Origin: an uncultured Amylibacter sp.
Lineage (GTDB): Bacteria > Pseudomonadota > Alphaproteobacteria > Rhodobacterales > Rhodobacteraceae
Direction of reading: 5' to 3'
Assembly: GCA_943846615.1 (NCBI GenBank)
Contig: OX044354.1
Location: 2,063,001-2,127,000, forward strand
Length of the DNA stretch: 64,000 bases
Shown here: piece after piece, positions 1 to 64,000 of the stretch
Numbering within the stretch: position 1 is the stretch's first letter
How the letters are laid out: each line of letters starts with the position of its first letter
Notes under the pieces: model-generated
Told to the model about the DNA's origin: nothing
The model's input: the letters and a program-made list of their open reading frames with translations, nothing else
The model's database searches: none
Position numbers and translations under genes: made by a program

Positions 1-1817
1 TGTACCCACGCCACATCCATCGCGGATAATGCATCAAATATTTCAACCGCTTTTGCGGGCTGGCCGAACTCTAATAATCGCACGCCATATGCGGCCATGA
101 ATGCGGGGTGATTACCACTGCGTTCAACGGCGATCTGCATTGCGCCAAGGCCTGCATCATTTTCACCCACACGAAAACACCCCACGGCCAAACGTTTCGC
201 GGATAATGCATCACCATCCTTGGCTATCGCGCGTAACCTGTCCAACGATCCACCCGATTGCATCACATCATTTAGCACCGCAATTCCATCGGGCAGGCTG
301 TCCACAATATCGCGCACCATAATCGATTTCATCTGCAATTTGCGCCGCGTCTTTGGGTTCACAAATTCCAACCAATCCATCAGGGCAACAGGAGCCATAT
401 GGTTTTTCAAATGAAACGGGCTTTGCACCGCATCGGGGAAGGCGCGTTTACTTAAACGTCGAAACCCTTTCTGCGGGGGGATCGCGGACTTTAACGTCAA
501 ATCATCGTAACCCATCCCATCAAACCACGCGCCACCACCACGCATCAACACGGATGTTACATAACTGACAAAGGGCGATTCAGGATAATACCAATGCGCC
601 CACGCCAAATGGCGCAACGCCACATCACGCGCCCCCGCCAATTGATTGGCATAGGCAAGTGCAGCAAATGGTTCTCCCAACGCGGAAACATGTTGAAACC
701 CATATGTTTGAACCATGTCCCCCAACCACGAAACAGGATCCAGATCACCGGTGAATAATGTATGTTTCAATCCCGCATCCAACACATGCATTGTCGTAAT
801 TCCATGGGCTTGCGCCAACTTGGCCACGTCAATCACATCCATTTTCGGATGCGCATAATCACAATATTTCATCAACGTATTCAGCGACTGTTTGTAATCA
901 CCCTCGCTGTGAAATGCATCAACACCAATCTTAATATCGCGTGCCAATTTGTTAATCGCGATACGTATTTGCGCTGGGGTTAATAAATCTTCGACAGGTT
1001 CACGTATTACGGCGGATAAATCGGCCGCCACGGTGGAATATGCACTGTTTTGCGGGCATAAAATCCGCGCACAACGGCTCATCAAATACATCTCTGCTAA
1101 ATCAATATGCAAATCAGGTTGCCCATCCGCACCCGTCATCTGTGCGGCACCCACTGCGGTTTCATAACGCGCCAGATAGGTGCCCAAAACCGCCTCATCA
1201 TCGCAAAAGAAAACAAACCGCACATCGGATTTATATAAATCATCCAACGCGGCAAAGTAGATCGCATCAGGCACAAATTGCCCATGCCAAAAACCCTCTG
1301 ATGTGTTGGGGTTTCGAATAACATCACCACGGCGAATATGGACGCCAATATATTGAACATCACCGCCCAGCGCGCCATCAATATGATCCATCGCGGCGCG
1401 AAATGCAGGCGCAAAATCAAGGCTTTGAAACGCCTGCGCAAATCCTGCACGCGCTGTTGCTACATCCTCAAACGGTAAGGGAACCGCACCTTCGCGTGTC
1501 GTGAACCCAAAATCCCCACCATTGGCGACCTGCGCGTCAAAGGCATCGCGCGTCATGGGACGGGATTTTTTGGGAATGGCGTTAAATTTCAAACTGCCCT
1601 GCGGGGTGTCGGGGGGCAAGAAATGATCACGAATGAACGCGGGCGAAAAAACCGCCTCTGGCGTTACCAATTCAGGGTATGCATTCTTGGGCTTGCTCCA
1701 AAAAATCTGTAAATCCAGATCAAACATATCCGCCATACGCTTTGCGTTCACCATCGCGGATAAACGCCCACCCAACCGATCGGGCCGTACAGCAAATACT
1801 TTGTTTTTTGGCATCAT
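1..1817 (-). CDS. Fucosyltransferase-like glycosyltransferase with C-terminal repeat region (3' end cut by window edge)
   Basis: The frame is open from an ATG at 1817 to the left edge, giving at least 605 residues with no stop. An AAGGGA ribosome binding site lies just upstream. Residues 2-40 contain a DRLGGRLSAM segment, and HIRRGD lies at about 160-165. A later segment, MSRCARILCPQNSAYST, resembles the donor-binding end of GT11/GT23-type fucosyltransferases (NodZ-like superfamily). The HxRRGD motif in these families contacts GDP-fucose. The last 100 visible residues look like TPR-type helical repeats (AKRLAVGCFRVGE, AVEIFDALSAM). The gene follows dmdA by 57 bp on the same strand. Acceptor and exact donor are unknown; a surface polysaccharide or glycoprotein role is inference. 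Confidence 0.75.
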   Translation of the reverse strand, partial: MMPKNKVFAVRPDRLGGRLSAMVNAKRMADMFDLDLQIFWSKPKNAYPELVTPEAVFSPAFIRDHFLPPDTPQGSLKFNAIPKKSRPMTRDAFDAQVANGGDFGFTTREGAVPLPFEDVATARAGFAQAFQSLDFAPAFRAAMDHIDGALGGDVQYIGVHIRRGDVIRNPNTSEGFWHGQFVPDAIYFAALDDLYKSDVRFVFFCDDEAVLGTYLARYETAVGAAQMTGADGQPDLHIDLAEMYLMSRCARILCPQNSAYSTVAADLSAVIREPVEDLLTPAQIRIAINKLARDIKIGVDAFHSEGDYKQSLNTLMKYCDYAHPKMDVIDVAKLAQAHGITTMHVLDAGLKHTLFTGDLDPVSWLGDMVQTYGFQHVSALGEPFAALAYANQLAGARDVALRHLAWAHWYYPESPFVSYVTSVLMRGGGAWFDGMGYDDLTLKSAIPPQKGFRRLSKRAFPDAVQSPFHLKNHMAPVALMDWLEFVNPKTRRKLQMKSIMVRDIVDSLPDGIAVLNDVMQSGGSLDRLRAIAKDGDALSAKRLAVGCFRVGENDAGLGAMQIAVERSGNHPAFMAAYGVRLLEFGQPAKAVEIFDALSAMDVAWV

Positions 1818-1873
1818 AATCCCTTGGCGCAAACTGTTCCCAATTTGCGCCAAACGGCGCTTATGCGCAACGG

Positions 1874-3031
1874 CTATTCAGGGGGCAATTTGCGAAACGC
1901 GATCATTTCTTGAACACGTTTCCCCATTGTGCCCACTTCGCAAATGGTTCCTTCACGTGATCCTTGTAATGATTCCACGGTCACTTTGGCTCCATCATAT
2001 GCATGCTCAACAGACACCATCGCAAATCCAATATTGCCTTCATAATCGGGCGAAAACACGGCGGATGTCAAAATCCCCACCTTTTTGCCATCCACAGTCA
2101 ACGGTTCTGGAACCGAAACGGATGTCATTTCCATCCCATCCATTTCAATCCCCATCAAACGCTTGGTGACACCCGCATCGCGCTGGGCAATCAATGCGGC
2201 CTTGCCGATGAAATCTGCATCACCATCCAGATTGATGAACTTTTCCAATCCTGCTTCTAACGGCGTATCCTCGCGGGTCATGTCATTGCCATATGACAAC
2301 AAACCACCCTCGATACGCTCGATCAGGTTTGGGCAACCAGGGCGCAGATAATATTTCTCACCCTTATCCCAAATGGCATCCCACAAATCTTCGCCCAATG
2401 AACTGTCATCCAAATAAATCTCAAACCCGCCCTGTTTTGACCAACCTGATCGCGCGATGTTCAACATACGGCCCTTGAACGGGAACGCGGCAAAGCGGAA
2501 AAATTTGATGTCTCGAATTGCTTCGCCAAACACATCCACCATCAAATCCTCTGCCATTGGCCCTTGGATCGCCAATGGTGAAACATCGGGTTCACTTACC
2601 TCAACGTCAATCCCCATCCCGTATGCCAATCCCTGAACCCATAACAACATGTCGCTGTCCGCAATGGAAAACCAATACTGATCATCCGCAATTCGCAATG
2701 CGACGGGATCATTGATCATTTTGCCGTGCTGGTCACAAATCGGGGCGTAATAACACCGCCCAACCTGTGCCTTGGATAAATCACGCGCGGAAATTAGGCA
2801 GGCCAGCTTATGCGCATCAGGCCCTTTGATTTCCACTTGGCGTTCCACGGATACATCCCAAATCTGAACGTATTCCTTCAAATGCGAATAATCCTGACGC
2901 AATCCGCCAAACACTGTCGGCAACCACATGTGATTATAAACCGTATATCCCGTTGCCCCATTTTCGGCCACGCGGTTGCTGTACGGGGTTGTGCGCAAAC
3001 GCCGTGACGGCGAAATTAATGTATCTGCCAT
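1874..3031 (-). CDS. dmdA: Dimethylsulfoniopropionate demethylase, GcvT-family
   Basis: This cytosolic enzyme of 385 residues moves one methyl group from DMSP to tetrahydrofolate, giving methylmercaptopropionate and 5-methyl-THF. It is a GcvT-fold protein. The N-terminus (SPSRRLRTTPYSNRV, then GYTVYNHMWLPTVF) and WDVSVERQVEIKGPDA are hallmarks I associate with DmdA rather than the glycine-cleavage T protein. The segments PLAIQGP, GGFEIYLD and NLIERIEGGLLSYGNDM also fit. Length is close to known DmdA (about 365-370). The start at 3031 has a TGGAG ribosome binding site. It is divergent from metY across about 120 bp. Substrate assignment is by motif memory; a paralogous aminomethyltransferase with another methylated substrate is the alternative. 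Confidence 0.82.
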   Translation of the reverse strand: MADTLISPSRRLRTTPYSNRVAENGATGYTVYNHMWLPTVFGGLRQDYSHLKEYVQIWDVSVERQVEIKGPDAHKLACLISARDLSKAQVGRCYYAPICDQHGKMINDPVALRIADDQYWFSIADSDMLLWVQGLAYGMGIDVEVSEPDVSPLAIQGPMAEDLMVDVFGEAIRDIKFFRFAAFPFKGRMLNIARSGWSKQGGFEIYLDDSSLGEDLWDAIWDKGEKYYLRPGCPNLIERIEGGLLSYGNDMTREDTPLEAGLEKFINLDGDADFIGKAALIAQRDAGVTKRLMGIEMDGMEMTSVSVPEPLTVDGKKVGILTSAVFSPDYEGNIGFAMVSVEHAYDGAKVTVESLQGSREGTICEVGTMGKRVQEMIAFRKLPPE

Positions 3032-3151
3032 GTCGAAAACTCCATTTGTTTCATTTTCCTATTTAAATGTCTTACATTTGGAAAAAATGTTTAGTAGGGT
3101 CATTTCGTAGCCTAAAAACGGCATCCATAAGCAACATTATCGGAGGATATG
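3032..3151. promoter_or_regulatory. Divergent dmdA/metY promoter region with inverted repeat
   Basis: This AT-rich gap between two divergent genes holds a perfect inverted repeat, AAATGT-CTT-ACATTT, at 3065-3079. A further AAATGT lies at 3085-3090. This looks like an operator for a regulator shared by both directions. A GGAGG ribosome binding site at 3142-3146 favours the second of two adjacent ATG codons (3152) for metY. I see no SAM-II-type riboswitch structure here. Confidence 0.5.
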
Positions 3152-4447
3152 ATGACTGGTGATTTCAAATTCGACACGCTCAGCTTGCACGCGGGCTTCA
3201 CACCCGATGCACGCCACGGCTCTGCGGCGGTGCCCATTCATCAAACCACATCCTACGCATTCCAAGATACGGAACATGCAGCGGCATTGTTTAATCTAGA
3301 GGTCGGCGGTCACATCTATTCCCGCATCTCCAACCCAACGGTCGCGGTGCTGGAACAACGCGTTGCGGCGCTTGATGGTGGCATCGGCGCGGTCGCCACA
3401 TCATCGGGCATGGCGGCATTATTCCTGACGGTTATGGCATTATGTTCTGCAGGCGATCACATCGTATCCTCGTCGCAAATGTACGGCGCGAACGTGAACC
3501 TGTTCCAACACACATTATCGCGCTACGGAATCACCACCACCTTCGTTGCCCCCAATGACCCGCAGGCATTCGCGGACGCAATTCAACCCAACACCAAAAT
3601 GGTATTCGGCGAGGTGATCGGAAACCCAGGCATGGATATTCTGGACGTTCCCGCCATCGGTAAAATCGCAAATGACGCGGGCGTTCCATTGGTGATCGAT
3701 GCCACATTCAACACACCATACCTGCTAAAACCGCTCCATAACGGCGCGAACATTGTGATCCATTCCCTAACGAAATGGATGGGCGGTCACGGCATCGCGC
3801 TGGGCGGTGCAATCGTGGATGGCGGCAATTTCGACTGGGGCCAAAACGACCGCTTCCCAACCCTCACATCCCCGCACTTCGGCTTCCAAGGCGTGAACTT
3901 GTACGAGGAATACGGCCCCGCCGCTTTTATCACCCGTGTGCGGACAGAGGGCATGTATAATGTCGGCCCATGCATGTCGCCCACCAACGCATTCCACCTG
4001 ATCCAAGGCATCGAAACATTGGGCCTACGCATGGAACGCCACATGGCAAACACCGCGAAAATGCTGGATTTCCTTACCAACCACGAAGGCATCTCATGGG
4101 TCAAACACCCAACTTTGCCCGATCATCCAGATCACGAGGTCGCCAAACGCCTGATGCCCAAAGGCGCAGGCTCGGTCATCGCATGCGGTATCAAGGGCGG
4201 TCGTGACGCGGGCCGTGCCTTTATCGAAAACGTACAGGTGGCAACGCATCTGGCAAACGTCGGCGATGCCAAAACACTCGTCATCCACCCAGGTTCCACA
4301 ACCCACAGCCACATCACTCCCGAAGCAATGGTCGCCGCTGGCCTCACAGACGACCTCCTGCGTATTTCAGTGGGCTTGGAAGATTTCGACGACATCAAGT
4401 CCGATTTCAAACAGGCCCTACGCGCCGCATCCAAGGTAGGGGCGTAA
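3152..4447 (+). CDS. metY: O-acetylhomoserine sulfhydrylase / aminocarboxypropyltransferase, MetY type
   Basis: This is a PLP-dependent Cys/Met metabolism enzyme of 431 residues. It replaces the acetyl group of O-acetylhomoserine with sulfide or methanethiol, giving homocysteine or methionine. The start FDTLSLHAG and the motifs SSGMAA and VIDATFNTP are visible. HSLTKWMGGHG carries the PLP-binding Lys at about residue 208. The length of about 430 is typical of MetY, which is longer than MetB/MetC. The GGAGG site is five bases before ATG 3152; ATG 3149 is an alternative. It heads a rightward operon whose next gene starts 2 bp after its stop. Sitting back to back with dmdA suggests it may fix methanethiol released from DMSP; that link is inference. 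Confidence 0.88.
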   Translation: MTGDFKFDTLSLHAGFTPDARHGSAAVPIHQTTSYAFQDTEHAAALFNLEVGGHIYSRISNPTVAVLEQRVAALDGGIGAVATSSGMAALFLTVMALCSAGDHIVSSSQMYGANVNLFQHTLSRYGITTTFVAPNDPQAFADAIQPNTKMVFGEVIGNPGMDILDVPAIGKIANDAGVPLVIDATFNTPYLLKPLHNGANIVIHSLTKWMGGHGIALGGAIVDGGNFDWGQNDRFPTLTSPHFGFQGVNLYEEYGPAAFITRVRTEGMYNVGPCMSPTNAFHLIQGIETLGLRMERHMANTAKMLDFLTNHEGISWVKHPTLPDHPDHEVAKRLMPKGAGSVIACGIKGGRDAGRAFIENVQVATHLANVGDAKTLVIHPGSTTHSHITPEAMVAAGLTDDLLRISVGLEDFDDIKSDFKQALRAASKVGA

Positions 4448-4449
4448 TC

Positions 4450-5247
4450 ATGAAACTGCACGTCAACGGAACGGAAACATTCATCTCAACAGGAGGTCGC
4501 GATTTCGACGCATCCGCCAACACATTAATCTTTATACATGGATCGGGGCAAAGCCACCTTTCCTTCATGCTACAGGGCCGCTTCTTCGCCAATCGCGGTT
4601 GGTCGGTTCTGGCCCCTGACATGCCCGCACACGGCCTGTCATCGGGCACGCCACTGACGTCCATCGCCCAAATGGCCGACTGGCATATCGCGTTGATGGA
4701 TGAACTCGGCGTCAAAACCGCCAATATCATCGGCCACTCACAGGGCGGCCTCATCGCCCTCGATCTGGCCGCACGCTATCCCGACCGCGTCACGGGCCTC
4801 TCATTGGTGGCATGCGCACTGGCGATCCCAGTAAACGATGCATTACTGGACATGGCCAAAAACCGCGAACCCGCCGCAATCGGCGCAATGACGGATTGGG
4901 GGCACGGCCCCGATGGCCACGCCCACGACCACACGATGCCGGGTCAAAACCACCTAAACTACGGCGTCCAAATGATGTCCGCCAACGAGACAGGCGCACT
5001 CTACGCCGATCTTCAGGCTTGCGTCGATTACACAGACGGCCCAACCGCGGCCGCCCAAATCAAATGCCCAACCCAAGTCATCGTCGCCACACGCGATAAA
5101 ATGACCCCAATAAAATTTGGCCTGAAATTGGCGGATGCGCTGGGCACCACCGACATCACAACAATCCAAAACGCAGGCCATATGTTGCCGTCCGAACGAC
5201 CAACAGAGGTCAACCGCGCCATCCGTCCCTTCTTTGCACAGGTTTAA
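4450..5247 (+). CDS. Alpha/beta hydrolase
   Basis: This 265-residue protein has an alpha/beta-hydrolase fold. The oxyanion-hole region is IFIHGSGQSHLSF near residue 30, the nucleophile elbow GHSQGG is near 100, and a C-terminal AGHMLPSERP holds the likely catalytic His. It has no signal peptide, so it is probably cytosolic. It lies 2 bp after metY and 2 bp before the FadN-like gene, so it is co-transcribed and probably acts on an ester or thioester intermediate of the same pathway. The substrate cannot be told from sequence. Confidence 0.82.
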   Translation: MKLHVNGTETFISTGGRDFDASANTLIFIHGSGQSHLSFMLQGRFFANRGWSVLAPDMPAHGLSSGTPLTSIAQMADWHIALMDELGVKTANIIGHSQGGLIALDLAARYPDRVTGLSLVACALAIPVNDALLDMAKNREPAAIGAMTDWGHGPDGHAHDHTMPGQNHLNYGVQMMSANETGALYADLQACVDYTDGPTAAAQIKCPTQVIVATRDKMTPIKFGLKLADALGTTDITTIQNAGHMLPSERPTEVNRAIRPFFAQV

Positions 5248-5249
5248 AA

Positions 5250-7574
5250 ATGACTGATTTCAAACGTATCGCCGTTATTGGTGCTGGCACCATGGGCGCA
5301 GGCATCGCCGCGCAAATTGCAAACGCAGGGCACAAGGTTCTTCTGATGGATCTCCCTGGGAAGGATGACCCCTTGGGTGTGGTAAATGCAGCAAGGCAAC
5401 GCCTGTTAAAATCCGACCCACCTGCATTGGTGCACAAACCGCGCATCGAATTGATTGAACTCGGAAATATCCGTGATGATTTCGAAAAACTCGCCGAATG
5501 CGATTGGATCGTCGAGGCTATCGTAGAACGCTTGGATATAAAACGCGACCTCTACAAACGCCTTAACGATACGATCAACGCCGATTGCGTGGTCACATCC
5601 AACACTTCCACCATCCCAATTTCCCTCCTCGTGGCGGACATGCCACTGGAATTCCGCAAACGCTTCGCGATCACGCATTACTTTAACCCAGTGCGTTACA
5701 TGCGCCTGCTGGAATTGGTACGCGGCACCGACACGGACGAGGCAATCATGGATCGCCTTGCAAACTACAATGACACCGTGATGGGCAAGGGCGTCGTGCG
5801 TTGCAACGACACACCGGGTTTCCTAGGCAACCGTGTGGGCGTTTTCGCCCTACAGGTCGGAATGGACGAGGCGCATAAAAACAACCTGACCGTTGAAGTG
5901 GCAGACGCCCTTATGGGCCGCCCTATGGGAATCCCCAAAACGGGCGTCTTCGGCCTCTACGATCTCATCGGTGTCGATCTGATGTCCGACGTGGTCAAAA
6001 CGCTCGAAGATATCTTGCCCGAAGGCGATGTATTCTACACCGTCGGTCGCAACGGTCCCATTGCCCCAATGATTGCCAATATGATCGAAAACGGTTTCAC
6101 AGGTCAAAAGGGGCAGGGTGGTTTCTACTCCCTTGATGAAACGAACGCGCGCGATCTAACAACGGGCGCATACCGCCCCAAAATCACCACGCTCCCCGCA
6201 TCGTCAATCGCCGCTGCAAACGCGATGGCGCAGGGCGATGAAACCCTCCCAATCATGATCGATGGCAACGATGCAGAAGCCAAATTCTGCCGCCGCTTCC
6301 TCGCCCGCGTGCTGGCCTATGCCGCCAACCTAATCCCCTCCGTCACTACCAGCCCCCAAGACATCGACGACGCCATGAAACTCGGTTTCAACTGGGTGCG
6401 CGGTCCGTTTGAAATGATCGATGCGCTGGGCGCCCAAACCACAGCCGATTTGATCCGCGAGGCAGGGATGGAAATTCCTCTTTTAATCACAAAATCGATC
6501 AACAACGGTCCATTTTACTCTGTTGAGAACAACACATTAAACGTGCTGACCTTCAACAACGCGCCAACCTACACCCCCGTGCAGTTACCTGAAAACACCG
6601 AACGTTTTCACATGACAAAACGCACACTAACGCCAATCAAATCAAACGCGGCCGCCAGCCTTTATAAACTGGACGGCGACCTACGCCTGATCGAATTCCA
6701 CTCCAAGGCAAACGCCCTCACAGGCGAATCCATGGAAATCGTCTTGGCGGCCGCAAACGACCATGGACGCGGCATTATCGTTCACAACGACGCCCAACAT
6801 TTCTCCGCTGGCGTCGACCTAAACCGCTTCCGCGCGTTTATCGAGGCGGGCGATTGGGATGGCATGGATGCCTTCCTTAACGACTTCCAGCAGGCAGTAA
6901 AAGCATTGAAATACACCCCCGTGCCCGTCCTCGGCGCACCCTCTGGCCTATCCATCGGCGGCGGCTTCGAAGTTCTGGCGCATTGCGACAAAATCATCGC
7001 CCACACTAACACCGTATTCGGCCTTGTCGAAACGGGCGTCGGCGTGGTTCCAGGTGGTGGAGGTGTAAAAGAAACTTTGCATCGCTGGTATGCTGCCACT
7101 AACGACGCTGAAAAAGCCGCATGGAACACATGGATGCAAATCGGATACGGTCAAATTGGCAACAGCCCCGATCAATCCGCCCGCATGCAATACTACCTGC
7201 CTGATCGCGATATCGAGGTTCTAAACCGCGACAAACTCCTGCACGTCGCCGCCACCGAAATGGCAAAAATGCAACCCAACTACACCGCCCCAACCACACC
7301 AGAATTTCACCTGCCGGGTCGCGCAATCCTGACAAAAATGTCCGACTTCATGCAAAAGGGCATCGATGACGGCCTCTTCCACCCACACGACAAAACCGTC
7401 GCGATGCAAGTCGCCGAAATCGTCGTCAACGGGGCAGGGGACGCCCCCTTGATTGTTTCGGAACAGGACATGTATGATCGCGAACGTCGCGCGTTTCTAA
7501 ACTTGGCGAAAACACCACAAACCCACGCCCGCATCGCCACGATGCTGGACGATGGCGCGGCAATACGAAACTAG
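5250..7574 (+). CDS. 3-hydroxyacyl-CoA dehydrogenase / enoyl-CoA hydratase fusion, FadN-like
   Basis: This bifunctional beta-oxidation enzyme of 774 residues has the NAD-binding dehydrogenase first (GAGTMGAGIAAQIANAG at about 10-26). Two 3HCDH C-terminal domains follow, at about 190-290 and 340-430. A crotonase domain comes last, at about 470-680, with SAGVDL and an oxyanion-hole GLSIGGGFE. This domain order is that of Bacillus FadN and the reverse of E. coli FadB. It would hydrate an enoyl-CoA and oxidise the hydroxyacyl-CoA. No thiolase is next to it. It lies between the hydrolase and an acyl-CoA ligase. General short- or medium-chain beta-oxidation is the safe call; a role in the methylmercaptopropionate branch is speculative. 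Confidence 0.85.
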   Translation: MTDFKRIAVIGAGTMGAGIAAQIANAGHKVLLMDLPGKDDPLGVVNAARQRLLKSDPPALVHKPRIELIELGNIRDDFEKLAECDWIVEAIVERLDIKRDLYKRLNDTINADCVVTSNTSTIPISLLVADMPLEFRKRFAITHYFNPVRYMRLLELVRGTDTDEAIMDRLANYNDTVMGKGVVRCNDTPGFLGNRVGVFALQVGMDEAHKNNLTVEVADALMGRPMGIPKTGVFGLYDLIGVDLMSDVVKTLEDILPEGDVFYTVGRNGPIAPMIANMIENGFTGQKGQGGFYSLDETNARDLTTGAYRPKITTLPASSIAAANAMAQGDETLPIMIDGNDAEAKFCRRFLARVLAYAANLIPSVTTSPQDIDDAMKLGFNWVRGPFEMIDALGAQTTADLIREAGMEIPLLITKSINNGPFYSVENNTLNVLTFNNAPTYTPVQLPENTERFHMTKRTLTPIKSNAAASLYKLDGDLRLIEFHSKANALTGESMEIVLAAANDHGRGIIVHNDAQHFSAGVDLNRFRAFIEAGDWDGMDAFLNDFQQAVKALKYTPVPVLGAPSGLSIGGGFEVLAHCDKIIAHTNTVFGLVETGVGVVPGGGGVKETLHRWYAATNDAEKAAWNTWMQIGYGQIGNSPDQSARMQYYLPDRDIEVLNRDKLLHVAATEMAKMQPNYTAPTTPEFHLPGRAILTKMSDFMQKGIDDGLFHPHDKTVAMQVAEIVVNGAGDAPLIVSEQDMYDRERRAFLNLAKTPQTHARIATMLDDGAAIRN

Positions 7575-7584
7575 GGGAACAACC

Positions 7585-9189
7585 ATGAGCATCTTTGACG
7601 CATTCGAAAAAACACCGGCAAACCACACACCACTCACGCCGCTGTCATTCATCAAACGCGCGGCGCTCATGTTCCCCGATCACGACGCGGTCATCTACGG
7701 CGATCGCCGCTACACATGGTCACAAACCTACGCCCGTTCCTGCCAACTGGCCGCCGCACTCGCTAATCACGGCATCCGTCGCGGAGACACGGTCGCGGTA
7801 CTCTGCGCCAACACCCCCGAAATGGTCGAATCCCATTTCGGCATCCCCATGTCAGGCGCGGTTCTGAACAGTATCAACACCCGTCTTGACGCGGACACAA
7901 TCAGCTACATCCTTGATCACGGCGAAGCCAAAGCCTTCATCGTCGACGCCGAACTCGCCCCCCAAGCGGCACAGGCCGTCGCGGGGCGCGACATCCTGAT
8001 CATCGACGTCGCAGACCTCCAAGATAATCCAAACCCCAACCGCATCGGCACCATCGACTACGCTGATTTCGTTGCATCGGGCGATGCAAATGCAGCATGG
8101 GAAATGCCCGCCGATGAATGGGACGCAATTGCCCTTAACTACACATCCGGCTCCACTGGCCGCCCCAAGGGCGTGGTGTACCACCACCGCGGCGCACACC
8201 TGATGGCATCCAGCACAATCATGGATTGGGGCCTGCCACGCCACGTCAAATACCTCTATGTTGTGCCACTCTTCCACTGTAACGGCTGGTGCCACGGCTG
8301 GGCGATGGCGGCAATTGCGGGCACAATCGTCTGTACCCGCGCGGTCACACCCGCAGTAATTTATGACGCCATCGACCAACATAAAATCACCCACTTCGGC
8401 GGCGCACCCATTGTGCTGGGCATGATCCTGAACGCCGACGACGCGGATCGCAAACCGTTCGACTACACGGTGAATGTTTTAACCGCTGGCGCACCACCCC
8501 CTGCGGCAGTTCTGGAAGGCATCGAAAAACTGGGCTTCGACGTGACACAGGTTTACGGCCTGACAGAAAGCTATGGTCACACCGTCATGTGTTCATACAA
8601 AGATGAGTGGAACACCCTTAACACTACAGACCGCGCCAACATCAAGGCCCGCCAAGGCGCCGCAATGGTCGCTATTGATGGCCTGCGCGTGATTGATGAC
8701 AAAGGCAATGACGTCCCCGAAGACGGCGAAACAATCGGCGAAATTGTGATGCGTGGAAACACGGTGATGAAGGGCTATTTGAAAAACCCTGATGCAACAG
8801 CCAAGGCATTCGACAACGGTTGGTTTCACTCCGAAGACCTCGCTGTCATGCACCCCAACGGCTATGTCCAGATCAAGGACAGACTCAAGGATATCATCAT
8901 CTCTGGCGGCGAAAACATCTCATCGGTGGAAATCGAAGGCACCCTACACCGCCACCCCGCCGTATCCTTGGCAGCGGTCGTCGCCATGGCCGACGACAAA
9001 TGGGGCGAAGTTCCCTGCGCCTTCATCGAGTTGAAAGAGGGCGCATCGGCAACTGAGGACGAAATCATTGATTTCTGTCGCGAACATTTGGCGGGTTTCA
9101 AGCGCCCTAAACACGTGGTCTTTGGCGAGCTGCCCAAAACGGCCACAGGTAAAATCCAAAAATTCGAACTGCGTGCATCCTTGGGATAA
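7585..9189 (+). CDS. AMP-forming acyl-CoA ligase
   Basis: This 534-residue member of the ANL superfamily activates a carboxylic acid to its CoA thioester through an acyl-adenylate. The ATP-binding P-loop motif YTSGSTGRPKG lies near residue 190. YGLTESYG is near 320, the hinge region KDRLKDIIISGGENIS near 435, and the C-terminal catalytic Lys is in PKTATGKIQKFEL. I place the start at the ATG at 7585, behind AGGGGA, rather than in-frame starts upstream. It is the last gene of the metY operon. It resembles the family often annotated as fatty-acid or butyrate-CoA ligase. DmdB, the methylmercaptopropionate-CoA ligase, is a related ANL enzyme, but I cannot assign that activity here. Confidence 0.85.
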   Translation: MSIFDAFEKTPANHTPLTPLSFIKRAALMFPDHDAVIYGDRRYTWSQTYARSCQLAAALANHGIRRGDTVAVLCANTPEMVESHFGIPMSGAVLNSINTRLDADTISYILDHGEAKAFIVDAELAPQAAQAVAGRDILIIDVADLQDNPNPNRIGTIDYADFVASGDANAAWEMPADEWDAIALNYTSGSTGRPKGVVYHHRGAHLMASSTIMDWGLPRHVKYLYVVPLFHCNGWCHGWAMAAIAGTIVCTRAVTPAVIYDAIDQHKITHFGGAPIVLGMILNADDADRKPFDYTVNVLTAGAPPPAAVLEGIEKLGFDVTQVYGLTESYGHTVMCSYKDEWNTLNTTDRANIKARQGAAMVAIDGLRVIDDKGNDVPEDGETIGEIVMRGNTVMKGYLKNPDATAKAFDNGWFHSEDLAVMHPNGYVQIKDRLKDIIISGGENISSVEIEGTLHRHPAVSLAAVVAMADDKWGEVPCAFIELKEGASATEDEIIDFCREHLAGFKRPKHVVFGELPKTATGKIQKFELRASLG

Positions 9190-9222
9190 ACTGAAACAAA
9201 GGTTAATTTCTGAAATCTAGCA

Positions 9223-9246
9223 AACGTCTAGACGTTATCTAGACGT
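9223..9246. repeat. Palindrome and 11-bp-spaced TCTAGACGT direct repeat between convergent genes
   Basis: AACGTCTAGACGTT at 9223-9236 is a perfect palindrome. TCTAGACGT occurs at 9227 and again at 9238, exactly 11 bp later. A related pair, CAGACGTT and TAGACGTT, also 11 bp apart, lies at 56558-56576 in another convergent gap. The element is not an obvious terminator because it lacks a T tract. Its function is unknown. Confidence 0.4.
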
Positions 9247-9287
9247 AATACCGACACGCATTTCAGTGCCAATTTCGAAACCTTAAC

Positions 9288-10073
9288 CTAGCGGCCTTTC
9301 CAAACGGGATCACGCTTTTCGGCAAACGCTTTAGCTCCCTCCAACTGGTCCTCGGACGTGTATAGCGTCTTGACTGTGGGGAACGTGCTTGATGTAATTT
9401 TATCCAACGCATCATTAAATTTCATATCCTCCGCCTCGCGCACAACCTCCTTGATCGCTGCGTAAACCAACGGGGGTCCGGATGCCAATGTGGCCGCCAT
9501 TTTACGTGCCTCTTTCATCAGTTTTTCGGGCGCATACACATGGTTAATCATCCCCCACCGCGCGGCCTCTTCTGCGTCCAACCAACGTCCCGTAAACAGC
9601 ATCTCCATAGCGATGTGATATGGGATGCGTTTGGGTAATTTTATCGACGCTGCATCGGCCACAGTTCCCGAATTAATCTCTGGCAAGGCATACTGCGCAT
9701 GATCCGCAGACAGGATGATATCCGCACTCAACGCCAGCTCTAATCCACCCCCACAACAGATGCCATTCACGGCGGCAATCACGGGTTTATTTAACCCTTT
9801 CAATTCCTGCAAACCACCAAATCCACCAACGCCATAATCTCCATCAACAGCGTCTCCACCAGCGGCTGCTTTCAAGTCCCAACCAGGGCAGAAAAACTTG
9901 TCGCCAGCCCCCGTAATAATCGCAACACGCAATTCAGGATCATCACGAAAATTCGCAAACACATCGCCCATAATCCGACTGGTCGCCAGATCAATCGCAT
10001 TGGCCTTGGGGCGATCCAACGTCACCTCCAACACATGTCCATCACGATGGGTTTTGATCGGGCTATCGCTCAT
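9288..10073 (-). CDS. caiD: Carnitinyl-CoA dehydratase / crotonobetainyl-CoA hydratase, CaiD-like
   Basis: This 261-residue crotonase-fold enzyme has the same length as E. coli CaiD and shares long stretches with it as I recall that sequence. Examples are DRPKANAID, NFRDDPELRVAIITGAG, GWDLKAAA and the C-terminal AFAEKRDPVWKGR. It interconverts crotonobetainyl-CoA and L-carnitinyl-CoA. The start is taken at 10073 because the preceding 64 codons look non-coding and would overlap the upstream gene. The chosen start overlaps that gene's stop by 4 bp (ATGA). It is the promoter-distal gene of the carnitine operon. A generic short-chain enoyl-CoA hydratase is the alternative. Confidence 0.85.
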   Translation of the reverse strand: MSDSPIKTHRDGHVLEVTLDRPKANAIDLATSRIMGDVFANFRDDPELRVAIITGAGDKFFCPGWDLKAAAGGDAVDGDYGVGGFGGLQELKGLNKPVIAAVNGICCGGGLELALSADIILSADHAQYALPEINSGTVADAASIKLPKRIPYHIAMEMLFTGRWLDAEEAARWGMINHVYAPEKLMKEARKMAATLASGPPLVYAAIKEVVREAEDMKFNDALDKITSSTFPTVKTLYTSEDQLEGAKAFAEKRDPVWKGR

Positions 10074-12103
10074 ATTCTCTCTCCTATTTTGATCAAGGCA
10101 TCCGCCGCAATCGCTTCTGTTGTGGTGCAAATCAGCGGGTTTATTTCCACCTCCGACACTGCGCCATGATTGGCTATCACGTATTCCTGCAACGCCAAAA
10201 TTGTATGCACGATCGCATCTAAGTCCGCCGCTGCAACGCCGCGATATCCAGCTAACAATGGCCAAATACGCAATGACTTCAACGCATTAATGATGCCATC
10301 TTCATCTGTAGACAATAACAAGGACGCAGTGTCGTCCATGATCTCGGTCAACTGCCCACCTGCACCAATGGTCAACACATAGCCATGCGCAGGATCCAAA
10401 ACCACGCCGATTAACAATGCGACCACTTCACCCGTTATCATCTGTTCGACAAGATAGCTCTCACAGGGCATAACCTGCGCAGACGCCATAACGCTATCGG
10501 CATTATTTAGGTTCAAAACCACAGCACCTGCCTCGGTTTTATGGGCAATGCCTTCGCCCTTTAATACAACGGGGAATCCAATTTCGGTGGCTGCGACACC
10601 CGCCGCATTTGCGCTGTTTGCACGGGTAGATTTTGGAATAGTTACACCATGTTTTTCCAGCATCATTTTAGCATCTGCCTCGGAACTCATCGCGGGGTTG
10701 TTGGGCACAGCTGGCAATAAAACCTCTCCGCGATTTTCGGGTATTTTTAAACTACATGCCTTCACTGCACGCAACGCCGCCTCCATCCCGCAAAAGGGAA
10801 CGATGCCTCGCTTCACCAAATCCACAGCGACCTCTTCGGGCATCGTTTCAACCAAGGACCCAACAATTCCCATAGGTCGCCCCGTCGCTTTTTGCGCAGC
10901 CTCAACACAAGGTATAACATCCATCCAAATTTGGTTATCACAACGATCCGCACGTGGAAAATCTAACACCAATATACCCATGGCATCCGTACCCAAAACA
11001 GCCGCAGTAAATACCGCCGTCATGGCATCACGATCACCCCAAATATAGGTGTGATAATCCAACGGATTTGCCAGCGCCACCATCGGCCCAAGCGTCGTCC
11101 CCAAGGCATCTTCTTGCACTTTACTTAAGGGTGGAAAATCAATTCCAACAGACTGGCCCAAATCCGCCATCAAACTGGCCTCACCACCTGAACAAGACAT
11201 GGAAACGACCTGCGTGTTATCTAAATATCCATAAACATGCGCGATCTTCAGCGCCTCGATAAACGTCGATAATTTCGAAACCTGCGCAATCCCCAACCGC
11301 GCAAACAAGGCGCGCGCGCCAGCGTCTGAACCCGCCAGCGAGGCTGTGTGTGAAATCGTTGCTGCCTGTGCCTGATCTGATGCGCCAACCTTCAACGCAA
11401 CAATGGGTTTCCCCAACCGATGCGCTAAATCTGCCAGTTCTTGAAACCCTGTTAAATCATCAATCCCCTCGATATGAAGCCCCAACGCGGTCACCCGTGG
11501 ATCGACCAAAATCGCCGCGCCCATTTGCGCCAAACCAACCTGAGCTTGGTTGCCAACGGTTGACACAAACCCTACTGGCAATCCGCGCATCTGCATGGTC
11601 AAATTTATCACGATATTGGACGATTGCGTAATGATCGCTACACCGTTTTCCACACGCACCCCACCATGTTGATCGGGCCACAATAACGCCCCATCCAGAT
11701 AGTTGATGAACCCATAACAATTCGGCCCCAGCACGGCCATGTCACCCGCGGCCTCTAACAGTTTAGCCTGTAAATCGGCTGCCTGTGCGTCCTCATGAAT
11801 AGCTTCGGAAAACCCACTGGCAAAACAGACTGCCCCCTTGGCACCCTTTGCGCTCAGCATCCTTACAACATCGATTGTGGCGAACCGATTAACTCCGATA
11901 AAACAGGCATCTGGCGGGGCGGGTAGATCATCAATGCTGGCGAAACAGGCCACGCCACCGATTTTATCACGTGTGGGATGAACACAGTAAATGTCACCCT
12001 CAAAACCCATCTTCTGGCACTGTCGCACAACATCCACACACCATGTCCCACCGCCAACAACGGCGACGGATTTCGGGTGTAACATGCGTTCTAAATTATT
12101 CAT
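10070..12103 (-). CDS. ADP-forming acyl-CoA synthetase (acetate-CoA ligase family), probable betaine-CoA ligase
   Basis: This 677-residue protein combines a SucD-like CoA-binding domain (about 1-135) and a ligase-CoA domain. The phospho-His motif ISHTASLAGSDAGA is near residue 255. A C-terminal ATP-grasp domain has GFPVVLKGEGIAHKT near 510 and SEVEINPL near 655. The family makes acyl-CoA from acid, CoA and ATP, giving ADP and phosphate. It starts immediately after the acyl-CoA dehydrogenase stop and overlaps caiD by 4 bp. In this operon it is the only candidate to form gamma-butyrobetainyl-, crotonobetainyl- or carnitinyl-CoA, replacing the AMP-forming CaiC of enterics. That substrate is inferred from context. 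Confidence 0.8.
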   Translation of the reverse strand: MNNLERMLHPKSVAVVGGGTWCVDVVRQCQKMGFEGDIYCVHPTRDKIGGVACFASIDDLPAPPDACFIGVNRFATIDVVRMLSAKGAKGAVCFASGFSEAIHEDAQAADLQAKLLEAAGDMAVLGPNCYGFINYLDGALLWPDQHGGVRVENGVAIITQSSNIVINLTMQMRGLPVGFVSTVGNQAQVGLAQMGAAILVDPRVTALGLHIEGIDDLTGFQELADLAHRLGKPIVALKVGASDQAQAATISHTASLAGSDAGARALFARLGIAQVSKLSTFIEALKIAHVYGYLDNTQVVSMSCSGGEASLMADLGQSVGIDFPPLSKVQEDALGTTLGPMVALANPLDYHTYIWGDRDAMTAVFTAAVLGTDAMGILVLDFPRADRCDNQIWMDVIPCVEAAQKATGRPMGIVGSLVETMPEEVAVDLVKRGIVPFCGMEAALRAVKACSLKIPENRGEVLLPAVPNNPAMSSEADAKMMLEKHGVTIPKSTRANSANAAGVAATEIGFPVVLKGEGIAHKTEAGAVVLNLNNADSVMASAQVMPCESYLVEQMITGEVVALLIGVVLDPAHGYVLTIGAGGQLTEIMDDTASLLLSTDEDGIINALKSLRIWPLLAGYRGVAAADLDAIVHTILALQEYVIANHGAVSEVEINPLICTTTEAIAADALIKIGERI

Positions 12104-13264
12104 CTAGGCACCCAGCGGGCGCAGTAATTCACGGCCAATAATGTGGCGCTGAATTTCGGATGTACCATCCCAAATTCGTTCCACACGTGCATCGCGCCAG
12201 AACCGTTCAATTGGGAAATCATCCATCAAACCCATGCCGCCAAAAATCTGCAACGTGGTATCTGTAACTTTGGCTAATGCCTCGGACGCGTAAACTTTGG
12301 CACTGGCTATTTCACGGTTACACGGCATGCCTTGATCCAGCATCCACGCGGATTTCAACGTCAACAAATCTGCCGCGTCGATGTCCGTAATCATATCCGC
12401 CAGTTGAAAACTAATCCCCTGAAACTTGCCTATTGGTTGACCAAACTGTTTACGCTCGGCGGCGTAATTCAGTGCATAATCAAAACACCGTCTTGCACGC
12501 CCAACACTGAACGCCGCCACAGTAATCCGCGTGGCATATAACCATTCGTTCATCACGGCAAAACCACCATCGACCGCACCCAAAACCGCCTCTGCGGGTA
12601 GGCGGCAATTGTCGAAATCCAGCACGTAATTCTTGTAACCTTTGTGCGAAACGGAATTATACCCCTCGCGCACATCAAATCCAACCGCCCCGCGATCCAC
12701 CAAAAACGTGGTGATCCGTTTCTTTGGCCCACGCGGTGTTTCGTCTACACCCGTTGCCACAAATACAATAAAAAAATCAGCATGTTCTGCACCGGAAATG
12801 AAGTGCTTGGATCCATTGACCACCCAATCCGTTCCGTCCCGCACCGCAGTGCATTTCATACCGCGGACATCACTGCCCGCATCAGGTTCAGTCATCGCCA
12901 GCGCGTCCATACGCTCGCCCCGCACAGCTGGCAAAAGGTAACGTTCAACCTGCTCACCCTGACACGCCATCAGGATATTTTGCGGGCGTCCAAAGAAGTG
13001 CGTCAAAGCCATTGAACCACGCCCCAATTCACGTTCTACCAACGTGAAATCAACGTGGGATAATCCTGCACCACCGACACTCTCTGGAAAATTACAGGCG
13101 TAAAAACCAAGGTCGACAACCTTCTGTTTTATCGCCTGTCCCAACTCATGTGGCACTTGGCCTGTGCGTTCCACTTCGGCCTCGTGGGGATAGATTTCCT
13201 TCTCCACAAAATCACGCACAGTATCGACGATCATCTGCTGCTCTTGGCTTAATCCAAAATCCAT
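12104..13264 (-). CDS. Acyl-CoA dehydrogenase, probable gamma-butyrobetainyl-CoA dehydrogenase
   Basis: This FAD-dependent acyl-CoA dehydrogenase has 386 residues. The N-terminal helical domain starts MDFGLSQEQQMIVDTVRDF. The signature AMTEPDAGSD lies near 125, and the C-terminal helical domain carries YAAERKQFGQPIGKFQ and IFGGMGLMDDFPIERFWRDAR. The start at 13264 has GAGGTG upstream and lies 1 bp after the preceding gene. In a cai-type setting the homologue CaiA acts on crotonobetainyl-CoA and gamma-butyrobetainyl-CoA. Here it probably oxidises gamma-butyrobetainyl-CoA, with electrons passing to an electron-transfer flavoprotein not encoded in the window. Direction and substrate are inference. 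Confidence 0.83.
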   Translation of the reverse strand: MDFGLSQEQQMIVDTVRDFVEKEIYPHEAEVERTGQVPHELGQAIKQKVVDLGFYACNFPESVGGAGLSHVDFTLVERELGRGSMALTHFFGRPQNILMACQGEQVERYLLPAVRGERMDALAMTEPDAGSDVRGMKCTAVRDGTDWVVNGSKHFISGAEHADFFIVFVATGVDETPRGPKKRITTFLVDRGAVGFDVREGYNSVSHKGYKNYVLDFDNCRLPAEAVLGAVDGGFAVMNEWLYATRITVAAFSVGRARRCFDYALNYAAERKQFGQPIGKFQGISFQLADMITDIDAADLLTLKSAWMLDQGMPCNREIASAKVYASEALAKVTDTTLQIFGGMGLMDDFPIERFWRDARVERIWDGTSEIQRHIIGRELLRPLGA

Positions 13265-13265
13265 C

Positions 13266-14696
13266 TTACACCTCGCGCGGGTCGGGCAGGGTGCTGTGCG
13301 CCGCCGCAATATTTTCCAACTTTGCCAACACATCCGCGCGCGGATCACAAGCACGACGCGTCTCCAAACTGACATGAATCAACATCTGTTCACCCGTGGC
13401 CATCAACGTGCCATCATCGCCATACATCTGATGAAACAGGCGCATTTTTTTGCCTTCACCAATCAGCACAATCGATTGCACATTCACCTGCGCACCCGCA
13501 TGGGTTTCCGCCAAAAACTTGATCTGAATATCGACGGTAAAGTAGCTCAGCCCGCTTGCGATATAATCGGCATCCGCGCCAACCGCTTGCATCATAATAT
13601 CGGCGGCATCCGAAAAAACTTGGCCATAACGACTCTCGTTCATGTGGCCATTATAATCTGTCCAATCCGTCGGGATCACCCGTTCAACGGTGGTCATCGG
13701 CCCATCAATCGCATCGGGCAGGGCGGGTTTTATTTTCGCCTCATGCGCGTTGATCAACGCGCCGGCGGCGGCATCTTCGCCCTTTAATGCCCGCAACATC
13801 GCAATCAGGTTATTGTCGCGCAAACGTTCCAATTCGCGGATCGATAAATCCCCCGATTGCGCATCCGATTGATCCGCAATTTGCGCGATCAATTCATCGG
13901 TTAATTCGGGCACATCCATCAGTTTCGTCCATGGCCATTGCAGGCACGGGCCGAACTGCGCAATGAAATGCGCCATGCCCTCTTCGCCCCCTGCAATGCG
14001 GTATGTTTCAAACAGACCCATTTGCGCCCAACGCAATCCAAAACCGTAACGAATTGCATCGTCGATTTCTTGGGTAGTGGCGATGCCATCTTTGATCAAC
14101 CACAACCCTTCGCGCCATACGGCCTCTAGGAAGCGATCGGCAATATGTGCATCAATTTCCTTGCGCACATGCAACGGAAACATGCCCAATGATGTTAGGA
14201 TGTTCTTGGCCCGTTCAATCATCGAAACGGGGTTTGCGGGTGACGGCACCAACTCGATCAACGGCAACAGGTACACAGGATTAAACGGATGGGTCACAAC
14301 CACCGCATCTGGGCGATCAAGCCCCTCTTGCAACTGGGATGGTTTGAACCCAGACGTCGACGAACCAATCACCGCATCCTCTGGCGCATGGGCCACGATA
14401 TCGGCGAAAACCTTATGCTTTAAATCCAACCGCTCTGGCACAGATTCCTGCACCCAATCCACACCTTTAACAGCCTGCTCAATCGTATCACAAACCGTCA
14501 ACTTACCCTCGGCGGGTAAGGCTACTTCGTACAACATCGGCAAGGCATGACGCGCGTTTTCCAACACGGCGGCAATCTTACGCTCAGCCTCGGGATCGGG
14601 GTCAAATAGGTTCACGTCCCAGCCGTTCAACAGGAACCGCGCCAGCCAACCCCCGCCAATAACGCCACCACCAATAATTGCCGCTGTTTGTGTCAT
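13266..14696 (-). CDS. lcdH: L-carnitine dehydrogenase fused to betainyl-CoA thioesterase
   Basis: This fusion protein has 476 residues. Residues 1-320 form a 3-hydroxyacyl-CoA dehydrogenase-type domain with the NAD motif IGGGVIGGGWLARF, GSSTSGFKPSQLQ and THPFNPVYLLPLIELVP. Those features are typical of carnitine 3-dehydrogenase, which makes 3-dehydrocarnitine. From about 335 on there is a hotdog-fold thioesterase (TDWTDYNGHMNESRYGQVFSDAAD). In known carnitine pathways a thioesterase of this type cleaves betainyl-CoA to glycine betaine. Having both activities in one chain couples the first and last steps around the BKACE reaction. An AAGGGAA site precedes ATG 14696. It sits 15 bp downstream of the leucine-rich-repeat gene. 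Confidence 0.9.
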   Translation of the reverse strand: MTQTAAIIGGGVIGGGWLARFLLNGWDVNLFDPDPEAERKIAAVLENARHALPMLYEVALPAEGKLTVCDTIEQAVKGVDWVQESVPERLDLKHKVFADIVAHAPEDAVIGSSTSGFKPSQLQEGLDRPDAVVVTHPFNPVYLLPLIELVPSPANPVSMIERAKNILTSLGMFPLHVRKEIDAHIADRFLEAVWREGLWLIKDGIATTQEIDDAIRYGFGLRWAQMGLFETYRIAGGEEGMAHFIAQFGPCLQWPWTKLMDVPELTDELIAQIADQSDAQSGDLSIRELERLRDNNLIAMLRALKGEDAAAGALINAHEAKIKPALPDAIDGPMTTVERVIPTDWTDYNGHMNESRYGQVFSDAADIMMQAVGADADYIASGLSYFTVDIQIKFLAETHAGAQVNVQSIVLIGEGKKMRLFHQMYGDDGTLMATGEQMLIHVSLETRRACDPRADVLAKLENIAAAHSTLPDPREV

Positions 14697-14711
14697 GATA
14701 TTCCCTTGTGG

Positions 14712-15416
14712 TTAGCAGACCGCAATCAATTCGGTCCCAAAATACACACCGCGTTTGTCTAGTCGATTGACGGTGCGTTTGTTGAAGTATTCTGGATGAT
14801 CGGTTTCAACCAGTTGAAGTTTCGGCAATGTTTCCAGAACCCGAATGTCGCGAATTTTCAAACTACCCAAATTTAATCGTTGCAGATTTTTCAATGGCGC
14901 GATGAAATCCAAGCTTTTGGCATTAGTATTAGACAAAGCCAGTTCGTATAGGTCGGTAAACCCTGAAACTGGTGTAAAGTCTGTGATCTCAGTTCCCCAT
15001 AAATGAAGAAGGCCTAGGTTTTCCATTGTGGAAAGTGTGGAAATATCCGTAACCTTAGTATGCCCAATATGAAGTTGCTTCATACCCACCAGCCCTGCAA
15101 TCGGCGTCAGATCAGCAACATCGGTATAGCTTAGAAACAACGTTTCCAAATGATCCATGTCTGACAGAACGTTCAGGTCTGTGATCGGTAAATATCGCAG
15201 GTCCAAATACTTGCATCTCTCGCGCTTACATTTGTGTAGACTTTTGCGCAGAACTCGAGCTTTACCTTCTGGGGTTAGTTCCGCATTCGTAGCGCCTGCG
15301 ACGAGTCCTTGTCGCGCCATTTTACTGGCTGGCTTTCGCGGCGCGAAATCCGCAATTGCGATACTCCCAAAAACGGCTAATGCGGCAGAGGTAATCGTAA
15401 TATTTCTAAATTTCAT
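14712..15416 (-). CDS. Secreted leucine-rich-repeat protein
   Basis: This 234-residue protein starts with a cleavable-looking signal peptide (MKFRNITITSAALAVFGSIAIADF). From about residue 68 it carries at least five repeats of about 22 residues. They follow the internalin/SDS22-like pattern LxxLxLxxTxIxDxxPLxxL; visible units include LETLFLSYTDVADLTPIAG, MKQLHIGHTKVTDISTLS and LGLLHLWGTEITDFTPVSG. A CKRERCKYLDL segment precedes the array and may form a disulfide. The start is taken at 15416, behind AAGGAT; an upstream in-frame start would add 42 unlikely residues. It lies 15 bp before lcdH and 97 bp after the SDR stop, so it is embedded in the carnitine operon. Its role, probably periplasmic binding, is unknown. 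Confidence 0.78.
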   Translation of the reverse strand: MKFRNITITSAALAVFGSIAIADFAPRKPASKMARQGLVAGATNAELTPEGKARVLRKSLHKCKRERCKYLDLRYLPITDLNVLSDMDHLETLFLSYTDVADLTPIAGLVGMKQLHIGHTKVTDISTLSTMENLGLLHLWGTEITDFTPVSGFTDLYELALSNTNAKSLDFIAPLKNLQRLNLGSLKIRDIRVLETLPKLQLVETDHPEYFNKRTVNRLDKRGVYFGTELIAVC

Positions 15417-15513
15417 AACGGTATCCTTTTCCAATATTGGATACAGTCTAACCGCCCCATAAACAGCGCCAAGCATTTCGCCCGTTCTCCATATTTTCGG
15501 CGGGAACACGTCA

Positions 15514-16272
15514 TTACGAAATCGACTCCGTATGCCCATCAACCGCCAATGCTTGGCCCGAAATTTTCACCCCCGCAGGGCTGTCCAAAAAATGAACCAT
15601 GTTGGCAATATCATCCGCCGTGACCCATGTTTTCAAGGACACTGCCGAAACATAATCATCGCGGACAACCTGTTCATCCACACCGCGCGCCACCGCCTCG
15701 TTGGCTACAACACGATCCATGCGGTCACCTTCAACCGCGCCGGGGCAGATACAGTTCACGCGAATACCATCGCCACCCATTTCCATGGCTAATGTTTTCG
15801 TCAATCCAACGATCCCCCATTTTGCCGTGGCATAGGCGCTGCGATAAGGATACCCAAACAATCCCGCAGTTGACGACAACAACACAATCAACCCAGATTT
15901 CTGCGCACGCATATGTTTCGCCGCCCAGCGTGTGGACAAAAATGTGCCATCCAACGTCGTCGATAATGTCGCCTGCCAATCCGCGTATTCCAAATCCTCG
16001 ATCAATGCGGCTGGCCCGCCGATGCCCGCCGTGGATACCATCACATCCACACCACCCAGATGTTCATCACAGGCGCTGAAAAACGCATCCATTTCGGCCT
16101 CGTCCGTCACATCCGCTATCATCGCCAATGCATCGGGATTTGCCGAACGGAATGAATCCAACGCCCCCGCATCCACATCACAAATCGCAACGCGCGCACC
16201 CGCCGCCAGATAGGTTTGCGCAATTCGCAAACCAATCCCCGCCGCACCCGCGGTTACAACAACGCGCTTCAT
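15514..16272 (-). CDS. SDR-family NAD(P)-dependent oxidoreductase
   Basis: This classical short-chain dehydrogenase has 252 residues. The Rossmann motif TAGAAGIGLRIA lies near residue 7, VSTAGIGG near 85, the catalytic Ser in LLSSTAGLFG near 133, and the YxxxK pair in SAYATAKWG near 148. The ATG overlaps the BKACE stop by 4 bp, so translation is probably coupled. Candidate jobs are reducing the acetoacetate released by BKACE to 3-hydroxybutyrate, or oxidising a hydroxy-betaine such as D-carnitine. The sequence does not decide between them. Confidence 0.85.
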   Translation of the reverse strand: MKRVVVTAGAAGIGLRIAQTYLAAGARVAICDVDAGALDSFRSANPDALAMIADVTDEAEMDAFFSACDEHLGGVDVMVSTAGIGGPAALIEDLEYADWQATLSTTLDGTFLSTRWAAKHMRAQKSGLIVLLSSTAGLFGYPYRSAYATAKWGIVGLTKTLAMEMGGDGIRVNCICPGAVEGDRMDRVVANEAVARGVDEQVVRDDYVSAVSLKTWVTADDIANMVHFLDSPAGVKISGQALAVDGHTESIS

Positions 16273-17177
16273 TTTGGCATGCGTTTCGTCAGGCCCAGTT
16301 TTTCACGCACTTCGGCAGGCCCCATGATGGAACTACCCATTGCCTCGATGATCGTGACCGCACGCGAAACCAACGCCTCGTTCGTCGCCAATTCGCCCTT
16401 GGCAAGCCACAGGTTATCCTCAAGCCCAACGCGGACATTACCACCTGCCAAAACTGCGGCCGCAACATAAGCCATTTCATCACGGCCGATGGAAAACGCC
16501 GACCAATCCCAATCGTGTGGCACATTGTTCACCATTGCCATGAACGTATTCAAATCATTGGGCGCACCCCATGGAATACCCATGCATAATTGGACAAGGG
16601 CAGGGGATTTCAACACACCCTTTTCCACCAAATTTTTCGCCAGCCACAAATGCCCCGTATCAAAGGCTTCGATCTCTGGTTTCACGCCCAACTCTTCCAT
16701 CATGGAACCCATCGCCTCTAACATGCCAGGGGTGTTGGTCATCACATAATCGGCCTCGGCGAAATTCATGGTGCCGCAATCCAATGTACAGATTTCGGGC
16801 AGACATTCCGCTACGTGTGCCACCCTTTCCGCTGCGCCAACCATGTCTGTGCTGTCGGACAAGGGTAACGGTCTGTCGGGTGATCCAAACACCATATCGC
16901 CGCCCATGCCTGCGGTCAGGTTCAAAACCATGTCCACCTCTGATGCGCGAATGCGATCCGTCACTTCGCGGTACAACTTTGGATCACGGCTTGGCACACC
17001 TGTTTCAGGATCACGTACATGGCAATGCACAATCGCAGCGCCCGCCTTGGCCGCCGCAATCGCACTGTTGGCGATTTGTTCGGGGCTACGCGGTACATGT
17101 GGGCTGCGGTCTTGGGAACTGCCAGAACCCGTAACGGCACAGGTGATAAAAACCTTATTATTCATTGTCAGGGGCAT
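16269..17177 (-). CDS. BKACE-family 3-dehydrocarnitine cleavage enzyme
   Basis: This beta-keto acid cleavage enzyme (BKACE, DUF849) has 302 residues. The Zn-binding HCHVRDP lies near residue 51. LNLTAGMGGDMVFGSPDRP, the TLDCGTMNF segment and the C-terminal GNVRVGLEDN are also visible. Family members condense a beta-keto acid with acetyl-CoA. With 3-dehydrocarnitine this yields betainyl-CoA and acetoacetate, which fits the fused carnitine dehydrogenase-thioesterase two genes downstream. AAGGAT precedes ATG 17177. It is the first gene of the leftward operon, divergent from the AraC-type regulator. Substrate specificity rests on context. Confidence 0.88.
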   Translation of the reverse strand: MPLTMNNKVFITCAVTGSGSSQDRSPHVPRSPEQIANSAIAAAKAGAAIVHCHVRDPETGVPSRDPKLYREVTDRIRASEVDMVLNLTAGMGGDMVFGSPDRPLPLSDSTDMVGAAERVAHVAECLPEICTLDCGTMNFAEADYVMTNTPGMLEAMGSMMEELGVKPEIEAFDTGHLWLAKNLVEKGVLKSPALVQLCMGIPWGAPNDLNTFMAMVNNVPHDWDWSAFSIGRDEMAYVAAAVLAGGNVRVGLEDNLWLAKGELATNEALVSRAVTIIEAMGSSIMGPAEVREKLGLTKRMPK

Positions 17178-17250
17178 AATGTTATCCTTGTCGTTTAGGT
17201 TGATGTTATTACGCTTGCAAATTTTTAATGTGCGGTATTAGACATATATT
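17178..17250. promoter_or_regulatory. Divergent promoter region, carnitine operon / cdhR-like regulator
   Basis: This 73-bp AT-rich gap between the BKACE gene and the AraC-family gene must hold both promoters. A TATATT at about 17245-17250 abuts the regulator start. I could not define a clear operator by eye. By analogy with CdhR-type systems the regulator should bind here in response to carnitine. Confidence 0.45.
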
Positions 17251-18231
17251 ATGCAAAAAACGCCCAGCCTCACAAATATTGATTTTTTGGTTTTCGATCA
17301 ATTCTCCAATCACTGTATGGCGAATTGTTTGGAACCGTTTCGCGCGGCAAATACATTGGCTGCGGATCAGTTATATGGTTGGAATATCGTTACACTGGAT
17401 GGAAAATCTGTAAAATCTTCCAGCGATTTGCACTTGATGCCAGATCAAGCCTTGAGCAACACAACAAAGGCAGATTTTTTATTCGTCATCGCGTCGTACG
17501 ACTTTCGCCAACACGACACAGTTAATACGCGCCGCGCCTTACGTGCCGCGGCATCACGCTACAAAACAATTGTCGGATTGGATGCGGGGCCTTGGTTGAT
17601 GGCGTCAGCGGGATTGCTGGATGGCCGATATTGTACCGTGCATTGGGATATTTTCGATGAATTTGCCGAAGAGTTCCCAAATTTGAATGTGGATCGGCAA
17701 CGCTTTATTTGGGATGGCGCCTTGGCCACCTGTGGCGGTGCGATGGCGGCATTCGACCTCAGCCTTGATTTGATACGGCATCAAAATGGCGCTACCTTGG
17801 CATTGGACATCGCATCAATATTTCTAAGTATGACACCGCAACTACCTCAAGGAAATCTACGTTCTTTATGTAAGATTCCAGTGGTCCAAGACGCATTGGT
17901 ACTGATGCAGACCAACATCGAAACTCCGTTAAGTATTCCAGAAATCGCGGACCAGTTAGCGATCTCTCCCAAACAATTGCTACGCGCATTCTTGCGCGAT
18001 CTAAATCAGGCGCCCATCTCTATTTACCGTAATCTGCGGCTGTCATTCGCACGACACCTATTACATACCACCAATCACTCTATCCAAGAGGTGCTGCTTC
18101 GTGCCGGTTATCAAAACCAAAGCGCATTTTCTCGTGCGTTCAAGTTACGTTTTGGCCAAACACCGCAGAAGTATCGCAATAGTGCCAATACAAAACCCGC
18201 AATTACTGGTCAAAGTGATCGAAAAATGTAA
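17251..18231 (+). CDS. cdhR: AraC-family regulator with GATase1-like domain, CdhR-like
   Basis: This transcription factor has 326 residues. The N-terminal half is a class I glutamine amidotransferase-like (GlxA/DJ-1) fold: IDFLVFDQFSNHCMANCLEPFRAAN near 10-34, IVGLDAGPWLMASAGLLDG near 110-130, and GGAMAAFDLSLDLI. The C-terminal half is a double helix-turn-helix AraC domain (SIPEIADQLAISPKQLLRAF, then HSIQEVLLRAGYQNQSAFSRAF, then FGQTPQKYR). It has the architecture of CdhR and GbdR, which sense carnitine and glycine betaine. It is divergent from the carnitine operon, so local control of that operon is the natural reading. Confidence 0.8.
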   Translation: MQKTPSLTNIDFLVFDQFSNHCMANCLEPFRAANTLAADQLYGWNIVTLDGKSVKSSSDLHLMPDQALSNTTKADFLFVIASYDFRQHDTVNTRRALRAAASRYKTIVGLDAGPWLMASAGLLDGRYCTVHWDIFDEFAEEFPNLNVDRQRFIWDGALATCGGAMAAFDLSLDLIRHQNGATLALDIASIFLSMTPQLPQGNLRSLCKIPVVQDALVLMQTNIETPLSIPEIADQLAISPKQLLRAFLRDLNQAPISIYRNLRLSFARHLLHTTNHSIQEVLLRAGYQNQSAFSRAFKLRFGQTPQKYRNSANTKPAITGQSDRKM

Positions 18232-18280
18232 AGAATTTGAAACGAGTTCTTTTCATTATGTCGAAAATAAGTATTTTACC

Positions 18281-18292
18281 GTTAGCGCTAAC
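18281..18292. promoter_or_regulatory. LacI-type palindromic operator at the pgi ribosome binding site
   Basis: GTTAGCGCTAAC is a perfect 12-bp palindrome with the central CG typical of LacI-family operators. It ends one base before the AGGAG ribosome binding site of pgi (18294-18298). A repressor bound here would block transcription through the leader. No LacI-family gene is in the window, so this is probably a site of a sugar regulon encoded elsewhere. Confidence 0.55.
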
Positions 18293-18304
18293 AGGAGTTT
18301 AAAC

Positions 18305-19945
18305 ATGACCAAATCGACAGAGTCACATTGGGATGCATTACAAGGCGATTGGAATCGACTAAGCAATGTTCATTTGCGTGATCTGTTTGATAAATCATCG
18401 GATGATCGTTTCACACAGTTCAGCCAATCCATGGATGACATGACGATCGATTTTTCCTGTGAACGGATCGATCGAGGCGCGATGGAGAACCTTTTGGCGC
18501 TGGCATCCGCCAGCGGGGTCGAAACAGCGCGCAACGCGATGTACAATGGCGACGCAATCAACAACACCGAAGATCGCGAAGTTTTGCACGTGGCCCTACG
18601 CGGTGAACGCGGCGATGGCTATGTTGTGGATGGTGCACCTGCCGCCGATCTAGTGGAACCCGAACGTGATCGTTTCCTAAAATTTGCCGATGATGTTCGC
18701 GATGGCACATATACGAACGCCGCAGGCGCACGTTTCACGGATGTCATCAATATCGGCATCGGTGGCTCCGATTTGGGCCCCGTTATGGCCGTACGTGCCT
18801 TGTCTGATTTTAAGGGTGATGGCCCAAACGTGCATTTCGTATCTAACATTGATGGCGCACATCTGACCGATGTATCGCGAGACCTAAACCCCGCAACCAC
18901 ACTTATCTTGGTGGCATCAAAAACATTCACAACCATTGAAACCATCACGAACGCGCAGGCTGCGAAGGCATGGTTGAAAACCGAACTTTCTGGTGCGGAC
19001 GCAGACGCCAACTTGGCCGCATTGTCCACGAACCTAGACGCCACCGCTGACTTTGGCATTGATGCCTCACGCGTGTTTGGCTTCTGGGATTGGGTTGGCG
19101 GGCGCTATTCCGTTTGTTCATCAATCGGCCTATCTGTGGCGTTATCGATTGGCGGCGAAAACTTCCGTGCATTTCTATCTGGCTTTCGCGCAATGGATCA
19201 GCATTTCAAAACCGCACCTCTGGACGAAAACCTGCCCGTGTTGTTAGCGCTGATTGGCATTTGGCGCCGCAATGTCATGGACTGCCCAACAGTTGCTTTA
19301 TTACCCTACAACCAACGCCTCGAATTTTTCTCGGCCTATGTGCAACAGATGGACATGGAGAGTAACGGCAAAAGCGTGACCAACGCTGGCGATCTAGTAA
19401 AGCACGCAACAGCGCCAACGATTTGGGGAACACCGGGAACGAATTCACAACATTCCTATTTCCAGATGATCCACCAAGGCACGGATATCATCCCCGTTGA
19501 CTTCATTCTTTGCGCTAATCCATCATCACCGCTGGACTATCAACATAAATTGCTGACCGCGAATTTCTTGGCGCAATCACAGGCCTTGGCCTTCGGTAAA
19601 ACGGGCGATGAAGTCCGCGCTGAAATGACAGACAAGGGCATTCCCGCAGACGAAGTCGAAGCATTGGTGCCACACCGTACCTTCGCAGGAAACCGCCCCA
19701 GCACCTCCATCGTTTATGCCGATCACACGCCATATTCATTGGGCCGTCTGATCGCGCTGTACGAACATAAGGTTTTCGTCCAAGGCGTAATCTGGGGCGT
19801 AAATTCGTTCGATCAATGGGGCGTGGAGCTGGGTAAAGTTCTGGCCCGTGACATCGAACCAATGTTGGACGAGGGTGCGGATTTATCCACGCTTCGCGCC
19901 AGTTCGCGCGGGTTAATCAATTGTATAAATGCGTTGAAATCTTAG
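18305..19945 (+). CDS. pgi: Glucose-6-phosphate isomerase
   Basis: This cytosolic enzyme of 546 residues interconverts glucose 6-phosphate and fructose 6-phosphate. It has the expected length and the family signatures GIGGSDLGP near 155, the DWVGGRYSVCSSIG segment near 265, and a C-terminal VFVQGVIWGVNSFDQWGVELGK. The start is placed at ATG 18305, behind AGGAG; an upstream in-frame start would run into the regulator gene. Its stop codon abuts the stop of the convergent dctD-like gene with no gap, so the two transcripts must overlap. Confidence 0.95.
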   Translation: MTKSTESHWDALQGDWNRLSNVHLRDLFDKSSDDRFTQFSQSMDDMTIDFSCERIDRGAMENLLALASASGVETARNAMYNGDAINNTEDREVLHVALRGERGDGYVVDGAPAADLVEPERDRFLKFADDVRDGTYTNAAGARFTDVINIGIGGSDLGPVMAVRALSDFKGDGPNVHFVSNIDGAHLTDVSRDLNPATTLILVASKTFTTIETITNAQAAKAWLKTELSGADADANLAALSTNLDATADFGIDASRVFGFWDWVGGRYSVCSSIGLSVALSIGGENFRAFLSGFRAMDQHFKTAPLDENLPVLLALIGIWRRNVMDCPTVALLPYNQRLEFFSAYVQQMDMESNGKSVTNAGDLVKHATAPTIWGTPGTNSQHSYFQMIHQGTDIIPVDFILCANPSSPLDYQHKLLTANFLAQSQALAFGKTGDEVRAEMTDKGIPADEVEALVPHRTFAGNRPSTSIVYADHTPYSLGRLIALYEHKVFVQGVIWGVNSFDQWGVELGKVLARDIEPMLDEGADLSTLRASSRGLINCINALKS

Positions 19946-21151
19946 TTACTTGAAATCCTTGGGGCGGATATCATACCGCGCTAAGCGATCATAAAGTGTT
20001 TTGCGCGGCAACCCCAATTGGGCCGCCGCTTGGGTTGCCTTACCTGATGTTTGACGCAGGGTCTGGGTTAGAACCAATGCCTCGAAATTGTCCAACTGCT
20101 TGGCCAGGCTTTGCGGTTCAATATCTGAATTATTTAGCTGAGAGTTGTTCAAATACTCACGGGCGAAATTGCGCATTTCAATCAGGTTCTCGGGCCAATC
20201 TCGGGCCATAATTTCGCCTAATATATGCGTCGATACTGTTGGCATATCCAAATCCAAACTACGTACCAATTGGCGTAAAACCTGTTCAAAAATCAGGGCC
20301 AGGTCGGCGCGTCGCGCCCGCAATGTGGGCATATGCATGTTTGCGAAGTGATGCGTTTCTAGAAATGATTGTAGTTCAACATTATCCCCCAAATCACCAA
20401 GCCCAGAAATCAACAAACGTACATCGTCCCGTTCTGCCAAAATTTGTGATAACCATTTCACATCTTCACGTTTCGCCATTTGTGCCGACTTGATCGAAAA
20501 ACTTACACGACCTTGGGGGATGTCGGTACTGGCCAACGCGCTTTGTGCACCACTGAAATTATAGCCCAAAAATACAGCATCCTCGCCCATGGCATGCAAC
20601 GTATGCGCCGCCAGCTTCTTACCTGTCCCGTTGTCGCCGGTAATGCAAATATGTGCGCCCGATTGCGCAAATCGACGTAAATCGGAACGGATTAATTTGC
20701 TAGCGTCACTGGATCCTGGAAAAAACATTGCCGGCGGGTCATTGCGCAGTAAGTCCCGTTCCAATTGGCGTTGTTTTAAAATCACATCCCGAAAATTCAA
20801 TGCGCGTTCCAAGGATTCCAATAACGTATCGCTGGGACAGGGCTTTTCCAGAAAATCATAGGCCCCTTCTTTCATCCCACGCAGCGCCATTGGAACATCC
20901 GCTTCGCCGGTCAACATAATCACAGGCAGGTCTGCGTCCACGGATTTCACATAATTCAGCACCGAGAACCCGTCATCTTGGGGCATGCGAATATCGGATA
21001 ATACGATCCCTGCGAAATTCGCTCGGATGCTGCGACGGGCCTGTCCCAAGCCATTGGCGACGATCACAACGATCCCTTCTAATTCCATGGTTTGCGCCAA
21101 GGATGCCCGCATCGCATCATCGTCTTCAATCAATAAGACCTGTTTCTTCAT
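19946..21151 (-). CDS. dctD: DctD-like response regulator with degenerate AAA+ domain
   Basis: This 401-residue protein is a DctD/NtrC-type regulator. The receiver domain (1-120) keeps the acidic pocket EDDDAM, the phospho-acceptor in LSDIRMP and the Lys in LEKPCP. The central domain retains a P-loop-like GDNGTGKK near 175. It lacks the GAFTGA loop and has no recognisable Walker B (GRVSFSIKSA lies where GTLFLDEI is expected), although RARRADLALIF and WPENLIEMRNF survive. A Fis-type helix-turn-helix closes the protein (ATQAAAQLGLPRKTLYDRLARY). By known biology it should not activate sigma-54 polymerase. Its ATG overlaps the dctB stop by 4 bp. Confidence 0.85.
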   Translation of the reverse strand: MKKQVLLIEDDDAMRASLAQTMELEGIVVIVANGLGQARRSIRANFAGIVLSDIRMPQDDGFSVLNYVKSVDADLPVIMLTGEADVPMALRGMKEGAYDFLEKPCPSDTLLESLERALNFRDVILKQRQLERDLLRNDPPAMFFPGSSDASKLIRSDLRRFAQSGAHICITGDNGTGKKLAAHTLHAMGEDAVFLGYNFSGAQSALASTDIPQGRVSFSIKSAQMAKREDVKWLSQILAERDDVRLLISGLGDLGDNVELQSFLETHHFANMHMPTLRARRADLALIFEQVLRQLVRSLDLDMPTVSTHILGEIMARDWPENLIEMRNFAREYLNNSQLNNSDIEPQSLAKQLDNFEALVLTQTLRQTSGKATQAAAQLGLPRKTLYDRLARYDIRPKDFK

Positions 21152-22800
21152 GACGCTGCTTTCTGCAAAATAACGCTGAATTCCGCACCGCCCATGGGAT
21201 GATTTCGACAGGACATCTCACCGCCAAAGCTGCCTATAATGCCATACGAAATCGACAGGCCTAGCCCCATCCCTTTACTGGACCCAATATCCTTGGTTGA
21301 ATAAAACGGCTCGAAAACCCGTTCGGGGTTTTCTAAACCTTCGCCGGTATCACGTATAATCAATGTAACGGTTTGCGTGGCTTGCGACAGCGATATTAAA
21401 ATATCCTTCTCGTCACTTTGATCCAACGCATCCAACGCGTTGGTCAACAGATTGATCACAACCTGTTGCAACCGCACATGCCCGCCCATCACCATAACCG
21501 ATTTGGTATCAACGAAACGTTGTACTTTGACGCCGGCATCAACGATCCGCGTTTCCGCAAGGCGCAGTGAATCGTCGATTATTTCGGTTAAATTTACGGG
21601 TTCGATGGTTTCCTTTTCCTTACGTGCAAATGCCCGTAGGGAACTGATAATGCGCGTGGCGCGGTGGATTTGTTCTTTGATTAATCCGAAATTTTCCTTG
21701 GCATCTTGAACCCTGTCACGATCTAACATTTTCGCGCCATTTTCCGCGTAATTCTGCATCGCTGCCAATGGTTGATTTAGTTCATGACTGATTCCCGCCG
21801 ACATTTCCCCCAGTGCGGTTAGCTTGCCCGCTTGCACCAATTGATATTGCGCCAATTTTAATTGTACGGTGCGCTTTTCTACCCGCGCTTCTAAGGTAAA
21901 ATTCGCGGCCTCTTCGATGGCCAGTTGCTCCGACAGGTTTTTACGTCGTAACCACAACGCCCATAAAACCACACCCAGACCAAACAGGATCGCCAAGACC
22001 AATGCCGCTTGTAATCGGGCCGCTGAACGTGCGGTCTGTGTTGGTAAAAATACACGCGCCGTCATTTCCAAACGCGGCAAATACTTTGACTGAATCATGG
22101 CTTCATCAGGCAGTTCGCCAATATCGCCCAATGTCCACAATGGATGTCCAAACAGATGGGTCTGATTAGCCTCTAATGTGGAAATATTTCGCATCGCGAG
22201 ACTGGAGCGGTTGGAAATAAATGCGGTCTGCGTGTCGTCAAAAAATGCCAATGCCTCTTCGTCGACATGCCATTCAAATTCCAACGCCGCAACGTCTACG
22301 GCAACCACCACAACGCCGCGCGTGGGGTGGGGTGTGATTGCGCGCGAAATGAATATCGTGCGTGCATCGTCATCGGGGTTCAACGCTGTAAAAAATCCCA
22401 ACCGCCCATTTAATGCCGCTCGCATATAGGGTTGATCGCTGATATTTGCGCCCAACGTCGCCTGTGTATTTGAACTGCTGACAATTTCGCCGTTCGCATT
22501 CACGACAAAAATTGTACGCGCACCAGACAAGAGGGCGGTGTTGGACAGAAACCCATTCAACCCATCCAAGTCGGTTTTAGGATCAAACGCACGCATCACT
22601 GTGGGGTGTCGCGCCAATATATTGGGCAGCTGTTTAAAACTGGATAATTGCCCCAATAAACGATCGCTGGTCTGATCAATCCGCACCCGACCTGTCTGTG
22701 CCAACCGATCAAATCCAGCCTGCAAGGAAACCACATACGCTGCGAATGTCACGGTCATGCTTAGCAAAATATAAGACAGAATATAAACGGGGCGGGGCAT
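21148..22800 (-). CDS. dctB: C4-dicarboxylate sensor histidine kinase, DctB-like
   Basis: This membrane sensor kinase has 550 residues. A transmembrane helix near 5-25 is followed by a periplasmic double-PAS/Cache-type region to about 255. A second membrane helix lies at about 262-282, then a coiled coil. The HisKA domain has GEMSAGISHELNQPLAAMQN, with the phospho-His near 340. The ATPase domain has DTGEGL and SSKGMGLGLSISYGI. It pairs with the overlapping dctD-like gene downstream and is divergent from the dctPQM transporter. It therefore probably senses dicarboxylates in the periplasm. Confidence 0.9.
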   Translation of the reverse strand: MPRPVYILSYILLSMTVTFAAYVVSLQAGFDRLAQTGRVRIDQTSDRLLGQLSSFKQLPNILARHPTVMRAFDPKTDLDGLNGFLSNTALLSGARTIFVVNANGEIVSSSNTQATLGANISDQPYMRAALNGRLGFFTALNPDDDARTIFISRAITPHPTRGVVVVAVDVAALEFEWHVDEEALAFFDDTQTAFISNRSSLAMRNISTLEANQTHLFGHPLWTLGDIGELPDEAMIQSKYLPRLEMTARVFLPTQTARSAARLQAALVLAILFGLGVVLWALWLRRKNLSEQLAIEEAANFTLEARVEKRTVQLKLAQYQLVQAGKLTALGEMSAGISHELNQPLAAMQNYAENGAKMLDRDRVQDAKENFGLIKEQIHRATRIISSLRAFARKEKETIEPVNLTEIIDDSLRLAETRIVDAGVKVQRFVDTKSVMVMGGHVRLQQVVINLLTNALDALDQSDEKDILISLSQATQTVTLIIRDTGEGLENPERVFEPFYSTKDIGSSKGMGLGLSISYGIIGSFGGEMSCRNHPMGGAEFSVILQKAAS

Positions 22801-22861
22801 AACGAATCAACACATTTGGGTCATCAGACCCTATTCTGAAGGAAAGATTTGGATCAATATA

Positions 22862-22883
22862 TTTGTGCGATTTCCCGCACAAA
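22862..22883. promoter_or_regulatory. DctD-type upstream activating sequence
   Basis: TTTGTGCG-N6-CGCACAAA is a perfect inverted repeat with 8-bp arms. Its core TGTGCG...CGCACA matches what I recall of rhizobial DctD binding sites. It lies 62 bp from the dctB start and 145 bp from the dctP start, so it could serve both. I found no GG-N10-GC sigma-54 promoter between it and dctP. Confidence 0.6.
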
Positions 22884-23027
22884 GCGAAAAATAAACCTGA
22901 TCTAAAAACTTAACATATTGAAAAATCAATGAAAAAATTACCAAGCTAAAAGTATTTGCAAAAAGAATGCGCATAACCATCACTGTTGCCCATGGGGAGA
23001 CCCGCAAAATTCTTAAGGGAGAAAATT

Positions 23028-24029
23028 ATGAAAACGATTTTGAAAGCTGCCTGCGTTGCAGCGGTTGCATTCGTGCCATCAGTGGCCGCAGCAGCATGTG
23101 ACGACGGCGAAGTGGTTATCAAATTCAGCCACGTAACAAACACAGACAAGCATCCAAAAGGCATCGCTGCCAGCTTGCTGGAGCAACGTATAAATGACGA
23201 AATGAATGGCAAAGCCTGTATGGAGGTTTTCCCGAACTCAACGTTGTACAACGACAACAAAGTGTTGGAAGCAATGTTGCAAGGTGACGTTCAATTGGCA
23301 GCACCGTCATTGTCAAAGTTCGAAAAATTCACAAAACAATTCCGCATCTTCGATTTGCCGTTCATGTTCAAAGACATCAACGCAGTAGAAGCATTCCAAG
23401 CATCTGATGCTGGCCAAGCAATGCTGGACAGCATGCAAAAACGCGGCCTTCAGGGCTTGGGTTACTGGCACAATGGCATGAAACAAATGTCTGCAAACGT
23501 GCCATTGATCGCACCAACAGACGCAAACGGTTTGAAATTCCGCGTGCAATCATCTGACGTCTTGGTTGCCCAAATGGAAGCAATCGGTGGTTCACCACAA
23601 AAAATGGCCTTCTCCGAAGTATACGGTGGCTTGCAGCAAAAAGTTGTCGACGGCCAAGAGAACACATGGTCAAACATCTTCGGCAAGAAGTTCTTCGAAG
23701 TGCAAGATGGTACAACACAAACTGACCACGGTATCATTGATTACCTATTGGTAACAAACGTTGACTGGTTGGATGGCTTGGACGCGGACGTACGTGATCA
23801 ATTCCTGAAAATCGTTGCTGAAGTGACTGAAACACGCAACAAAGAGTCCACAGCAGTGAACGAAGCCGCCAAACAAGCGATCATCGCTGCGGGCGGTGTT
23901 GTGCGTGAATTGACTGCTGAACAGCGTCAAGTTTGGGTCGACACAATGAAGCCAGTTTGGACCAAGTTCGAAGGCGACGTAGGCGCGGAAAACATCGCAG
24001 CTGCACAAAAAATTAATATGATGAACTAA
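23028..24029 (+). CDS. dctP: TRAP transporter periplasmic C4-dicarboxylate-binding protein
   Basis: This solute-binding protein has 333 residues and a Sec signal peptide (MKTILKAACVAAVAFVPSVAAAA). Mature features include IKFSHVTNTDKHPKGIA, the conserved binding Arg in LKFRVQSSDVLVAQMEAIGG, and GGLQQKVVDGQENTWSNI. All are typical of DctP. It binds succinate, malate or fumarate in the periplasm and delivers them to DctQM. The start at 23028 has AGGGAG; the upstream in-frame start is less likely because it precedes the signal peptide. Codon use is that of a highly expressed gene. It is controlled with dctBD across the intergenic region. Confidence 0.93.
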   Translation: MKTILKAACVAAVAFVPSVAAAACDDGEVVIKFSHVTNTDKHPKGIAASLLEQRINDEMNGKACMEVFPNSTLYNDNKVLEAMLQGDVQLAAPSLSKFEKFTKQFRIFDLPFMFKDINAVEAFQASDAGQAMLDSMQKRGLQGLGYWHNGMKQMSANVPLIAPTDANGLKFRVQSSDVLVAQMEAIGGSPQKMAFSEVYGGLQQKVVDGQENTWSNIFGKKFFEVQDGTTQTDHGIIDYLLVTNVDWLDGLDADVRDQFLKIVAEVTETRNKESTAVNEAAKQAIIAAGGVVRELTAEQRQVWVDTMKPVWTKFEGDVGAENIAAAQKINMMN

Positions 24030-24036
24030 TCATATC

Positions 24037-24061
24037 TGGCGCGCCCATTTCGGGCGCGCCA
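24037..24061 (+). other. Intercistronic stem-loop between dctP and dctQ
   Basis: TGGCGCGCCC and GGGCGCGCCA form a perfect 10-bp stem with a 5-base loop directly after the dctP stop. There is no following T tract, so it is more likely an mRNA-stabilising or partial-termination hairpin. That would keep the binding protein more abundant than the membrane subunits. Confidence 0.6.
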
Positions 24062-24087
24062 ACCACTCGAAATTCTAAGGGGACGTC

Positions 24088-24759
24088 ATGGGACAGGACA
24101 GCTCACGACTTGACCGGATCGAGGAAAATCTAATCGCAATTCTATTGGGCATCATGACCCTTTTGACCTTCGCGAATGTGATTGCTCGGTACGTTTTTAA
24201 TTCTAATATTTTCTGGGCGCTGGAACTGACCGTGTTCATGTTTGCTTGGCTGGTTTTGCTGGGCGCTTCTTACGCGGTGAAAAAAACCGCTCACCTTGGT
24301 GTGGATGCATTGGTCAACACAATGGGCCCCGCGAAACGCCGTGTCGCGGCATTGGTCGTGGCGGCTGCCTGCATCCTGTATGCCTTTCTTTTACTAAAAG
24401 GATCATGGGATTACTGGGCACCATATGCCAATCTGCCACCAACCGAGGGACGCTGGTTCCCCATGGGTTTTGTAGAGAAATTCCGCGGTAACGGTTGGTA
24501 CGAAACTCAGGACATTCCCGTTCCATTCTTTATGCGCTGGTTAGAGGTCGTTTTCAACGAAGGCGACGCATATGAAAAAATGCCCAAGGTTGTCCCATAT
24601 CTGGTGATGCCGCTTTCTATGGCACTTTTACTCTACCGCTTCATTCAGGCATTCATTGCCGTCTGGAAAGGTAAAATCGATATGCTAATCGTCAGCCACG
24701 AGGCAGAAGACGACGTCGAAGCAGCAGGCGCCGCAATGGCCGCATCGGAGGAAAAATAA
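24088..24759 (+). CDS. dctQ: TRAP transporter small membrane subunit
   Basis: This membrane protein has 223 residues and four predicted helices: around 12-32 (LLGIMTLLTFANVIARYVF), 45-65 (WALELTVFMFAWLVLLGASY), 90-112 and 165-185. A long loop (about 112-160) separates helices three and four. It is the small subunit that partners DctM and links it to DctP. RBS AAGGGGA precedes ATG 24088. The stop overlaps the dctM start (the last A of TAA is the A of ATG at 24759). Confidence 0.9.
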   Translation: MGQDSSRLDRIEENLIAILLGIMTLLTFANVIARYVFNSNIFWALELTVFMFAWLVLLGASYAVKKTAHLGVDALVNTMGPAKRRVAALVVAAACILYAFLLLKGSWDYWAPYANLPPTEGRWFPMGFVEKFRGNGWYETQDIPVPFFMRWLEVVFNEGDAYEKMPKVVPYLVMPLSMALLLYRFIQAFIAVWKGKIDMLIVSHEAEDDVEAAGAAMAASEEK

Positions 24760-26150
24760 TGGAACTCTTACTCCTCTTCACGATGGTCATCGGCCTAATG
24801 CTAATCGGTGTACCGATCGCCGTATCCCTTGGCCTGTCATCCATTCTGTTCTTGTTGATCTTCTCTGACAGCTCACTCGCCTCCGTCGCGCAAACGTTGT
24901 TCGAAGCATTTGAAGGCCACTCAACATTACTGGCCATCCCATTCTTCATCCTTGCGTCGTCATTCATGTCGACGGGTGGTGTGGCGAAACGGATCATCCG
25001 TTTCTCAATCGCGCTTGTGGGTCACTTTCGTGGTGGTTTGGCGATTGCGGGTGTTTTGGCCTGTATGATCTTCGCGGCCTTGTCGGGTTCATCCCCGGCA
25101 ACCGTGGTGGCCATCGGTTCCATCGTGATCGCTGCGATGCGTCAGGTCGGCTACACCAAGGAATTCGCCGCAGGCGTCATCTGTAACGCAGGTACATTGG
25201 GCATCTTAATCCCACCATCCATCGTGATGGTTGTATACGCGGCAGCGGTCGAGGTTTCAGTTGGTCGTATGTTCTTGGCTGGTGTTATCCCGGGCCTATT
25301 GGCGGGTACAATGCTGATGATCGGTATCTATGTCATGGCACGTGTGAAAAACATGCCCAAGGGGGATTGGAAAGGTTGGACAGAAGTTTTCGCCAGCTTC
25401 CGTGACGCCGCATGGGGTTTAATGTTGATCGCAATCATCATGATCGGCATCTACGGTATCCCAGGTGTAACGGGTGCAATATTCACCCCAACAGAGGCGG
25501 CGGCGGTGGCATCCATCTACGCCTTCTTGGTGGCATCGTTTATCTATCGCGATATGGGGCCATTGGCGAATGCCGACGGTACGCGTGTATCCCTGATGAA
25601 ACGCCCCCACGCCTTGATCACCGCATTCTGGCACGAAGACACGCGTCGTACGCTGTTTGATGCGGGTAAATTGGTGGTTACATTGATGTTTGTGATCGCC
25701 AATGCCTTGATCCTGAAACACGTGATCACTGACGAGCAATTACCCCAGAAGATTACAGAAGTAATGATTTCATACGGCTTTGGCCCCGTGATGTTCCTGA
25801 TCATCGTCAACATCATCCTGTTGATCGGCGGTCAATTCATGGAACCATCTGGTCTGTTGGTTATCGTGGCGCCACTGGTTTTCCCAATCGCAATGGAACT
25901 GGGCATCGACCCGATCCATTTGGGTATCATCATGGTGGTAAACATGGAAATCGGTATGATTACACCGCCCGTTGGTTTGAACCTGTTCGTGACCGCAGGG
26001 GTGGCAAATATGTCCATGATGGGCGTTGTCCGTGCGGCACTACCATTCCTCGCGATTATGTTCGTGTTCCTAATCATGATCACTTATATCCCATGGATTT
26101 CCACCGTGTTGCCAAACGCGGTCATGGGCCCCGAAGTGATTACAAACTAA
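24759..26150 (+). CDS. dctM: TRAP transporter large permease subunit
   Basis: This polytopic membrane protein has 463 residues. Typical DctM segments are GVPIAVSLGLSSILFLL, AIPFFILASSFMSTGGVA, GSSPATVVAIGSIVIAAM, GTLGILIPPSIVMVVYAAA and EIGMITPPVGLNLFV. It forms the Na+-coupled translocation channel for C4-dicarboxylates. A hydrophilic insert at about 260-300 fits DctM proteins of this class. It is the last gene of dctPQM and is followed by a strong hairpin. Confidence 0.93.
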   Translation: MELLLLFTMVIGLMLIGVPIAVSLGLSSILFLLIFSDSSLASVAQTLFEAFEGHSTLLAIPFFILASSFMSTGGVAKRIIRFSIALVGHFRGGLAIAGVLACMIFAALSGSSPATVVAIGSIVIAAMRQVGYTKEFAAGVICNAGTLGILIPPSIVMVVYAAAVEVSVGRMFLAGVIPGLLAGTMLMIGIYVMARVKNMPKGDWKGWTEVFASFRDAAWGLMLIAIIMIGIYGIPGVTGAIFTPTEAAAVASIYAFLVASFIYRDMGPLANADGTRVSLMKRPHALITAFWHEDTRRTLFDAGKLVVTLMFVIANALILKHVITDEQLPQKITEVMISYGFGPVMFLIIVNIILLIGGQFMEPSGLLVIVAPLVFPIAMELGIDPIHLGIIMVVNMEIGMITPPVGLNLFVTAGVANMSMMGVVRAALPFLAIMFVFLIMITYIPWISTVLPNAVMGPEVITN

Positions 26151-26154
26151 AACA

Positions 26155-26185
26155 AAACGCCGCCCTATATATTGGGCGGCGTTTA
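26155..26185 (+). terminator. Terminator after dctM
   Basis: AAACGCCGCCC and GGGCGGCGTTT form an 11-bp stem around an 8-base AT loop just after the dctM stop. The stem ends in a short T run, as in an intrinsic terminator. Confidence 0.8.
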
Positions 26186-26262
26186 CGACAAAAATGTCGA
26201 AAAAATGCTAGGTCATTTTTGAATACCGCCATAGTCTCTTTGAAAATACCAAAGGTGACTTA

Positions 26263-27279
26263 ATGGAACGCATCGAAAACCCAAACTTTATGACAGGTCT
26301 ACAACTGGCCGATATCCCCACACCCAGCACCGACAGCGGCCGCCCAACGCGTATGTTGAAAAACTGCCCTGCACACGGCGAAACACCATTGGTAAATGCC
26401 ACCGTATTGGCCCATGATCTCAACATCAGATCCCTGATGATCAAGGACGAGCGCAACCGCATGGGCCTTGGCAGTTTCAAGGCATTGGGCGCCGCATATG
26501 TCATCGCATCCGATGCGGCGATGGGTGATGTTTCACAAAACACCTATGTCTCCTCATCCGCTGGCAATCACGGCCTGTCCATCGCGGCGGGCGCCGCCGC
26601 TTTTGGCGCGAAATCCGTGATCTACCTTTCCGCCACAGTCCCCGAAGATTTCGCCAAACGCCTGCGCGATATCGGTGCCACGGTGGTGCGCCACGGTGAT
26701 AATTACGAGGCATCGATGACAGGTGCAATCAATGCCGCCGCTGACAATGGTTGGATATTATTATCCGACAGTTCATGGGACGGTTACACAGATATCCCAT
26801 GGCGCTTGATGGAAGGGTACGGCGCAATGGTCGCCGAAATCACCGCCGAAATCGATCACGTTCCAACCCATATTTTCCTACAGGCAGGCGTCGGGGGATT
26901 GGCGGGCGCAATGGCGGCATGTTTTCGCGCCGCATGGGGTGAAACCCCCGAAATTATCGTCGTCGAACCCGCATTCGCACCAGCATTGATCGAATGCATT
27001 CGCGCGGGCAAATTCGTCCCTACCAACGGCCCCGTATCCGACATGGGCCGCCTTGATTGCAAAGAGGCATCACTGATCGCGCTTAACGGCCTGTCACGCG
27101 ACGCCAATGCATTTGTGACATTGACCGAAGGCGAATGCCTGACCGCAATCGCGCAATTGCCCGCCCATGATCTGGCCACATCATCATCGGGTGGCGCGGG
27201 TATCGCGGTAGCGATGCTGTCCGATTTGCCATCAAACGCACGCGTGCTGTGCATCATGTCCGAAGGGCCGGACGCATAA
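26263..27279 (+). CDS. Diaminopropionate ammonia-lyase-like PLP enzyme
   Basis: This fold-type II PLP enzyme has 338 residues. The PLP Lys is at about 73 in KDERNRMGLGSFKALGAAY, and the phosphate-binding and active-site loops are SSSAGNHGLSIAAGAAAFGA, LQAGVGGLAGAMAACF and ATSSSGGAGIAV. WDGYTDIPWRLMEGYGAM is characteristic of the DpaL (diaminopropionate ammonia-lyase) group. It is shorter than E. coli DpaL (about 398). It starts a three-gene operon with overlapping stops and starts, after AGGTGA. The substrate may be a diamino acid or hydroxyamino acid, as with EutB in ectoine utilisation; this is undecided. Confidence 0.82.
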   Translation: MERIENPNFMTGLQLADIPTPSTDSGRPTRMLKNCPAHGETPLVNATVLAHDLNIRSLMIKDERNRMGLGSFKALGAAYVIASDAAMGDVSQNTYVSSSAGNHGLSIAAGAAAFGAKSVIYLSATVPEDFAKRLRDIGATVVRHGDNYEASMTGAINAAADNGWILLSDSSWDGYTDIPWRLMEGYGAMVAEITAEIDHVPTHIFLQAGVGGLAGAMAACFRAAWGETPEIIVVEPAFAPALIECIRAGKFVPTNGPVSDMGRLDCKEASLIALNGLSRDANAFVTLTEGECLTAIAQLPAHDLATSSSGGAGIAVAMLSDLPSNARVLCIMSEGPDA

Positions 27280-28415
27280 TGAAACGCGGGTTCACAGACG
27301 CGGAATTCGCGGCCCGCACCAAACGCGCACAGGCGTTGATGGCAAAACACGACATCGCGGCGCTGCTCCTTACCACTGAACCAGATGTGCGCTATTTCAC
27401 GGGGTTCCTAACCCAATTCTGGCTGTCTCCAACCCGCCCATGGTTCGTCATCGTCCCCGCATCGGGCAAACCCATCGCCGTTATCCCCGCCATCGGTCAG
27501 GCATTAATGAACACCACATGGATCGATGACATCCGTACATGGGCATCACCCGATTTGATCGACGACGGTATCACATTATTGGCCGACACATTGTCAGAAA
27601 CCGCAGGGCAGGGCCGCATCGCGACCCCCGACGGTCACGAAACCCACATTCGTATGCCGTATGCGGATATCACCCACCTATCTACCCGCCACACGCTGAC
27701 ATCCGACATGGGGATCATGCGGGCATTGCGCATGGTGAAATCCGACGCCGAAATCGATAAAATCCGCCACGCCTGCTCCATCGCAGGCACCGCATTTAAT
27801 GCGGTAACATCTTTCGCCCATATCGGTATGACACAATCGCAAATCAATCGGAAATTCCAATCCGCCTGTCTGGACGCGGGCGCAGATAACGTCCCTTATG
27901 TTGCTATGGGCCTTGGCCAATGCGGCTACTTCGATGTCATTTCCCCCGCTGGCGATATAACCGCGCAATCTGGCGATATCTTGATGTTGGACACGGGCCT
28001 GATGTGGGATGGATATTATTGCGATTTTGATCGCAACTTCGCATTTGGCCCACCCGATCCACGCGTCACATCTGCCCATGACCGCCTGATCGATGCCGCC
28101 GCCGCTGGCGTAAACGCGGCCGTCGCGGGTGCAACCGCCGCCGATCTGTTCCGCGCCATGGCCAAAATCACCGGCGCTGGTAAGGCAATGGAGGCAGGGC
28201 GCTTCGGTCACGGCCTTGGCACGCAACTGACCGAATGGCCCTCGTTCATCCCAACGGATCACACAGAATTAAAGGTCGGCATGGTGCTGACCCTTGAACC
28301 AAGTATCGAAACCATCGATGGCCGCATTTTGGTGCATGAGGAAAACATCGTCATCCGCGAAAACGGCGCTGAAAAACTCTCGCCCTTTGCCACAGAATTA
28401 GCGGTGATCACATGA
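27279..28415 (+). CDS. M24-family metallohydrolase (Xaa-Pro peptidase / ectoine hydrolase-like)
   Basis: This pita-bread-fold hydrolase has 378 residues. A creatinase-type N-terminal domain spans about 1-150. The catalytic domain has metal ligands in LMLDTGLMWDGYYCDFDRNF (two Asp), GRFGHGLGTQLTEWPSF (His), LTLEPSIE (Glu) and LVHEENIVI (Glu). The family includes Xaa-Pro dipeptidases, creatinase and ectoine hydrolase (DoeA/EutD). ATG 27279 shares its A with the stop of the upstream gene. Neighbours of the EutA and EutB kind make an amide-opening role on an ectoine-like substrate possible, but no ectoine transporter or EutC lies beside it. Confidence 0.82.
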   Translation: MKRGFTDAEFAARTKRAQALMAKHDIAALLLTTEPDVRYFTGFLTQFWLSPTRPWFVIVPASGKPIAVIPAIGQALMNTTWIDDIRTWASPDLIDDGITLLADTLSETAGQGRIATPDGHETHIRMPYADITHLSTRHTLTSDMGIMRALRMVKSDAEIDKIRHACSIAGTAFNAVTSFAHIGMTQSQINRKFQSACLDAGADNVPYVAMGLGQCGYFDVISPAGDITAQSGDILMLDTGLMWDGYYCDFDRNFAFGPPDPRVTSAHDRLIDAAAAGVNAAVAGATAADLFRAMAKITGAGKAMEAGRFGHGLGTQLTEWPSFIPTDHTELKVGMVLTLEPSIETIDGRILVHEENIVIRENGAEKLSPFATELAVIT

Positions 28416-29146
28416 CAACATTCCACTATAATCTGGATGATACGCAAACACCCACCCTTGGCCTTGTCGTCTTGCAAACCGATGAACGCATCGAATCCGA
28501 TATGCGCCAACTGCTATCCCCAAACGCAACCCTACACATCACACGCATCCCATCGGGCGCAACCGTCACCACCGACACATTATCCCAAATGGAAAACGAC
28601 CTGCCCGCCGCCGCCGCATTATTGCCAGACGCCGCAAAATTCGCCGCCGTTGGATATGGCTGCACATCGGGCACCTCTGTCATCGGCGCACCGCGCATTG
28701 CGCAATTGGTGCAGGGATCATGCAACACGCAAAACGTCACCGAACCGGTCAGCGCATTGATCGCGGCCTGCAAACACATGGGCCTAACCCGCATCGCATT
28801 CCTGTCACCCTACGTCGAAACCGTCAGCCAGACATTACGCGATACCTTGGCCACCGCTGGCATCCAATCCCCCGTATTTGGTAGCTTCGACGAAGCATCC
28901 GAACAACGCGTCGTGCGCATCGCACCTAAATCCACACGCGACAGCGCAATCGCATTAAACACAGATGATGTGGACGCCATATTCCTGTCTTGCACAAACC
29001 TAAACACATTGCCCGTCATCGATGAAATCGAGGCAACAATCAACAAACCCGTCCTGTCCAGCAACCAAGTCCTTGCGTGGCATATGTCGCAACTGGCAGG
29101 CATCCCAACGGGCAAACCGATTGGGCGTTTGATGACATCAACCTGA
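28412..29146 (+). CDS. Asp/Glu racemase-superfamily protein, EutA / maleate isomerase-like
   Basis: This protein has 244 residues. Two catalytic Cys are expected in this superfamily. The first is in FAAVGYGCTSGTSVIG near residue 88, the second in AIFLSCTNLNTLPVIDEIE near 192. The pattern fits the maleate isomerase/arylmalonate decarboxylase branch, which also holds EutA of ectoine utilisation, rather than amino-acid racemases. The ATG overlaps the M24 stop by 4 bp, and the 3' end overlaps the convergent glnE by 9 bp. The reaction is unknown; it presumably acts with the two upstream enzymes. Confidence 0.8.
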   Translation: MTTFHYNLDDTQTPTLGLVVLQTDERIESDMRQLLSPNATLHITRIPSGATVTTDTLSQMENDLPAAAALLPDAAKFAAVGYGCTSGTSVIGAPRIAQLVQGSCNTQNVTEPVSALIAACKHMGLTRIAFLSPYVETVSQTLRDTLATAGIQSPVFGSFDEASEQRVVRIAPKSTRDSAIALNTDDVDAIFLSCTNLNTLPVIDEIEATINKPVLSSNQVLAWHMSQLAGIPTGKPIGRLMTST

Positions 29147-31897
29147 CATTTTCTGCATCAGTTTCTGAATCAAAGCGGCATTCAACGACAGGTCTTTCGC
29201 AATGCGTTGCTCGATCAACCCAACCGATCCAATGCGCGTGGTTTTGGTGAACAATTCAATCGCTGCATCGGATAAATCGCGGGTATCAAAACTCTCAACC
29301 CCTAACAGACGTTTCAAATGTTCGATCTTGGAAAACAGGTTCAATGATGTCGTCAACCGATCCGCATCATCAGGCGTAATCGCACCCTGTGCCAGCGCAT
29401 GGCGCAACTGATCCAGCGGGCGTCGATTGTTCCCATTATCCAACAGGCTGAACGACTGCGCCAGCAATTCCAAATCCAACACACCACCCAGTGGTTTTTT
29501 CACAGGCCAATTATGCGGCTTTTCGATCTTTAACTTGGCAATTCGATCCCGCATTTCGCCGACTTCTGTCGAAATCTTAACCCGATCCTGCGCTTTGCCT
29601 AAAACATCACGACGCACTGTCGCAATGCGTTCCCGCAATCCAGTATCCCCCGCCACAACGCGCGCCCGTGTCAGGGCCAGATGTTCCCAAACCCATGCCT
29701 TGTTGTTTTGATATTCCACAAAACTGTCCAAACTGGTGGCAACCGTTCCCGCACGCCCCGATGGGCGCAAACGCATGTCCACCTCGTACAGCCGCCCATA
29801 TGTCATGGATGACGAAACAGCGGACACCAAGGTACGCGTGACGCGTTGATAATATGTGCGAATATCCAAATCTTTCTTGTCCGATATCGCATCAGGGTCA
29901 CCATCATAAATCACGATCACATCCAAATCGGAATTCGCCGTCATCTGGCGCGATCCCATCTTGCCCATGGCCAAAACGGCAACAGAGCTGTCCGCGATTG
30001 AACCCCAACGGCGCACAGCTTCTGATACCGATTGATCCAAACAAATCTGCAAACAAACTTCGGCCAAATCTGTAAATGCCTCTTCTGCGCGTTTGGTCGA
30101 AATCAACTGTGTCAGTTGTGCATAAATAATCTTAAATTGCTCTTCGGATTTATAGGCGCGCAATTCAATCAACACGGTTTCGAAATCCGCACCCTTGGGC
30201 AGACGCTCCGTAAATCCGGCGTGATATCCCGCAATGTCTGCGGCAATCGCATCTGGCCCCGTGTCTGCCAAACCATCCAAAACAGAAACCTGTTTCGCCA
30301 ATGACCCGCCTAATTGCTTGGACAGGCCCACAACATGAAACACTTGCGCCAAAACCTCTGGCTTGCGTTCAAACAACGAAAACAACTGCACACCAGAATT
30401 CAAACCAGACAGAAAGCTTTCAAAATATTCCAATGCCTGTTCAGGGTTCACCGCCGTCTGCGCCAGATCCCAGATATGGGGCAATTGCGTTTCAAAAACC
30501 TCGACCGCGCGTTCATGGCGAAAGGCGGGCAATGCGCGCCACTCATCGAACCGATCCAACTGATCTGTGGTTGGCATGACGCTATGATCAACGCTGGGTG
30601 CCAATGTATCGGTCTCATCACGCGTGATCTGTAACTGCGCCACAACATCCGCCTCAAACGCGTTCAGATTTTCATACCCCGACAACGCCCGCAAACGCTC
30701 CAAATCCTCTGCGTTTGTGGGGATCGAATGCGTCTGGGCATCACGCACCATTTGTATGCGATGTTCGATCTTGCGGTGATGTTTCAGCGCGGTAATCAGC
30801 AATTCCGCCTTTTCGCGCGCAATGCGCCCATCATCCGCCAATCCGCGCAACGCCCCTCGGGTGGTGATATGGCGCAGCTCCGCATGGCGTCCGCCAAAAA
30901 TCATCTGATGCGCTTGGGCAAAAAACTCGATCTCACGGATGCCTCCGCGACCCAACTTCATGTTGTGCCCTTCCAATGTCACAGGTCCTGTCAATCCCTT
31001 GTGTTCACGTGCCTGAACCAGCAAGCCCTCGATCTCGCCAATGGCGGCATAATCCAATTCGCGCCGCCAGATGAAATTCTGCATCCGATCCAGAAATCCC
31101 TGACCGGCCACCTTATCCCCTGCGCATACGCGTGCCTTAATAAACGCCGCGCGTTCCCATGTACGCCCCTCGCGAATATAATATCTTTCTGCCGCCTGCA
31201 TTGCGGGGCACACCACCGTTACCGATGGGTTGGGGCGTAATCGCAAATCCGTGCGAAACACATAACCATCAATTGTCGCCTTGGATAACAGCGCAAAAAC
31301 CTTCTGCGTCACGGTCACGAAAATCGAACGATACGCTGAAACCTCATCATCGGGATAACGCGTGTCATCAAACAAAAATATCAAATCAATGTCGGAGGAA
31401 TAATTCAGCTCATGTGCACCCATTTTGCCCATCGCCAAAACAAACACACCCGCCGCCGCATTGTCATTCAACAACGCGCCATCCAACTTGCCGCGATCCA
31501 CCATCACACGCAATTCCGCATCCAACGCCGCCTGTACCGCGAAATCCGCAAACCGCGTCAACCAATCCGTCACCCATTCCATTTCGCGGATATGGGACAA
31601 ATCACACAACGCCAACACCAACGCCACACGCCCCTTGGCAATACGCAGCGCAACACCAACTTCGCCCTCCAAAACCATCGCCGCCGCAACTGCATCCTCT
31701 GGGCTATCCCGCCAATGATCCAATATCCAACTACTATGCTTTTCCAACAACCGCCCTAAATAGGGACTGCTGCCTGCAATTCCAGCAATTAGCCGCTGTG
31801 TTTCATCGGGCAGGGCGCTATACAGGGCGGCGACATCATTGCCGATCTTGGGGTCAAATGGGATCGGGAAATGCGGGATGGCGTGTTGAAATATCAT
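29138..31897 (-). CDS. glnE: Glutamine synthetase adenylyltransferase / adenylyl-removing enzyme
   Basis: This bifunctional nucleotidyltransferase of about 919 residues adenylylates and deadenylylates glutamine synthetase in response to PII. Both catalytic halves are visible: NYSSDIDLIFLFD with LGRGGIREIEFFAQ in the N-terminal domain, and ANSDLDVIVIYDGD with VDMRLRPSGRAG in the C-terminal domain. I choose the ATG at 31897, giving MIFQHAIPHFPIPFDP after a GGGG site. A start at 32035 would add 46 residues and swallow a palindrome in the promoter region. It is convergent with the racemase-like gene and divergent from rpsD. Confidence 0.93.
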   Translation of the reverse strand: MIFQHAIPHFPIPFDPKIGNDVAALYSALPDETQRLIAGIAGSSPYLGRLLEKHSSWILDHWRDSPEDAVAAAMVLEGEVGVALRIAKGRVALVLALCDLSHIREMEWVTDWLTRFADFAVQAALDAELRVMVDRGKLDGALLNDNAAAGVFVLAMGKMGAHELNYSSDIDLIFLFDDTRYPDDEVSAYRSIFVTVTQKVFALLSKATIDGYVFRTDLRLRPNPSVTVVCPAMQAAERYYIREGRTWERAAFIKARVCAGDKVAGQGFLDRMQNFIWRRELDYAAIGEIEGLLVQAREHKGLTGPVTLEGHNMKLGRGGIREIEFFAQAHQMIFGGRHAELRHITTRGALRGLADDGRIAREKAELLITALKHHRKIEHRIQMVRDAQTHSIPTNAEDLERLRALSGYENLNAFEADVVAQLQITRDETDTLAPSVDHSVMPTTDQLDRFDEWRALPAFRHERAVEVFETQLPHIWDLAQTAVNPEQALEYFESFLSGLNSGVQLFSLFERKPEVLAQVFHVVGLSKQLGGSLAKQVSVLDGLADTGPDAIAADIAGYHAGFTERLPKGADFETVLIELRAYKSEEQFKIIYAQLTQLISTKRAEEAFTDLAEVCLQICLDQSVSEAVRRWGSIADSSVAVLAMGKMGSRQMTANSDLDVIVIYDGDPDAISDKKDLDIRTYYQRVTRTLVSAVSSSMTYGRLYEVDMRLRPSGRAGTVATSLDSFVEYQNNKAWVWEHLALTRARVVAGDTGLRERIATVRRDVLGKAQDRVKISTEVGEMRDRIAKLKIEKPHNWPVKKPLGGVLDLELLAQSFSLLDNGNNRRPLDQLRHALAQGAITPDDADRLTTSLNLFSKIEHLKRLLGVESFDTRDLSDAAIELFTKTTRIGSVGLIEQRIAKDLSLNAALIQKLMQKMSG

Positions 31898-31993
31898 GCC
31901 CCAATCTTGGGTTTCCAAATCAAAGGGGTCAATGCAAAAAACTGAATGAATCGCGTTGACTCTGCCCCATCTATCTTTATAAGCCGCCCATCG

Positions 31994-32005
31994 CCTGAAT
32001 TCAGG
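31994..32005. promoter_or_regulatory. Palindrome in the glnE/rpsD divergent region
   Basis: CCTGAATTCAGG is a perfect 12-bp palindrome, extendable to 18 bp with one mismatched pair. It lies about 97 bp upstream of the glnE start and 105 bp upstream of rpsD. It may be an operator for either gene, but no regulator is known to me for this site. Confidence 0.3.
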
Positions 32006-32083
32006 TGACCATATTGGTGTTTGTGGCCTTCGCAAGAAGTCGCCTGTCGCCCAAAGCAGTTCTGCCGCGGGAAAGGAAAGCGC

Positions 32084-32100
32084 CCTTATCTTAAATAAGG
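32084..32100 (+). promoter_or_regulatory. Hairpin overlapping the rpsD ribosome binding site
   Basis: CCTTAT and ATAAGG pair around a 5-base loop, and the AAGGAG ribosome binding site begins inside the right arm. When folded, the Shine-Dalgarno would be partly hidden, so this could be a translational control point. The stem is short and AT-rich, so it is only a weak candidate. Confidence 0.35.
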
Positions 32101-32109
32101 AGTCCAGCT

Positions 32110-32730
32110 ATGACAAAACGTACAGCTGCCAAACATAAATTAGACCGCCGCATGGGTGAAAACATCTGGGGCCGTCCAAAGTCACCAGTAAATCGTCGTG
32201 AATACGGCCCAGGCCAACACGGTCAACGTCGCAAGCAGAAATTGTCGGATTTCGGTATCCAGCTACGCGCTAAGCAAAAGCTTAAGGGTTACTACGGCGA
32301 TGTGACTGAAAAACAATTCCGTCGTATCTACGCAGAAGCTGTTCGTGTGAACGGCGACACAGGTGAAAACTTGATCGGTTTGCTAGAACGTCGTTTGGAC
32401 GCGGTTGTATACCGTGCGAAATTCGTACCAACAGTCTTCGCTGCACGTCAGTTCGTAAACCACGGCCACGTCACAGTGAACGGCAAAAAGGTAAACATCC
32501 CTTCTTACCGCGTTAAAGAAGGCGACATCATCGAAGTACGCGAAAAATCACGTCAAATGGCGTTGGTTATCGAAGCATTGGCTTCATCAGAGCGTGATTT
32601 TGCTGAATACATCAACGTTGACGCTTCAAAAATGAAAGCTGAATTCGTTCGCACTCCTGCGTTGGGCGATGTGCCTTACCCAGTGATGATGGAACCAAAC
32701 TTGGTGGTTGAGTACTACGCCAAAAACTAA
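32110..32730 (+). CDS. rpsD: 30S ribosomal protein S4
   Basis: This protein has 206 residues and is complete. The N-terminal S4 domain begins [20 protein letters not shown] and contains GPGQHGQRR. The S4 RNA-binding domain ([36 protein letters not shown]) spans about 95-160. The C-terminus EYYAKN is usual. It is monocistronic here, apart from the alpha operon, as in many alphaproteobacteria. Codon use is of the highly expressed type, and a clear terminator follows. Confidence 0.97.
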
Positions 32731-32754
32731 TCCATCCGATTAGATTGAGATTTG

Positions 32755-32783
32755 AAAGCCGCTCCATTTGGGGCGGCTTTTTT
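32755..32783 (+). terminator. Terminator after rpsD
   Basis: AAAGCCGC and GCGGCTTT form an 8-bp stem followed by a run of T residues, 25 bp after the rpsD stop. This is a standard intrinsic terminator. Confidence 0.88.
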
Positions 32784-32956
32784 GCTGCATGGGACGTTTT
32801 TCAATGCAATGTACCTTATTATCCGTTTAGATCGTGTGCTGAAATAGATACTGGCTATCTTTTATTGGGTCTAAATGTCCGCTTAGAGCCCAAAGTTACT
32901 TCAATCCTGTCCAGGTTTTCTATTGGAATTGTGAAACACAGGTGTAATGTCGAGGT

Positions 32957-33529
32957 ATGAATAAATTACTGGTTGTATCAGCGCTGGCATTGTTTGTGGG
33001 ACTTCTTTTGCTGATCTCGAAAGCGCCGTCAGAGAATGAAAACGTCTTGTTTCCGATAAGTAAGAAATACGATGTTTTCTATTTCAAGGTGTCATGCTTC
33101 AGCGATGCAACTGAGAAGCAGTGCGTTTTTTCAGCGCCGAATGAAAAATTGGTAGGTCTCTTTTGCAGAACAAAGAAATGTTCATCGGTCAAAAAAATTG
33201 AGTTTTATGCGCAATTGCCATCCGAAACCCTAGTAGCTCTCGCCAAAGACATTCATGGCGAAACCTTTTCCATAAAAATGTGCGAACCTGTTTTTGGCCT
33301 CTATGAGAACGACGGCATATCTCTATATTTGTCTTTTGAACTGTTTGCTGCACAAATTGAAGGCAGCTATGAAACCCAAGGGTTTGGGGGATTCGATGTT
33401 CTCAATAATTTAAGAAATGGAAATTGGTTAGTTGCTCAAAGAAATGCACCGCCCCGACGTATCTGTGATGAGGAAGACCAACAAAAGCTAGATGCTTTCA
33501 TACATCGCTTAACGCAAAATCAAAGCTGA
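32957..33529 (+). CDS. Hypothetical membrane-anchored protein, AT-rich
   Basis: This 190-residue protein is not recognised. An N-terminal hydrophobic helix (MNKLLVVSALALFVGLLLLIS) is a signal anchor or signal peptide. The rest is a soluble region with six cysteines after the anchor (for example CFSDATEKQC and CRTKKC), so disulfides outside the cytoplasm are likely. The gene is clearly AT-richer than its neighbours, with unlike codon use, and has only GAGGT as ribosome binding site, very close to the ATG. It stands alone between rpsD and the next gene. Recent acquisition or a fast-evolving lineage-specific gene are both possible. Confidence 0.55.
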   Translation: MNKLLVVSALALFVGLLLLISKAPSENENVLFPISKKYDVFYFKVSCFSDATEKQCVFSAPNEKLVGLFCRTKKCSSVKKIEFYAQLPSETLVALAKDIHGETFSIKMCEPVFGLYENDGISLYLSFELFAAQIEGSYETQGFGGFDVLNNLRNGNWLVAQRNAPPRRICDEEDQQKLDAFIHRLTQNQS

Positions 33530-33696
33530 TCAAATTGCACTATTTTGTGAACGACAACTTTGCCCCCCATTGCAGACCTATATCTCAAACCTGACATGGC
33601 CAAAACAACCGCCACATACCCCAACATTTCCACCCTATGAAGAATCGGTAAAGTGCGGTAACATTAATAAATATCGATAATATCAGGGAGGAAATA

Positions 33697-34749
33697 ATGA
33701 AAATACCGTTTGGAATTATCCTTGCAACGACGCTCACATGCATTGGATCATTATCACAAGCTGCGCCATGTTTAGACGTGACGCTGACTGGCACACAGGG
33801 TGGCCCGCCCGTATACAAGGGCCAAGCCGGCGCCGGGACACTGGTTCGTTATGGTGACAGCGAGAAGGGCTGTTCCGATGTTTTGTTACAGTTCGATACG
33901 GGGCGTGGCACAACGCAACAGCTTAGCAAAATCGGTGTTCCTGTCGGTAAATTAAACGCAGTGTTTTTTACACATATCCACTCTGATCACTCCGAAGGGT
34001 TGGTCGATGTAGCTCAACTGCGTTGGCATTTCAATTCGGGTGGGCCAAAGTTGGATATGGTCTGTAGCGCAGATTCCACATCACCCGCTGGACACTCCAT
34101 GAGCTGTACAAAATACGCCGCTGCCATTGGTGATGCGATGATTGCATCTGGCGAAATGGCGCAACGCTTGGTCGAAAACCCAAAACGCTTGGCGGGTGGC
34201 CCCGCTGATTTGTTAAATGTGATGACATTTAAACCAGAAAACAGCGCCGCTGTCGTTTGGTCGTCAGATGACGTCACCGTTTCTGCCATCAGATCCACTC
34301 ACGTACCGGGCCATTCGTCATACCGCGTCGACACACCAGCAGGCAGTGTCGTCATCGGCGGTGATGCAGGAAACGATTCCCGTAAACCACCACGCGCCAG
34401 CTCGACTTCAGCACAGGTCGAAGACCTTTCAAAAGGTGCGGATATTTTGGTTCACTCAGTGATCCACCCCGTGATGGGCCCAGATGGAACATCGGGTTTC
34501 CCACCACCAATATATTTCCGTCAAAGTACGGCAACCGATCTTGGCGCACTATCAAACCGTGCGGGTGTTGGTCATCTGATGTTGACCCATCTGATCCCAC
34601 CACTTGGCGCACCACGCCAAGGCCCATACCCAATCGAAGGTGGCGGTTTAACCGAGGCGGATTACGTCGATTCAGTTAAGGCAGGCGGTTTCACGGGCGA
34701 TGTGACTGTCGGCTCCGATCTTGCCAACTATCGGATTGTTGCAAAATAA
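33697..34749 (+). CDS. Secreted metallo-beta-lactamase-fold hydrolase
   Basis: This protein has 350 residues and a Sec signal peptide (MKIPFGIILATTLTCIGSLSQA). The metal-binding motif VFFTHIHSDHSEGL lies near residue 95. Further ligands are likely in STHVPGHSSY and VVIGGDAGNDSRKP, then HLMLTHLIPP near 290. The layout resembles RNase Z/arylsulfatase-type MBL proteins, but the signal peptide points to the periplasm. GGGAGG precedes ATG 33697. It is monocistronic and followed by a hairpin. The substrate is unknown. Confidence 0.83.
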   Translation: MKIPFGIILATTLTCIGSLSQAAPCLDVTLTGTQGGPPVYKGQAGAGTLVRYGDSEKGCSDVLLQFDTGRGTTQQLSKIGVPVGKLNAVFFTHIHSDHSEGLVDVAQLRWHFNSGGPKLDMVCSADSTSPAGHSMSCTKYAAAIGDAMIASGEMAQRLVENPKRLAGGPADLLNVMTFKPENSAAVVWSSDDVTVSAIRSTHVPGHSSYRVDTPAGSVVIGGDAGNDSRKPPRASSTSAQVEDLSKGADILVHSVIHPVMGPDGTSGFPPPIYFRQSTATDLGALSNRAGVGHLMLTHLIPPLGAPRQGPYPIEGGGLTEADYVDSVKAGGFTGDVTVGSDLANYRIVAK

Positions 34750-34755
34750 AATTAT

Positions 34756-34783
34756 CCCGCCTGAAGTATCAGTTTCAGGCGGG
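34756..34783. terminator. Hairpin after the MBL-fold gene
   Basis: CCCGCCTGAA and TTCAGGCGGG form a 10-bp perfect stem 6 bp after the stop codon. It is flanked by A/T-rich bases but has only a weak T tract. It is probably a terminator. Confidence 0.65.
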
Positions 34784-34874
34784 TAAAATTCTACCTGCAA
34801 AATTTTGCATTCACAAAAATCGCACCAATCATCGCTTTCGCGCCCAAAACATCACAAATTCACATCATTCCACC

Positions 34875-34903
34875 TGTGCATGGGTTGTGCATCACTTGTG
34901 CAT
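34875..34903. promoter_or_regulatory. Three TGTGCAT direct repeats at 11-bp spacing upstream of the MFS gene
   Basis: TGTGCAT occurs at 34875, 34886 and 34897, exactly 11 bp apart, so all three face the same side of the helix. They end 48 bp before the MFS start codon. This looks like a binding array for a cooperatively binding regulator. The downstream start has no clear ribosome binding site, so a short leader or leaderless mRNA is possible. Confidence 0.5.
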
Positions 34904-34951
34904 ACCGATTTTGGCCTTTCACACCCCATCTGAACGCGCTAGCGTCCGCCC

Positions 34952-36166
34952 ATGAACACAACCAGCACCGCCACAAATAACACCGCCCATCTCCCCCGTT
35001 GGCGCAGGCCAATTGTGCTGTTGGGGTTGATGACTTTCGCCCTGTTTATGGCCTTCGCCACATGGTCTGCATTGCTCAATAATTTCATCCACGAACGTGC
35101 AGGCTTTGATGGTTCAGACCTCGGTTGGCTGCAATCAATACGCGAGGTTCCGGGCTTCTTTGCCGTGGCCGTAATCGTTGTTTTATGGGTGATGCGCGAA
35201 CAGATGTTGGCGATGGTTTCACTGGTCATGTTGGGCGGCGCCGTCGCCGTCACCGCCTGGTTTCCCACCTTTGGTGGATTGCTGTTAACGACCTTCATTT
35301 CCAGCCTCGGATTCCACTACTTCGAAACCGTAAAACAAAGCCTTGAATTGCAATGGATACCCAAGGAACGCGGCCCGCAAACCCTTGGTTGGTTACTGTC
35401 AGTTGGCTCTGCTGGCTCATTGATTGCCTATGGTGGTATCATGATCCTTTGGCGTATATTTGAATGGGATTACAATGGGTTATACATGTTGGGTGGCGGC
35501 ATCACCGTCGCGATTGCCCTCTTCGCATTCTTTGCCTACCCCCGTTTCCACGGCCCCACACCACAAAACAGAAAACTGGTTCTTCGCAAACGGTACTGGC
35601 TCTATTACACCTTGCAATTCATGGCGGGCGCACGACGTCAAATCTTCATCGTTTTCGCCGCCTTTATGATGGTCGAACGTTTTGGTTTTCAGGTCCACGA
35701 GGTGACGGCATTATTCCTGATTAACTATATCGCCAACATGTTCCTTGGCCCCATCATCGGTGGCGTCATCGGGCGGTTTGGTGAACGAAATGCGTTGGTG
35801 TTTGAATACATCGGATTAACGATCATTTTCCTTGCCTATGGCGGCATCTACGTCTTTGGCTGGGGCGTTGCATTGGCGGCTGGATTATACGTGTTGGACC
35901 ACTTGTTTTTCGGATTATCTATCGCGCAAAAAACCTACTTCCAAAAAATCGCAGACCCCGCCGATATCGCTCCAACGGCGGCGGTGGCCTTTACCATCAA
36001 CCACATCGGCGCCGTCGTGTTACCCGCCGTTCTTGGCTACCTCTGGCTATACTCGCCCGCATCCGTTTTCGGCTTTGCCGCGGCGCTGGCGTTTGTGTCA
36101 TTGCTGTTGTCATTGTGTATCCCACGTCATCCGATCGCGGGGCGTGAAACAATTTTCACCAAATAA
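34952..36166 (+). CDS. Major facilitator superfamily transporter
   Basis: This integral membrane protein has 404 residues and about 11-12 hydrophobic helices. Examples are PIVLLGLMTFALFMAFATWS near 21-40, FFAVAVIVVLWVM near 69, and a repeated second half from about 210. The cytoplasmic signature is loose, with RPIV at the start and EAR-type motifs absent. The transported substrate is not evident. It is a single gene with a notable direct-repeat array in its promoter. It points toward a convergent glycosyltransferase gene about 100 bp away. Confidence 0.82.
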   Translation: MNTTSTATNNTAHLPRWRRPIVLLGLMTFALFMAFATWSALLNNFIHERAGFDGSDLGWLQSIREVPGFFAVAVIVVLWVMREQMLAMVSLVMLGGAVAVTAWFPTFGGLLLTTFISSLGFHYFETVKQSLELQWIPKERGPQTLGWLLSVGSAGSLIAYGGIMILWRIFEWDYNGLYMLGGGITVAIALFAFFAYPRFHGPTPQNRKLVLRKRYWLYYTLQFMAGARRQIFIVFAAFMMVERFGFQVHEVTALFLINYIANMFLGPIIGGVIGRFGERNALVFEYIGLTIIFLAYGGIYVFGWGVALAAGLYVLDHLFFGLSIAQKTYFQKIADPADIAPTAAVAFTINHIGAVVLPAVLGYLWLYSPASVFGFAAALAFVSLLLSLCIPRHPIAGRETIFTK

Positions 36167-36269
36167 AAGCAACGCAATAGATTTTAAAGAGTGGTCCAAA
36201 TTCAAATTTAACTTTGCCAATTCCGACATCGTTCAGGAAACTTTAACCTGACCTCTTCGCTTGCTTTGA

Positions 36270-37166
36270 TCAAATCTGGGGGAAATACGCCCTTGGTCTG
36301 ATCTCTTTCATGCCATGCTCAACAAACCGAGGATATGAACCGTCCCGCAAAGGAATGCTCTCATAGTCTGGCAGAAACTCTTTGATGATATCGACATGTG
36401 GAAATTCTTCGTCGCTTTGGGATCTTTCCCAAAATCTTCTGACCCATTTCAGCGTCTTCAACATACTCAACCGCCACCTGGACTTTTGCCCACCTCTGTT
36501 TTGATCGAATGCCTCCAGCCGCAAATTTTGACGTTGTTCCAAATGTTCGTGATCAGCAAAGCGAAGGTGCAGCATCATCAACTTAGGATCAAAAAATACA
36601 GGTGCCATCGCGCCGTTACCACGCAACTCGACTTCATGTGAAAGAATGCCTGGGCGAGAGATATGCCATTTATAGTTAAAGTGGGATCGTTGCTCAAAAA
36701 TCGACTGCTTTGGGTCTAATGGCGGTTCGTTTTCGATGTCATGATACACCTCAATTCCAATACCGGCACGCGTTCCAATTTCAGGCACCGTATCCAAATA
36801 GGCCGCCAATCCATTTTCGTGATCCGCCACATAAATTTCGTCCGTATCATTGTAAATCACACAGTCGTAATATTTTAACATCGACGCGGCAAACGCGCTG
36901 ATCGCCAACCAACGCTCTTCATCAAAACTCTTTCGATTTTGCGCATCTTTGTCGGCCGTAGGCGTATCAAACGGAATGGTAATAACGTTGATTGCCTCGG
37001 GTAAAATATCACGCGCAGTTGCGTTTTGCGAATTGTGGTCAATGATAAACAGGTTTTCCGCGCCAAATTGAGATGCATAATAGCGGTGCCAAATAGGTAA
37101 GAAGAAATCTTCGTCGCGGCACATCGTAATCGCGCAATATCGCCTTTTTGCTAGGGGATTGGTCAA
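36270..37166 (-). CDS. Glycosyltransferase family 2-like protein
   Basis: This protein has about 298 residues. The segment YCAITMCRDEDFFLPIWHRYY near the start and VIYNDTDEIYVAD (DxD-type metal/nucleotide site, near residue 105) match the Glyco_tranf_2_4/GT92-like group, which moves sugars onto surface glycans. I choose a TTG start at 37166, seven bases after GAGAGG. A GTG start at 37292 would add 42 Cys-rich residues with no family match and nearly reach the divergent gene. The acceptor is unknown. Confidence 0.72.
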   Translation of the reverse strand: MTNPLAKRRYCAITMCRDEDFFLPIWHRYYASQFGAENLFIIDHNSQNATARDILPEAINVITIPFDTPTADKDAQNRKSFDEERWLAISAFAASMLKYYDCVIYNDTDEIYVADHENGLAAYLDTVPEIGTRAGIGIEVYHDIENEPPLDPKQSIFEQRSHFNYKWHISRPGILSHEVELRGNGAMAPVFFDPKLMMLHLRFADHEHLEQRQNLRLEAFDQNRGGQKSRWRLSMLKTLKWVRRFWERSQSDEEFPHVDIIKEFLPDYESIPLRDGSYPRFVEHGMKEIRPRAYFPQI

Positions 37167-37316
37167 TTTCGAGCCTCTCGTCCGTGAACCTTTTGTAGAA
37201 CACCAATATTCGTTAAGGGCAAGTTCCGTAAATTCTACAAAACGCGACACACCCCTTGATAATGCCTGCAACTCACTCCAAACACGACACACAGCGAAAA
37301 ATCACAGGATACCAAT

Positions 37317-38693
37317 TTGAAACGCCAAGCACGGTTTGTAACCGGTTCAACCATGCGCCATGTGGCGGTGATGACATCCACAGGCATGATTGGCCTGACG
37401 TTTATGTTTTTGGTCGATGCTATCACGCTGTTCTGGGTGTCTAAATTGAATTCGGAAACTTTCATGGCTGCCATGGGTTTCGCGTGGACAGTTCAAATAT
37501 TCTCAATCTCGTTGGCGGTGGCGTTTATGATTGCAGCAACGGCATTGGTTTCGCGATCCATCGGCGCGGAACGTTGGGAGGACGCGCGTAAACAGGCCAC
37601 GGTCTGCGCGGTGCTCAGTGTGGGCATACTTTCAATCATTGCACTCTTACTTCTGGTCTTTCGCGATCAAATCTTGGGGGTTGTTGGCGCAACTGGTGAT
37701 ACAAAACGTGTTGCATCAAATTTTCTTCTTATCTCTGTGCCCAGTTTGCCAATCATGGTGCTGGGCATGATCGGATCATCTGTTCTGCGTGCCGAAGGCG
37801 ACGGTGTGCGTTCGATGATGGTTACGATTTCGTCTGGCGTAACCGCGGCCATCGTCGATCCTTTGTTGATCTTTGGCTTCGATCTGGGCGTACAGGGTGC
37901 TGCGATGGGCATCACAATCGCGCGTACAGTATCCGCAATTCTGGCCCTGTATTTTGTGATACGGGTTAAGGATCTTGCTGCCAAAATTTCCCTGAACGAT
38001 ATCCGCAAATGGTACATCCCTTTTGCAATGATCGCCGTGCCGACCATCCTGACGCAAATGGCATCCCCTACGGGCAACTTGTTTGCAACCCGTGTGATTT
38101 CCGATTTCGGCGAAGGTGCCGTCGCGGGTTGGGGCGTTCTGGGCCGTGTGTCTGTCGTGGCCTTTGGCGGGGTGTTTGCGCTGTCGGGTGCCATCGGGGG
38201 CATTGTCGGGCAAAATTTCGGGGCAGGGGCGTTTGACCGTGTGCGTCTGGCATACCGTGACGCACTGATCTTCTCGACGATCTATGTCGCAGCGGTCTGC
38301 GCCGTTCTGGCCTTGCTGACACCTGCCATTCTTTCGGCATTCAACCTATCCTCTTTGGCGGCAGAGGTTGTTACCACTTTCACCTACTTTACCGCAGGCA
38401 GCTTCATGTTCGCTGGTGCTCTTTATGTGTCCAACGCGTCGTTCAATAACCTCGGACGCCCGCTGTATTCCACACTGTTTAATTGGATCAAAGACGGCGC
38501 ATTGATGTTGCCTCTGTGTATTCTCGGGGCCAGCTATTGGGGTGCCAAGGGCGTGGTCTACGGTCAAGCTGGCGCATGGGTGATTGCTGGCACGATTAGC
38601 ACAATTTACGGCTGGCACTTCATCAAACAGGTCGAAAAACGCACAGCTAAATCTCGCGAAAAATCACGCAAAGGTGCATTGCGTAACGGCTAG
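37317..38693 (+). CDS. MATE family efflux transporter
   Basis: This membrane protein has 458 residues and 12 predicted helices in two halves. It shows MATE hallmarks such as [53 protein letters not shown] and a second-half [22 protein letters not shown]. It would export drugs or metabolites using Na+ or H+. The start is TTG 37317, behind AGGA. A Lys/Arg-rich cytosolic tail ends the protein ([13 protein letters not shown]). msrA follows 35 bp downstream. Confidence 0.9.
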
Positions 38694-38728
38694 GGTTTGC
38701 TAGGTTACACCAAACAACGGAGAGCAAG

Positions 38729-39376
38729 ATGTTTTTCACCAATAAACCAGTCGAAATTCCTAATGCAACGACCGCCCTGCCAGGGCGCGATACTGCCATC
38801 GAAACTGCAAAAACCCATTATGTTTTGGGTAATCCCATTGCGGGCGAAATCCCCGACGGCTTTGAACAGGCAATGTTCGGCATGGGTTGTTTCTGGGGTG
38901 TAGAGCGCATCTTTTGGAACATCACTGGCGTTTGGACCACCGCCGTCGGCTATGCAGCGGGCCACACTCCAAACGCAACCTACGAGGAAGTGTGCAGTGG
39001 CAAAACAGGCCACAACGAGGTCGTCTGGGTCGTCTTCGATCCAAACATCGTTTCTTACGAGACCCTGCTCAAAACATTCTGGGAGGGTCACAACCCAACC
39101 CAAGGCATGCGCCAAGGCAACGACCAAGGCACGCAATACCGCTCTGGCATCTATTTCTACAACGTTGATCAACGCATGGCCGCCTTCGCCAGCAAAAACC
39201 TGTACCAACAACGCCTCGACGCCAGCGGCATGTCACAGATTACAACAGAGATTCTGAATGCCGACACGTTGTACTATGCCGAAGAATATCACCAACAATA
39301 TTTGGCGAAAAATCCAGATGGGTATTGCGGCATTGGCGGCACGGGCGTGACATGCCCAATTGGCGTGGGTGCTTGA
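38729..39376 (+). CDS. msrA: Peptide methionine sulfoxide reductase A
   Basis: This protein has 215 residues. The catalytic Cys is in [15 protein letters not shown] near residue 53, followed by [22 protein letters not shown] and [14 protein letters not shown], all diagnostic for MsrA. It reduces methionine-S-sulfoxide in proteins and free methionine. The N-terminal 45-residue extension is common in MsrA of this size and has no signal peptide, so the enzyme is cytosolic. GGAGAG precedes the ATG. Confidence 0.95.
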
Positions 39377-39426
39377 CCCTTTTGATCATCTGACTTATCG
39401 CCTCTTAAAACAGATAAGGGACGACC

Positions 39427-40296
39427 ATGCCGACATTTACTGCACTGACAACACTGGCTGGCCGTGATGCCGCCAATGACTTGGGCCTCGCATTGGAAAA
39501 CCTCGAAGACGCACCATATGGCGTCGGTGTTTTCGAAATCGAAGATGGCTCTGGCCTATACGAGGTTGGCGGATATTTCGTGGATGCCCCAAATGAAATC
39601 GCACTGTTGATCCTAACAACTGCATATGGTGCAAAACCATTTGTGGTGTCCGAAGTTCCCGACAAAGATTGGGTCGCAGAGGTGCGCCGCGAATTGGCCC
39701 CAGTCGCCGCAGGTCGTTTCTTCGTCTACGGCGCACATGATGCGGATAAGGTTCCTGATGATTGCATGCCCCTTCTGATCGAGGCGGCAATGGCATTCGG
39801 TACAGGCCACCACGGCACGACCAAGGGCTGTCTGACCGCGTTAGATACGCTGGCGAAGCAGGGATTCATCGGCAAAAACGTCATCGACGTTGGTTGTGGA
39901 ACGGCTGTTCTTGCCATGGGCGCGGCACTGCTATGGCCGGGCAATGTCATGGCCAGCGACATCGACGAAATCGCCACTGAAACATCCAAGGCGAACGCGG
40001 TAGCTAACAATCTCGGCGATCGCATCGATGTGGTCACCTGTGCTGGATTTGATCATCCCGACTTGATTGCCAAAGCACCATATGATTTGATTTTGGCGAA
40101 TATCTTAAAAGGCCCATTGGTTGAACTGGCCCCCGACATGGCTAAAAATTGCGCCGCGGGCGGTTACACAATCCTGTCTGGTATCCTAAACACACAGGCC
40201 GAAAACGTGATCGAGGCTTACGAAGACGAATCCTTCACTCTGATCGATCACACTAAACTGGGCGAATGGTCTACATTGACACTGCAAAAATCTTAA
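39427..40296 (+). CDS. prmA: Ribosomal protein L11 methyltransferase
   Basis: This protein has 289 residues. The C-terminal methyltransferase domain carries the SAM motif VIDVGCGTAVLAMGAALLW near 155 and the post-motif ASDIDEIATETSKANAVANN. LILANILKGPLVELAPD is the PrmA form of motif IV. AMAFGTGHHGTTKGCL is also typical. It methylates ribosomal protein L11 in the cytosol. AAGGGA precedes ATG 39427. Confidence 0.93.
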   Translation: MPTFTALTTLAGRDAANDLGLALENLEDAPYGVGVFEIEDGSGLYEVGGYFVDAPNEIALLILTTAYGAKPFVVSEVPDKDWVAEVRRELAPVAAGRFFVYGAHDADKVPDDCMPLLIEAAMAFGTGHHGTTKGCLTALDTLAKQGFIGKNVIDVGCGTAVLAMGAALLWPGNVMASDIDEIATETSKANAVANNLGDRIDVVTCAGFDHPDLIAKAPYDLILANILKGPLVELAPDMAKNCAAGGYTILSGILNTQAENVIEAYEDESFTLIDHTKLGEWSTLTLQKS

Positions 40297-40341
40297 CAAC
40301 AGGAATTTTTCGCGCTAAGCTTGCGAAAAAGGGTGACAAAC

Positions 40342-40740
40342 ATGCCGTCGGACAATCGCGCAGATTTTCATAAACGCCTCGCCTCGTTGGACAAAAAAGA
40401 AACGACAGGCGGTCGCGCCAAACGTACTGATCGCGTCGGTATCTATGATCAAGACGAGGAAAAGCGCCGCAAGGCACGACGATTCCCATGGAAACGTTTC
40501 GTGATTACGATTCTAATCGGCATCGTCGGTCTGATCGGGATCAAAGCATATACCGTCAATAAAATGGGCGAAGAGGCATATCAAACCCGCCTGACGGAGC
40601 TACGCGAAGGCGACGGCATGCAACCCTACGTCGCGATCATCATCGGTCGCGATCCCTTGATGATGGTGTTTGAACGTCTTCTGTTTTCCAAAGACCCCAA
40701 AACGAAAGACGCCCCAGAAGTAACTCCTGAGGCGTCCTAA
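40342..40740 (+). CDS. Hypothetical single-pass membrane protein
   Basis: This 132-residue protein is not recognised by name. A charged cytosolic N-terminal region (about 1-50, with RAKRTDRVGIYDQDEEKRRK) is followed by one membrane helix (VITILIGIVGLIGIKAY near 55-72) and an external tail. ATG 40342 has AAGGG at a good distance; the in-frame TTG at 40321 does not. The last ten codons (DAPEVTPEAS) lie on the left arm, loop and right arm of the terminator hairpin of the convergent DUF1127 gene, so the C-terminus may be a by-product of that repeat. Confidence 0.72.
   Translation: MPSDNRADFHKRLASLDKKETTGGRAKRTDRVGIYDQDEEKRRKARRFPWKRFVITILIGIVGLIGIKAYTVNKMGEEAYQTRLTELREGDGMQPYVAIIIGRDPLMMVFERLLFSKDPKTKDAPEVTPEAS
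40708..40736 (-). terminator. Terminator of DUF1127 copy 1, inside the convergent coding sequence
   Basis: GACGCCCCAG and CTGAGGCGTC form a 10-bp stem with one mismatch, 31 bp past the DUF1127 stop on the minus strand. It is homologous to the hairpins at 41114-41141 and 41512-41545. It also encodes the C-terminus of the rightward hypothetical protein and may terminate both directions. Confidence 0.65.
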
Positions 40741-40766
40741 AATTCGATGTAATAGGATGGTACCTA

Positions 40767-40964
40767 TTAAACGTTGTTGATTTCACCGCGTGTCAGGCCA
40801 ATGTCTGCCAATTCGCGAGCTGACAATGCACACAACTCTGCTTTTGTTACGCGCGCTTGATTCCAAGCAGTCACTTTAACGATGACATTTTCCAGAACCT
40901 GTGTCGCACCAGCGATTAGGTTCGCGCCGAATGGTAGAGATGCAGTGTTTTGGTAAGTAGCCAT
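40767..40964 (-). CDS. DUF1127 small protein, copy 1
   Basis: This 65-residue protein starts MATYQNTASLPFGANL and ends with the conserved YjiS-type motif LSARELADIGLTRGEINNV of the DUF1127 family. Such small proteins in Rhodobacter are tied to stress-induced sRNA operons and RNA turnover; a role here is inference. AAGGAAC lies before the ATG. It is the most diverged promoter-distal unit of a three-copy tandem array. A homologous terminator follows. Confidence 0.85.
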   Translation of the reverse strand: MATYQNTASLPFGANLIAGATQVLENVIVKVTAWNQARVTKAELCALSARELADIGLTRGEINNV

Positions 40965-41030
40965 GAGAAAGTTCCTTTCATCGGTGTTAATTTCTTTGGT
41001 GCCTCATATGTAACTTTGCTCTGCCCACAT

Positions 41031-41063
41031 TACCAATGTTGGTTCGGAATTTCCGTTATGCAG
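41031..41063 (-). promoter_or_regulatory. Conserved 33-bp upstream element, DUF1127 copy 1
   Basis: This block is shared with the other two copies and sits 66 bp before the start codon. On the minus strand it holds GGAAATTCCGAACC (TTCCGAA-type dyad) and then TTGGTA. About 18 bp later is TACATA, a plausible -35/-10 pair. It is likely the promoter plus an activator site. Confidence 0.55.
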
Positions 41064-41113
41064 CAATGGCATAGCGATAAAAAAGGGCTGTATCACGACT
41101 TCTCCAAACGCAA

Positions 41114-41141
41114 AACGCCCCAGAAATTATCTCTGAGGCGT
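41114..41141 (-). terminator. Terminator of DUF1127 copy 2
   Basis: ACGCCCCAGA and TCTGAGGCGT form a stem downstream of copy 2 on the minus strand, followed by TTTT. It is homologous to the other two terminators of the array. Confidence 0.75.
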
Positions 41142-41170
41142 CTGATTATTCAGTATAATAGGATAACCTA

Positions 41171-41368
41171 TTAGATGTTTTTGATGTCACCACGTGTCAT
41201 GCCAATGTCAGCCAATTCGCGTGTCGACAAAGTAGCCAATTCAGCTTTCGTCGCGCGTTTTGCATTCCATTCAGTTACGTTCGCAACAACGTTTTCGATA
41301 ACGTTTGTGATGCCAGCAAATAGGTTAAAGCCGAAAGGTTGAACGTTAGTGTTTTGGTAGGTAGCCAT
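41171..41368 (-). CDS. DUF1127 small protein, copy 2
   Basis: This 65-residue paralogue starts MATYQNTNVQPFGFNLF, with the C-terminal motif LSTRELADIGMTRGDIKNI. The middle (NVTEWNAKRATKAELA) shows the basic character of the family. It has its own promoter element, a leader with AAGGAAC, and its own terminator, so it is an independent transcription unit of the triplicated array. The role is unknown; the family is linked to stress and RNA metabolism in alphaproteobacteria. Confidence 0.85.
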   Translation of the reverse strand: MATYQNTNVQPFGFNLFAGITNVIENVVANVTEWNAKRATKAELATLSTRELADIGMTRGDIKNI

Positions 41369-41433
41369 GATAAAGTTCCTTTTATCGGTGTGAATTTCTT
41401 TGTTGCCTTATATGTAACTTTGCCCATCCCACA

Positions 41434-41466
41434 TTACCAATGCTGGTTCAGAATTTCCGATATGCA
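41434..41466 (-). promoter_or_regulatory. Conserved 33-bp upstream element, DUF1127 copy 2
   Basis: This is the same block as at copies 1 and 3, 66 bp upstream of the start codon, nearly identical to copy 3. It carries GGAAATTCTGAACC and TTGGTA on the minus strand, with TACATA downstream. Confidence 0.55.
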
Positions 41467-41511
41467 AATTTGGCATATCAATCCAGATTAGCTAAATGAC
41501 CTGATCAAACC

Positions 41512-41545
41512 AAAAAAAACGCCCCAGAGAAAACTCTGAGGCGTT
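41512..41545 (-). terminator. Terminator of DUF1127 copy 3
   Basis: AACGCCCCAGAG and CTCTGAGGCGTT form a long stem with a 4-base loop and an eight-T tract on the minus strand. This is the strongest terminator in the array. Confidence 0.88.
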
Positions 41546-41574
41546 CGAATTTGATATAACAGACTGTAAGTCTA

Positions 41575-41772
41575 TTAGAAGTTTTGGATGTCACCGCGTG
41601 TCAGACCAATGTCAGCCAATTCACGAGCAGTCAATTTTGACAATTCTTTTTGTGTTGCACGTGACTGGCTCCATGCTGTCAGGTTCGCCGCCAAGTTTTC
41701 AAGAACGTTTACTGCACGATAGATAACAACTGCGCCGAAAGGTTGAGCGTTTGTGTTTTGGTAAGTAGCCAT
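41575..41772 (-). CDS. DUF1127 small protein, copy 3
   Basis: This 65-residue paralogue starts MATYQNTNAQPFGAVVIY and ends LTARELADIGLTRGDIQNF. It is the copy next to ruvC, from which it diverges. The leader keeps AAGGAACTT before the ATG and the upstream element is intact. It has the strongest terminator, so it may be the ancestral or most active copy. Family function is not established beyond links to stress and RNA turnover. Confidence 0.85.
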   Translation of the reverse strand: MATYQNTNAQPFGAVVIYRAVNVLENLAANLTAWSQSRATQKELSKLTARELADIGLTRGDIQNF

Positions 41773-41837
41773 GATTAAGTTCCTTTAATCAGTGTGAATT
41801 TCTTTGTTGGCGGTTATGTAGCTTCGGACAATTCACT

Positions 41838-41870
41838 TTACCAATGCTGGTTCAGAATTTCCGATATGCA
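41838..41870 (-). promoter_or_regulatory. Conserved 33-bp upstream element, DUF1127 copy 3
   Basis: This is the same conserved block, 66 bp from the start codon. The sequence between it and the gene has diverged from the other copies while the block itself has not, which argues for a bound factor. Confidence 0.55.
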
Positions 41871-41987
41871 AAAAATGCATGGGCTTTGTCACTTGAATTT
41901 CACAATTATGAACTAACGATAAAAATCCCCACTTGGCGAATGTTCTTGTTTCGTGCTATGTAGGGTCAAAAGCAGGAACAGGCAAAA

Positions 41988-42500
41988 ATGCGTGTAATCG
42001 GAATTGATCCAGGTCTTCGAAATCTGGGCTGGGGTGTTGTTGATGTGGCGGGGACGAAAATCGGCCACGTCGCAAATGGCATATGTAAATCTTCAACGGG
42101 CACATTGGCAGAACGCTTGCGCGAACTGCACGAACAACTGACCCACGTTATATATACGCATCAGCCAACGACGTCGGCGGTGGAAAAAACGTTCGTAAAC
42201 AAAGACGGCGCAGGCACATTGAAATTGGGTCAGGCGCGTGGGATTTGTTTATTGGTGCCGGCACAGGCGGGATTGGATGTTGCCGAATATGCCCCTAATA
42301 CGATTAAAAAGGTCGTGGTTGGCGTCGGTCACGCGGATAAAAAACAGGTCGAACATATGGTGCGCATGCAATTGCCTAAGGTGACGTTTAATGGGCCCGA
42401 TGCGGTCGATGCTTTGGCGATTGCCTTGTGTCATGCGCATCACGCGCAATTCTCGGGTAAATTAGACGCGGCATTGGCACGCGCACAGGGGGCCGCATGA
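41988..42500 (+). CDS. ruvC: Holliday junction endonuclease RuvC
   Basis: This protein has 170 residues. Catalytic acidic residues are visible in [19 protein letters not shown] (Asp7), [10 protein letters not shown] (Glu near 66) and the C-terminal [15 protein letters not shown] (two Asp). It is a homodimeric resolvase that cuts the junctions moved by RuvAB. It is the first gene of a long rightward operon; its stop overlaps the ruvA ATG by 4 bp. Confidence 0.96.
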
Positions 42501-43171
42501 TTGGAAAAATCACAGGCCGTGTGGATTATCGCGGTACAGATCACGTTCTGGTCGATGTCCAAGGTGTTGGCTATTTGGTCTACTGCTCCGAACGCACGCT
42601 GGCGGGATTGCCCGGTCGCGGAGGCATCGTAGCACTCTATACAGATATGTTGGTTCGCGAAGATAACCTACAACTCTTCGGCTTCACCACTTTGGCAGAC
42701 AAAGAATGGCATAAACTGCTAACCACCGTTCAGGGCGTCGGTGCCAAGGCCGCATTGGCAATCGCATCCACCTTGGGCACAGACGGCGTATCACGCGCCA
42801 TTGCGCTGGGCGATGTTGCGGCGATTAAATCCGCCCAGGGCGTTGGCCCCAAAATCGCACAACGCGTAGTAACAGAACTGAAAGACAAAGCGCCAAAAAT
42901 CATGGCAATGGGCGGGCAGGGCGCGGCACAGGTCGAAGCCGACGAAAGCATGGTCATCGACGTGCAAACCCCAGTCGATATGCCAGCAAAAATACCAACC
43001 CCCGAACCATCGGCTGGCGCACAGGCCGATGCTTTGTCTGCGCTGATCAACCTTGGTTATGGTCACGGCGACGCCGCGGCAGCGGTGGCACAGGCCAGCG
43101 GTGATGCGCCCGACGCTGGGTCATCAAACTTGATCCGTGCGGCATTGAAACTCTTGGCGCCTTCGGGCTGA
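42497..43171 (+). CDS. ruvA: Holliday junction DNA helicase subunit RuvA
   Basis: This protein has 224 residues. The OB-fold domain I begins [28 protein letters not shown]. The helix-hairpin-helix region has [18 protein letters not shown] and [22 protein letters not shown] near 75-135. The RuvB-contacting domain III ends the chain ([18 protein letters not shown]). The linker between them is longer than in E. coli (about 205 residues total there). It binds four-way junctions and loads RuvB. Confidence 0.95.
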
Positions 43172-43178
43172 TCGGCTA

Positions 43179-44222
43179 ATGCAAGATATGGAATATCCTG
43201 ATCCAAATTTACGCCCCGAACCACTGGTTGATGACGTCGATCGCGCATTGCGTCCGCAATCGCTTGACGAATTCACGGGCCAAGCAATGGCACGCGCGAA
43301 CCTCAAGGTGTTTATTGAGAGCGCCAAGCAACGCGGCCAAGCAATGGATCACACGCTTTTCTATGGCCCACCCGGACTGGGTAAAACCACACTGGCCCAA
43401 ATCATATCCAAAGAATTGGGCGTAAACTTCCGCATGACTTCTGGTCCTGTGCTGGCCAAGGCAGGCGACCTCGCGGCGATCCTCACAAATTTAGAAGAAC
43501 GCGATGTCCTTTTCATCGACGAAATCCACCGCTTAAACCCCGTAGTGGAAGAGGTGCTCTACCCAGCCCTAGAAGACTTCGAACTCGACCTCATGATCGG
43601 CGAAGGCCCCGCCGCCCGTTCTGTGCGCATTGATCTGCAACCCTTCACACTGGTCGGCGCAACCACCCGTTTGGGATTGCTAACAACACCGCTACGTGAT
43701 CGCTTCGGCATCCCTGTGCGACTCGAATTCTACACCGTCGACGAACTCTGTTCCATCGTCGAACGCGGTGCGAAAATGATGGGTGTCACCGCCAGTCCCG
43801 ACGGTGCCCGTGAAATCGCCCGCCGCGCCCGGGGCACACCGCGTATCGCGGGGCGTCTACTACGCCGCGTCGTCGATTTCGCAACGGTCGAAGGCGACGG
43901 TACAATATCCAAGGAACTGGCGGACAGCTCTCTAACCCGCCTTGGCGTCGATGATCTGGGCCTAGACGGCGCGGATCGCCGCTACCTGCGTCTCTTGGCT
44001 GAAAACTATGGCGGTGGGCCCGTCGGCGTCGAAACCATTGCCGCCGCTTTATCCGAGGCCCGCGATGCAATCGAAGAGGTCGTCGAACCTTACCTGTTGC
44101 AACAGGGGCTAATTCAACGTACCCCACGCGGGCGCATGTTGGCGCAAAAGGCATGGATGCATTTGGGGCTGACCGCACCAAAAACACCCAACCAGACGGA
44201 TCTATTTGAAGGTGGAAAATGA
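43179..44222 (+). CDS. ruvB: Holliday junction branch migration ATPase RuvB
   Basis: This AAA+ protein has 347 residues. Walker A is [17 protein letters not shown] near 60 and Walker B is [11 protein letters not shown] near 110. The sensor region is [20 protein letters not shown], and a winged-helix C-terminus contains [13 protein letters not shown]. It drives branch migration with RuvA. The ribosome binding site before ATG 43179 is weak; an in-frame ATG at 43188 is an alternative. Its end overlaps the next ATG by 4 bp. Confidence 0.96.
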
Positions 44223-44878
44223 CGACTACGGCCCTAACTGCAGAAAAAATTGAAACCCTGTTCACCCATCCCGATGGTGTGTTCCGTTTCGCACGCTGGA
44301 ACCGCCCCATCGCGCCGATAGTATTTGGCGTGGACGATGAAACCCTAACCCACCTGAAAACCGCCATCGTCACCACCATCGGTGTCACAGGCGTAAATAT
44401 TGTTGAAACCGATCCCGAACTGGGCGCGAATTTCATGTGGTTCTTCTGCCAAGACTGGAATGAAATCCTCGGTGTACCGGATCTTGAAAACCTGATTCCT
44501 GATCTGAAAAACATCATCTCGCGTCTACAGACCACCTCTACAAAAACATTCCGCATCTTTAATTTCGACACGGATGGCAGCATTAAATTATGCATCCAAA
44601 TGGTCAAAATCGCCGATGAAACGGCTGAAATGTCGATCCAAACATTGGCAACAGGCGAAACATACCAATGTCTTGCCCTGTTCAGCCCACATGCATTCCT
44701 AAACGAGAGCCCAATCGCGGTGATCGAACAAAATGGCCTGTGTATCCCAAAACCAGAATACGCGGCCCTGATGCGCGCCGCCTATGATCCTGTCCTGCCT
44801 GTCGCGACCAAAGAGCCAACGCACGCCATGCGGCTGGGCGCCCGCGCAAGTAAACTTCTGGCCGAGATGACCCAATGA
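44219..44878 (+). CDS. Conserved hypothetical protein between ruvB and ybgC
   Basis: This 219-residue protein is not assignable to a family I know. It has no signal peptide or membrane helix, so it is probably cytosolic. Alternating hydrophobic segments ([33 protein letters not shown]) suggest a globular alpha/beta fold. ATG 44219 overlaps the ruvB stop, and its own stop overlaps the ybgC ATG, both by 4 bp (ATGA). Translation is therefore coupled on both sides. The locked position in a conserved operon suggests a real protein linked to repair or envelope functions. Confidence 0.75.
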
Positions 44879-45273
44879 CCCACATATTCGATTGCCGCGT
44901 CTATTACGAAGATACCGATATGGCGGGCATCGTTTACTATGCGAACTACCTAAAATTCATCGAACGTGGACGTTCCACATTAGTGCGCGATGCAGGCATC
45001 GACCAAAACGCGCTCAAGGATCAGGGCCTCGTTTTCGCTGTCCTCACCGTCAACGCTAACTATCACGCGCCTGCGCGGTTGGACGATATGTTACGTGTTG
45101 AAACAAAACTGGCTTATATGAGCCGCACCAAAATCACCTTCGACCAACGGGTGTTTCGCGGCGATAAGATGCTGTTTTCTTCGGAAATTACCGTCATTTT
45201 TATGACAACAGCGGGCCGCCCAACCAGATTACCCGATGAAATAAAGACAAAATTACAGCAGTTTGCCGCCTAA
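44875..45273 (+). CDS. ybgC: Tol-Pal-associated acyl-CoA thioesterase YbgC
   Basis: This hotdog-fold thioesterase has 132 residues. CRVYYEDTDMAGIVYYANYLKF holds the catalytic Asp of the 4-hydroxybenzoyl-CoA thioesterase-like group, and RGRSTLVRDAGI follows. It hydrolyses short acyl-CoA or acyl-ACP at the inner membrane and is regularly encoded upstream of tolQ. Its start overlaps the stop of the preceding gene by 4 bp. Confidence 0.93.
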   Translation: MTHIFDCRVYYEDTDMAGIVYYANYLKFIERGRSTLVRDAGIDQNALKDQGLVFAVLTVNANYHAPARLDDMLRVETKLAYMSRTKITFDQRVFRGDKMLFSSEITVIFMTTAGRPTRLPDEIKTKLQQFAA

Positions 45274-45379
45274 CGTACAATTTACACCGAAAAACCTCGT
45301 TTTTCGCACCATTCCTGCCTATATTCCTCAAAACAACAAAGCGTCGCGCAAAGCGGCCACAGGCAGAACGAGCGGTATT

Positions 45380-46072
45380 ATGGAAACTGAAGCACTTGCA
45401 GCAGCGTCAGAAATTGATTTTTCTGTGCTCGCACTTTTTTTACGCGCAACAATTACGGTTAAAATCGTAATGTTGATTTTGATTTTTGCATCCATCTGGT
45501 CATGGTCAATCATCATCCAAAAATTCATCAACTACCGTAAGGCACGCCAAGACGCGGAAATGTTTGATCGCGCCTTTTGGTCTGGCGAACCGTTGGATAA
45601 GCTATACGAACAAATCGGTGGATCACCCACGGGCGCAAACGAAAAAATATTCGTGGCTGCCATGACCGAATGGGAACGATCCCATCGCGGCGAAGATCTG
45701 ATCGGCGGCGCACAACAACGCATCGATCGCTCCATGGACGTGGCAATCGCGCGCCAAAGCGAAAAGTTAAACAACGGTCTAACATTTTTGGCCACCGTGG
45801 GTTCAATCGCACCCTTCGTTGGTCTGTTTGGCACCGTCTGGGGCATCAAAAACGCGTTCGAGGAAATCGCAATTCAACAAAACACCAACCTCGCCGTGGT
45901 TGCCCCTGGCATCGCCGAGGCATTGGTTGCAACCGCACTCGGCCTACTCGCTGCCATCCCTGCGGTTATTTTCTACAACAAATTGTCTGCAGACGCGGAT
46001 CGCCTGATCGGCGGTTACGACAGTTTCGCAGACGAATTCGCGACAATCCTTTCGCGTCAACTCGACAGTTAG
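45380..46072 (+). CDS. tolQ: Tol-Pal system proton channel protein TolQ
   Basis: This inner-membrane protein has 230 residues and three helices, near 17-40, 130-155 and 172-195. The MotA/TolQ/ExbB signature is GLTFLATVGSIAPFVGLFGTVWGI. It forms the proton-driven motor with TolR. The start at 45380 gives the standard length; the in-frame upstream start at 45263 overlaps ybgC and adds 39 unlikely residues. It is the first gene of the tolQRAB-pal-cpoB set. Confidence 0.95.
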   Translation: METEALAAASEIDFSVLALFLRATITVKIVMLILIFASIWSWSIIIQKFINYRKARQDAEMFDRAFWSGEPLDKLYEQIGGSPTGANEKIFVAAMTEWERSHRGEDLIGGAQQRIDRSMDVAIARQSEKLNNGLTFLATVGSIAPFVGLFGTVWGIKNAFEEIAIQQNTNLAVVAPGIAEALVATALGLLAAIPAVIFYNKLSADADRLIGGYDSFADEFATILSRQLDS

Positions 46073-46081
46073 GAGGCCACC

Positions 46082-46558
46082 ATGGGCGCATCAGTTGCAC
46101 CAAGAGGCGGCGGGGGGGGCGGTAAACGCCGCCGTAGTCACTCCAAACGCCAACCAATGTCTGAAATTAACGTCACACCGTTTGTCGACGTGATGTTGGT
46201 TCTGTTGATCATCTTCATGGTCGCGGCACCATTGTTGACCGTGGGCGTTCCCGTTGAATTGCCCAAAACCGCGGCACAACCCTTGCCAACGGAACAACAG
46301 GAACCGCTAACAATCGCGATTTCATCCAGCGGCGAAATTGCATTGCAAAACACAAAAATAGACCGCACTGATCTGATCGCGAAACTACGCGCGGTCGCGG
46401 CAGAACGCACAGATAACAAGGTCTTTTTACGCGCCGATGGTGCCGTGAACTATGCAACTGTGATGGAAATCATGGGCGCGTTAAACGCGGGCGGCTTTAA
46501 CAATATTGGATTGGTCACCGATGCTGGCGGCCCAAAACTTGACGGTACGGATCAATAG
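46082..46558 (+). CDS. tolR: Tol-Pal system protein TolR
   Basis: This protein has 158 residues. The N-terminal basic/Gly-rich segment is followed by one membrane helix (INVTPFVDVMLVLLIIFMVA) with the conserved proton-carrying Asp near residue 38. A periplasmic domain follows. It partners TolQ. The ribosome binding site AGGAGG before ATG 46082 is the strongest in this operon. An in-frame Met inside MSEINVTP would give a shorter form. Confidence 0.94.
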   Translation: MGASVAPRGGGGGGKRRRSHSKRQPMSEINVTPFVDVMLVLLIIFMVAAPLLTVGVPVELPKTAAQPLPTEQQEPLTIAISSSGEIALQNTKIDRTDLIAKLRAVAAERTDNKVFLRADGAVNYATVMEIMGALNAGGFNNIGLVTDAGGPKLDGTDQ

Positions 46559-46567
46559 GGCGATCAC

Positions 46568-47614
46568 GTGGATACTGGGTTCAAAATATCAGGCATTGCC
46601 CATGTGGGGCTGATTGGTATCGCCATGTTCGGCATGCCATTGTTCAGTGCTGATCCCGGTGAAACCATCCAAATTTCCGAAGTATCTTTGATCACCACTA
46701 ATGATTTTGCGGCATTATCATCGGGCAATCCCGCGCCACCTGCGATTGTGCCCGACGCTGTATTACCGAAACCAGCTGAACCTGAACCTGTCGCGGATGA
46801 ACCAATTGGTGACACCGATCTGGATCCAACCGCGCCCATCGCGCAAACCGACAATATCGGATCGCTGCCCCCCCAAACCGCGGAACCTGCCCCGCCCAAG
46901 CCTGCAAAAACCATTTCAAACGCTGTGGTCGAAACCCCAACCGACCCTGTGAAACCATTGCCCACGCCAAAACCCGCCGTGATCGATGTGCCAACTCCAC
47001 AGGAGCCGCCCAAACCGCAACCCGAACCAGAACAACCCTCCGCACCCAAGGAAAGCACGACAAAAATCGTAACCGAAGCGGATAAACCAGACAGCAAACT
47101 GGCCCCCAGCAGTTCATTGCGCCCACGCGGACGTCCAAAAAACCTGAAATTGGCAGAGGCTCCCAAACCAAAGCCAGAGCCGAAACCGGATCCAGAACCA
47201 ATCAGCGACCCAGTCGCGGATGCAATTGCCAAGGCCATCGAAGACGACATCGCCAAAGCAATGGCAGAGGCCGCCAGTGAACCCGCCGCCGTCGTAGGGC
47301 CACCGATGACAGGCGCGGAAACATCTGGCCTCGTCTTCGCGATCCAACAATGTTGGAACGTTCCCGTCGGTTTGGAGAATGACGCATCGAACGTCATAAC
47401 CATGGGCGTGAAATTAAACCGTGACGGCACACTCGAAGAAGAGCCGCGAAGAATTGCCCCTATCAGCGGATCGGCTGCCGGAATTTTACAAGCATTCGAA
47501 GCGGCGCGGCGTGCTCTAATCCGCTGTCAGCCTTACGATCTGCCAGCGGACAAATATGAAACATGGCGCGAAATTGAAATCGTGTTCAACCCACAACAAA
47601 TGGTGTTAAGATGA
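46568..47614 (+). CDS. tolA: Cell envelope integrity protein TolA
   Basis: This protein has 348 residues and a GTG start. The N-terminal membrane helix ([21 protein letters not shown]) is followed by a long periplasmic stretch (about 50-235) rich in Pro, Glu and Lys, including [20 protein letters not shown] helix comes next, then the C-terminal TolA domain ([18 protein letters not shown]). It spans the periplasm to Pal. The low-complexity arm is the alphaproteobacterial replacement for the long E. coli helix. Its end overlaps tolB by 4 bp. Confidence 0.92.
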
Positions 47615-48936
47615 AAAACCTTATCAAACTGATTATGATCGCCGCGACAGGGATGTTGATCGCAAACGCGCCCGTGAACGCCCAATCCAAACCATTGCGC
47701 ATTGAAATCAACCAAGGTGTGATCGAACCCATGCCCATCGCCGCGCCTAAATTCGTGGCCAAGGGGAATGGATCACAGGAATACGCAAATCAAATTACTG
47801 CCGTGATCGTGTCTGATCTGGCAGGCTCTGGTCTATTTCGCGAAATTCCTGCATCGGCGCATATTTCCAACATCACCAATTTCGACGCCCCCGTGCAATT
47901 CGCGGACTGGAAGGCGATCAACGCACAGGCCTTAATCACAGGCTCCGTCAACGTCAGCGGTGATAATTTAACCGTTCAATTCCGCCTGTTCGACGTTTTC
48001 GCCCAATCCGCATTGGGCGATGGTTTACAATTTCAGGCCGGCAAAGGCAGCTGGCGTCGTATGGCCCACAAGGTGGCGGATGCGATCTATGCGCGCCTAA
48101 CAGGCGAAACCGCCTATTTCGACAGCCGCGTGGTTTACATCTCTGAAGAGGGTCCAAAAAATGCGCGTCGTAAACGCTTGGCAATCATGGATTACGACGG
48201 CGCAAATAGCCGCTTCCTGACAGACGATAACGACATCGTTCTGGCCCCACGCTTTTCCCCAAACAACAAGGAAATCGTTTACACCAGCTACGCCTCCGGC
48301 AGCCCCAAGGTCTACCTGATGAACGTTGACACTCTAAAACAACGCTTGTTGGATGAACAACCAGGCATGACCTTCGCACCGCGTTTCTCCCCTGACGGCA
48401 CCCACGTTGTCATGTCCCTTACAGAGGGCGGCAATACAGACATCTACATGGTAAACCTGCAAAACGGTGGCAAAACCCGCCTAACTTCTGGCACCTCTAT
48501 CGAAACTGCCCCCAGCTTCTCGCCCGATGGGCAACAAATCGTGTTCGAATCCGATCGCGGCGGCAAACAACAAATCTACGTCATGCCCACCTCTGGCGGC
48601 ACCGCCAAACGCATCAGCTTTGGCAAGGGTAGCTACGGCACACCCGTCTGGTCACCACGCGGCGACATGATCGCATTCACAAAGATCAGCAAGGGGCGTT
48701 TCCACATCGGCGTTATGCGCGTTGACGGCAGCAACGAACGTCTTCTAACTGCATCCTTCTTGGATGAAGGTCCAACATGGTCGCCAAACGGCCGCGTGAT
48801 TATGTTTTTCCGCGAAACCGCAGGCGCCAGCGGCGCACCCGCGATTTATTCGGTTGATGTTACAGGCCGTAACCTAAAGAGAGTGAAAACACCCAGTTTT
48901 GGGTCTGATCCCGCGTGGTCTGGCCTGCTAAAGTAG
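47611..48936 (+). CDS. tolB: Tol-Pal system beta-propeller protein TolB
   Basis: This periplasmic protein has 441 residues and a signal peptide ([24 protein letters not shown]). An N-terminal alpha/beta domain reaches about residue 165. Six WD40-like propeller blades follow, with repeated [38 protein letters not shown] motifs. It binds Pal and the TolA C-terminus. The ATG overlaps the tolA stop. Confidence 0.96.
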
Positions 48937-49016
48937 CAATCGATTCCCATTACCAATAAATACTGTATAAAAACAAAAACGGCGAAAATGCCGATCACCA
49001 AGAGGAAGAGCAAAAA

Positions 49017-49526
49017 ATGACCTCAATGAAATTAACATTCGCCGCAATCGCCCTAATCGGGTTGTCTGCATGTGATTCAAACAGTTCGCTAGGCGGACTT
49101 GGCAAAGATAGAGGCGCACCAAGTTCAGGTGGGATTTCACAATCCAACCTTGATCCAGCCAGCATCGCATATTTCAACGAAACAATTGGGGACACTGTGC
49201 TGTTCTTGGTTGATCAATCAACACTGACATCAGAGGCAACCGCACTGTTGGATCGTCAGGCGGCATGGTTGTTGGATAACCCACGAAATTCCGTCACAAT
49301 CGAAGGCCACGCAGACGAGCAAGGCACACGTGAATACAACCTTGCCCTTGGCGCACGCCGCGCCGCATCGGTGCAGAACTACTTGGTCAGCCGTGGTTTG
49401 ACCGACGCGCGTATCAGCACCGTAACATTCGGCAAAGAGCGCCCATTGGCAGTGTGTTCAGACGAGGCATGTTGGTCTAAAAATCGCCGCTCTGTCACTT
49501 TGGTCACTGGTGGATTAGGCAGCTAA
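49017..49526 (+). CDS. pal: Peptidoglycan-associated lipoprotein Pal
   Basis: This outer-membrane lipoprotein has 169 residues and a lipobox at ALIGLSAC (Cys near 20). The OmpA-like domain has the peptidoglycan-binding motif VTIEGHADEQGTREYNLALG followed by GARRAASVQNYLVSRG. It anchors the outer membrane to the wall and is pulled by TolA/TolB. GAGGAAGAG lies upstream. An 80-bp AT-rich gap after tolB may carry an extra promoter. Confidence 0.96.
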   Translation: MTSMKLTFAAIALIGLSACDSNSSLGGLGKDRGAPSSGGISQSNLDPASIAYFNETIGDTVLFLVDQSTLTSEATALLDRQAAWLLDNPRNSVTIEGHADEQGTREYNLALGARRAASVQNYLVSRGLTDARISTVTFGKERPLAVCSDEACWSKNRRSVTLVTGGLGS

Positions 49527-49529
49527 TCT

Positions 49530-50336
49530 ATGTTCAAACTACGACGCACTTTGTTTTCTCTGGCGATGATCACCACCGCATCTGTGGTGGTGGCACAGGA
49601 TAATACACGTAACTTGGCGGATATCCGTACCGAACTAGGATATCTGTCCTCGCAAATCCAAGGCCTGCGTGCCGAGTTGGTAGATTCTGGCGCAGCGCAA
49701 AGCACAACTGCATCGGGTTCGCCATTGATGCGTGTTGATGCCATAGAAAACGAATTGCGCACCCTCACGGGTCAAATGGAAGAACTCCAATACCGCATCG
49801 AACAGATCGCCAAAGACGCGACAAACCGCGTCGGCGATCTGGAATTTCGCCTGACAGAATTGGAAGGCGGCGATATCACAGCCGTGGGCAAAACGCGCCC
49901 CATCGGTGGTATTGCCACCGCACAAGGTGATGTTCCTGATGGTGTTGAATTAACCGTCGTAGAACAATCCGACTACGAATTGGCCCTGGCATCCCTAAAC
50001 GATGGCGCATTCGCACAGGCCGTCGATCAGTTCGACACATTCATCGCCTCCTTCCCGGGTGGCCCCCTAACCGCAGGCGCACAATTCCACAAAGGCGAAG
50101 CTTTGGGCGGCCTTGGCGATTGGAAATCCGCAGGTCGCAGTTTTCTGGACAGCTTCTCATCCGCACCAAACGGCAAAACGGCACCCAAGGCATTGTTTAA
50201 CTTGGGCGTAAGCCTTGGGAAACTTGGTAAAACCAACGAAGCATGCCAAACATTAAACGAAGTTGGCGCACGTTTCCCTACGGATGCATTTGCCACGGAC
50301 GCTAGATCCGAAATGACCAAACTGGGCTGTTCGTGA
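49530..50336 (+). CDS. cpoB: Cell division coordinator CpoB (YbgF)
   Basis: This periplasmic protein has 268 residues and a signal peptide (SLAMITTASVVVAQ). A coiled-coil region from about 25 to 100 (LGYLSSQIQGLRAEL, LTGQMEELQYRIEQI) precedes three TPR-like repeats in the C-terminal half (YELALASLNDGAFAQAVDQF, KALFNLGVSLGKLG). CpoB links Tol-Pal to peptidoglycan synthesis at the septum. It starts 3 bp after pal and overlaps tilS by 4 bp. Confidence 0.93.
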   Translation: MFKLRRTLFSLAMITTASVVVAQDNTRNLADIRTELGYLSSQIQGLRAELVDSGAAQSTTASGSPLMRVDAIENELRTLTGQMEELQYRIEQIAKDATNRVGDLEFRLTELEGGDITAVGKTRPIGGIATAQGDVPDGVELTVVEQSDYELALASLNDGAFAQAVDQFDTFIASFPGGPLTAGAQFHKGEALGGLGDWKSAGRSFLDSFSSAPNGKTAPKALFNLGVSLGKLGKTNEACQTLNEVGARFPTDAFATDARSEMTKLGCS

Positions 50337-51592
50337 GTAACAAAGCAACAGAATACCAAAACCTCTTCACCGCGTCCATGCGCCCCCTAAAACGCCAAAT
50401 TGCGGGTTCACGGGTTGGCTTGGCCGTATCGGGTGGCGGTGATTCAATGGCGCTATTGCACCTGATGAAGGCATGGGCAGCTGAAAATAATTGCTCGTTG
50501 TTTGTTGCCACAGTAAACCACGGATTGCGCGATGCGGCGCAGGCGGAAACCGAAATGGTTCACCGCGTCTGCAAACGTATGTCGATCCCATGTACCACAT
50601 TAAAATGGACAGATTGGGACGGCGTTGGCAATTTGCAAAACGCGGCACGTCAGGCGCGGATCACATTGATCAACGCATGGGCGATGGAAACTGAAATCGA
50701 CGCCATTGCAACGGGCCACACCGCCGATGATCAGGCCGAAACATTCCTGATGCGCTTGGCGCGCGGATCGGGCGTGGATGGCCTGTCTGGCATGGCAACC
50801 ATCCGAAAACGTGAAGGCATCACATGGTTTCGGCCCCTTTTGACATTCCGCCGCGATGAACTACGCCGCTTCCTAAAATCCAAACGCGTGAAATGGATCG
50901 ACGATCCCAGCAACGACGATGAAACATACGATCGCGTTAAAATGCGAAACGCCCAATCGGCGCTGGATGACCTCGGCCTCACGGTTGATCGCCTTGTTGA
51001 AACCACCGCACGGATGAGCACCGCACGCCGCGCACTGGAACGGCTGTCCAAAGAGCATGCACAAACCATCATGACACCCACAAAATACGGCACTGTCAAA
51101 ATCAACATCACCGCATTCAACGCCCTGCCATTGGAACTGCGCTACCGCTTGTTTGCCCACGCACTCAAATGGGTCTCTGGCTCGATCTATCGCCCACGTT
51201 TTGATGCACTCTTGGAAAGTGCGGGAAAGCTCTCCAGCGGTCAGGATCATACATTGTTGGGTTGTCACATTACCAGCGATGGTAACATGGGCGAGGTCTG
51301 CCGCGAAGTGTCAAAAATCGAACCCTCTACATCCATGCCATTCGATGGACGCTGGAACTTAACTGGCGACATCACCGATGGCATCACAATCGCCGCATTG
51401 GGCGAAACGGGATTGCCGCAATGCGATGGCTGGCGCGATTTGGACGCGTCCCGCATCAGCCTGCTTGGAACGCCCGCAATTTGGCGCGGTGAAACCTTGA
51501 TTTGCGCGCCTATGGTAATGCCCGATCCAAACTGGCAATGCGAATTAGGCAAAGATCATCACGACTTCTTTACGTCGATTGTCACGCATTGA
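50333..51592 (+). CDS. tilS: tRNA(Ile)-lysidine synthetase
   Basis: This protein has 419 residues and a GTG start overlapping the cpoB stop (GTGA). The PP-loop LAVSGGGDSMALLHLM lies near residue 27; ATVNHGLR and ATGHTADDQAETFLMRL are also diagnostic. It converts C34 of the AUA-reading tRNA-Ile to lysidine in the cytosol. The C-terminal region is shorter than in E. coli, as usual in alphaproteobacteria. It stands directly before ftsH. Confidence 0.95.
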   Translation: MSNKATEYQNLFTASMRPLKRQIAGSRVGLAVSGGGDSMALLHLMKAWAAENNCSLFVATVNHGLRDAAQAETEMVHRVCKRMSIPCTTLKWTDWDGVGNLQNAARQARITLINAWAMETEIDAIATGHTADDQAETFLMRLARGSGVDGLSGMATIRKREGITWFRPLLTFRRDELRRFLKSKRVKWIDDPSNDDETYDRVKMRNAQSALDDLGLTVDRLVETTARMSTARRALERLSKEHAQTIMTPTKYGTVKINITAFNALPLELRYRLFAHALKWVSGSIYRPRFDALLESAGKLSSGQDHTLLGCHITSDGNMGEVCREVSKIEPSTSMPFDGRWNLTGDITDGITIAALGETGLPQCDGWRDLDASRISLLGTPAIWRGETLICAPMVMPDPNWQCELGKDHHDFFTSIVTH

Positions 51593-51666
51593 ATCTTCTA
51601 AATAATACTATACATCTAGTGTTCTAATGATGCTGGGCCTCCCCCGCATAACCAAGGAGTTTTACA

Positions 51667-53595
51667 TTGGGAAATAGCAAAAATATCGCCTTTTGGATGG
51701 TGCTTTTCTTTTTATTGATGGCGTTGATGCAGGTCTTCAATGCAACCAACACAACCAAGGCTGCAGATGAAATTTCATACTCTCAAGCCATTGAAAGCAT
51801 TGAAAAAGGCAACGTGAAAGCCGCCGTAATTGATGGCGAAAACCTAACAATTACGATGAAGGATGATGCGGAACTGAAAACAATTATTCCGAACTATCCA
51901 TTCACGGATAGCCTGACCGTCACCCTGTTGGAAAACAAGGTCGAAGTCGAAGCGGTGAAGCAGCAAGAATCAGGCATTATGTCCTTCTTGACGTATTTAC
52001 TGCCATTTATTTTGATTGTCGGCGTCTGGATCTTCTTCATGACACGGATGCAAGGCGGTGGTCGCGGCGGCGCGATGGGCTTTGGCAAATCAAAGGCGAA
52101 ATTGCTAAACCAAAACGAAGATCGCAAAACATTTGACGATGTCGCAGGCATCGACGAAGCCAAGGAAGAACTCGAAGAGATCGTCGAATTCCTACGTGAT
52201 CCACAAAAGTTTAGCCGCCTAGGCGGTCAAATTCCCAAAGGTGCGTTGCTTATCGGCCCTCCGGGTACGGGTAAAACATTGCTGGCCCGCGCAATCGCAG
52301 GCGAAGCAGGCGTTCCATTCTTCACCATCTCTGGCTCGGATTTCGTTGAAATGTTCGTAGGCGTTGGTGCATCGCGTGTTCGTGATATGTTTGAACAGGC
52401 GAAAAAGAACGCACCATGTATCGTTTTCATCGATGAAATCGACGCGGTCGGTCGCCATCGTGGCGCGGGTCACGGCGGCGGTAACGACGAACGCGAACAG
52501 ACATTGAACCAATTGCTGGTTGAAATGGACGGCTTCTCTGCGAACGAAGGCGTGATCCTTCTAGCGGCGACAAACCGTCCTGACGTTTTGGATCCGGCAC
52601 TGAAACGCCCAGGTCGTTTTGACCGTCAGGTGCAGGTGCCAAACCCAGACATCAAAGGCCGCGAAAAAATCTTGGACGTGCACGCACGTAAATCCCCATT
52701 GGGTCCAGACGTTGATCTACGTATCATCGCACGCGGCACACCGGGCTTTTCCGGCGCCGACCTTGCGAACCTCGTGAACGAGGCGGCTTTGACTGCCGCA
52801 CGTACAGGCAAACGTTTCGTCACTATGGAAGATTTCGAATACGCCAAAGATAAGGTTATGATGGGTTCCGAACGTCGTTCGATGGTTTTGACTGACGAAC
52901 AGAAAGAACACACAGCGTACCACGAAGCAGGCCATGCGATTGTCGGCCTGAATTTGGATAAATGTGACCCCGTATATAAGGCGACCATTATTCCACGCGG
53001 CGGCGCATTGGGCATGGTTGTTTCCTTGCCTGAAATCGAACGCCTGAACTGGCACAAGGACGAATGTAAACAGAAAATCGCAATGACGATGGCTGGTAAG
53101 GCCGCTGAAATCCTAAAGTGGGGCGAAGGCGACGTATCAAACGGCCCATCTGGCGATATCCAACAGGCGTCATCACTGGCACGTGCCATGGTTATGCGCT
53201 GGGGCATGTCGGACAAAGTCGGCGATGTCGATTACCAAGCAGCCCACGAAGGCTACGCAGGTGGCAACATCGGTGGTTTCTCAATCTCTGCCAAAACCAA
53301 AGAGCTGATCGAAGAAGAGGTGAAAGCCTTGATCGAAGAGGGTTACCAGACGGCTGTTTCCATTCTGACCAAGAAGAAGAAAGAGTTCGAACGTTTGGCC
53401 CAAGGCTTGTTGGAATACGAAACCCTAACAGGCGAAGAGATTGGCAAAGTCATCAAAGGCCAAAAATTGGGCGACGATGACGACAACGACAAACCAGACG
53501 CCAAGGCCAAGCCAAGCGTCGCGGCGGTTCCCAAAACCACGCGAAAACCGCGCAAGCCACGCGATCCGGAAATGGAACCGGAACCAAACACATAA
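51667..53595 (+). CDS. ftsH: ATP-dependent zinc metalloprotease FtsH
   Basis: This membrane protease has 642 residues and a TTG start six bases after AAGGAG. It has two N-terminal helices (about 5-25 and 103-124). The AAA+ domain has Walker [17 protein letters not shown] near 195, Walker [14 protein letters not shown] near 250 and the second region of homology [12 protein letters not shown]. The zinc site is [12 protein letters not shown] near 420. The C-terminal tail is low-complexity and charged. It degrades membrane and some cytosolic proteins such as LpxC and RpoH. Confidence 0.97.
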
Positions 53596-53598
53596 ATC

Positions 53599-53625
53599 AA
53601 AGGGCCCGCTTGTCGGGCCTTTTTT
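53599..53625 (+). terminator. Terminator after ftsH
   Basis: AAGGGCCCG and CGGGCCTTTTTT form a 9-bp stem with a T tract four bases after the ftsH stop, ending the ruvC-to-ftsH transcript. Confidence 0.92.
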
Positions 53626-53682
53626 GTGAACATAGGTTTCCGATAGGGAACGTAAAAATCGCAATAGGACGATAAACCCATC

Positions 53683-53730
53683 GTTTACGTCGGATTTCGT
53701 ACCCCACATGTGTGTATGTTTACGTCAGAT
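53683..53730. promoter_or_regulatory. Direct repeats GTTTACGTCnGAT upstream of fhs
   Basis: GTTTACGTCGGAT (53683-53695) and GTTTACGTCAGAT (53718-53730) are 13-bp repeats with one difference, 35 bp apart. They flank a CACATGTG palindrome (53705-53712). They end 33 bp before the fhs start. This is a candidate regulator binding region for the one-carbon genes. Confidence 0.45.
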
Positions 53731-53762
53731 GGTATTCAGACAATTCTTAAATGAGGCTCATA

Positions 53763-55439
53763 ATGTCCTATAAATCAGACATCGAAATTGCACGCGAAGC
53801 AAACAAACTCCCGATCCAAGAGATCGGCGCAAAATTGAACATCCCCAGCGCTGACCTGCTGCCCTTTGGCCACGACAAAGCCAAGGTAAGCGCCGAGTTC
53901 ATCAAAGCGCAACGCGGCAAGGAAGACGGTAAACTGATTCTCGTCACAGCAATCAACCCAACCCCCGCAGGCGAAGGTAAAACAACCACAACCGTTGGTT
54001 TGGGCGATGGCCTAAACAAAATCGGCAAGAAAGCTGCCGTTTGTATCCGCGAGGCCTCATTAGGTCCATGCTTCGGCATGAAGGGTGGCGCGGCTGGCGG
54101 TGGTTACGCCCAAGTCGTCCCAATGGAGGAAATGAACCTCCACTTCACGGGCGATTTCCACGCAATCACATCCGCACACAACTTGTTGTCTGCAATGATC
54201 GACAACCACATCTACTGGGGTAACGAGCTGCGCATCGACCAACGCCGCGTTGTATGGCGCCGCGTGGTTGACATGAACGATCGCGCGCTTCGCGATATCG
54301 TGACATCCCTTGGTGGCGTTTCAAACGGTTTCCCACGTCAGGCTGGCTTCGATATCACTGTGGCCTCCGAAGTGATGGCAATCTTATGTCTGGCACTGGA
54401 CATGGAAGACTTGCAAAAACGCCTCGGCGACATCATCGTCGCGTACCGCCGCGATCGCACACCGGTTTACGCGCGGGATATCAAGGCAGACGGCGCAATG
54501 GCTGTACTGCTGCAACAGGCAATGCAACCTAACTTGGTGCAAACACTGGAAAACAACCCAGCTTTCGTCCACGGCGGCCCATTCGCCAACATCGCACACG
54601 GTTGTAACTCTGTAATCGCCACAACAACCGCTCTAAAACTGGCGGATTATGTTGTAACGGAGGCTGGCTTTGGCGCCGACCTTGGCGCAGAAAAATTCCT
54701 AAACATCAAATGCCGCAAGGCAGGCATCGCCCCCAGCGTTGTGGTTTTGGTTGCAACTGTTCGCGCCATGAAAATGAACGGTGGCGTCGCCAAGGCTGAT
54801 TTGGGCGCGGAAAATGTTGCTGCGGTACAGGACGGCTGTCCAAACCTTGGCCGTCACATCGAAAACCTGAAATCATTCGGCGTGCCAGTTGTGGTGGCAA
54901 TCAACCATTTCGTCACCGATACAGACGCCGAAGTCCAAGCCGTCAAAGATTTCGTTGCAGAACAAGGCGCCGAAGCGATCTTGTCCAAGCACTGGGAATT
55001 TGGCTCAGAAGGATCAGCAGAATTGGCCACACGCGTTGCCCAAATCGCCGACGCAGACGTCGCCAGCTTTGCACCAATTTATCCAGACGACATGCCATTG
55101 TTTGAAAAAATGGAAACAATCGCAAAACGCATCTACCGCGCAGACGAGGTTCTGGCAGACAGCAAAATTCGCAACCAGTTGAAACAATGGGAAGAGCAGG
55201 GATACGGCAACCTGCCAATCTGTATGGCGAAAACCCAATACAGCTTCAGCACCGATCCAGCCCTTCGTGGCGCACCAACCGGACACTCTGTACCCGTACG
55301 CGAAGTCCGCTTGGCCGCAGGCGCAGGTTTCATCGTGGCCGTATGTGGCGATATCATGACAATGCCGGGTCTACCGCGCAAACCATCCGCCGAGGCGATC
55401 ATGCTAAATGACGAAGGCCAAATCGACGGATTGTTCTAA
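53763..55439 (+). CDS. fhs: Formate-tetrahydrofolate ligase
   Basis: This protein has 558 residues, the usual size. It joins formate to THF with ATP, or runs in reverse to release formate. It has the P-loop [18 protein letters not shown] near 65, [21 protein letters not shown] near 97 and the C-terminal [21 protein letters not shown] 53763 is chosen because GAGG is six bases upstream; an in-frame ATG at 53751 includes that site. It lies before folD, so the pair covers formate, 10-formyl-THF and methylene-THF. DmdA elsewhere in the window feeds methyl-THF into the same pool. Confidence 0.96.
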
Positions 55440-55449
55440 ACTGAACAAC

Positions 55450-55499
55450 GGGGCATCGAGCCCCTTATATTCAACGAAAACGTCCCCTATAAGCAGGGG
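55450..55499 (+). other. Two short hairpins between fhs and folD
   Basis: GGGGC-N5-GCCCC (55450-55464) and CCCCT-N6-AGGGG (55484-55499) can each form a short stem. The right arm of one could also pair with the left of the other, so alternative folding is possible. There is no T tract, so this is weak evidence for attenuation or mRNA processing. Confidence 0.3.
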
Positions 55500-55531
55500 G
55501 CGTATTCGCGACTAAACACAAAGGGATCAAT

Positions 55532-56431
55532 ATGACCGCTAAAATTATCGATGGCAAAGCCTTCGCGGCGAATGTTCGCGCAGACGTTGCAACACATGTG
55601 GCCCGTCTCCAAGAAGAGAACGATATCACGCCGGGTCTTGCGGTTGTTCTGGTTGGCGAAGATCCCGCCAGCGAAGTTTACGTGCGAAACAAACACAAAT
55701 CGACCATCGAAGTGGGCATGAACAGTTTTGAACACAAATTGCCCGCCGACGTCAGCCAAGAAGAACTCTACGCGCTGATCGAAAAACTGAACAACGATCC
55801 ATCTGTGCATGGCATTTTGTGCCAGTTCCCCGTGCCAGATCACCTAAACGAAACCGACATCGTCGCGCGTATTTCACCGGCCAAAGATGTCGATGGACTG
55901 CACGTCGTAAATGCGGGTCTATTGGCGACGGGCCAAAAAACAATGGCCTCATGTACACCCCTTGGCTGTCTGATGATGCTACGCGATCACTACGGATCAC
56001 TCTCTGGCCTAAATGCGGTTGTTGTCGGGCGTTCTAACCTCGTTGGTAAGCCACTGGCCAGCCTGTTACTTAACGACAGCTGTACCGTCACAATCGCACA
56101 CAGCCGCACCAAAAACATTGAGGCATTGTGCCGTCGCGCAGACATCGTTGTTGCCGCGGTCGGACGCCCAGAAATGATCACAGGCGACTGGATCGGCGAT
56201 GGTGCAACGGTTATCGACGTTGGCATCAACCGGATCCCACACCCCGAAAAAGAGGGAAAATTCAAATTGGTCGGCGACGTTCATTTCGCCAGCGCAATTG
56301 AAAAAGCGGGCGCAATCACCCCCGTACCAGGCGGAGTTGGCCCCATGACGATCGCGTGCCTTCTGGCAAATACTTTAACGGCCTGTTGTCGTACACACGG
56401 TCTGACCGAACCCGAAGGTTTGACGGCCTAA
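55532..56431 (+). CDS. folD: Methylenetetrahydrofolate dehydrogenase / methenyltetrahydrofolate cyclohydrolase
   Basis: This bifunctional enzyme has 299 residues. [23 protein letters not shown] (catalytic Tyr/Lys region near 50), [20 protein letters not shown] and [17 protein letters not shown] (NADP site near 165) identify Fol[17 protein letters not shown] closes the fold. It oxidises methylene-THF to formyl-THF with NADP. It starts 92 bp after fhs, behind AAAGGGA, and is followed by a clear terminator. Confidence 0.97.
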
Positions 56432-56440
56432 CGAGTTTAA

Positions 56441-56469
56441 AACACGGGCCGTAATTCGCCCGTGTTTTT
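56441..56469 (+). terminator. Terminator after folD
   Basis: AACACGGGC and GCCCGTGTT form a 9-bp stem followed by TTT, ten bases after the folD stop. Confidence 0.9.
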
Positions 56470-56808
56470 GTCCCAATATCCGCGTGCAATGCGCCAAAAG
56501 TTAACGCATTTCTAAAAGTGGTTAATTTCAATGGCTGTCATTTTTCACGACGTAACCCAGACGTTTACTAGACGTTGAAAAGCGCCGTTTTCATACCGCA
56601 TTAACACCTGTTAACGGCCCCAAATAACTCAATTTAGAGTATATTTTTCGCCTCAAGACCTCGTATAAAATCGTTAGTTATGCAAACCCATCCGATAAAA
56701 ACAGGTGTTTTACCCACCGTTCGCTACTTTATGCGAACACGAACACGCTGCCTGTAAAACAAACGCACGCCAAGGCCAAAATAAATTGCTGCGCAGAGGG
56801 ATTGAAAG
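56470..56808. other. 339-bp intergenic region between convergent folD and the Tad AAA+ gene
   Basis: I see no open reading frame of note here. It holds AGACGTT direct repeats 11 bp apart (56558-56576). It also has an inverted pair, AACACCTGTT (56603) and AACAGGTGTT (56700). A TATAAAAT box lies at 56664-56671, and a GTTCGC/GCGAAC hairpin at about 56719-56738. No good terminator for the leftward Tad operon is visible. A small RNA is conceivable but unproven. Confidence 0.35.
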
Positions 56809-58236
56809 TTAATTCACGAACTCATGTTCTGACACATATAGATTGCCCCATGCACGTTCCATTAATGGAATCGTAATTTCTGGCTTACGGCTTTCGTATT
56901 CCGCAATTGAAAACATCTGATCGATCAAAAACTTCGCGTGGAACGCTGCATATTCGTTATCTACTGAGGGGTATTTTTCGGTAAATAAATAGATCGCTAC
57001 ATCTTCAGGGAAGGTTAGGTTAACCGCTTTGGAATAACCCAAATAAATCTGCAACATCTGATCACGGTTGGGTCCCTCGACCAAGATTTTATGCGCAATA
57101 CGACGCAACGCCGCTTTATCGAACAGCTTGTTTGGGTGGAAGTTGGTGGAAAACACGGTCATACAATCAAACGGCACCGCCAACTTTTCACCAGTCACCA
57201 AACCCAAAATGTCCTCGCCCGTTTCCATCGGTGTAATCCAACGGTTGATCATCGCCTGTGGCGGATCTTGTTGACGGCCCAAATCGTCGACGATGAACAC
57301 GCCACCTGTCGCCTTAAGTTGCAACGGCGCTTGGTAAATCCGTGCATCGGGCGAATAGGTCAAATCCAACATATCCAACGTCAACTCACCACCAGTGATT
57401 ACACAGGGGCGTTTACATAAGACATAACGGCTATCAAACGCATCACCTCTACGGCGTAGGCTCGTTGCGTCATTCGTCGTCATGTCTGCATCTTTGTGAA
57501 TAACAGGGTCATACATGGCGATAACTTGGCCGTTCACTTCCAGAAAACGCGGTACATAAATCTTCTCGCCAATCGCATCCCGAATGGCATTCGCCAAGGA
57601 TGACTTACCATTACCAGGCGGGCCATATAACAGGATCGACTTACCGGAATTCACCGCAGGACCAATCTCTTCTAACATCTCTGCGTGGATAACCATATTG
57701 CGCATTGAATTGATCAACGCAGCGCGCGGAATGGAAATATCCACAACCTTTTGCTTCTCCGCCTGCGCGATGAAATCCTCTAATGGGATCGGTACAGCGC
57801 CATAGTATTCGGATTGCGTAAACGCTTCTGTCGCGCGTGCTCGCCCCGCTTCGGTCAACTGATAGCGCAGCTCATTCGTATCCGCACCAACCGTTTTACC
57901 AACGGTTTCGATGTACTTTTGCTCGCGCGCGATTTCGATTATTTCCTGCAATACTGTGGGCAGCAAACACATCACTTCGGACAGGCGCGTTGGCAATTCT
58001 ATGTTTGTACGGAAAACTGTTTTCAACAACAAATCACGCAGAAACAATGGTTCGATGCCGGTTTCATCAATGGTTTTAGGCGGTACAGGAATGCGCGCCG
58101 GATCAAGGTGGATTTCTCCTTTGTGCGGTTCGCTCTTGGACGCAGGTTTCTTCATTGCTGCGTCCGAAGCAACATCAAACTCTTCATGGGCGCCATGCTT
58201 TTTCGTGTCTTTTGGTTCAGGAACGAGGAATTTCAT
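56809..58236 (-). CDS. AAA+ ATPase of the Tad pilus locus
   Basis: This protein has 475 residues. The N-terminal 45 residues are charged and disordered. A helical region precedes an AAA+ domain with Walker A LLYGPPGNGKSSLANAI near 205 and Walker B GGVFIVDDLGRQQDPP near 315. The sensor-like MTVFSTNFHP and DKAALRRIAHKI follow. Similar proteins, annotated as ATPase with chaperone activity, are found with Tad genes in Rhodobacterales; they are not the pilus motors TadA or TadZ. ATG 58236 is preferred to GTG 58242 because AAAGG is then better placed. It is the last gene of the leftward operon. Confidence 0.8.
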   Translation of the reverse strand: MKFLVPEPKDTKKHGAHEEFDVASDAAMKKPASKSEPHKGEIHLDPARIPVPPKTIDETGIEPLFLRDLLLKTVFRTNIELPTRLSEVMCLLPTVLQEIIEIAREQKYIETVGKTVGADTNELRYQLTEAGRARATEAFTQSEYYGAVPIPLEDFIAQAEKQKVVDISIPRAALINSMRNMVIHAEMLEEIGPAVNSGKSILLYGPPGNGKSSLANAIRDAIGEKIYVPRFLEVNGQVIAMYDPVIHKDADMTTNDATSLRRRGDAFDSRYVLCKRPCVITGGELTLDMLDLTYSPDARIYQAPLQLKATGGVFIVDDLGRQQDPPQAMINRWITPMETGEDILGLVTGEKLAVPFDCMTVFSTNFHPNKLFDKAALRRIAHKILVEGPNRDQMLQIYLGYSKAVNLTFPEDVAIYLFTEKYPSVDNEYAAFHAKFLIDQMFSIAEYESRKPEITIPLMERAWGNLYVSEHEFVN

Positions 58237-58289
58237 ATGCACCAGCCTTTGTATCTGCAGAACGCATTATCACGCGTATACCAGAAAGT

Positions 58290-58775
58290 TTAACCAAAAC
58301 CTGCAAGAACAAGCAAGTATAGCGAAAGTGTTGCAGCAATGGGGACTCCAAAAGGAAAATTGCCCTTGGTATTCCACGAAACCCAATCTGCAACATGTTT
58401 TCTAAACATCGGGATCAAACCCAATCCACGATGCGCGACAACAGCCGCTAATGACAGAAAAGCCATGAGTAGGAAGACCTCTGTAATATGGCCAGTTGCT
58501 ACGAACGGGGCGCTTGCGGCCAACAGTTTACTGTCGCCGCCGCCTATTAAGCCCGCGCTGGTCAGGAAAATGCCGATAAACAACATGATCACGGCCTGTA
58601 ATAACCGCCAGCCATATTCAGGCAAGGGGAACATGAAAATACCCAAAATGACGAAGATTAGAAACAATCCCATGTTCACGCGGTTCGGGATTGTCATGTT
58701 GCGCAGATCGCTCCAGCTGGCGACAAACAGCAACGGCAGTGTTGCTGCGAAAAGTAACAGATAAGCAAAGTTCAT
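58290..58775 (-). CDS. cpaA: Prepilin peptidase, CpaA/TadV type
   Basis: This type IV prepilin peptidase has 161 residues and is membrane embedded with about five helices. The first catalytic Asp is in SWSDLRNMTIPNRVN near 23, and the second is in SAGLIGGGDSKLLAA near 75. It cleaves the Flp pilin leader. ATG 58775 lies six bases after AGGAG; GTG 58778 is three bases closer and less likely. It is the A24A domain alone, without the methyltransferase half of PilD, as usual for Tad systems. Confidence 0.9.
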   Translation of the reverse strand: MNFAYLLLFAATLPLLFVASWSDLRNMTIPNRVNMGLFLIFVILGIFMFPLPEYGWRLLQAVIMLFIGIFLTSAGLIGGGDSKLLAASAPFVATGHITEVFLLMAFLSLAAVVAHRGLGLIPMFRKHVADWVSWNTKGNFPFGVPIAATLSLYLLVLAGFG

Positions 58776-58783
58776 CACGGCTC

Positions 58784-59623
58784 CTAAGTCGATAGGCCCT
58801 TTAAACTGCGAATTGCGGCCTCAAAATGGCGCGGATGCAATTCAATTGCTTTTTCTAATAAATTACGACCCGTTTGCTTGTCGCCATGCTTGATCGCTGC
58901 CAGGGCAGCCGTGTAGGTCAGCTCGGCACGTTCTGTTTGCGTCATGGGGATCACGGGCAGGGTGTAGACCTTGCGCGATGCGCGTGACAACACCAGATTA
59001 TTCTTGGCTGTGAAAATCTTACTATCGCTGGTGATGGCGCGAACAAAAAGGGCCTCGGCGCCTTTATAATCTTTGCGCGTCAGCTTGGAAAATCCCCAGT
59101 TATTCAAAACATTCGCGGGCTTGGTCGTCAGGCCTACGGCGGTTTGATAAAAGCTATCTGATTTCTTCCATTGTTTCTGGCTATCCGCCACCAGCGCTTC
59201 GAGGCGGTAACGTTGGAAAGTTTCCAAAGTTGGTGGTACACGATCAAGCTGAATTTTAGCATCTTTCCAGTTGCTGGAACGCACCAATGCTTCGGCATAA
59301 TCGACACGATCTTGCGCGGCGAGTTCATTCGCAGTGTCCAATTGCTTGTAAATCTCCACCGCTTCTTGTGAACGTTTTGCACGCACCAGAGACTTGGCCA
59401 GATTGCGTTTCAGATCATTGCGGGTCGGGTCTTCGACCACTGCGTTACGAAAATAGTTCACCGCTTGGTTCGGGTCCGCAACCGTAAGCATGATATCATT
59501 CAAATTTGTTTCATCGACAACGCCGACAACTTTTTTCTGGTCGACTTCTTGATCTGTTACGTTACACGCACTTATCAAAACCGCACTGGAAACCAGTACG
59601 CTGAATAGAATGGATTTCGTCAC
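58784..59623 (-). CDS. tadD: TPR lipoprotein, TadD-like
   Basis: This protein has 279 residues and a GTG start after AAGGAT. The lipobox is VLISAC, with the acylated Cys near 20. Tetratricopeptide repeats fill residues 65-279 (AVNYFRNAVVEDPTRNDLKRN, SLVRAKRSQEAVEIYKQLD, NVLNNWGFSKLTRKDYKGAE). TadD is the outer-membrane pilotin-like lipoprotein of Tad pili. A second TPR lipoprotein lies immediately upstream. Confidence 0.85.
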   Translation of the reverse strand: MTKSILFSVLVSSAVLISACNVTDQEVDQKKVVGVVDETNLNDIMLTVADPNQAVNYFRNAVVEDPTRNDLKRNLAKSLVRAKRSQEAVEIYKQLDTANELAAQDRVDYAEALVRSSNWKDAKIQLDRVPPTLETFQRYRLEALVADSQKQWKKSDSFYQTAVGLTTKPANVLNNWGFSKLTRKDYKGAEALFVRAITSDSKIFTAKNNLVLSRASRKVYTLPVIPMTQTERAELTYTAALAAIKHGDKQTGRNLLEKAIELHPRHFEAAIRSLKGLST

Positions 59624-59643
59624 TTGCCCGTATCCTTTTGCTG

Positions 59644-60243
59644 CTACACGTCCGAATTTGGTGTTTGTAAAAGCAGGAATCTTCCGTTCCCTCTGCGCAC
59701 CAATTCGAATTCTTCTAACTCTTGACCCTCAACATAAACTTTTTTGTCTATTTTTGCGAGCGCCCTTGTTAAATTCATTCTGATTTCGTCCGATTTGCCA
59801 CTATCCAACCCAAAGGCAATGCGAAAAACCAATGCAGCTTCGTTGAATTCACCCGTGCTCGATAAAACCACGCCCAGATTATTCCATGCGGCCGCGAAAT
59901 TTTGATCTTTCTCAACGGCGGCCCGCAACAACTTTTCAGATTGTCCCAACCGCCCCAAATGCAGGTTCGCAGAGCCAAGCGCACTCAGCGCATCCGCAGT
60001 CAAACCATCTTTGGCAATTGATCTGTTATAGGCCTTAATGGCCAACTCATATTCCCCTGATGCCATCAAGCGGTGTCCAACGACTAAACCGTCTACGGAC
60101 TCTTTGATTTCGACGGTTCCTTGCGGGGCTTTTACACCAATGCGATTAGGGCCAATGGGTGATTGCAAGGGGGCACATGCAGCCAGCGCAATCAAACAAG
60201 TAATTGCACAGATGGATTTAGGAAAAACCGTGATCACGATCAT
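59644..60243 (-). CDS. Second TPR lipoprotein of the Tad operon
   Basis: This protein has 199 residues. The signal peptide has lipobox LIALAAC (Cys near 23), and two to three TPR units follow (ELAIKAYNRSIAKDGLTADA, AAWNNLGVVLSSTGEFNEAA). Its ATG overlaps the tadC stop by 4 bp. It resembles the neighbouring TadD-like gene in architecture but is shorter. It may be a duplicated TadD or a distinct assembly factor. Confidence 0.82.
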   Translation of the reverse strand: MIVITVFPKSICAITCLIALAACAPLQSPIGPNRIGVKAPQGTVEIKESVDGLVVGHRLMASGEYELAIKAYNRSIAKDGLTADALSALGSANLHLGRLGQSEKLLRAAVEKDQNFAAAWNNLGVVLSSTGEFNEAALVFRIAFGLDSGKSDEIRMNLTRALAKIDKKVYVEGQELEEFELVRRGNGRFLLLQTPNSDV

Positions 60244-61208
60244 TGGAAAAAGAGGTAAATATCATACACCGAAGGGCCAACAAGGATCACCAATAACGGT
60301 GGCACGGTGAATAGCATCGTTACCAGTGTCATCTTCGTTGGCAAAGTGTTGGCTTTCTCCTCGGCGCGCATAACACGCTTGTCGCGCATTTCAGACGAGA
60401 ATACGCGCAACGCGTCACCGATTGTCGTACCAAATTTCGCGGATTGGATTAAAACGGTCACGAATGCCTTGATGTCGGCAATCGACGCTCGTTCTGCGAA
60501 ATCACGCAGCACTTGTGGTCTATCTTTACCCGCACGCACTTCGTTGGTGATGATCGTCAATTCTTCAGACAGTGTCGGGTAAGACTTTTCAATTTCGTTC
60601 GCAACGCGCATCAAAGTGTGGTCTAGCGTTTGTCCCGATTCCACACAAATCAACATCAGATCCAAGGCATCGGGAAAACCATCCTGAAGTTCTTGTTGTC
60701 GAATTTGGCGACGACGTTCGATCCAGTAATGTGGCAAGTAATATCCGATACCACCTGGCACAAGGATTTTAGCCGCAAGCGTTGTAATTGAACCGCCCTG
60801 AGAGAACAAAAATACAAACAACGTGCCCGCTAGGAGGCCACCTATTCCCAACACCAATTGCGCAAAGTGGAAGGTACGAACAGCACCCGTTGTCCGATAA
60901 CCAGCTTGAATCATCTTTAGGCGGCGGTCAGTGAATTCTTTCTGATCTTGTGGTTCCAGAAACTGTGCAAAACGATCCAACGATGAACCTGCTTGCTCTT
61001 GGCGCAAACCAGTTTCGTTGCGCATGGCAGCGCTGTCAACAAACGAACCAGAACCTGCAATACGGTCAAAGGGATCTTTTACCGGCTTTAACAACAACGG
61101 AATCATGACCAAAACTAAGAAAAGTCCAAGTACACCAGCTACAATCAAAGGTCCGTTTGGGCCCATGGCGGTGACGATAAAATCTAAAATGCGTTGAATC
61201 AGTTCCAC
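60240..61208 (-). CDS. tadC: Tad pilus inner-membrane platform protein TadC
   Basis: This GspF-domain protein has 322 residues. A membrane helix lies near 20-42, the T2SSF domain near 160-285 (LQDGFPDALDLMLICVESGQ, EIEKSYPTLSEELTIITNE, RVMRAEEKANTLPTKMTLVT), and a C-terminal helix ends the chain. I take GTG 61208, behind AGGA; an upstream in-frame start would add 27 residues overlapping tadB. It forms the platform with TadB for TadA-powered pilus assembly. Confidence 0.9.
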   Translation of the reverse strand: MELIQRILDFIVTAMGPNGPLIVAGVLGLFLVLVMIPLLLKPVKDPFDRIAGSGSFVDSAAMRNETGLRQEQAGSSLDRFAQFLEPQDQKEFTDRRLKMIQAGYRTTGAVRTFHFAQLVLGIGGLLAGTLFVFLFSQGGSITTLAAKILVPGGIGYYLPHYWIERRRQIRQQELQDGFPDALDLMLICVESGQTLDHTLMRVANEIEKSYPTLSEELTIITNEVRAGKDRPQVLRDFAERASIADIKAFVTVLIQSAKFGTTIGDALRVFSSEMRDKRVMRAEEKANTLPTKMTLVTMLFTVPPLLVILVGPSVYDIYLFFQ

Positions 61209-61216
61209 GATGCGTC

Positions 61217-62179
61217 CTAAACTTTGATATTCACAAGAGCGCGCATGATGATGATGTTCATTGTCAAAAAGATGCCAACGAAAATACATGCGGGAACGAA
61301 GAAAATAGATTGTGAAACCTTGTCGTAATACCCTGGATTGGTCAAATTAACCATCATCAGTGCGCCAAACGGAAAAATACTTAGGAACCAGCCAGACCAT
61401 TTGGCCTCGGCGGTGATTGCTTTTACGCGGCGAAATAGCTTAAAGCGTGCGCGGATAACGCGGGCCAAACCATCCAAAATTTCGGCCAAATTACCACCAG
61501 CACGTGATTGGATTGCAACGGCAACTGCCAAAAAGCGCATGTCTTGAATATCGATGCGTTCCGCCACGTCATCCAATGCGGTAATAATATCAATGCCATA
61601 GGTGGCTTCATCAGCAATGAGTCCGAATTCTGAACCGATTGGGTCATACATTTCATCAGCTACAACGTTGATTGCACTGGCAAACGGGTGCCCAACACGC
61701 AAAGAACGAACAATCAAATCCACAGCGTCGGGTAACTGCTCTTCGAATAGTGCCAGACGCTTGTTCGCTTTGTGGTTCAACCATGCGTAAACACCTCCGC
61801 CACCCATAACCATAGCTACCAAAATACGAGTTATCAAAGCGGCATTCGTAAAGACCGACAGCATAATCAAACTAAAAATGGCCACTGCAATCATAACCAG
61901 TACCAAAGCACGGGGCGTAAACGCGATGTTTGCTTGTGCGGCTTTCTTACTTAGGATTGAGAAGACAGGAAATTGGATTGAATTTTTGTGCTGCTCGCGC
62001 TCACGGCGTAGGGTCGTCAAAACCTCTTCGTAATCTTTCCCATCTTCAAGCAGGCTGAGGCGTCGGTTAACCTTTGCGTTGCTAGAGATGGATTTCCCAA
62101 ACGCCACAAGGTACAAACCCTCGACCATCAAAATGACGCCGACGAAGATCAGAATAAAGATAATTGCTTCGTAACCCAT
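61217..62179 (-). CDS. tadB: Tad pilus inner-membrane platform protein TadB
   Basis: This GspF-domain protein has 320 residues. The N-terminal helix is AIIFILIFVGVILMVEGLYLVAF, two central helices lie at about 90-135, and the T2SSF domain is near 155-280 (FEEQLPDAVDLIVRSLRVGH, AIQSRAGGNLAEILDGLARVIRA). C-terminal helices follow. ATG 62179 lies behind AAGGA and gives the standard length; the in-frame start at 62239 overlaps tadA. It partners TadC. Confidence 0.92.
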   Translation of the reverse strand: MGYEAIIFILIFVGVILMVEGLYLVAFGKSISSNAKVNRRLSLLEDGKDYEEVLTTLRREREQHKNSIQFPVFSILSKKAAQANIAFTPRALVLVMIAVAIFSLIMLSVFTNAALITRILVAMVMGGGGVYAWLNHKANKRLALFEEQLPDAVDLIVRSLRVGHPFASAINVVADEMYDPIGSEFGLIADEATYGIDIITALDDVAERIDIQDMRFLAVAVAIQSRAGGNLAEILDGLARVIRARFKLFRRVKAITAEAKWSGWFLSIFPFGALMMVNLTNPGYYDKVSQSIFFVPACIFVGIFLTMNIIIMRALVNIKV

Positions 62180-62187
62180 AATCGTCC

Positions 62188-63585
62188 TTATTGTGCGGCT
62201 GTGCGTGTGAAAATACTGGTCGGCAGGCCATAGCCCCACTGATCAAAGCGATCAGAGAATGTCGAACGTAATCCCGTCGGCACAAACTGGCCTTCGATCT
62301 TACCTTTGGAATTGGTACCTTTGATCTGGTACACGAAAATTTCCTGCATAGCGACAACATCACCCTCTAGACCGGTAATTTCCGCAATCGAAACCATACG
62401 ACGCGAACCATCTTGTAGACGTTTAATCTGAACCACGATGTTAATGGCAGATGCGATTTGTGCACGCATCGCGCGTAATGGCATTTCAACACCTGTCATC
62501 GCGATCATGTTTTCAATACGAGTGATCGAGTCGCGCGACGAGTTGGCGTGAATCGTTGTCATTGAACCATCGTGGCCGGTGTTCATCGCCTGCAACATAT
62601 CGATAACTTCGTCGCCACGGGTCTCACCTACGATGATGCGATCTGGACGCATACGCAATGCGTTGCGCAATAAATCACGTTGGGATACTTCGCCCCGACC
62701 CTCTACGTTTGGTGGGCGGCTCTCCATGCGGGCGATGTGATCTTGTTGAAGCTGAAGCTCGGCAGTATCCTCGATCGTCGCGATACGTTCGTTGTTGTCA
62801 ATAAAACTGGATAGGGCGTTCAGTGTGGTCGTTTTACCAGAACCCGTACCACCAGATACCAGAATATTCAGTCGCGATGAAACTGCGGCCTGCATATAGG
62901 CGGCCATTTCCTCTGAAAAGGCACCGCCAGACACCAATTTATCGACGCTCAGCTTCTCTTTTTTGAACTTACGAATGGAAACCAGCGCACCATCAACGGC
63001 AATCGGTGGAACCATTGCGTTAAAACGCGAACCATCTTGCAGACGCGCATCCACATAGGGTGTACTTTCATCAATACGACGACCCACGGCGGACACGATT
63101 TTATCGATCACGCGGCGCAAATGGTTTTCGTCACTGAATTCAACGAATGACTTTTCCAAAATACCGGCGCGCTCGATGAAAATGTTTTTGCAGCCGTTGA
63201 TCAAAATATCGTTGATCGTGTCGTCCTTTAACAGCATTTCCAGTGGGCCAAGGCCGGTTACCTCATCGAATAACTCTTGGTTAAGGGCCGCGCGCTCGTC
63301 TTTGGATAAAACAGTGCCTTGCTCTTGTAGCCCATCCGCCGTAATCGCGGCGATTTCGCGTTTCAGATCAGCATCGCTGGCGGTTTCGATCGCCCCGAGA
63401 TTAAGGTTCTCCAATAAACGGCGATGCATGATCTTGCGCAATTCGGTCAAACGCAACTTGCGCTTTTCCTCGCGGGTCAGCTCGACCTTCTCAACTGTGC
63501 GCTCTTTGCGTTGGACCGTAGAGGGTGATTTTTGTTGGGCTGGAGCGGCGACACTGGGTGCCTGCGTGTTGAATTTCTTGAACAT
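62188..63585 (-). CDS. tadA: Tad pilus assembly ATPase TadA (CpaF)
   Basis: This secretion ATPase has 465 residues. The N-terminal region is Ala/Pro-rich and charged. The VirB11/CpaF core has Walker [21 protein letters not shown] near 235, an Asp box [12 protein letters not shown], the Walker B-like [13 protein letters not shown] near 300, and a His box ([17 protein letters not shown]). It is the hexameric motor for Flp pilus assembly. It starts 2 bp after the tadZ stop. Confidence 0.96.
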
Positions 63586-63587
63586 GG

Positions 63588-64000
63588 TTATGCCCTAGCT
63601 TTGATTTTATCTTTTGAATCATCATCTGCTAAAGCAATTAAATTTTCTGCAATTTTCCGCAGATCTTTGCGCAATGGATTACGCGCGGCTGTAACGGCCA
63701 TTGGCACCCCTTGGTCACAGGCGTTGACAACGTGTTTGCCGCCATCTGGCAAAGACCACCTAAATTCGATGTTCAGGCTGTCGGCCATGCGTTTCACGCG
63801 TGAACGACCATTCAAATCCGTCAGTTTCGGTGCGCGGTTCAAAATGAATTGTACCTTTTCATAAGGTAAATCGTCAGCCTTCAATGCACGCAAGAAACGT
63901 AAGGCATTCTGTGCCGAACGCATGTCCATTTCTAACAAAGCAAACAACAGGTGAGATTTTTCAAGTACGGTTTCGGACCAAGACATCAATGTGTTTGGAA
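63588..64000 (-). CDS. tadZ: TadZ/CpaE pilus localisation ATPase (C-terminal part, cut by window edge)
   Basis: The frame is open to the right edge, giving at least 137 residues of a C-terminal part ending KDKIKARA. An internal Met (MSWSETVLEKSHLLF) is not the start, because the frame continues upstream as PNTL. The segments KVQFILNRAPKL, LNIEFRWSLPDGG and NACDQGVPMAV match the C-terminal half of CpaE/TadZ ParA-like ATPases, which set the pole for Tad pilus assembly. The P-loop and receiver-like domain lie outside the window. Confidence 0.87.
   Translation of the reverse strand, partial: PNTLMSWSETVLEKSHLLFALLEMDMRSAQNALRFLRALKADDLPYEKVQFILNRAPKLTDLNGRSRVKRMADSLNIEFRWSLPDGGKHVVNACDQGVPMAVTAARNPLRKDLRKIAENLIALADDDSKDKIKARA

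Follow-up and report, generated by a model that had tools for sequence, protein, structure and literature searches.

Three DUF1127 genes beside ruvC in an uncultured Amylibacter sp.: a probable, ordinary case of one complete transcription unit copied in tandem and in register

The three DUF1127 genes that adjoin ruvC in the genome of an uncultured Amylibacter sp. form an array that is real but ordinary, best read as a transcription unit that was copied as a whole, in tandem and with its register kept. The explanation that fits the observations best, and that is held here to be very probable, is that one complete DUF1127 transcription unit was duplicated in tandem and that a second round took place between the existing repeats. 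The array was analysed in a window of 64,000 nucleotides (contig OX044354.1, positions 2,063,001 to 2,127,000), where its genes lie on the minus strand with 65 codons each and ATGs at 41772 (unit 3), 41368 (unit 2) and 40964 (unit 1), as listed in Table 1. The PF06568 bit scores of the three proteins (44.8, 46.6 and 49.8) are all above the Pfam gathering cut-off of 23.3, and the protein identity to unit 1 is 66% for unit 2 and 62% for unit 3.

Regarding the neighbourhood, ruvC (41988-42500) is divergent from the array, and the opposite flank is occupied by a convergent ORF, 40321-40740(+), preceded by prmA (39427-40296). Both ruvC and prmA were named by eye in the window, the convergent ORF has no Pfam or NCBIfam match, and the same ruvC/prmA order surrounds DUF1127 in relatives. 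Between ruvC and the array, at about 41925-41965, the stretch TAGCACGAAACAAGAACATT.GCCAAG (minus strand) has few changes in many relatives, and it is probably the ruvC promoter. When the three array proteins were searched against NCBIfam, the sole match was that of unit 3 to an aldolase/dehydrogenase model, taken as chance at 18.4 bits vs a cut-off of 686. The structure model, built on eight of the nine proteins and weak (mean pLDDT 67, pTM 0.31), has a long helix followed by two short helices, and the four sequences of solved structures that matched at E<=1, only over short parts of IcmE/DotG and designed helical proteins, were likewise taken as chance.

Table 1. Features of the three DUF1127 units in the window (positions of the window).
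Feature	Unit	Position	Strand	Evidence
44-nt activator-type block (ATGC-N7-GCAT ... CATTGGT), 111 nt before ATG	3	41840..41883	-	matrix score 16.0, window rank 2; pattern
44-nt activator-type block	2	41436..41479	-	matrix score 16.3, window rank 1; pattern
44-nt activator-type block	1	41032..41075	-	matrix score 14.8, window rank 3; pattern
Leader hairpin, ribosome-binding sequence in loop	3	41773..41790	-	folding z -2.45
Leader hairpin	2	41369..41386	-	folding z -0.75
Leader hairpin (different register)	1	40965..40982	-	folding z -0.99
DUF1127 gene (65 aa), adjoining ruvC	3	41575..41772	-	PF06568 E=2.7e-13
DUF1127 gene (65 aa)	2	41171..41368	-	PF06568 E=2.8e-12
DUF1127 gene (65 aa)	1	40767..40964	-	PF06568 E=1e-11
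Stop-codon hairpin (sequence unlike units 1 and 2, pairing kept)	3	41557..41577	-	folding
Stop-codon hairpin	2	41156..41173	-	folding
Stop-codon hairpin	1	40750..40769	-	folding
Intrinsic terminator, long T-run	3	41517..41546	-	pattern scan and folding
Terminator-like hairpin, short T-run	2	41114..41142	-	folding; missing from pattern scan
Terminator, overlapping 3' end of convergent ORF	1	40706..40738	-	pattern scan and folding

The start codons are exactly 404 bp apart, twice, as an earlier sequence-only reading had pointed out, and all three genes pass the Pfam cut-off. When 40700-41911 was compared with itself, a single shift stood out strongly, that of 404, with 66.6% identity and z=16.2 among the shifts 150-699 (the next has z=2.3), and a 300-nt repeat family with 72-78% identity lies in register across the units. 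The same reading had taken the length of the unit to be unaltered down to the base, which is true from start to start and fails inside the units. The terminator arms begin 229/247 (unit 3), 228/247 (unit 2) and 230/249 (unit 1) nt past the ATG, these landmarks being shifted by 1-2 nt from unit to unit, and the spacing between terminator repeats is 406/404 and 406/403. Thus, indels have occurred that cancel inside both 404-bp intervals, and the constancy of the unit length is net only. Compared without gaps, the two intervals are identical at 276/404 positions, of which the gene accounts for 138/198, the 3' end with the terminator for 28/58, the spacer for 21/44 and the promoter with the leader for 89/104; the promoter block starts 111 nt ahead of the ATG in each of the units, and likewise in the single copy of the relative G028. 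That equal lengths need cancelling indels is counted against the duplication account. Lengths at the ruvC-DUF1127 site change little, as the distance between the ATG of ruvC and that of the first DUF1127 gene in the seven nearest genomes, the window's included, is 216, 215, 207, 206, 207, 207 and 207, being exactly equal in 6 of 21 genome pairs.

Each gene is preceded by the 44-nt block, for which a matrix was derived from 29 relatives through a simple motif search, with the window's genome left out. When both strands of the 64-kb window were scanned, the blocks of the three units ranked 1-3 (16.3, 16.0 and 14.8), followed at ranks 4-5 by unit sites on the opposite strand (6.4 and 2.4), and the best score outside the array was 1.8. 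The relatives' own blocks score 22.5-39.3, above those of the window; training of the matrix on these very blocks explains part of the gap, and drift of the window's sites the other part. A stricter pattern, ATGC-N7-GCAT followed after 15-26 nt by TTGNTAA, has four occurrences across the 2.75-Mb genome, and the array units account for three of them. Activator sites of LysR-type regulators have a T-N11-A layout, and the ATGC-N7-GCAT dyad, as a sequence, fits it. A sigma-70 scan found 3 sites vs 3.0 expected and is uninformative. At the second DUF1127 locus of five relatives (G002, G007, G030, G022 and G026; L115-L118 and L121), a similar element of the GCATAGCGG.(A/C).TGCAAA type was seen by eye, in 5 of 17 other DUF1127 upstream regions, which suggests that one regulator may serve several DUF1127 loci.

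Downstream of the genes, each of the three units folds into a strong terminator hairpin; the pattern scan reports those of units 1 and 3 and misses that of unit 2, which has a short T-run. The claim that each unit has its own promoter, gene and terminator stands for the block, the gene and the hairpin in 3/3 units. The last codons and the stop of the convergent ORF lie inside the terminator stem of unit 1 (window 40706-40740), so termination in both directions is possible and this terminator may act on the transcripts of both strands; by coordinates, G028 has the same overlap of its terminator with the convergent ORF. The stop-codon hairpins take in the tandem stops TAATAG; in unit 3 the arms have another sequence than in the two other units, with the pairing kept. 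As for the leaders, the folding z of six of them is near -2.4 in unit 3 and G028, -1.91 in G002 and -0.75 to -1.49 in the others, and across eight of the nine leaders (without G030) 95.7% of cells are paired, with one double change. This pairing was equalled by 81/500 shuffles, and the leader hairpin was rejected as an RNA switch, being kept as a weak feature only.

The genus sample comprises 33 genomes, the window's (G000) included, with DUF1127 present in 33/33 and ruvC at E<=1e-20 in 32/33. The ruvC region was compared in 31 relatives, 30 of which have DUF1127 on the expected strand beside ruvC, mostly within 0.7 kb (1.3 kb in G005), and in the remaining one, G008, the contig ends before that position. 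The six nearest by RuvC, from G028 at 97% through G002, G007, G026 and G030 to G022 at 84%, have one DUF1127 copy each, so that the duplication proposed by the sequence-only reading is supported. The limited completeness of G028 (79%, with a contig of 4015 bp) counts against this account, although the contig does run from prmA into ruvC. Another six relatives are multi-copy at the site, with spacings of 221-579 bp: 299 in G024, 316 in G013, 314 in G001, 265 in G009 and 579 in G019 for two copies, and 221 (or 230, by the start chosen) and then 310 bp in G006, which has the sole other three-copy array there. With corrected starts, and with G005 and G008 left out, the block precedes the first ruvC-linked gene in 29/29 relatives, a count that is partly by construction, and among the seven further copies only that of G019 has it. 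Like the array of the window, G001, G006, G009, G013 and G024 have two or three DUF1127 genes beside ruvC; unlike it, their six further copies (two in G006) all lack the block and follow intergenic gaps of 26-100 nt, so these copies look operon-internal. Five relatives thus multiplied the DUF1127 gene without a promoter, and the window's genome and G019 multiplied it with one. A search of named relatives gave 3 loci from 159 candidate stretches (Phaeobacter, Pseudooceanicola and, weakest, Acidisphaera), and a literature search of limited scope gave no paper pairing DUF1127 with ruvC, with Roseobacter or with tandem and paralog.

Outside the window, the same genome has a second DUF1127 array of three genes (L139:1776-2675; G000:C1 about 690.0-690.9 kb), divergent from a LysR-type gene, whose first gene has no Pfam match of its own. 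With the DIG[ML] motifs as marks of the gene cores, the distance between neighbours is 327 bp both times, a spacing noticed after the fact and without a base rate; the presumed ATGs of genes b and c lie 333 bp from each other. Gene a can hardly be aligned to gene b, and the intergenic DNA is unalignable. The equal core spacing (327, 327) is not explained by an alignable duplication, and it is counted against the duplication account of the array beside ruvC.

Considering the course of events by which the array beside ruvC was most probably built, a single-copy unit with activator site, promoter, leader, gene and terminator, as found at ruvC in the nearest relatives, would have been duplicated in tandem as a 404-bp repeat. 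Unequal recombination or slippage between the two repeats then present would have added a third copy in the same register, and equal spacing follows automatically when the third copy comes from recombination between two 404-bp repeats. The copies would then have diverged by substitution under purifying selection, with few small cancelling indels. As the three units keep the same activator-like block of LysR type, they would most likely be induced together, raising the dose of near-equivalent small proteins. The homology of the copies, their branching order in part, the single copy of the nearest relatives and the common promoter block are directly supported; a recombination mechanism, a LysR-type regulator, co-induction and dosage are what we infer from them.

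The age of the copies bears on when this took place. The dN/dS pairs of the three copy comparisons are 0.26/0.77, 0.29/0.78 and 0.29/0.90, so a recent duplication, as the sequence-only reading had it, is unsupported by dS values of 0.77-0.90, and the selected divergence that it offered beside it comes down to ordinary purifying selection, to which a dN/dS of about 0.3-0.4 points. Unit 3 has a dS of 0.46 to the single copy of G028 and of 0.78 and 0.90 to units 1 or 2, and between the window's genome and G028 dS is 1.21 for the first 300 nt of ruvC and 2.45 for prmA, such high values being rough. In the tree, units 1 and 2 are a sister pair (bootstrap 99 with promoter and gene, 90 with the gene alone), and the three topologies tested that break this pair are rejected on promoter and gene together (AU p 0.0004-0.012), with two of the three surviving on the gene alone (p 0.073 and 0.151); units 1 and 2 are thus probably the younger pair. 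The best tree also joins all three units, with bootstrap 89 when the promoter is included and 71 for the gene alone. A tree that places unit 3 with G028 survives the AU test as well (p 0.163 with the promoter, 0.397 for the gene alone), so the duplication may be the older event and the split from G028 the younger; G028 would later have lost two copies, and gene conversion would have kept the promoters of the copies alike. The gene of unit 3 is indeed closer to that of G028 (152/195) than the copies are to each other (135-140/195), and the promoters of units 1 and 2 (95/111) and of units 2 and 3 (89/111) are closer than those of unit 3 and G028 (84/111). However, for units 1 and 3 the promoter identity (83/111) does not exceed that of this last pair, and a loss plus conversion is required, so this order of events is possible but rather less than probable. 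On either order, the first duplication would be near the split between the window's genome and G028, before or after it.

The sequence-only reading had also raised a constraint on spacing, in which the units must lie 404 bp apart, for instance through contacts between regulators on neighbouring promoters. The exact distance, kept twice despite 68% ungapped identity and indels, would agree with it, as would the second array with its cores 327 bp apart twice in unalignable intergenic DNA. The relatives decide otherwise: copy number and spacing vary among them, with 221-579 bp in the six multi-copy ones and an unequal array in G006, and the constraint is left unsupported. Moreover, the two arrays of the genome use different numbers (404 vs 327), the ATGs taken for genes b and c of the second array are off its core spacing, and equal lengths by descent are common at the ruvC site (6/21 pairs), all of which makes a selected spacing very improbable. 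The variable spacing that the sequence-only reading had named as its refutation is therefore found as regards constraint, and the accompanying idea that the equal distance is a coincidence of independent insertions is wrong as well. Three copies could also have been specialised, each for another condition or target. Codons 8-43 are the most divergent (64-68/108 identical), the start and end of the protein being kept; the core promoter and leader of unit 3 share 48 and 52 of 67 positions with units 1 and 2, which share 59/67 between them; and the terminators are unlike in T-run. Against these differences stand the same activator block in 3/3 units, dN/dS well below 1 and the 65 codons kept by all copies, and specialisation is judged unlikely. 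Since the same cis element precedes all three copies, the sequences favour dosage over different conditions. Finally, a locus of the CIN1 type, with ccaF1 and CcsR sRNAs as regulatory RNAs from 3' ends, could be thought of for a small DUF1127 gene in an apparent Rhodobacterales genome with a stable double hairpin after each gene. However, just about 30 nt separate the stop codon from the terminator stem, and CTCCTCC, which we take to be the mark of CcsR sRNAs, has no exact occurrence in the 4.2-kb locus. In Rfam, which may lack CcsR, no family reaches its gathering score in the whole window, and the 11 weak matches at 40600-42000, far below it (best Spot_42, E 0.11, 22.8 bits vs 80), lie mostly on terminators and were rejected as chance. 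There is thus hardly any likelihood of a CIN1-type locus.

Compared with known DUF1127 systems, the array proteins resemble CcaF1 of the CIN1 locus of Rhodobacter sphaeroides, a small DUF1127 protein of 71 aa for which RNA binding is reported (PMC10253847), and that probably belongs to the same order; an RpoHI/RpoHII promoter is reported for CIN1, and unlike that locus, the array shows no sign of CcsR-like sRNAs downstream. In Agrobacterium, arginine-rich small DUF1127 proteins (SDPs), with an average Arg content of about 14%, are described as binding PhoR, and the joint loss of their three genes in one genome gives phenotypes (PMC12501420). The array shares with these SDPs the DUF1127 domain and the presence of three genes in one genome; in contrast to the high Arg content and positive charge of the SDPs, its proteins have 4.6, 4.6 and 6.2% Arg and net charges of 0, 0 and +1. 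As they are not arginine-rich, neither the PhoR binding of the basic members nor the RNA binding of CcaF1 can be assumed for them. In Sinorhizobium, a DUF1127 gene attenuated by a translated uORF in its leader is described (PMC12218461).

The regulator of the block may be sought among relatives of VtlR/LsrB. In Brucella, the LysR-type VtlR is reported to regulate three DUF1127 genes and the sRNA AbcR2 positively, through the box CAATGCAGCCATGCA (PMC12595884), and in Agrobacterium, VtlR activates atu1667, the orthologue of two Brucella targets, its box being written GCAT-N3-TG-N3-T (PMC7486931). The likeness is that an activator-type site lies ahead of each of several small DUF1127 genes; the difference is that the window has its genes at a single locus, in tandem. 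Within 200 nt, on both strands and with ties counted, the Brucella box finds its best match in one register of the block in 19/30 relatives' blocks, and the block of G009 agrees with the box at 14/15 positions. For 300 shuffled boxes, the mean count in the same register is 0.17 and the maximum 6; in any register and strand, the mean is 6.3 and the maximum 21, with 2/300 reaching 19, figures that are not a clean probability, as the sequences are related. In the units of the window, the box matches 7/15 positions in register each and 9-10/15 at best elsewhere in the 200 nt. LsrB is described as unique to Rhizobiales, where lsrB-trxB is the arrangement (PMC11975290). That neighbourhood is missing here, as no LysR gene lies within 1.5 kb of the sole trxB above the cut-off, and the ORF beside this trxB reads, by eye, as an Lrp-type regulator. 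Among the 16 genes with LysR-type HTH matches in the genome, none is above an NCBIfam curated cut-off and none, at E<=1e-30, carries a VtlR/LsrB name, in a collection that may hold no such model. VtlR-like control of the ruvC-linked DUF1127 genes in the genus is therefore kept as a lead. A bolder reading, speculative and on balance doubtful, is that the resemblance of the genus-wide block core to the VtlR/LsrB box would reflect an old LysR-DUF1127 circuit outside Rhizobiales and that, in the species of the window, the site drifted and the whole unit was tripled; if true, regulator site and target array would be evolving together in this species.

The idea of a constrained spacing is thus replaced by an ordinary one, in which equal spacing is what remains after two rounds of tandem duplication, and the most likely effect of the array would be a larger amount of a small regulatory protein, with its control unaltered. 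Besides, the comparison reveals two routes of DUF1127 multiplication at one chromosomal site, within an operon or together with its own promoter. The genus-wide promoter block offers a handle for finding the regulator of the poorly understood DUF1127 proteins in this group.
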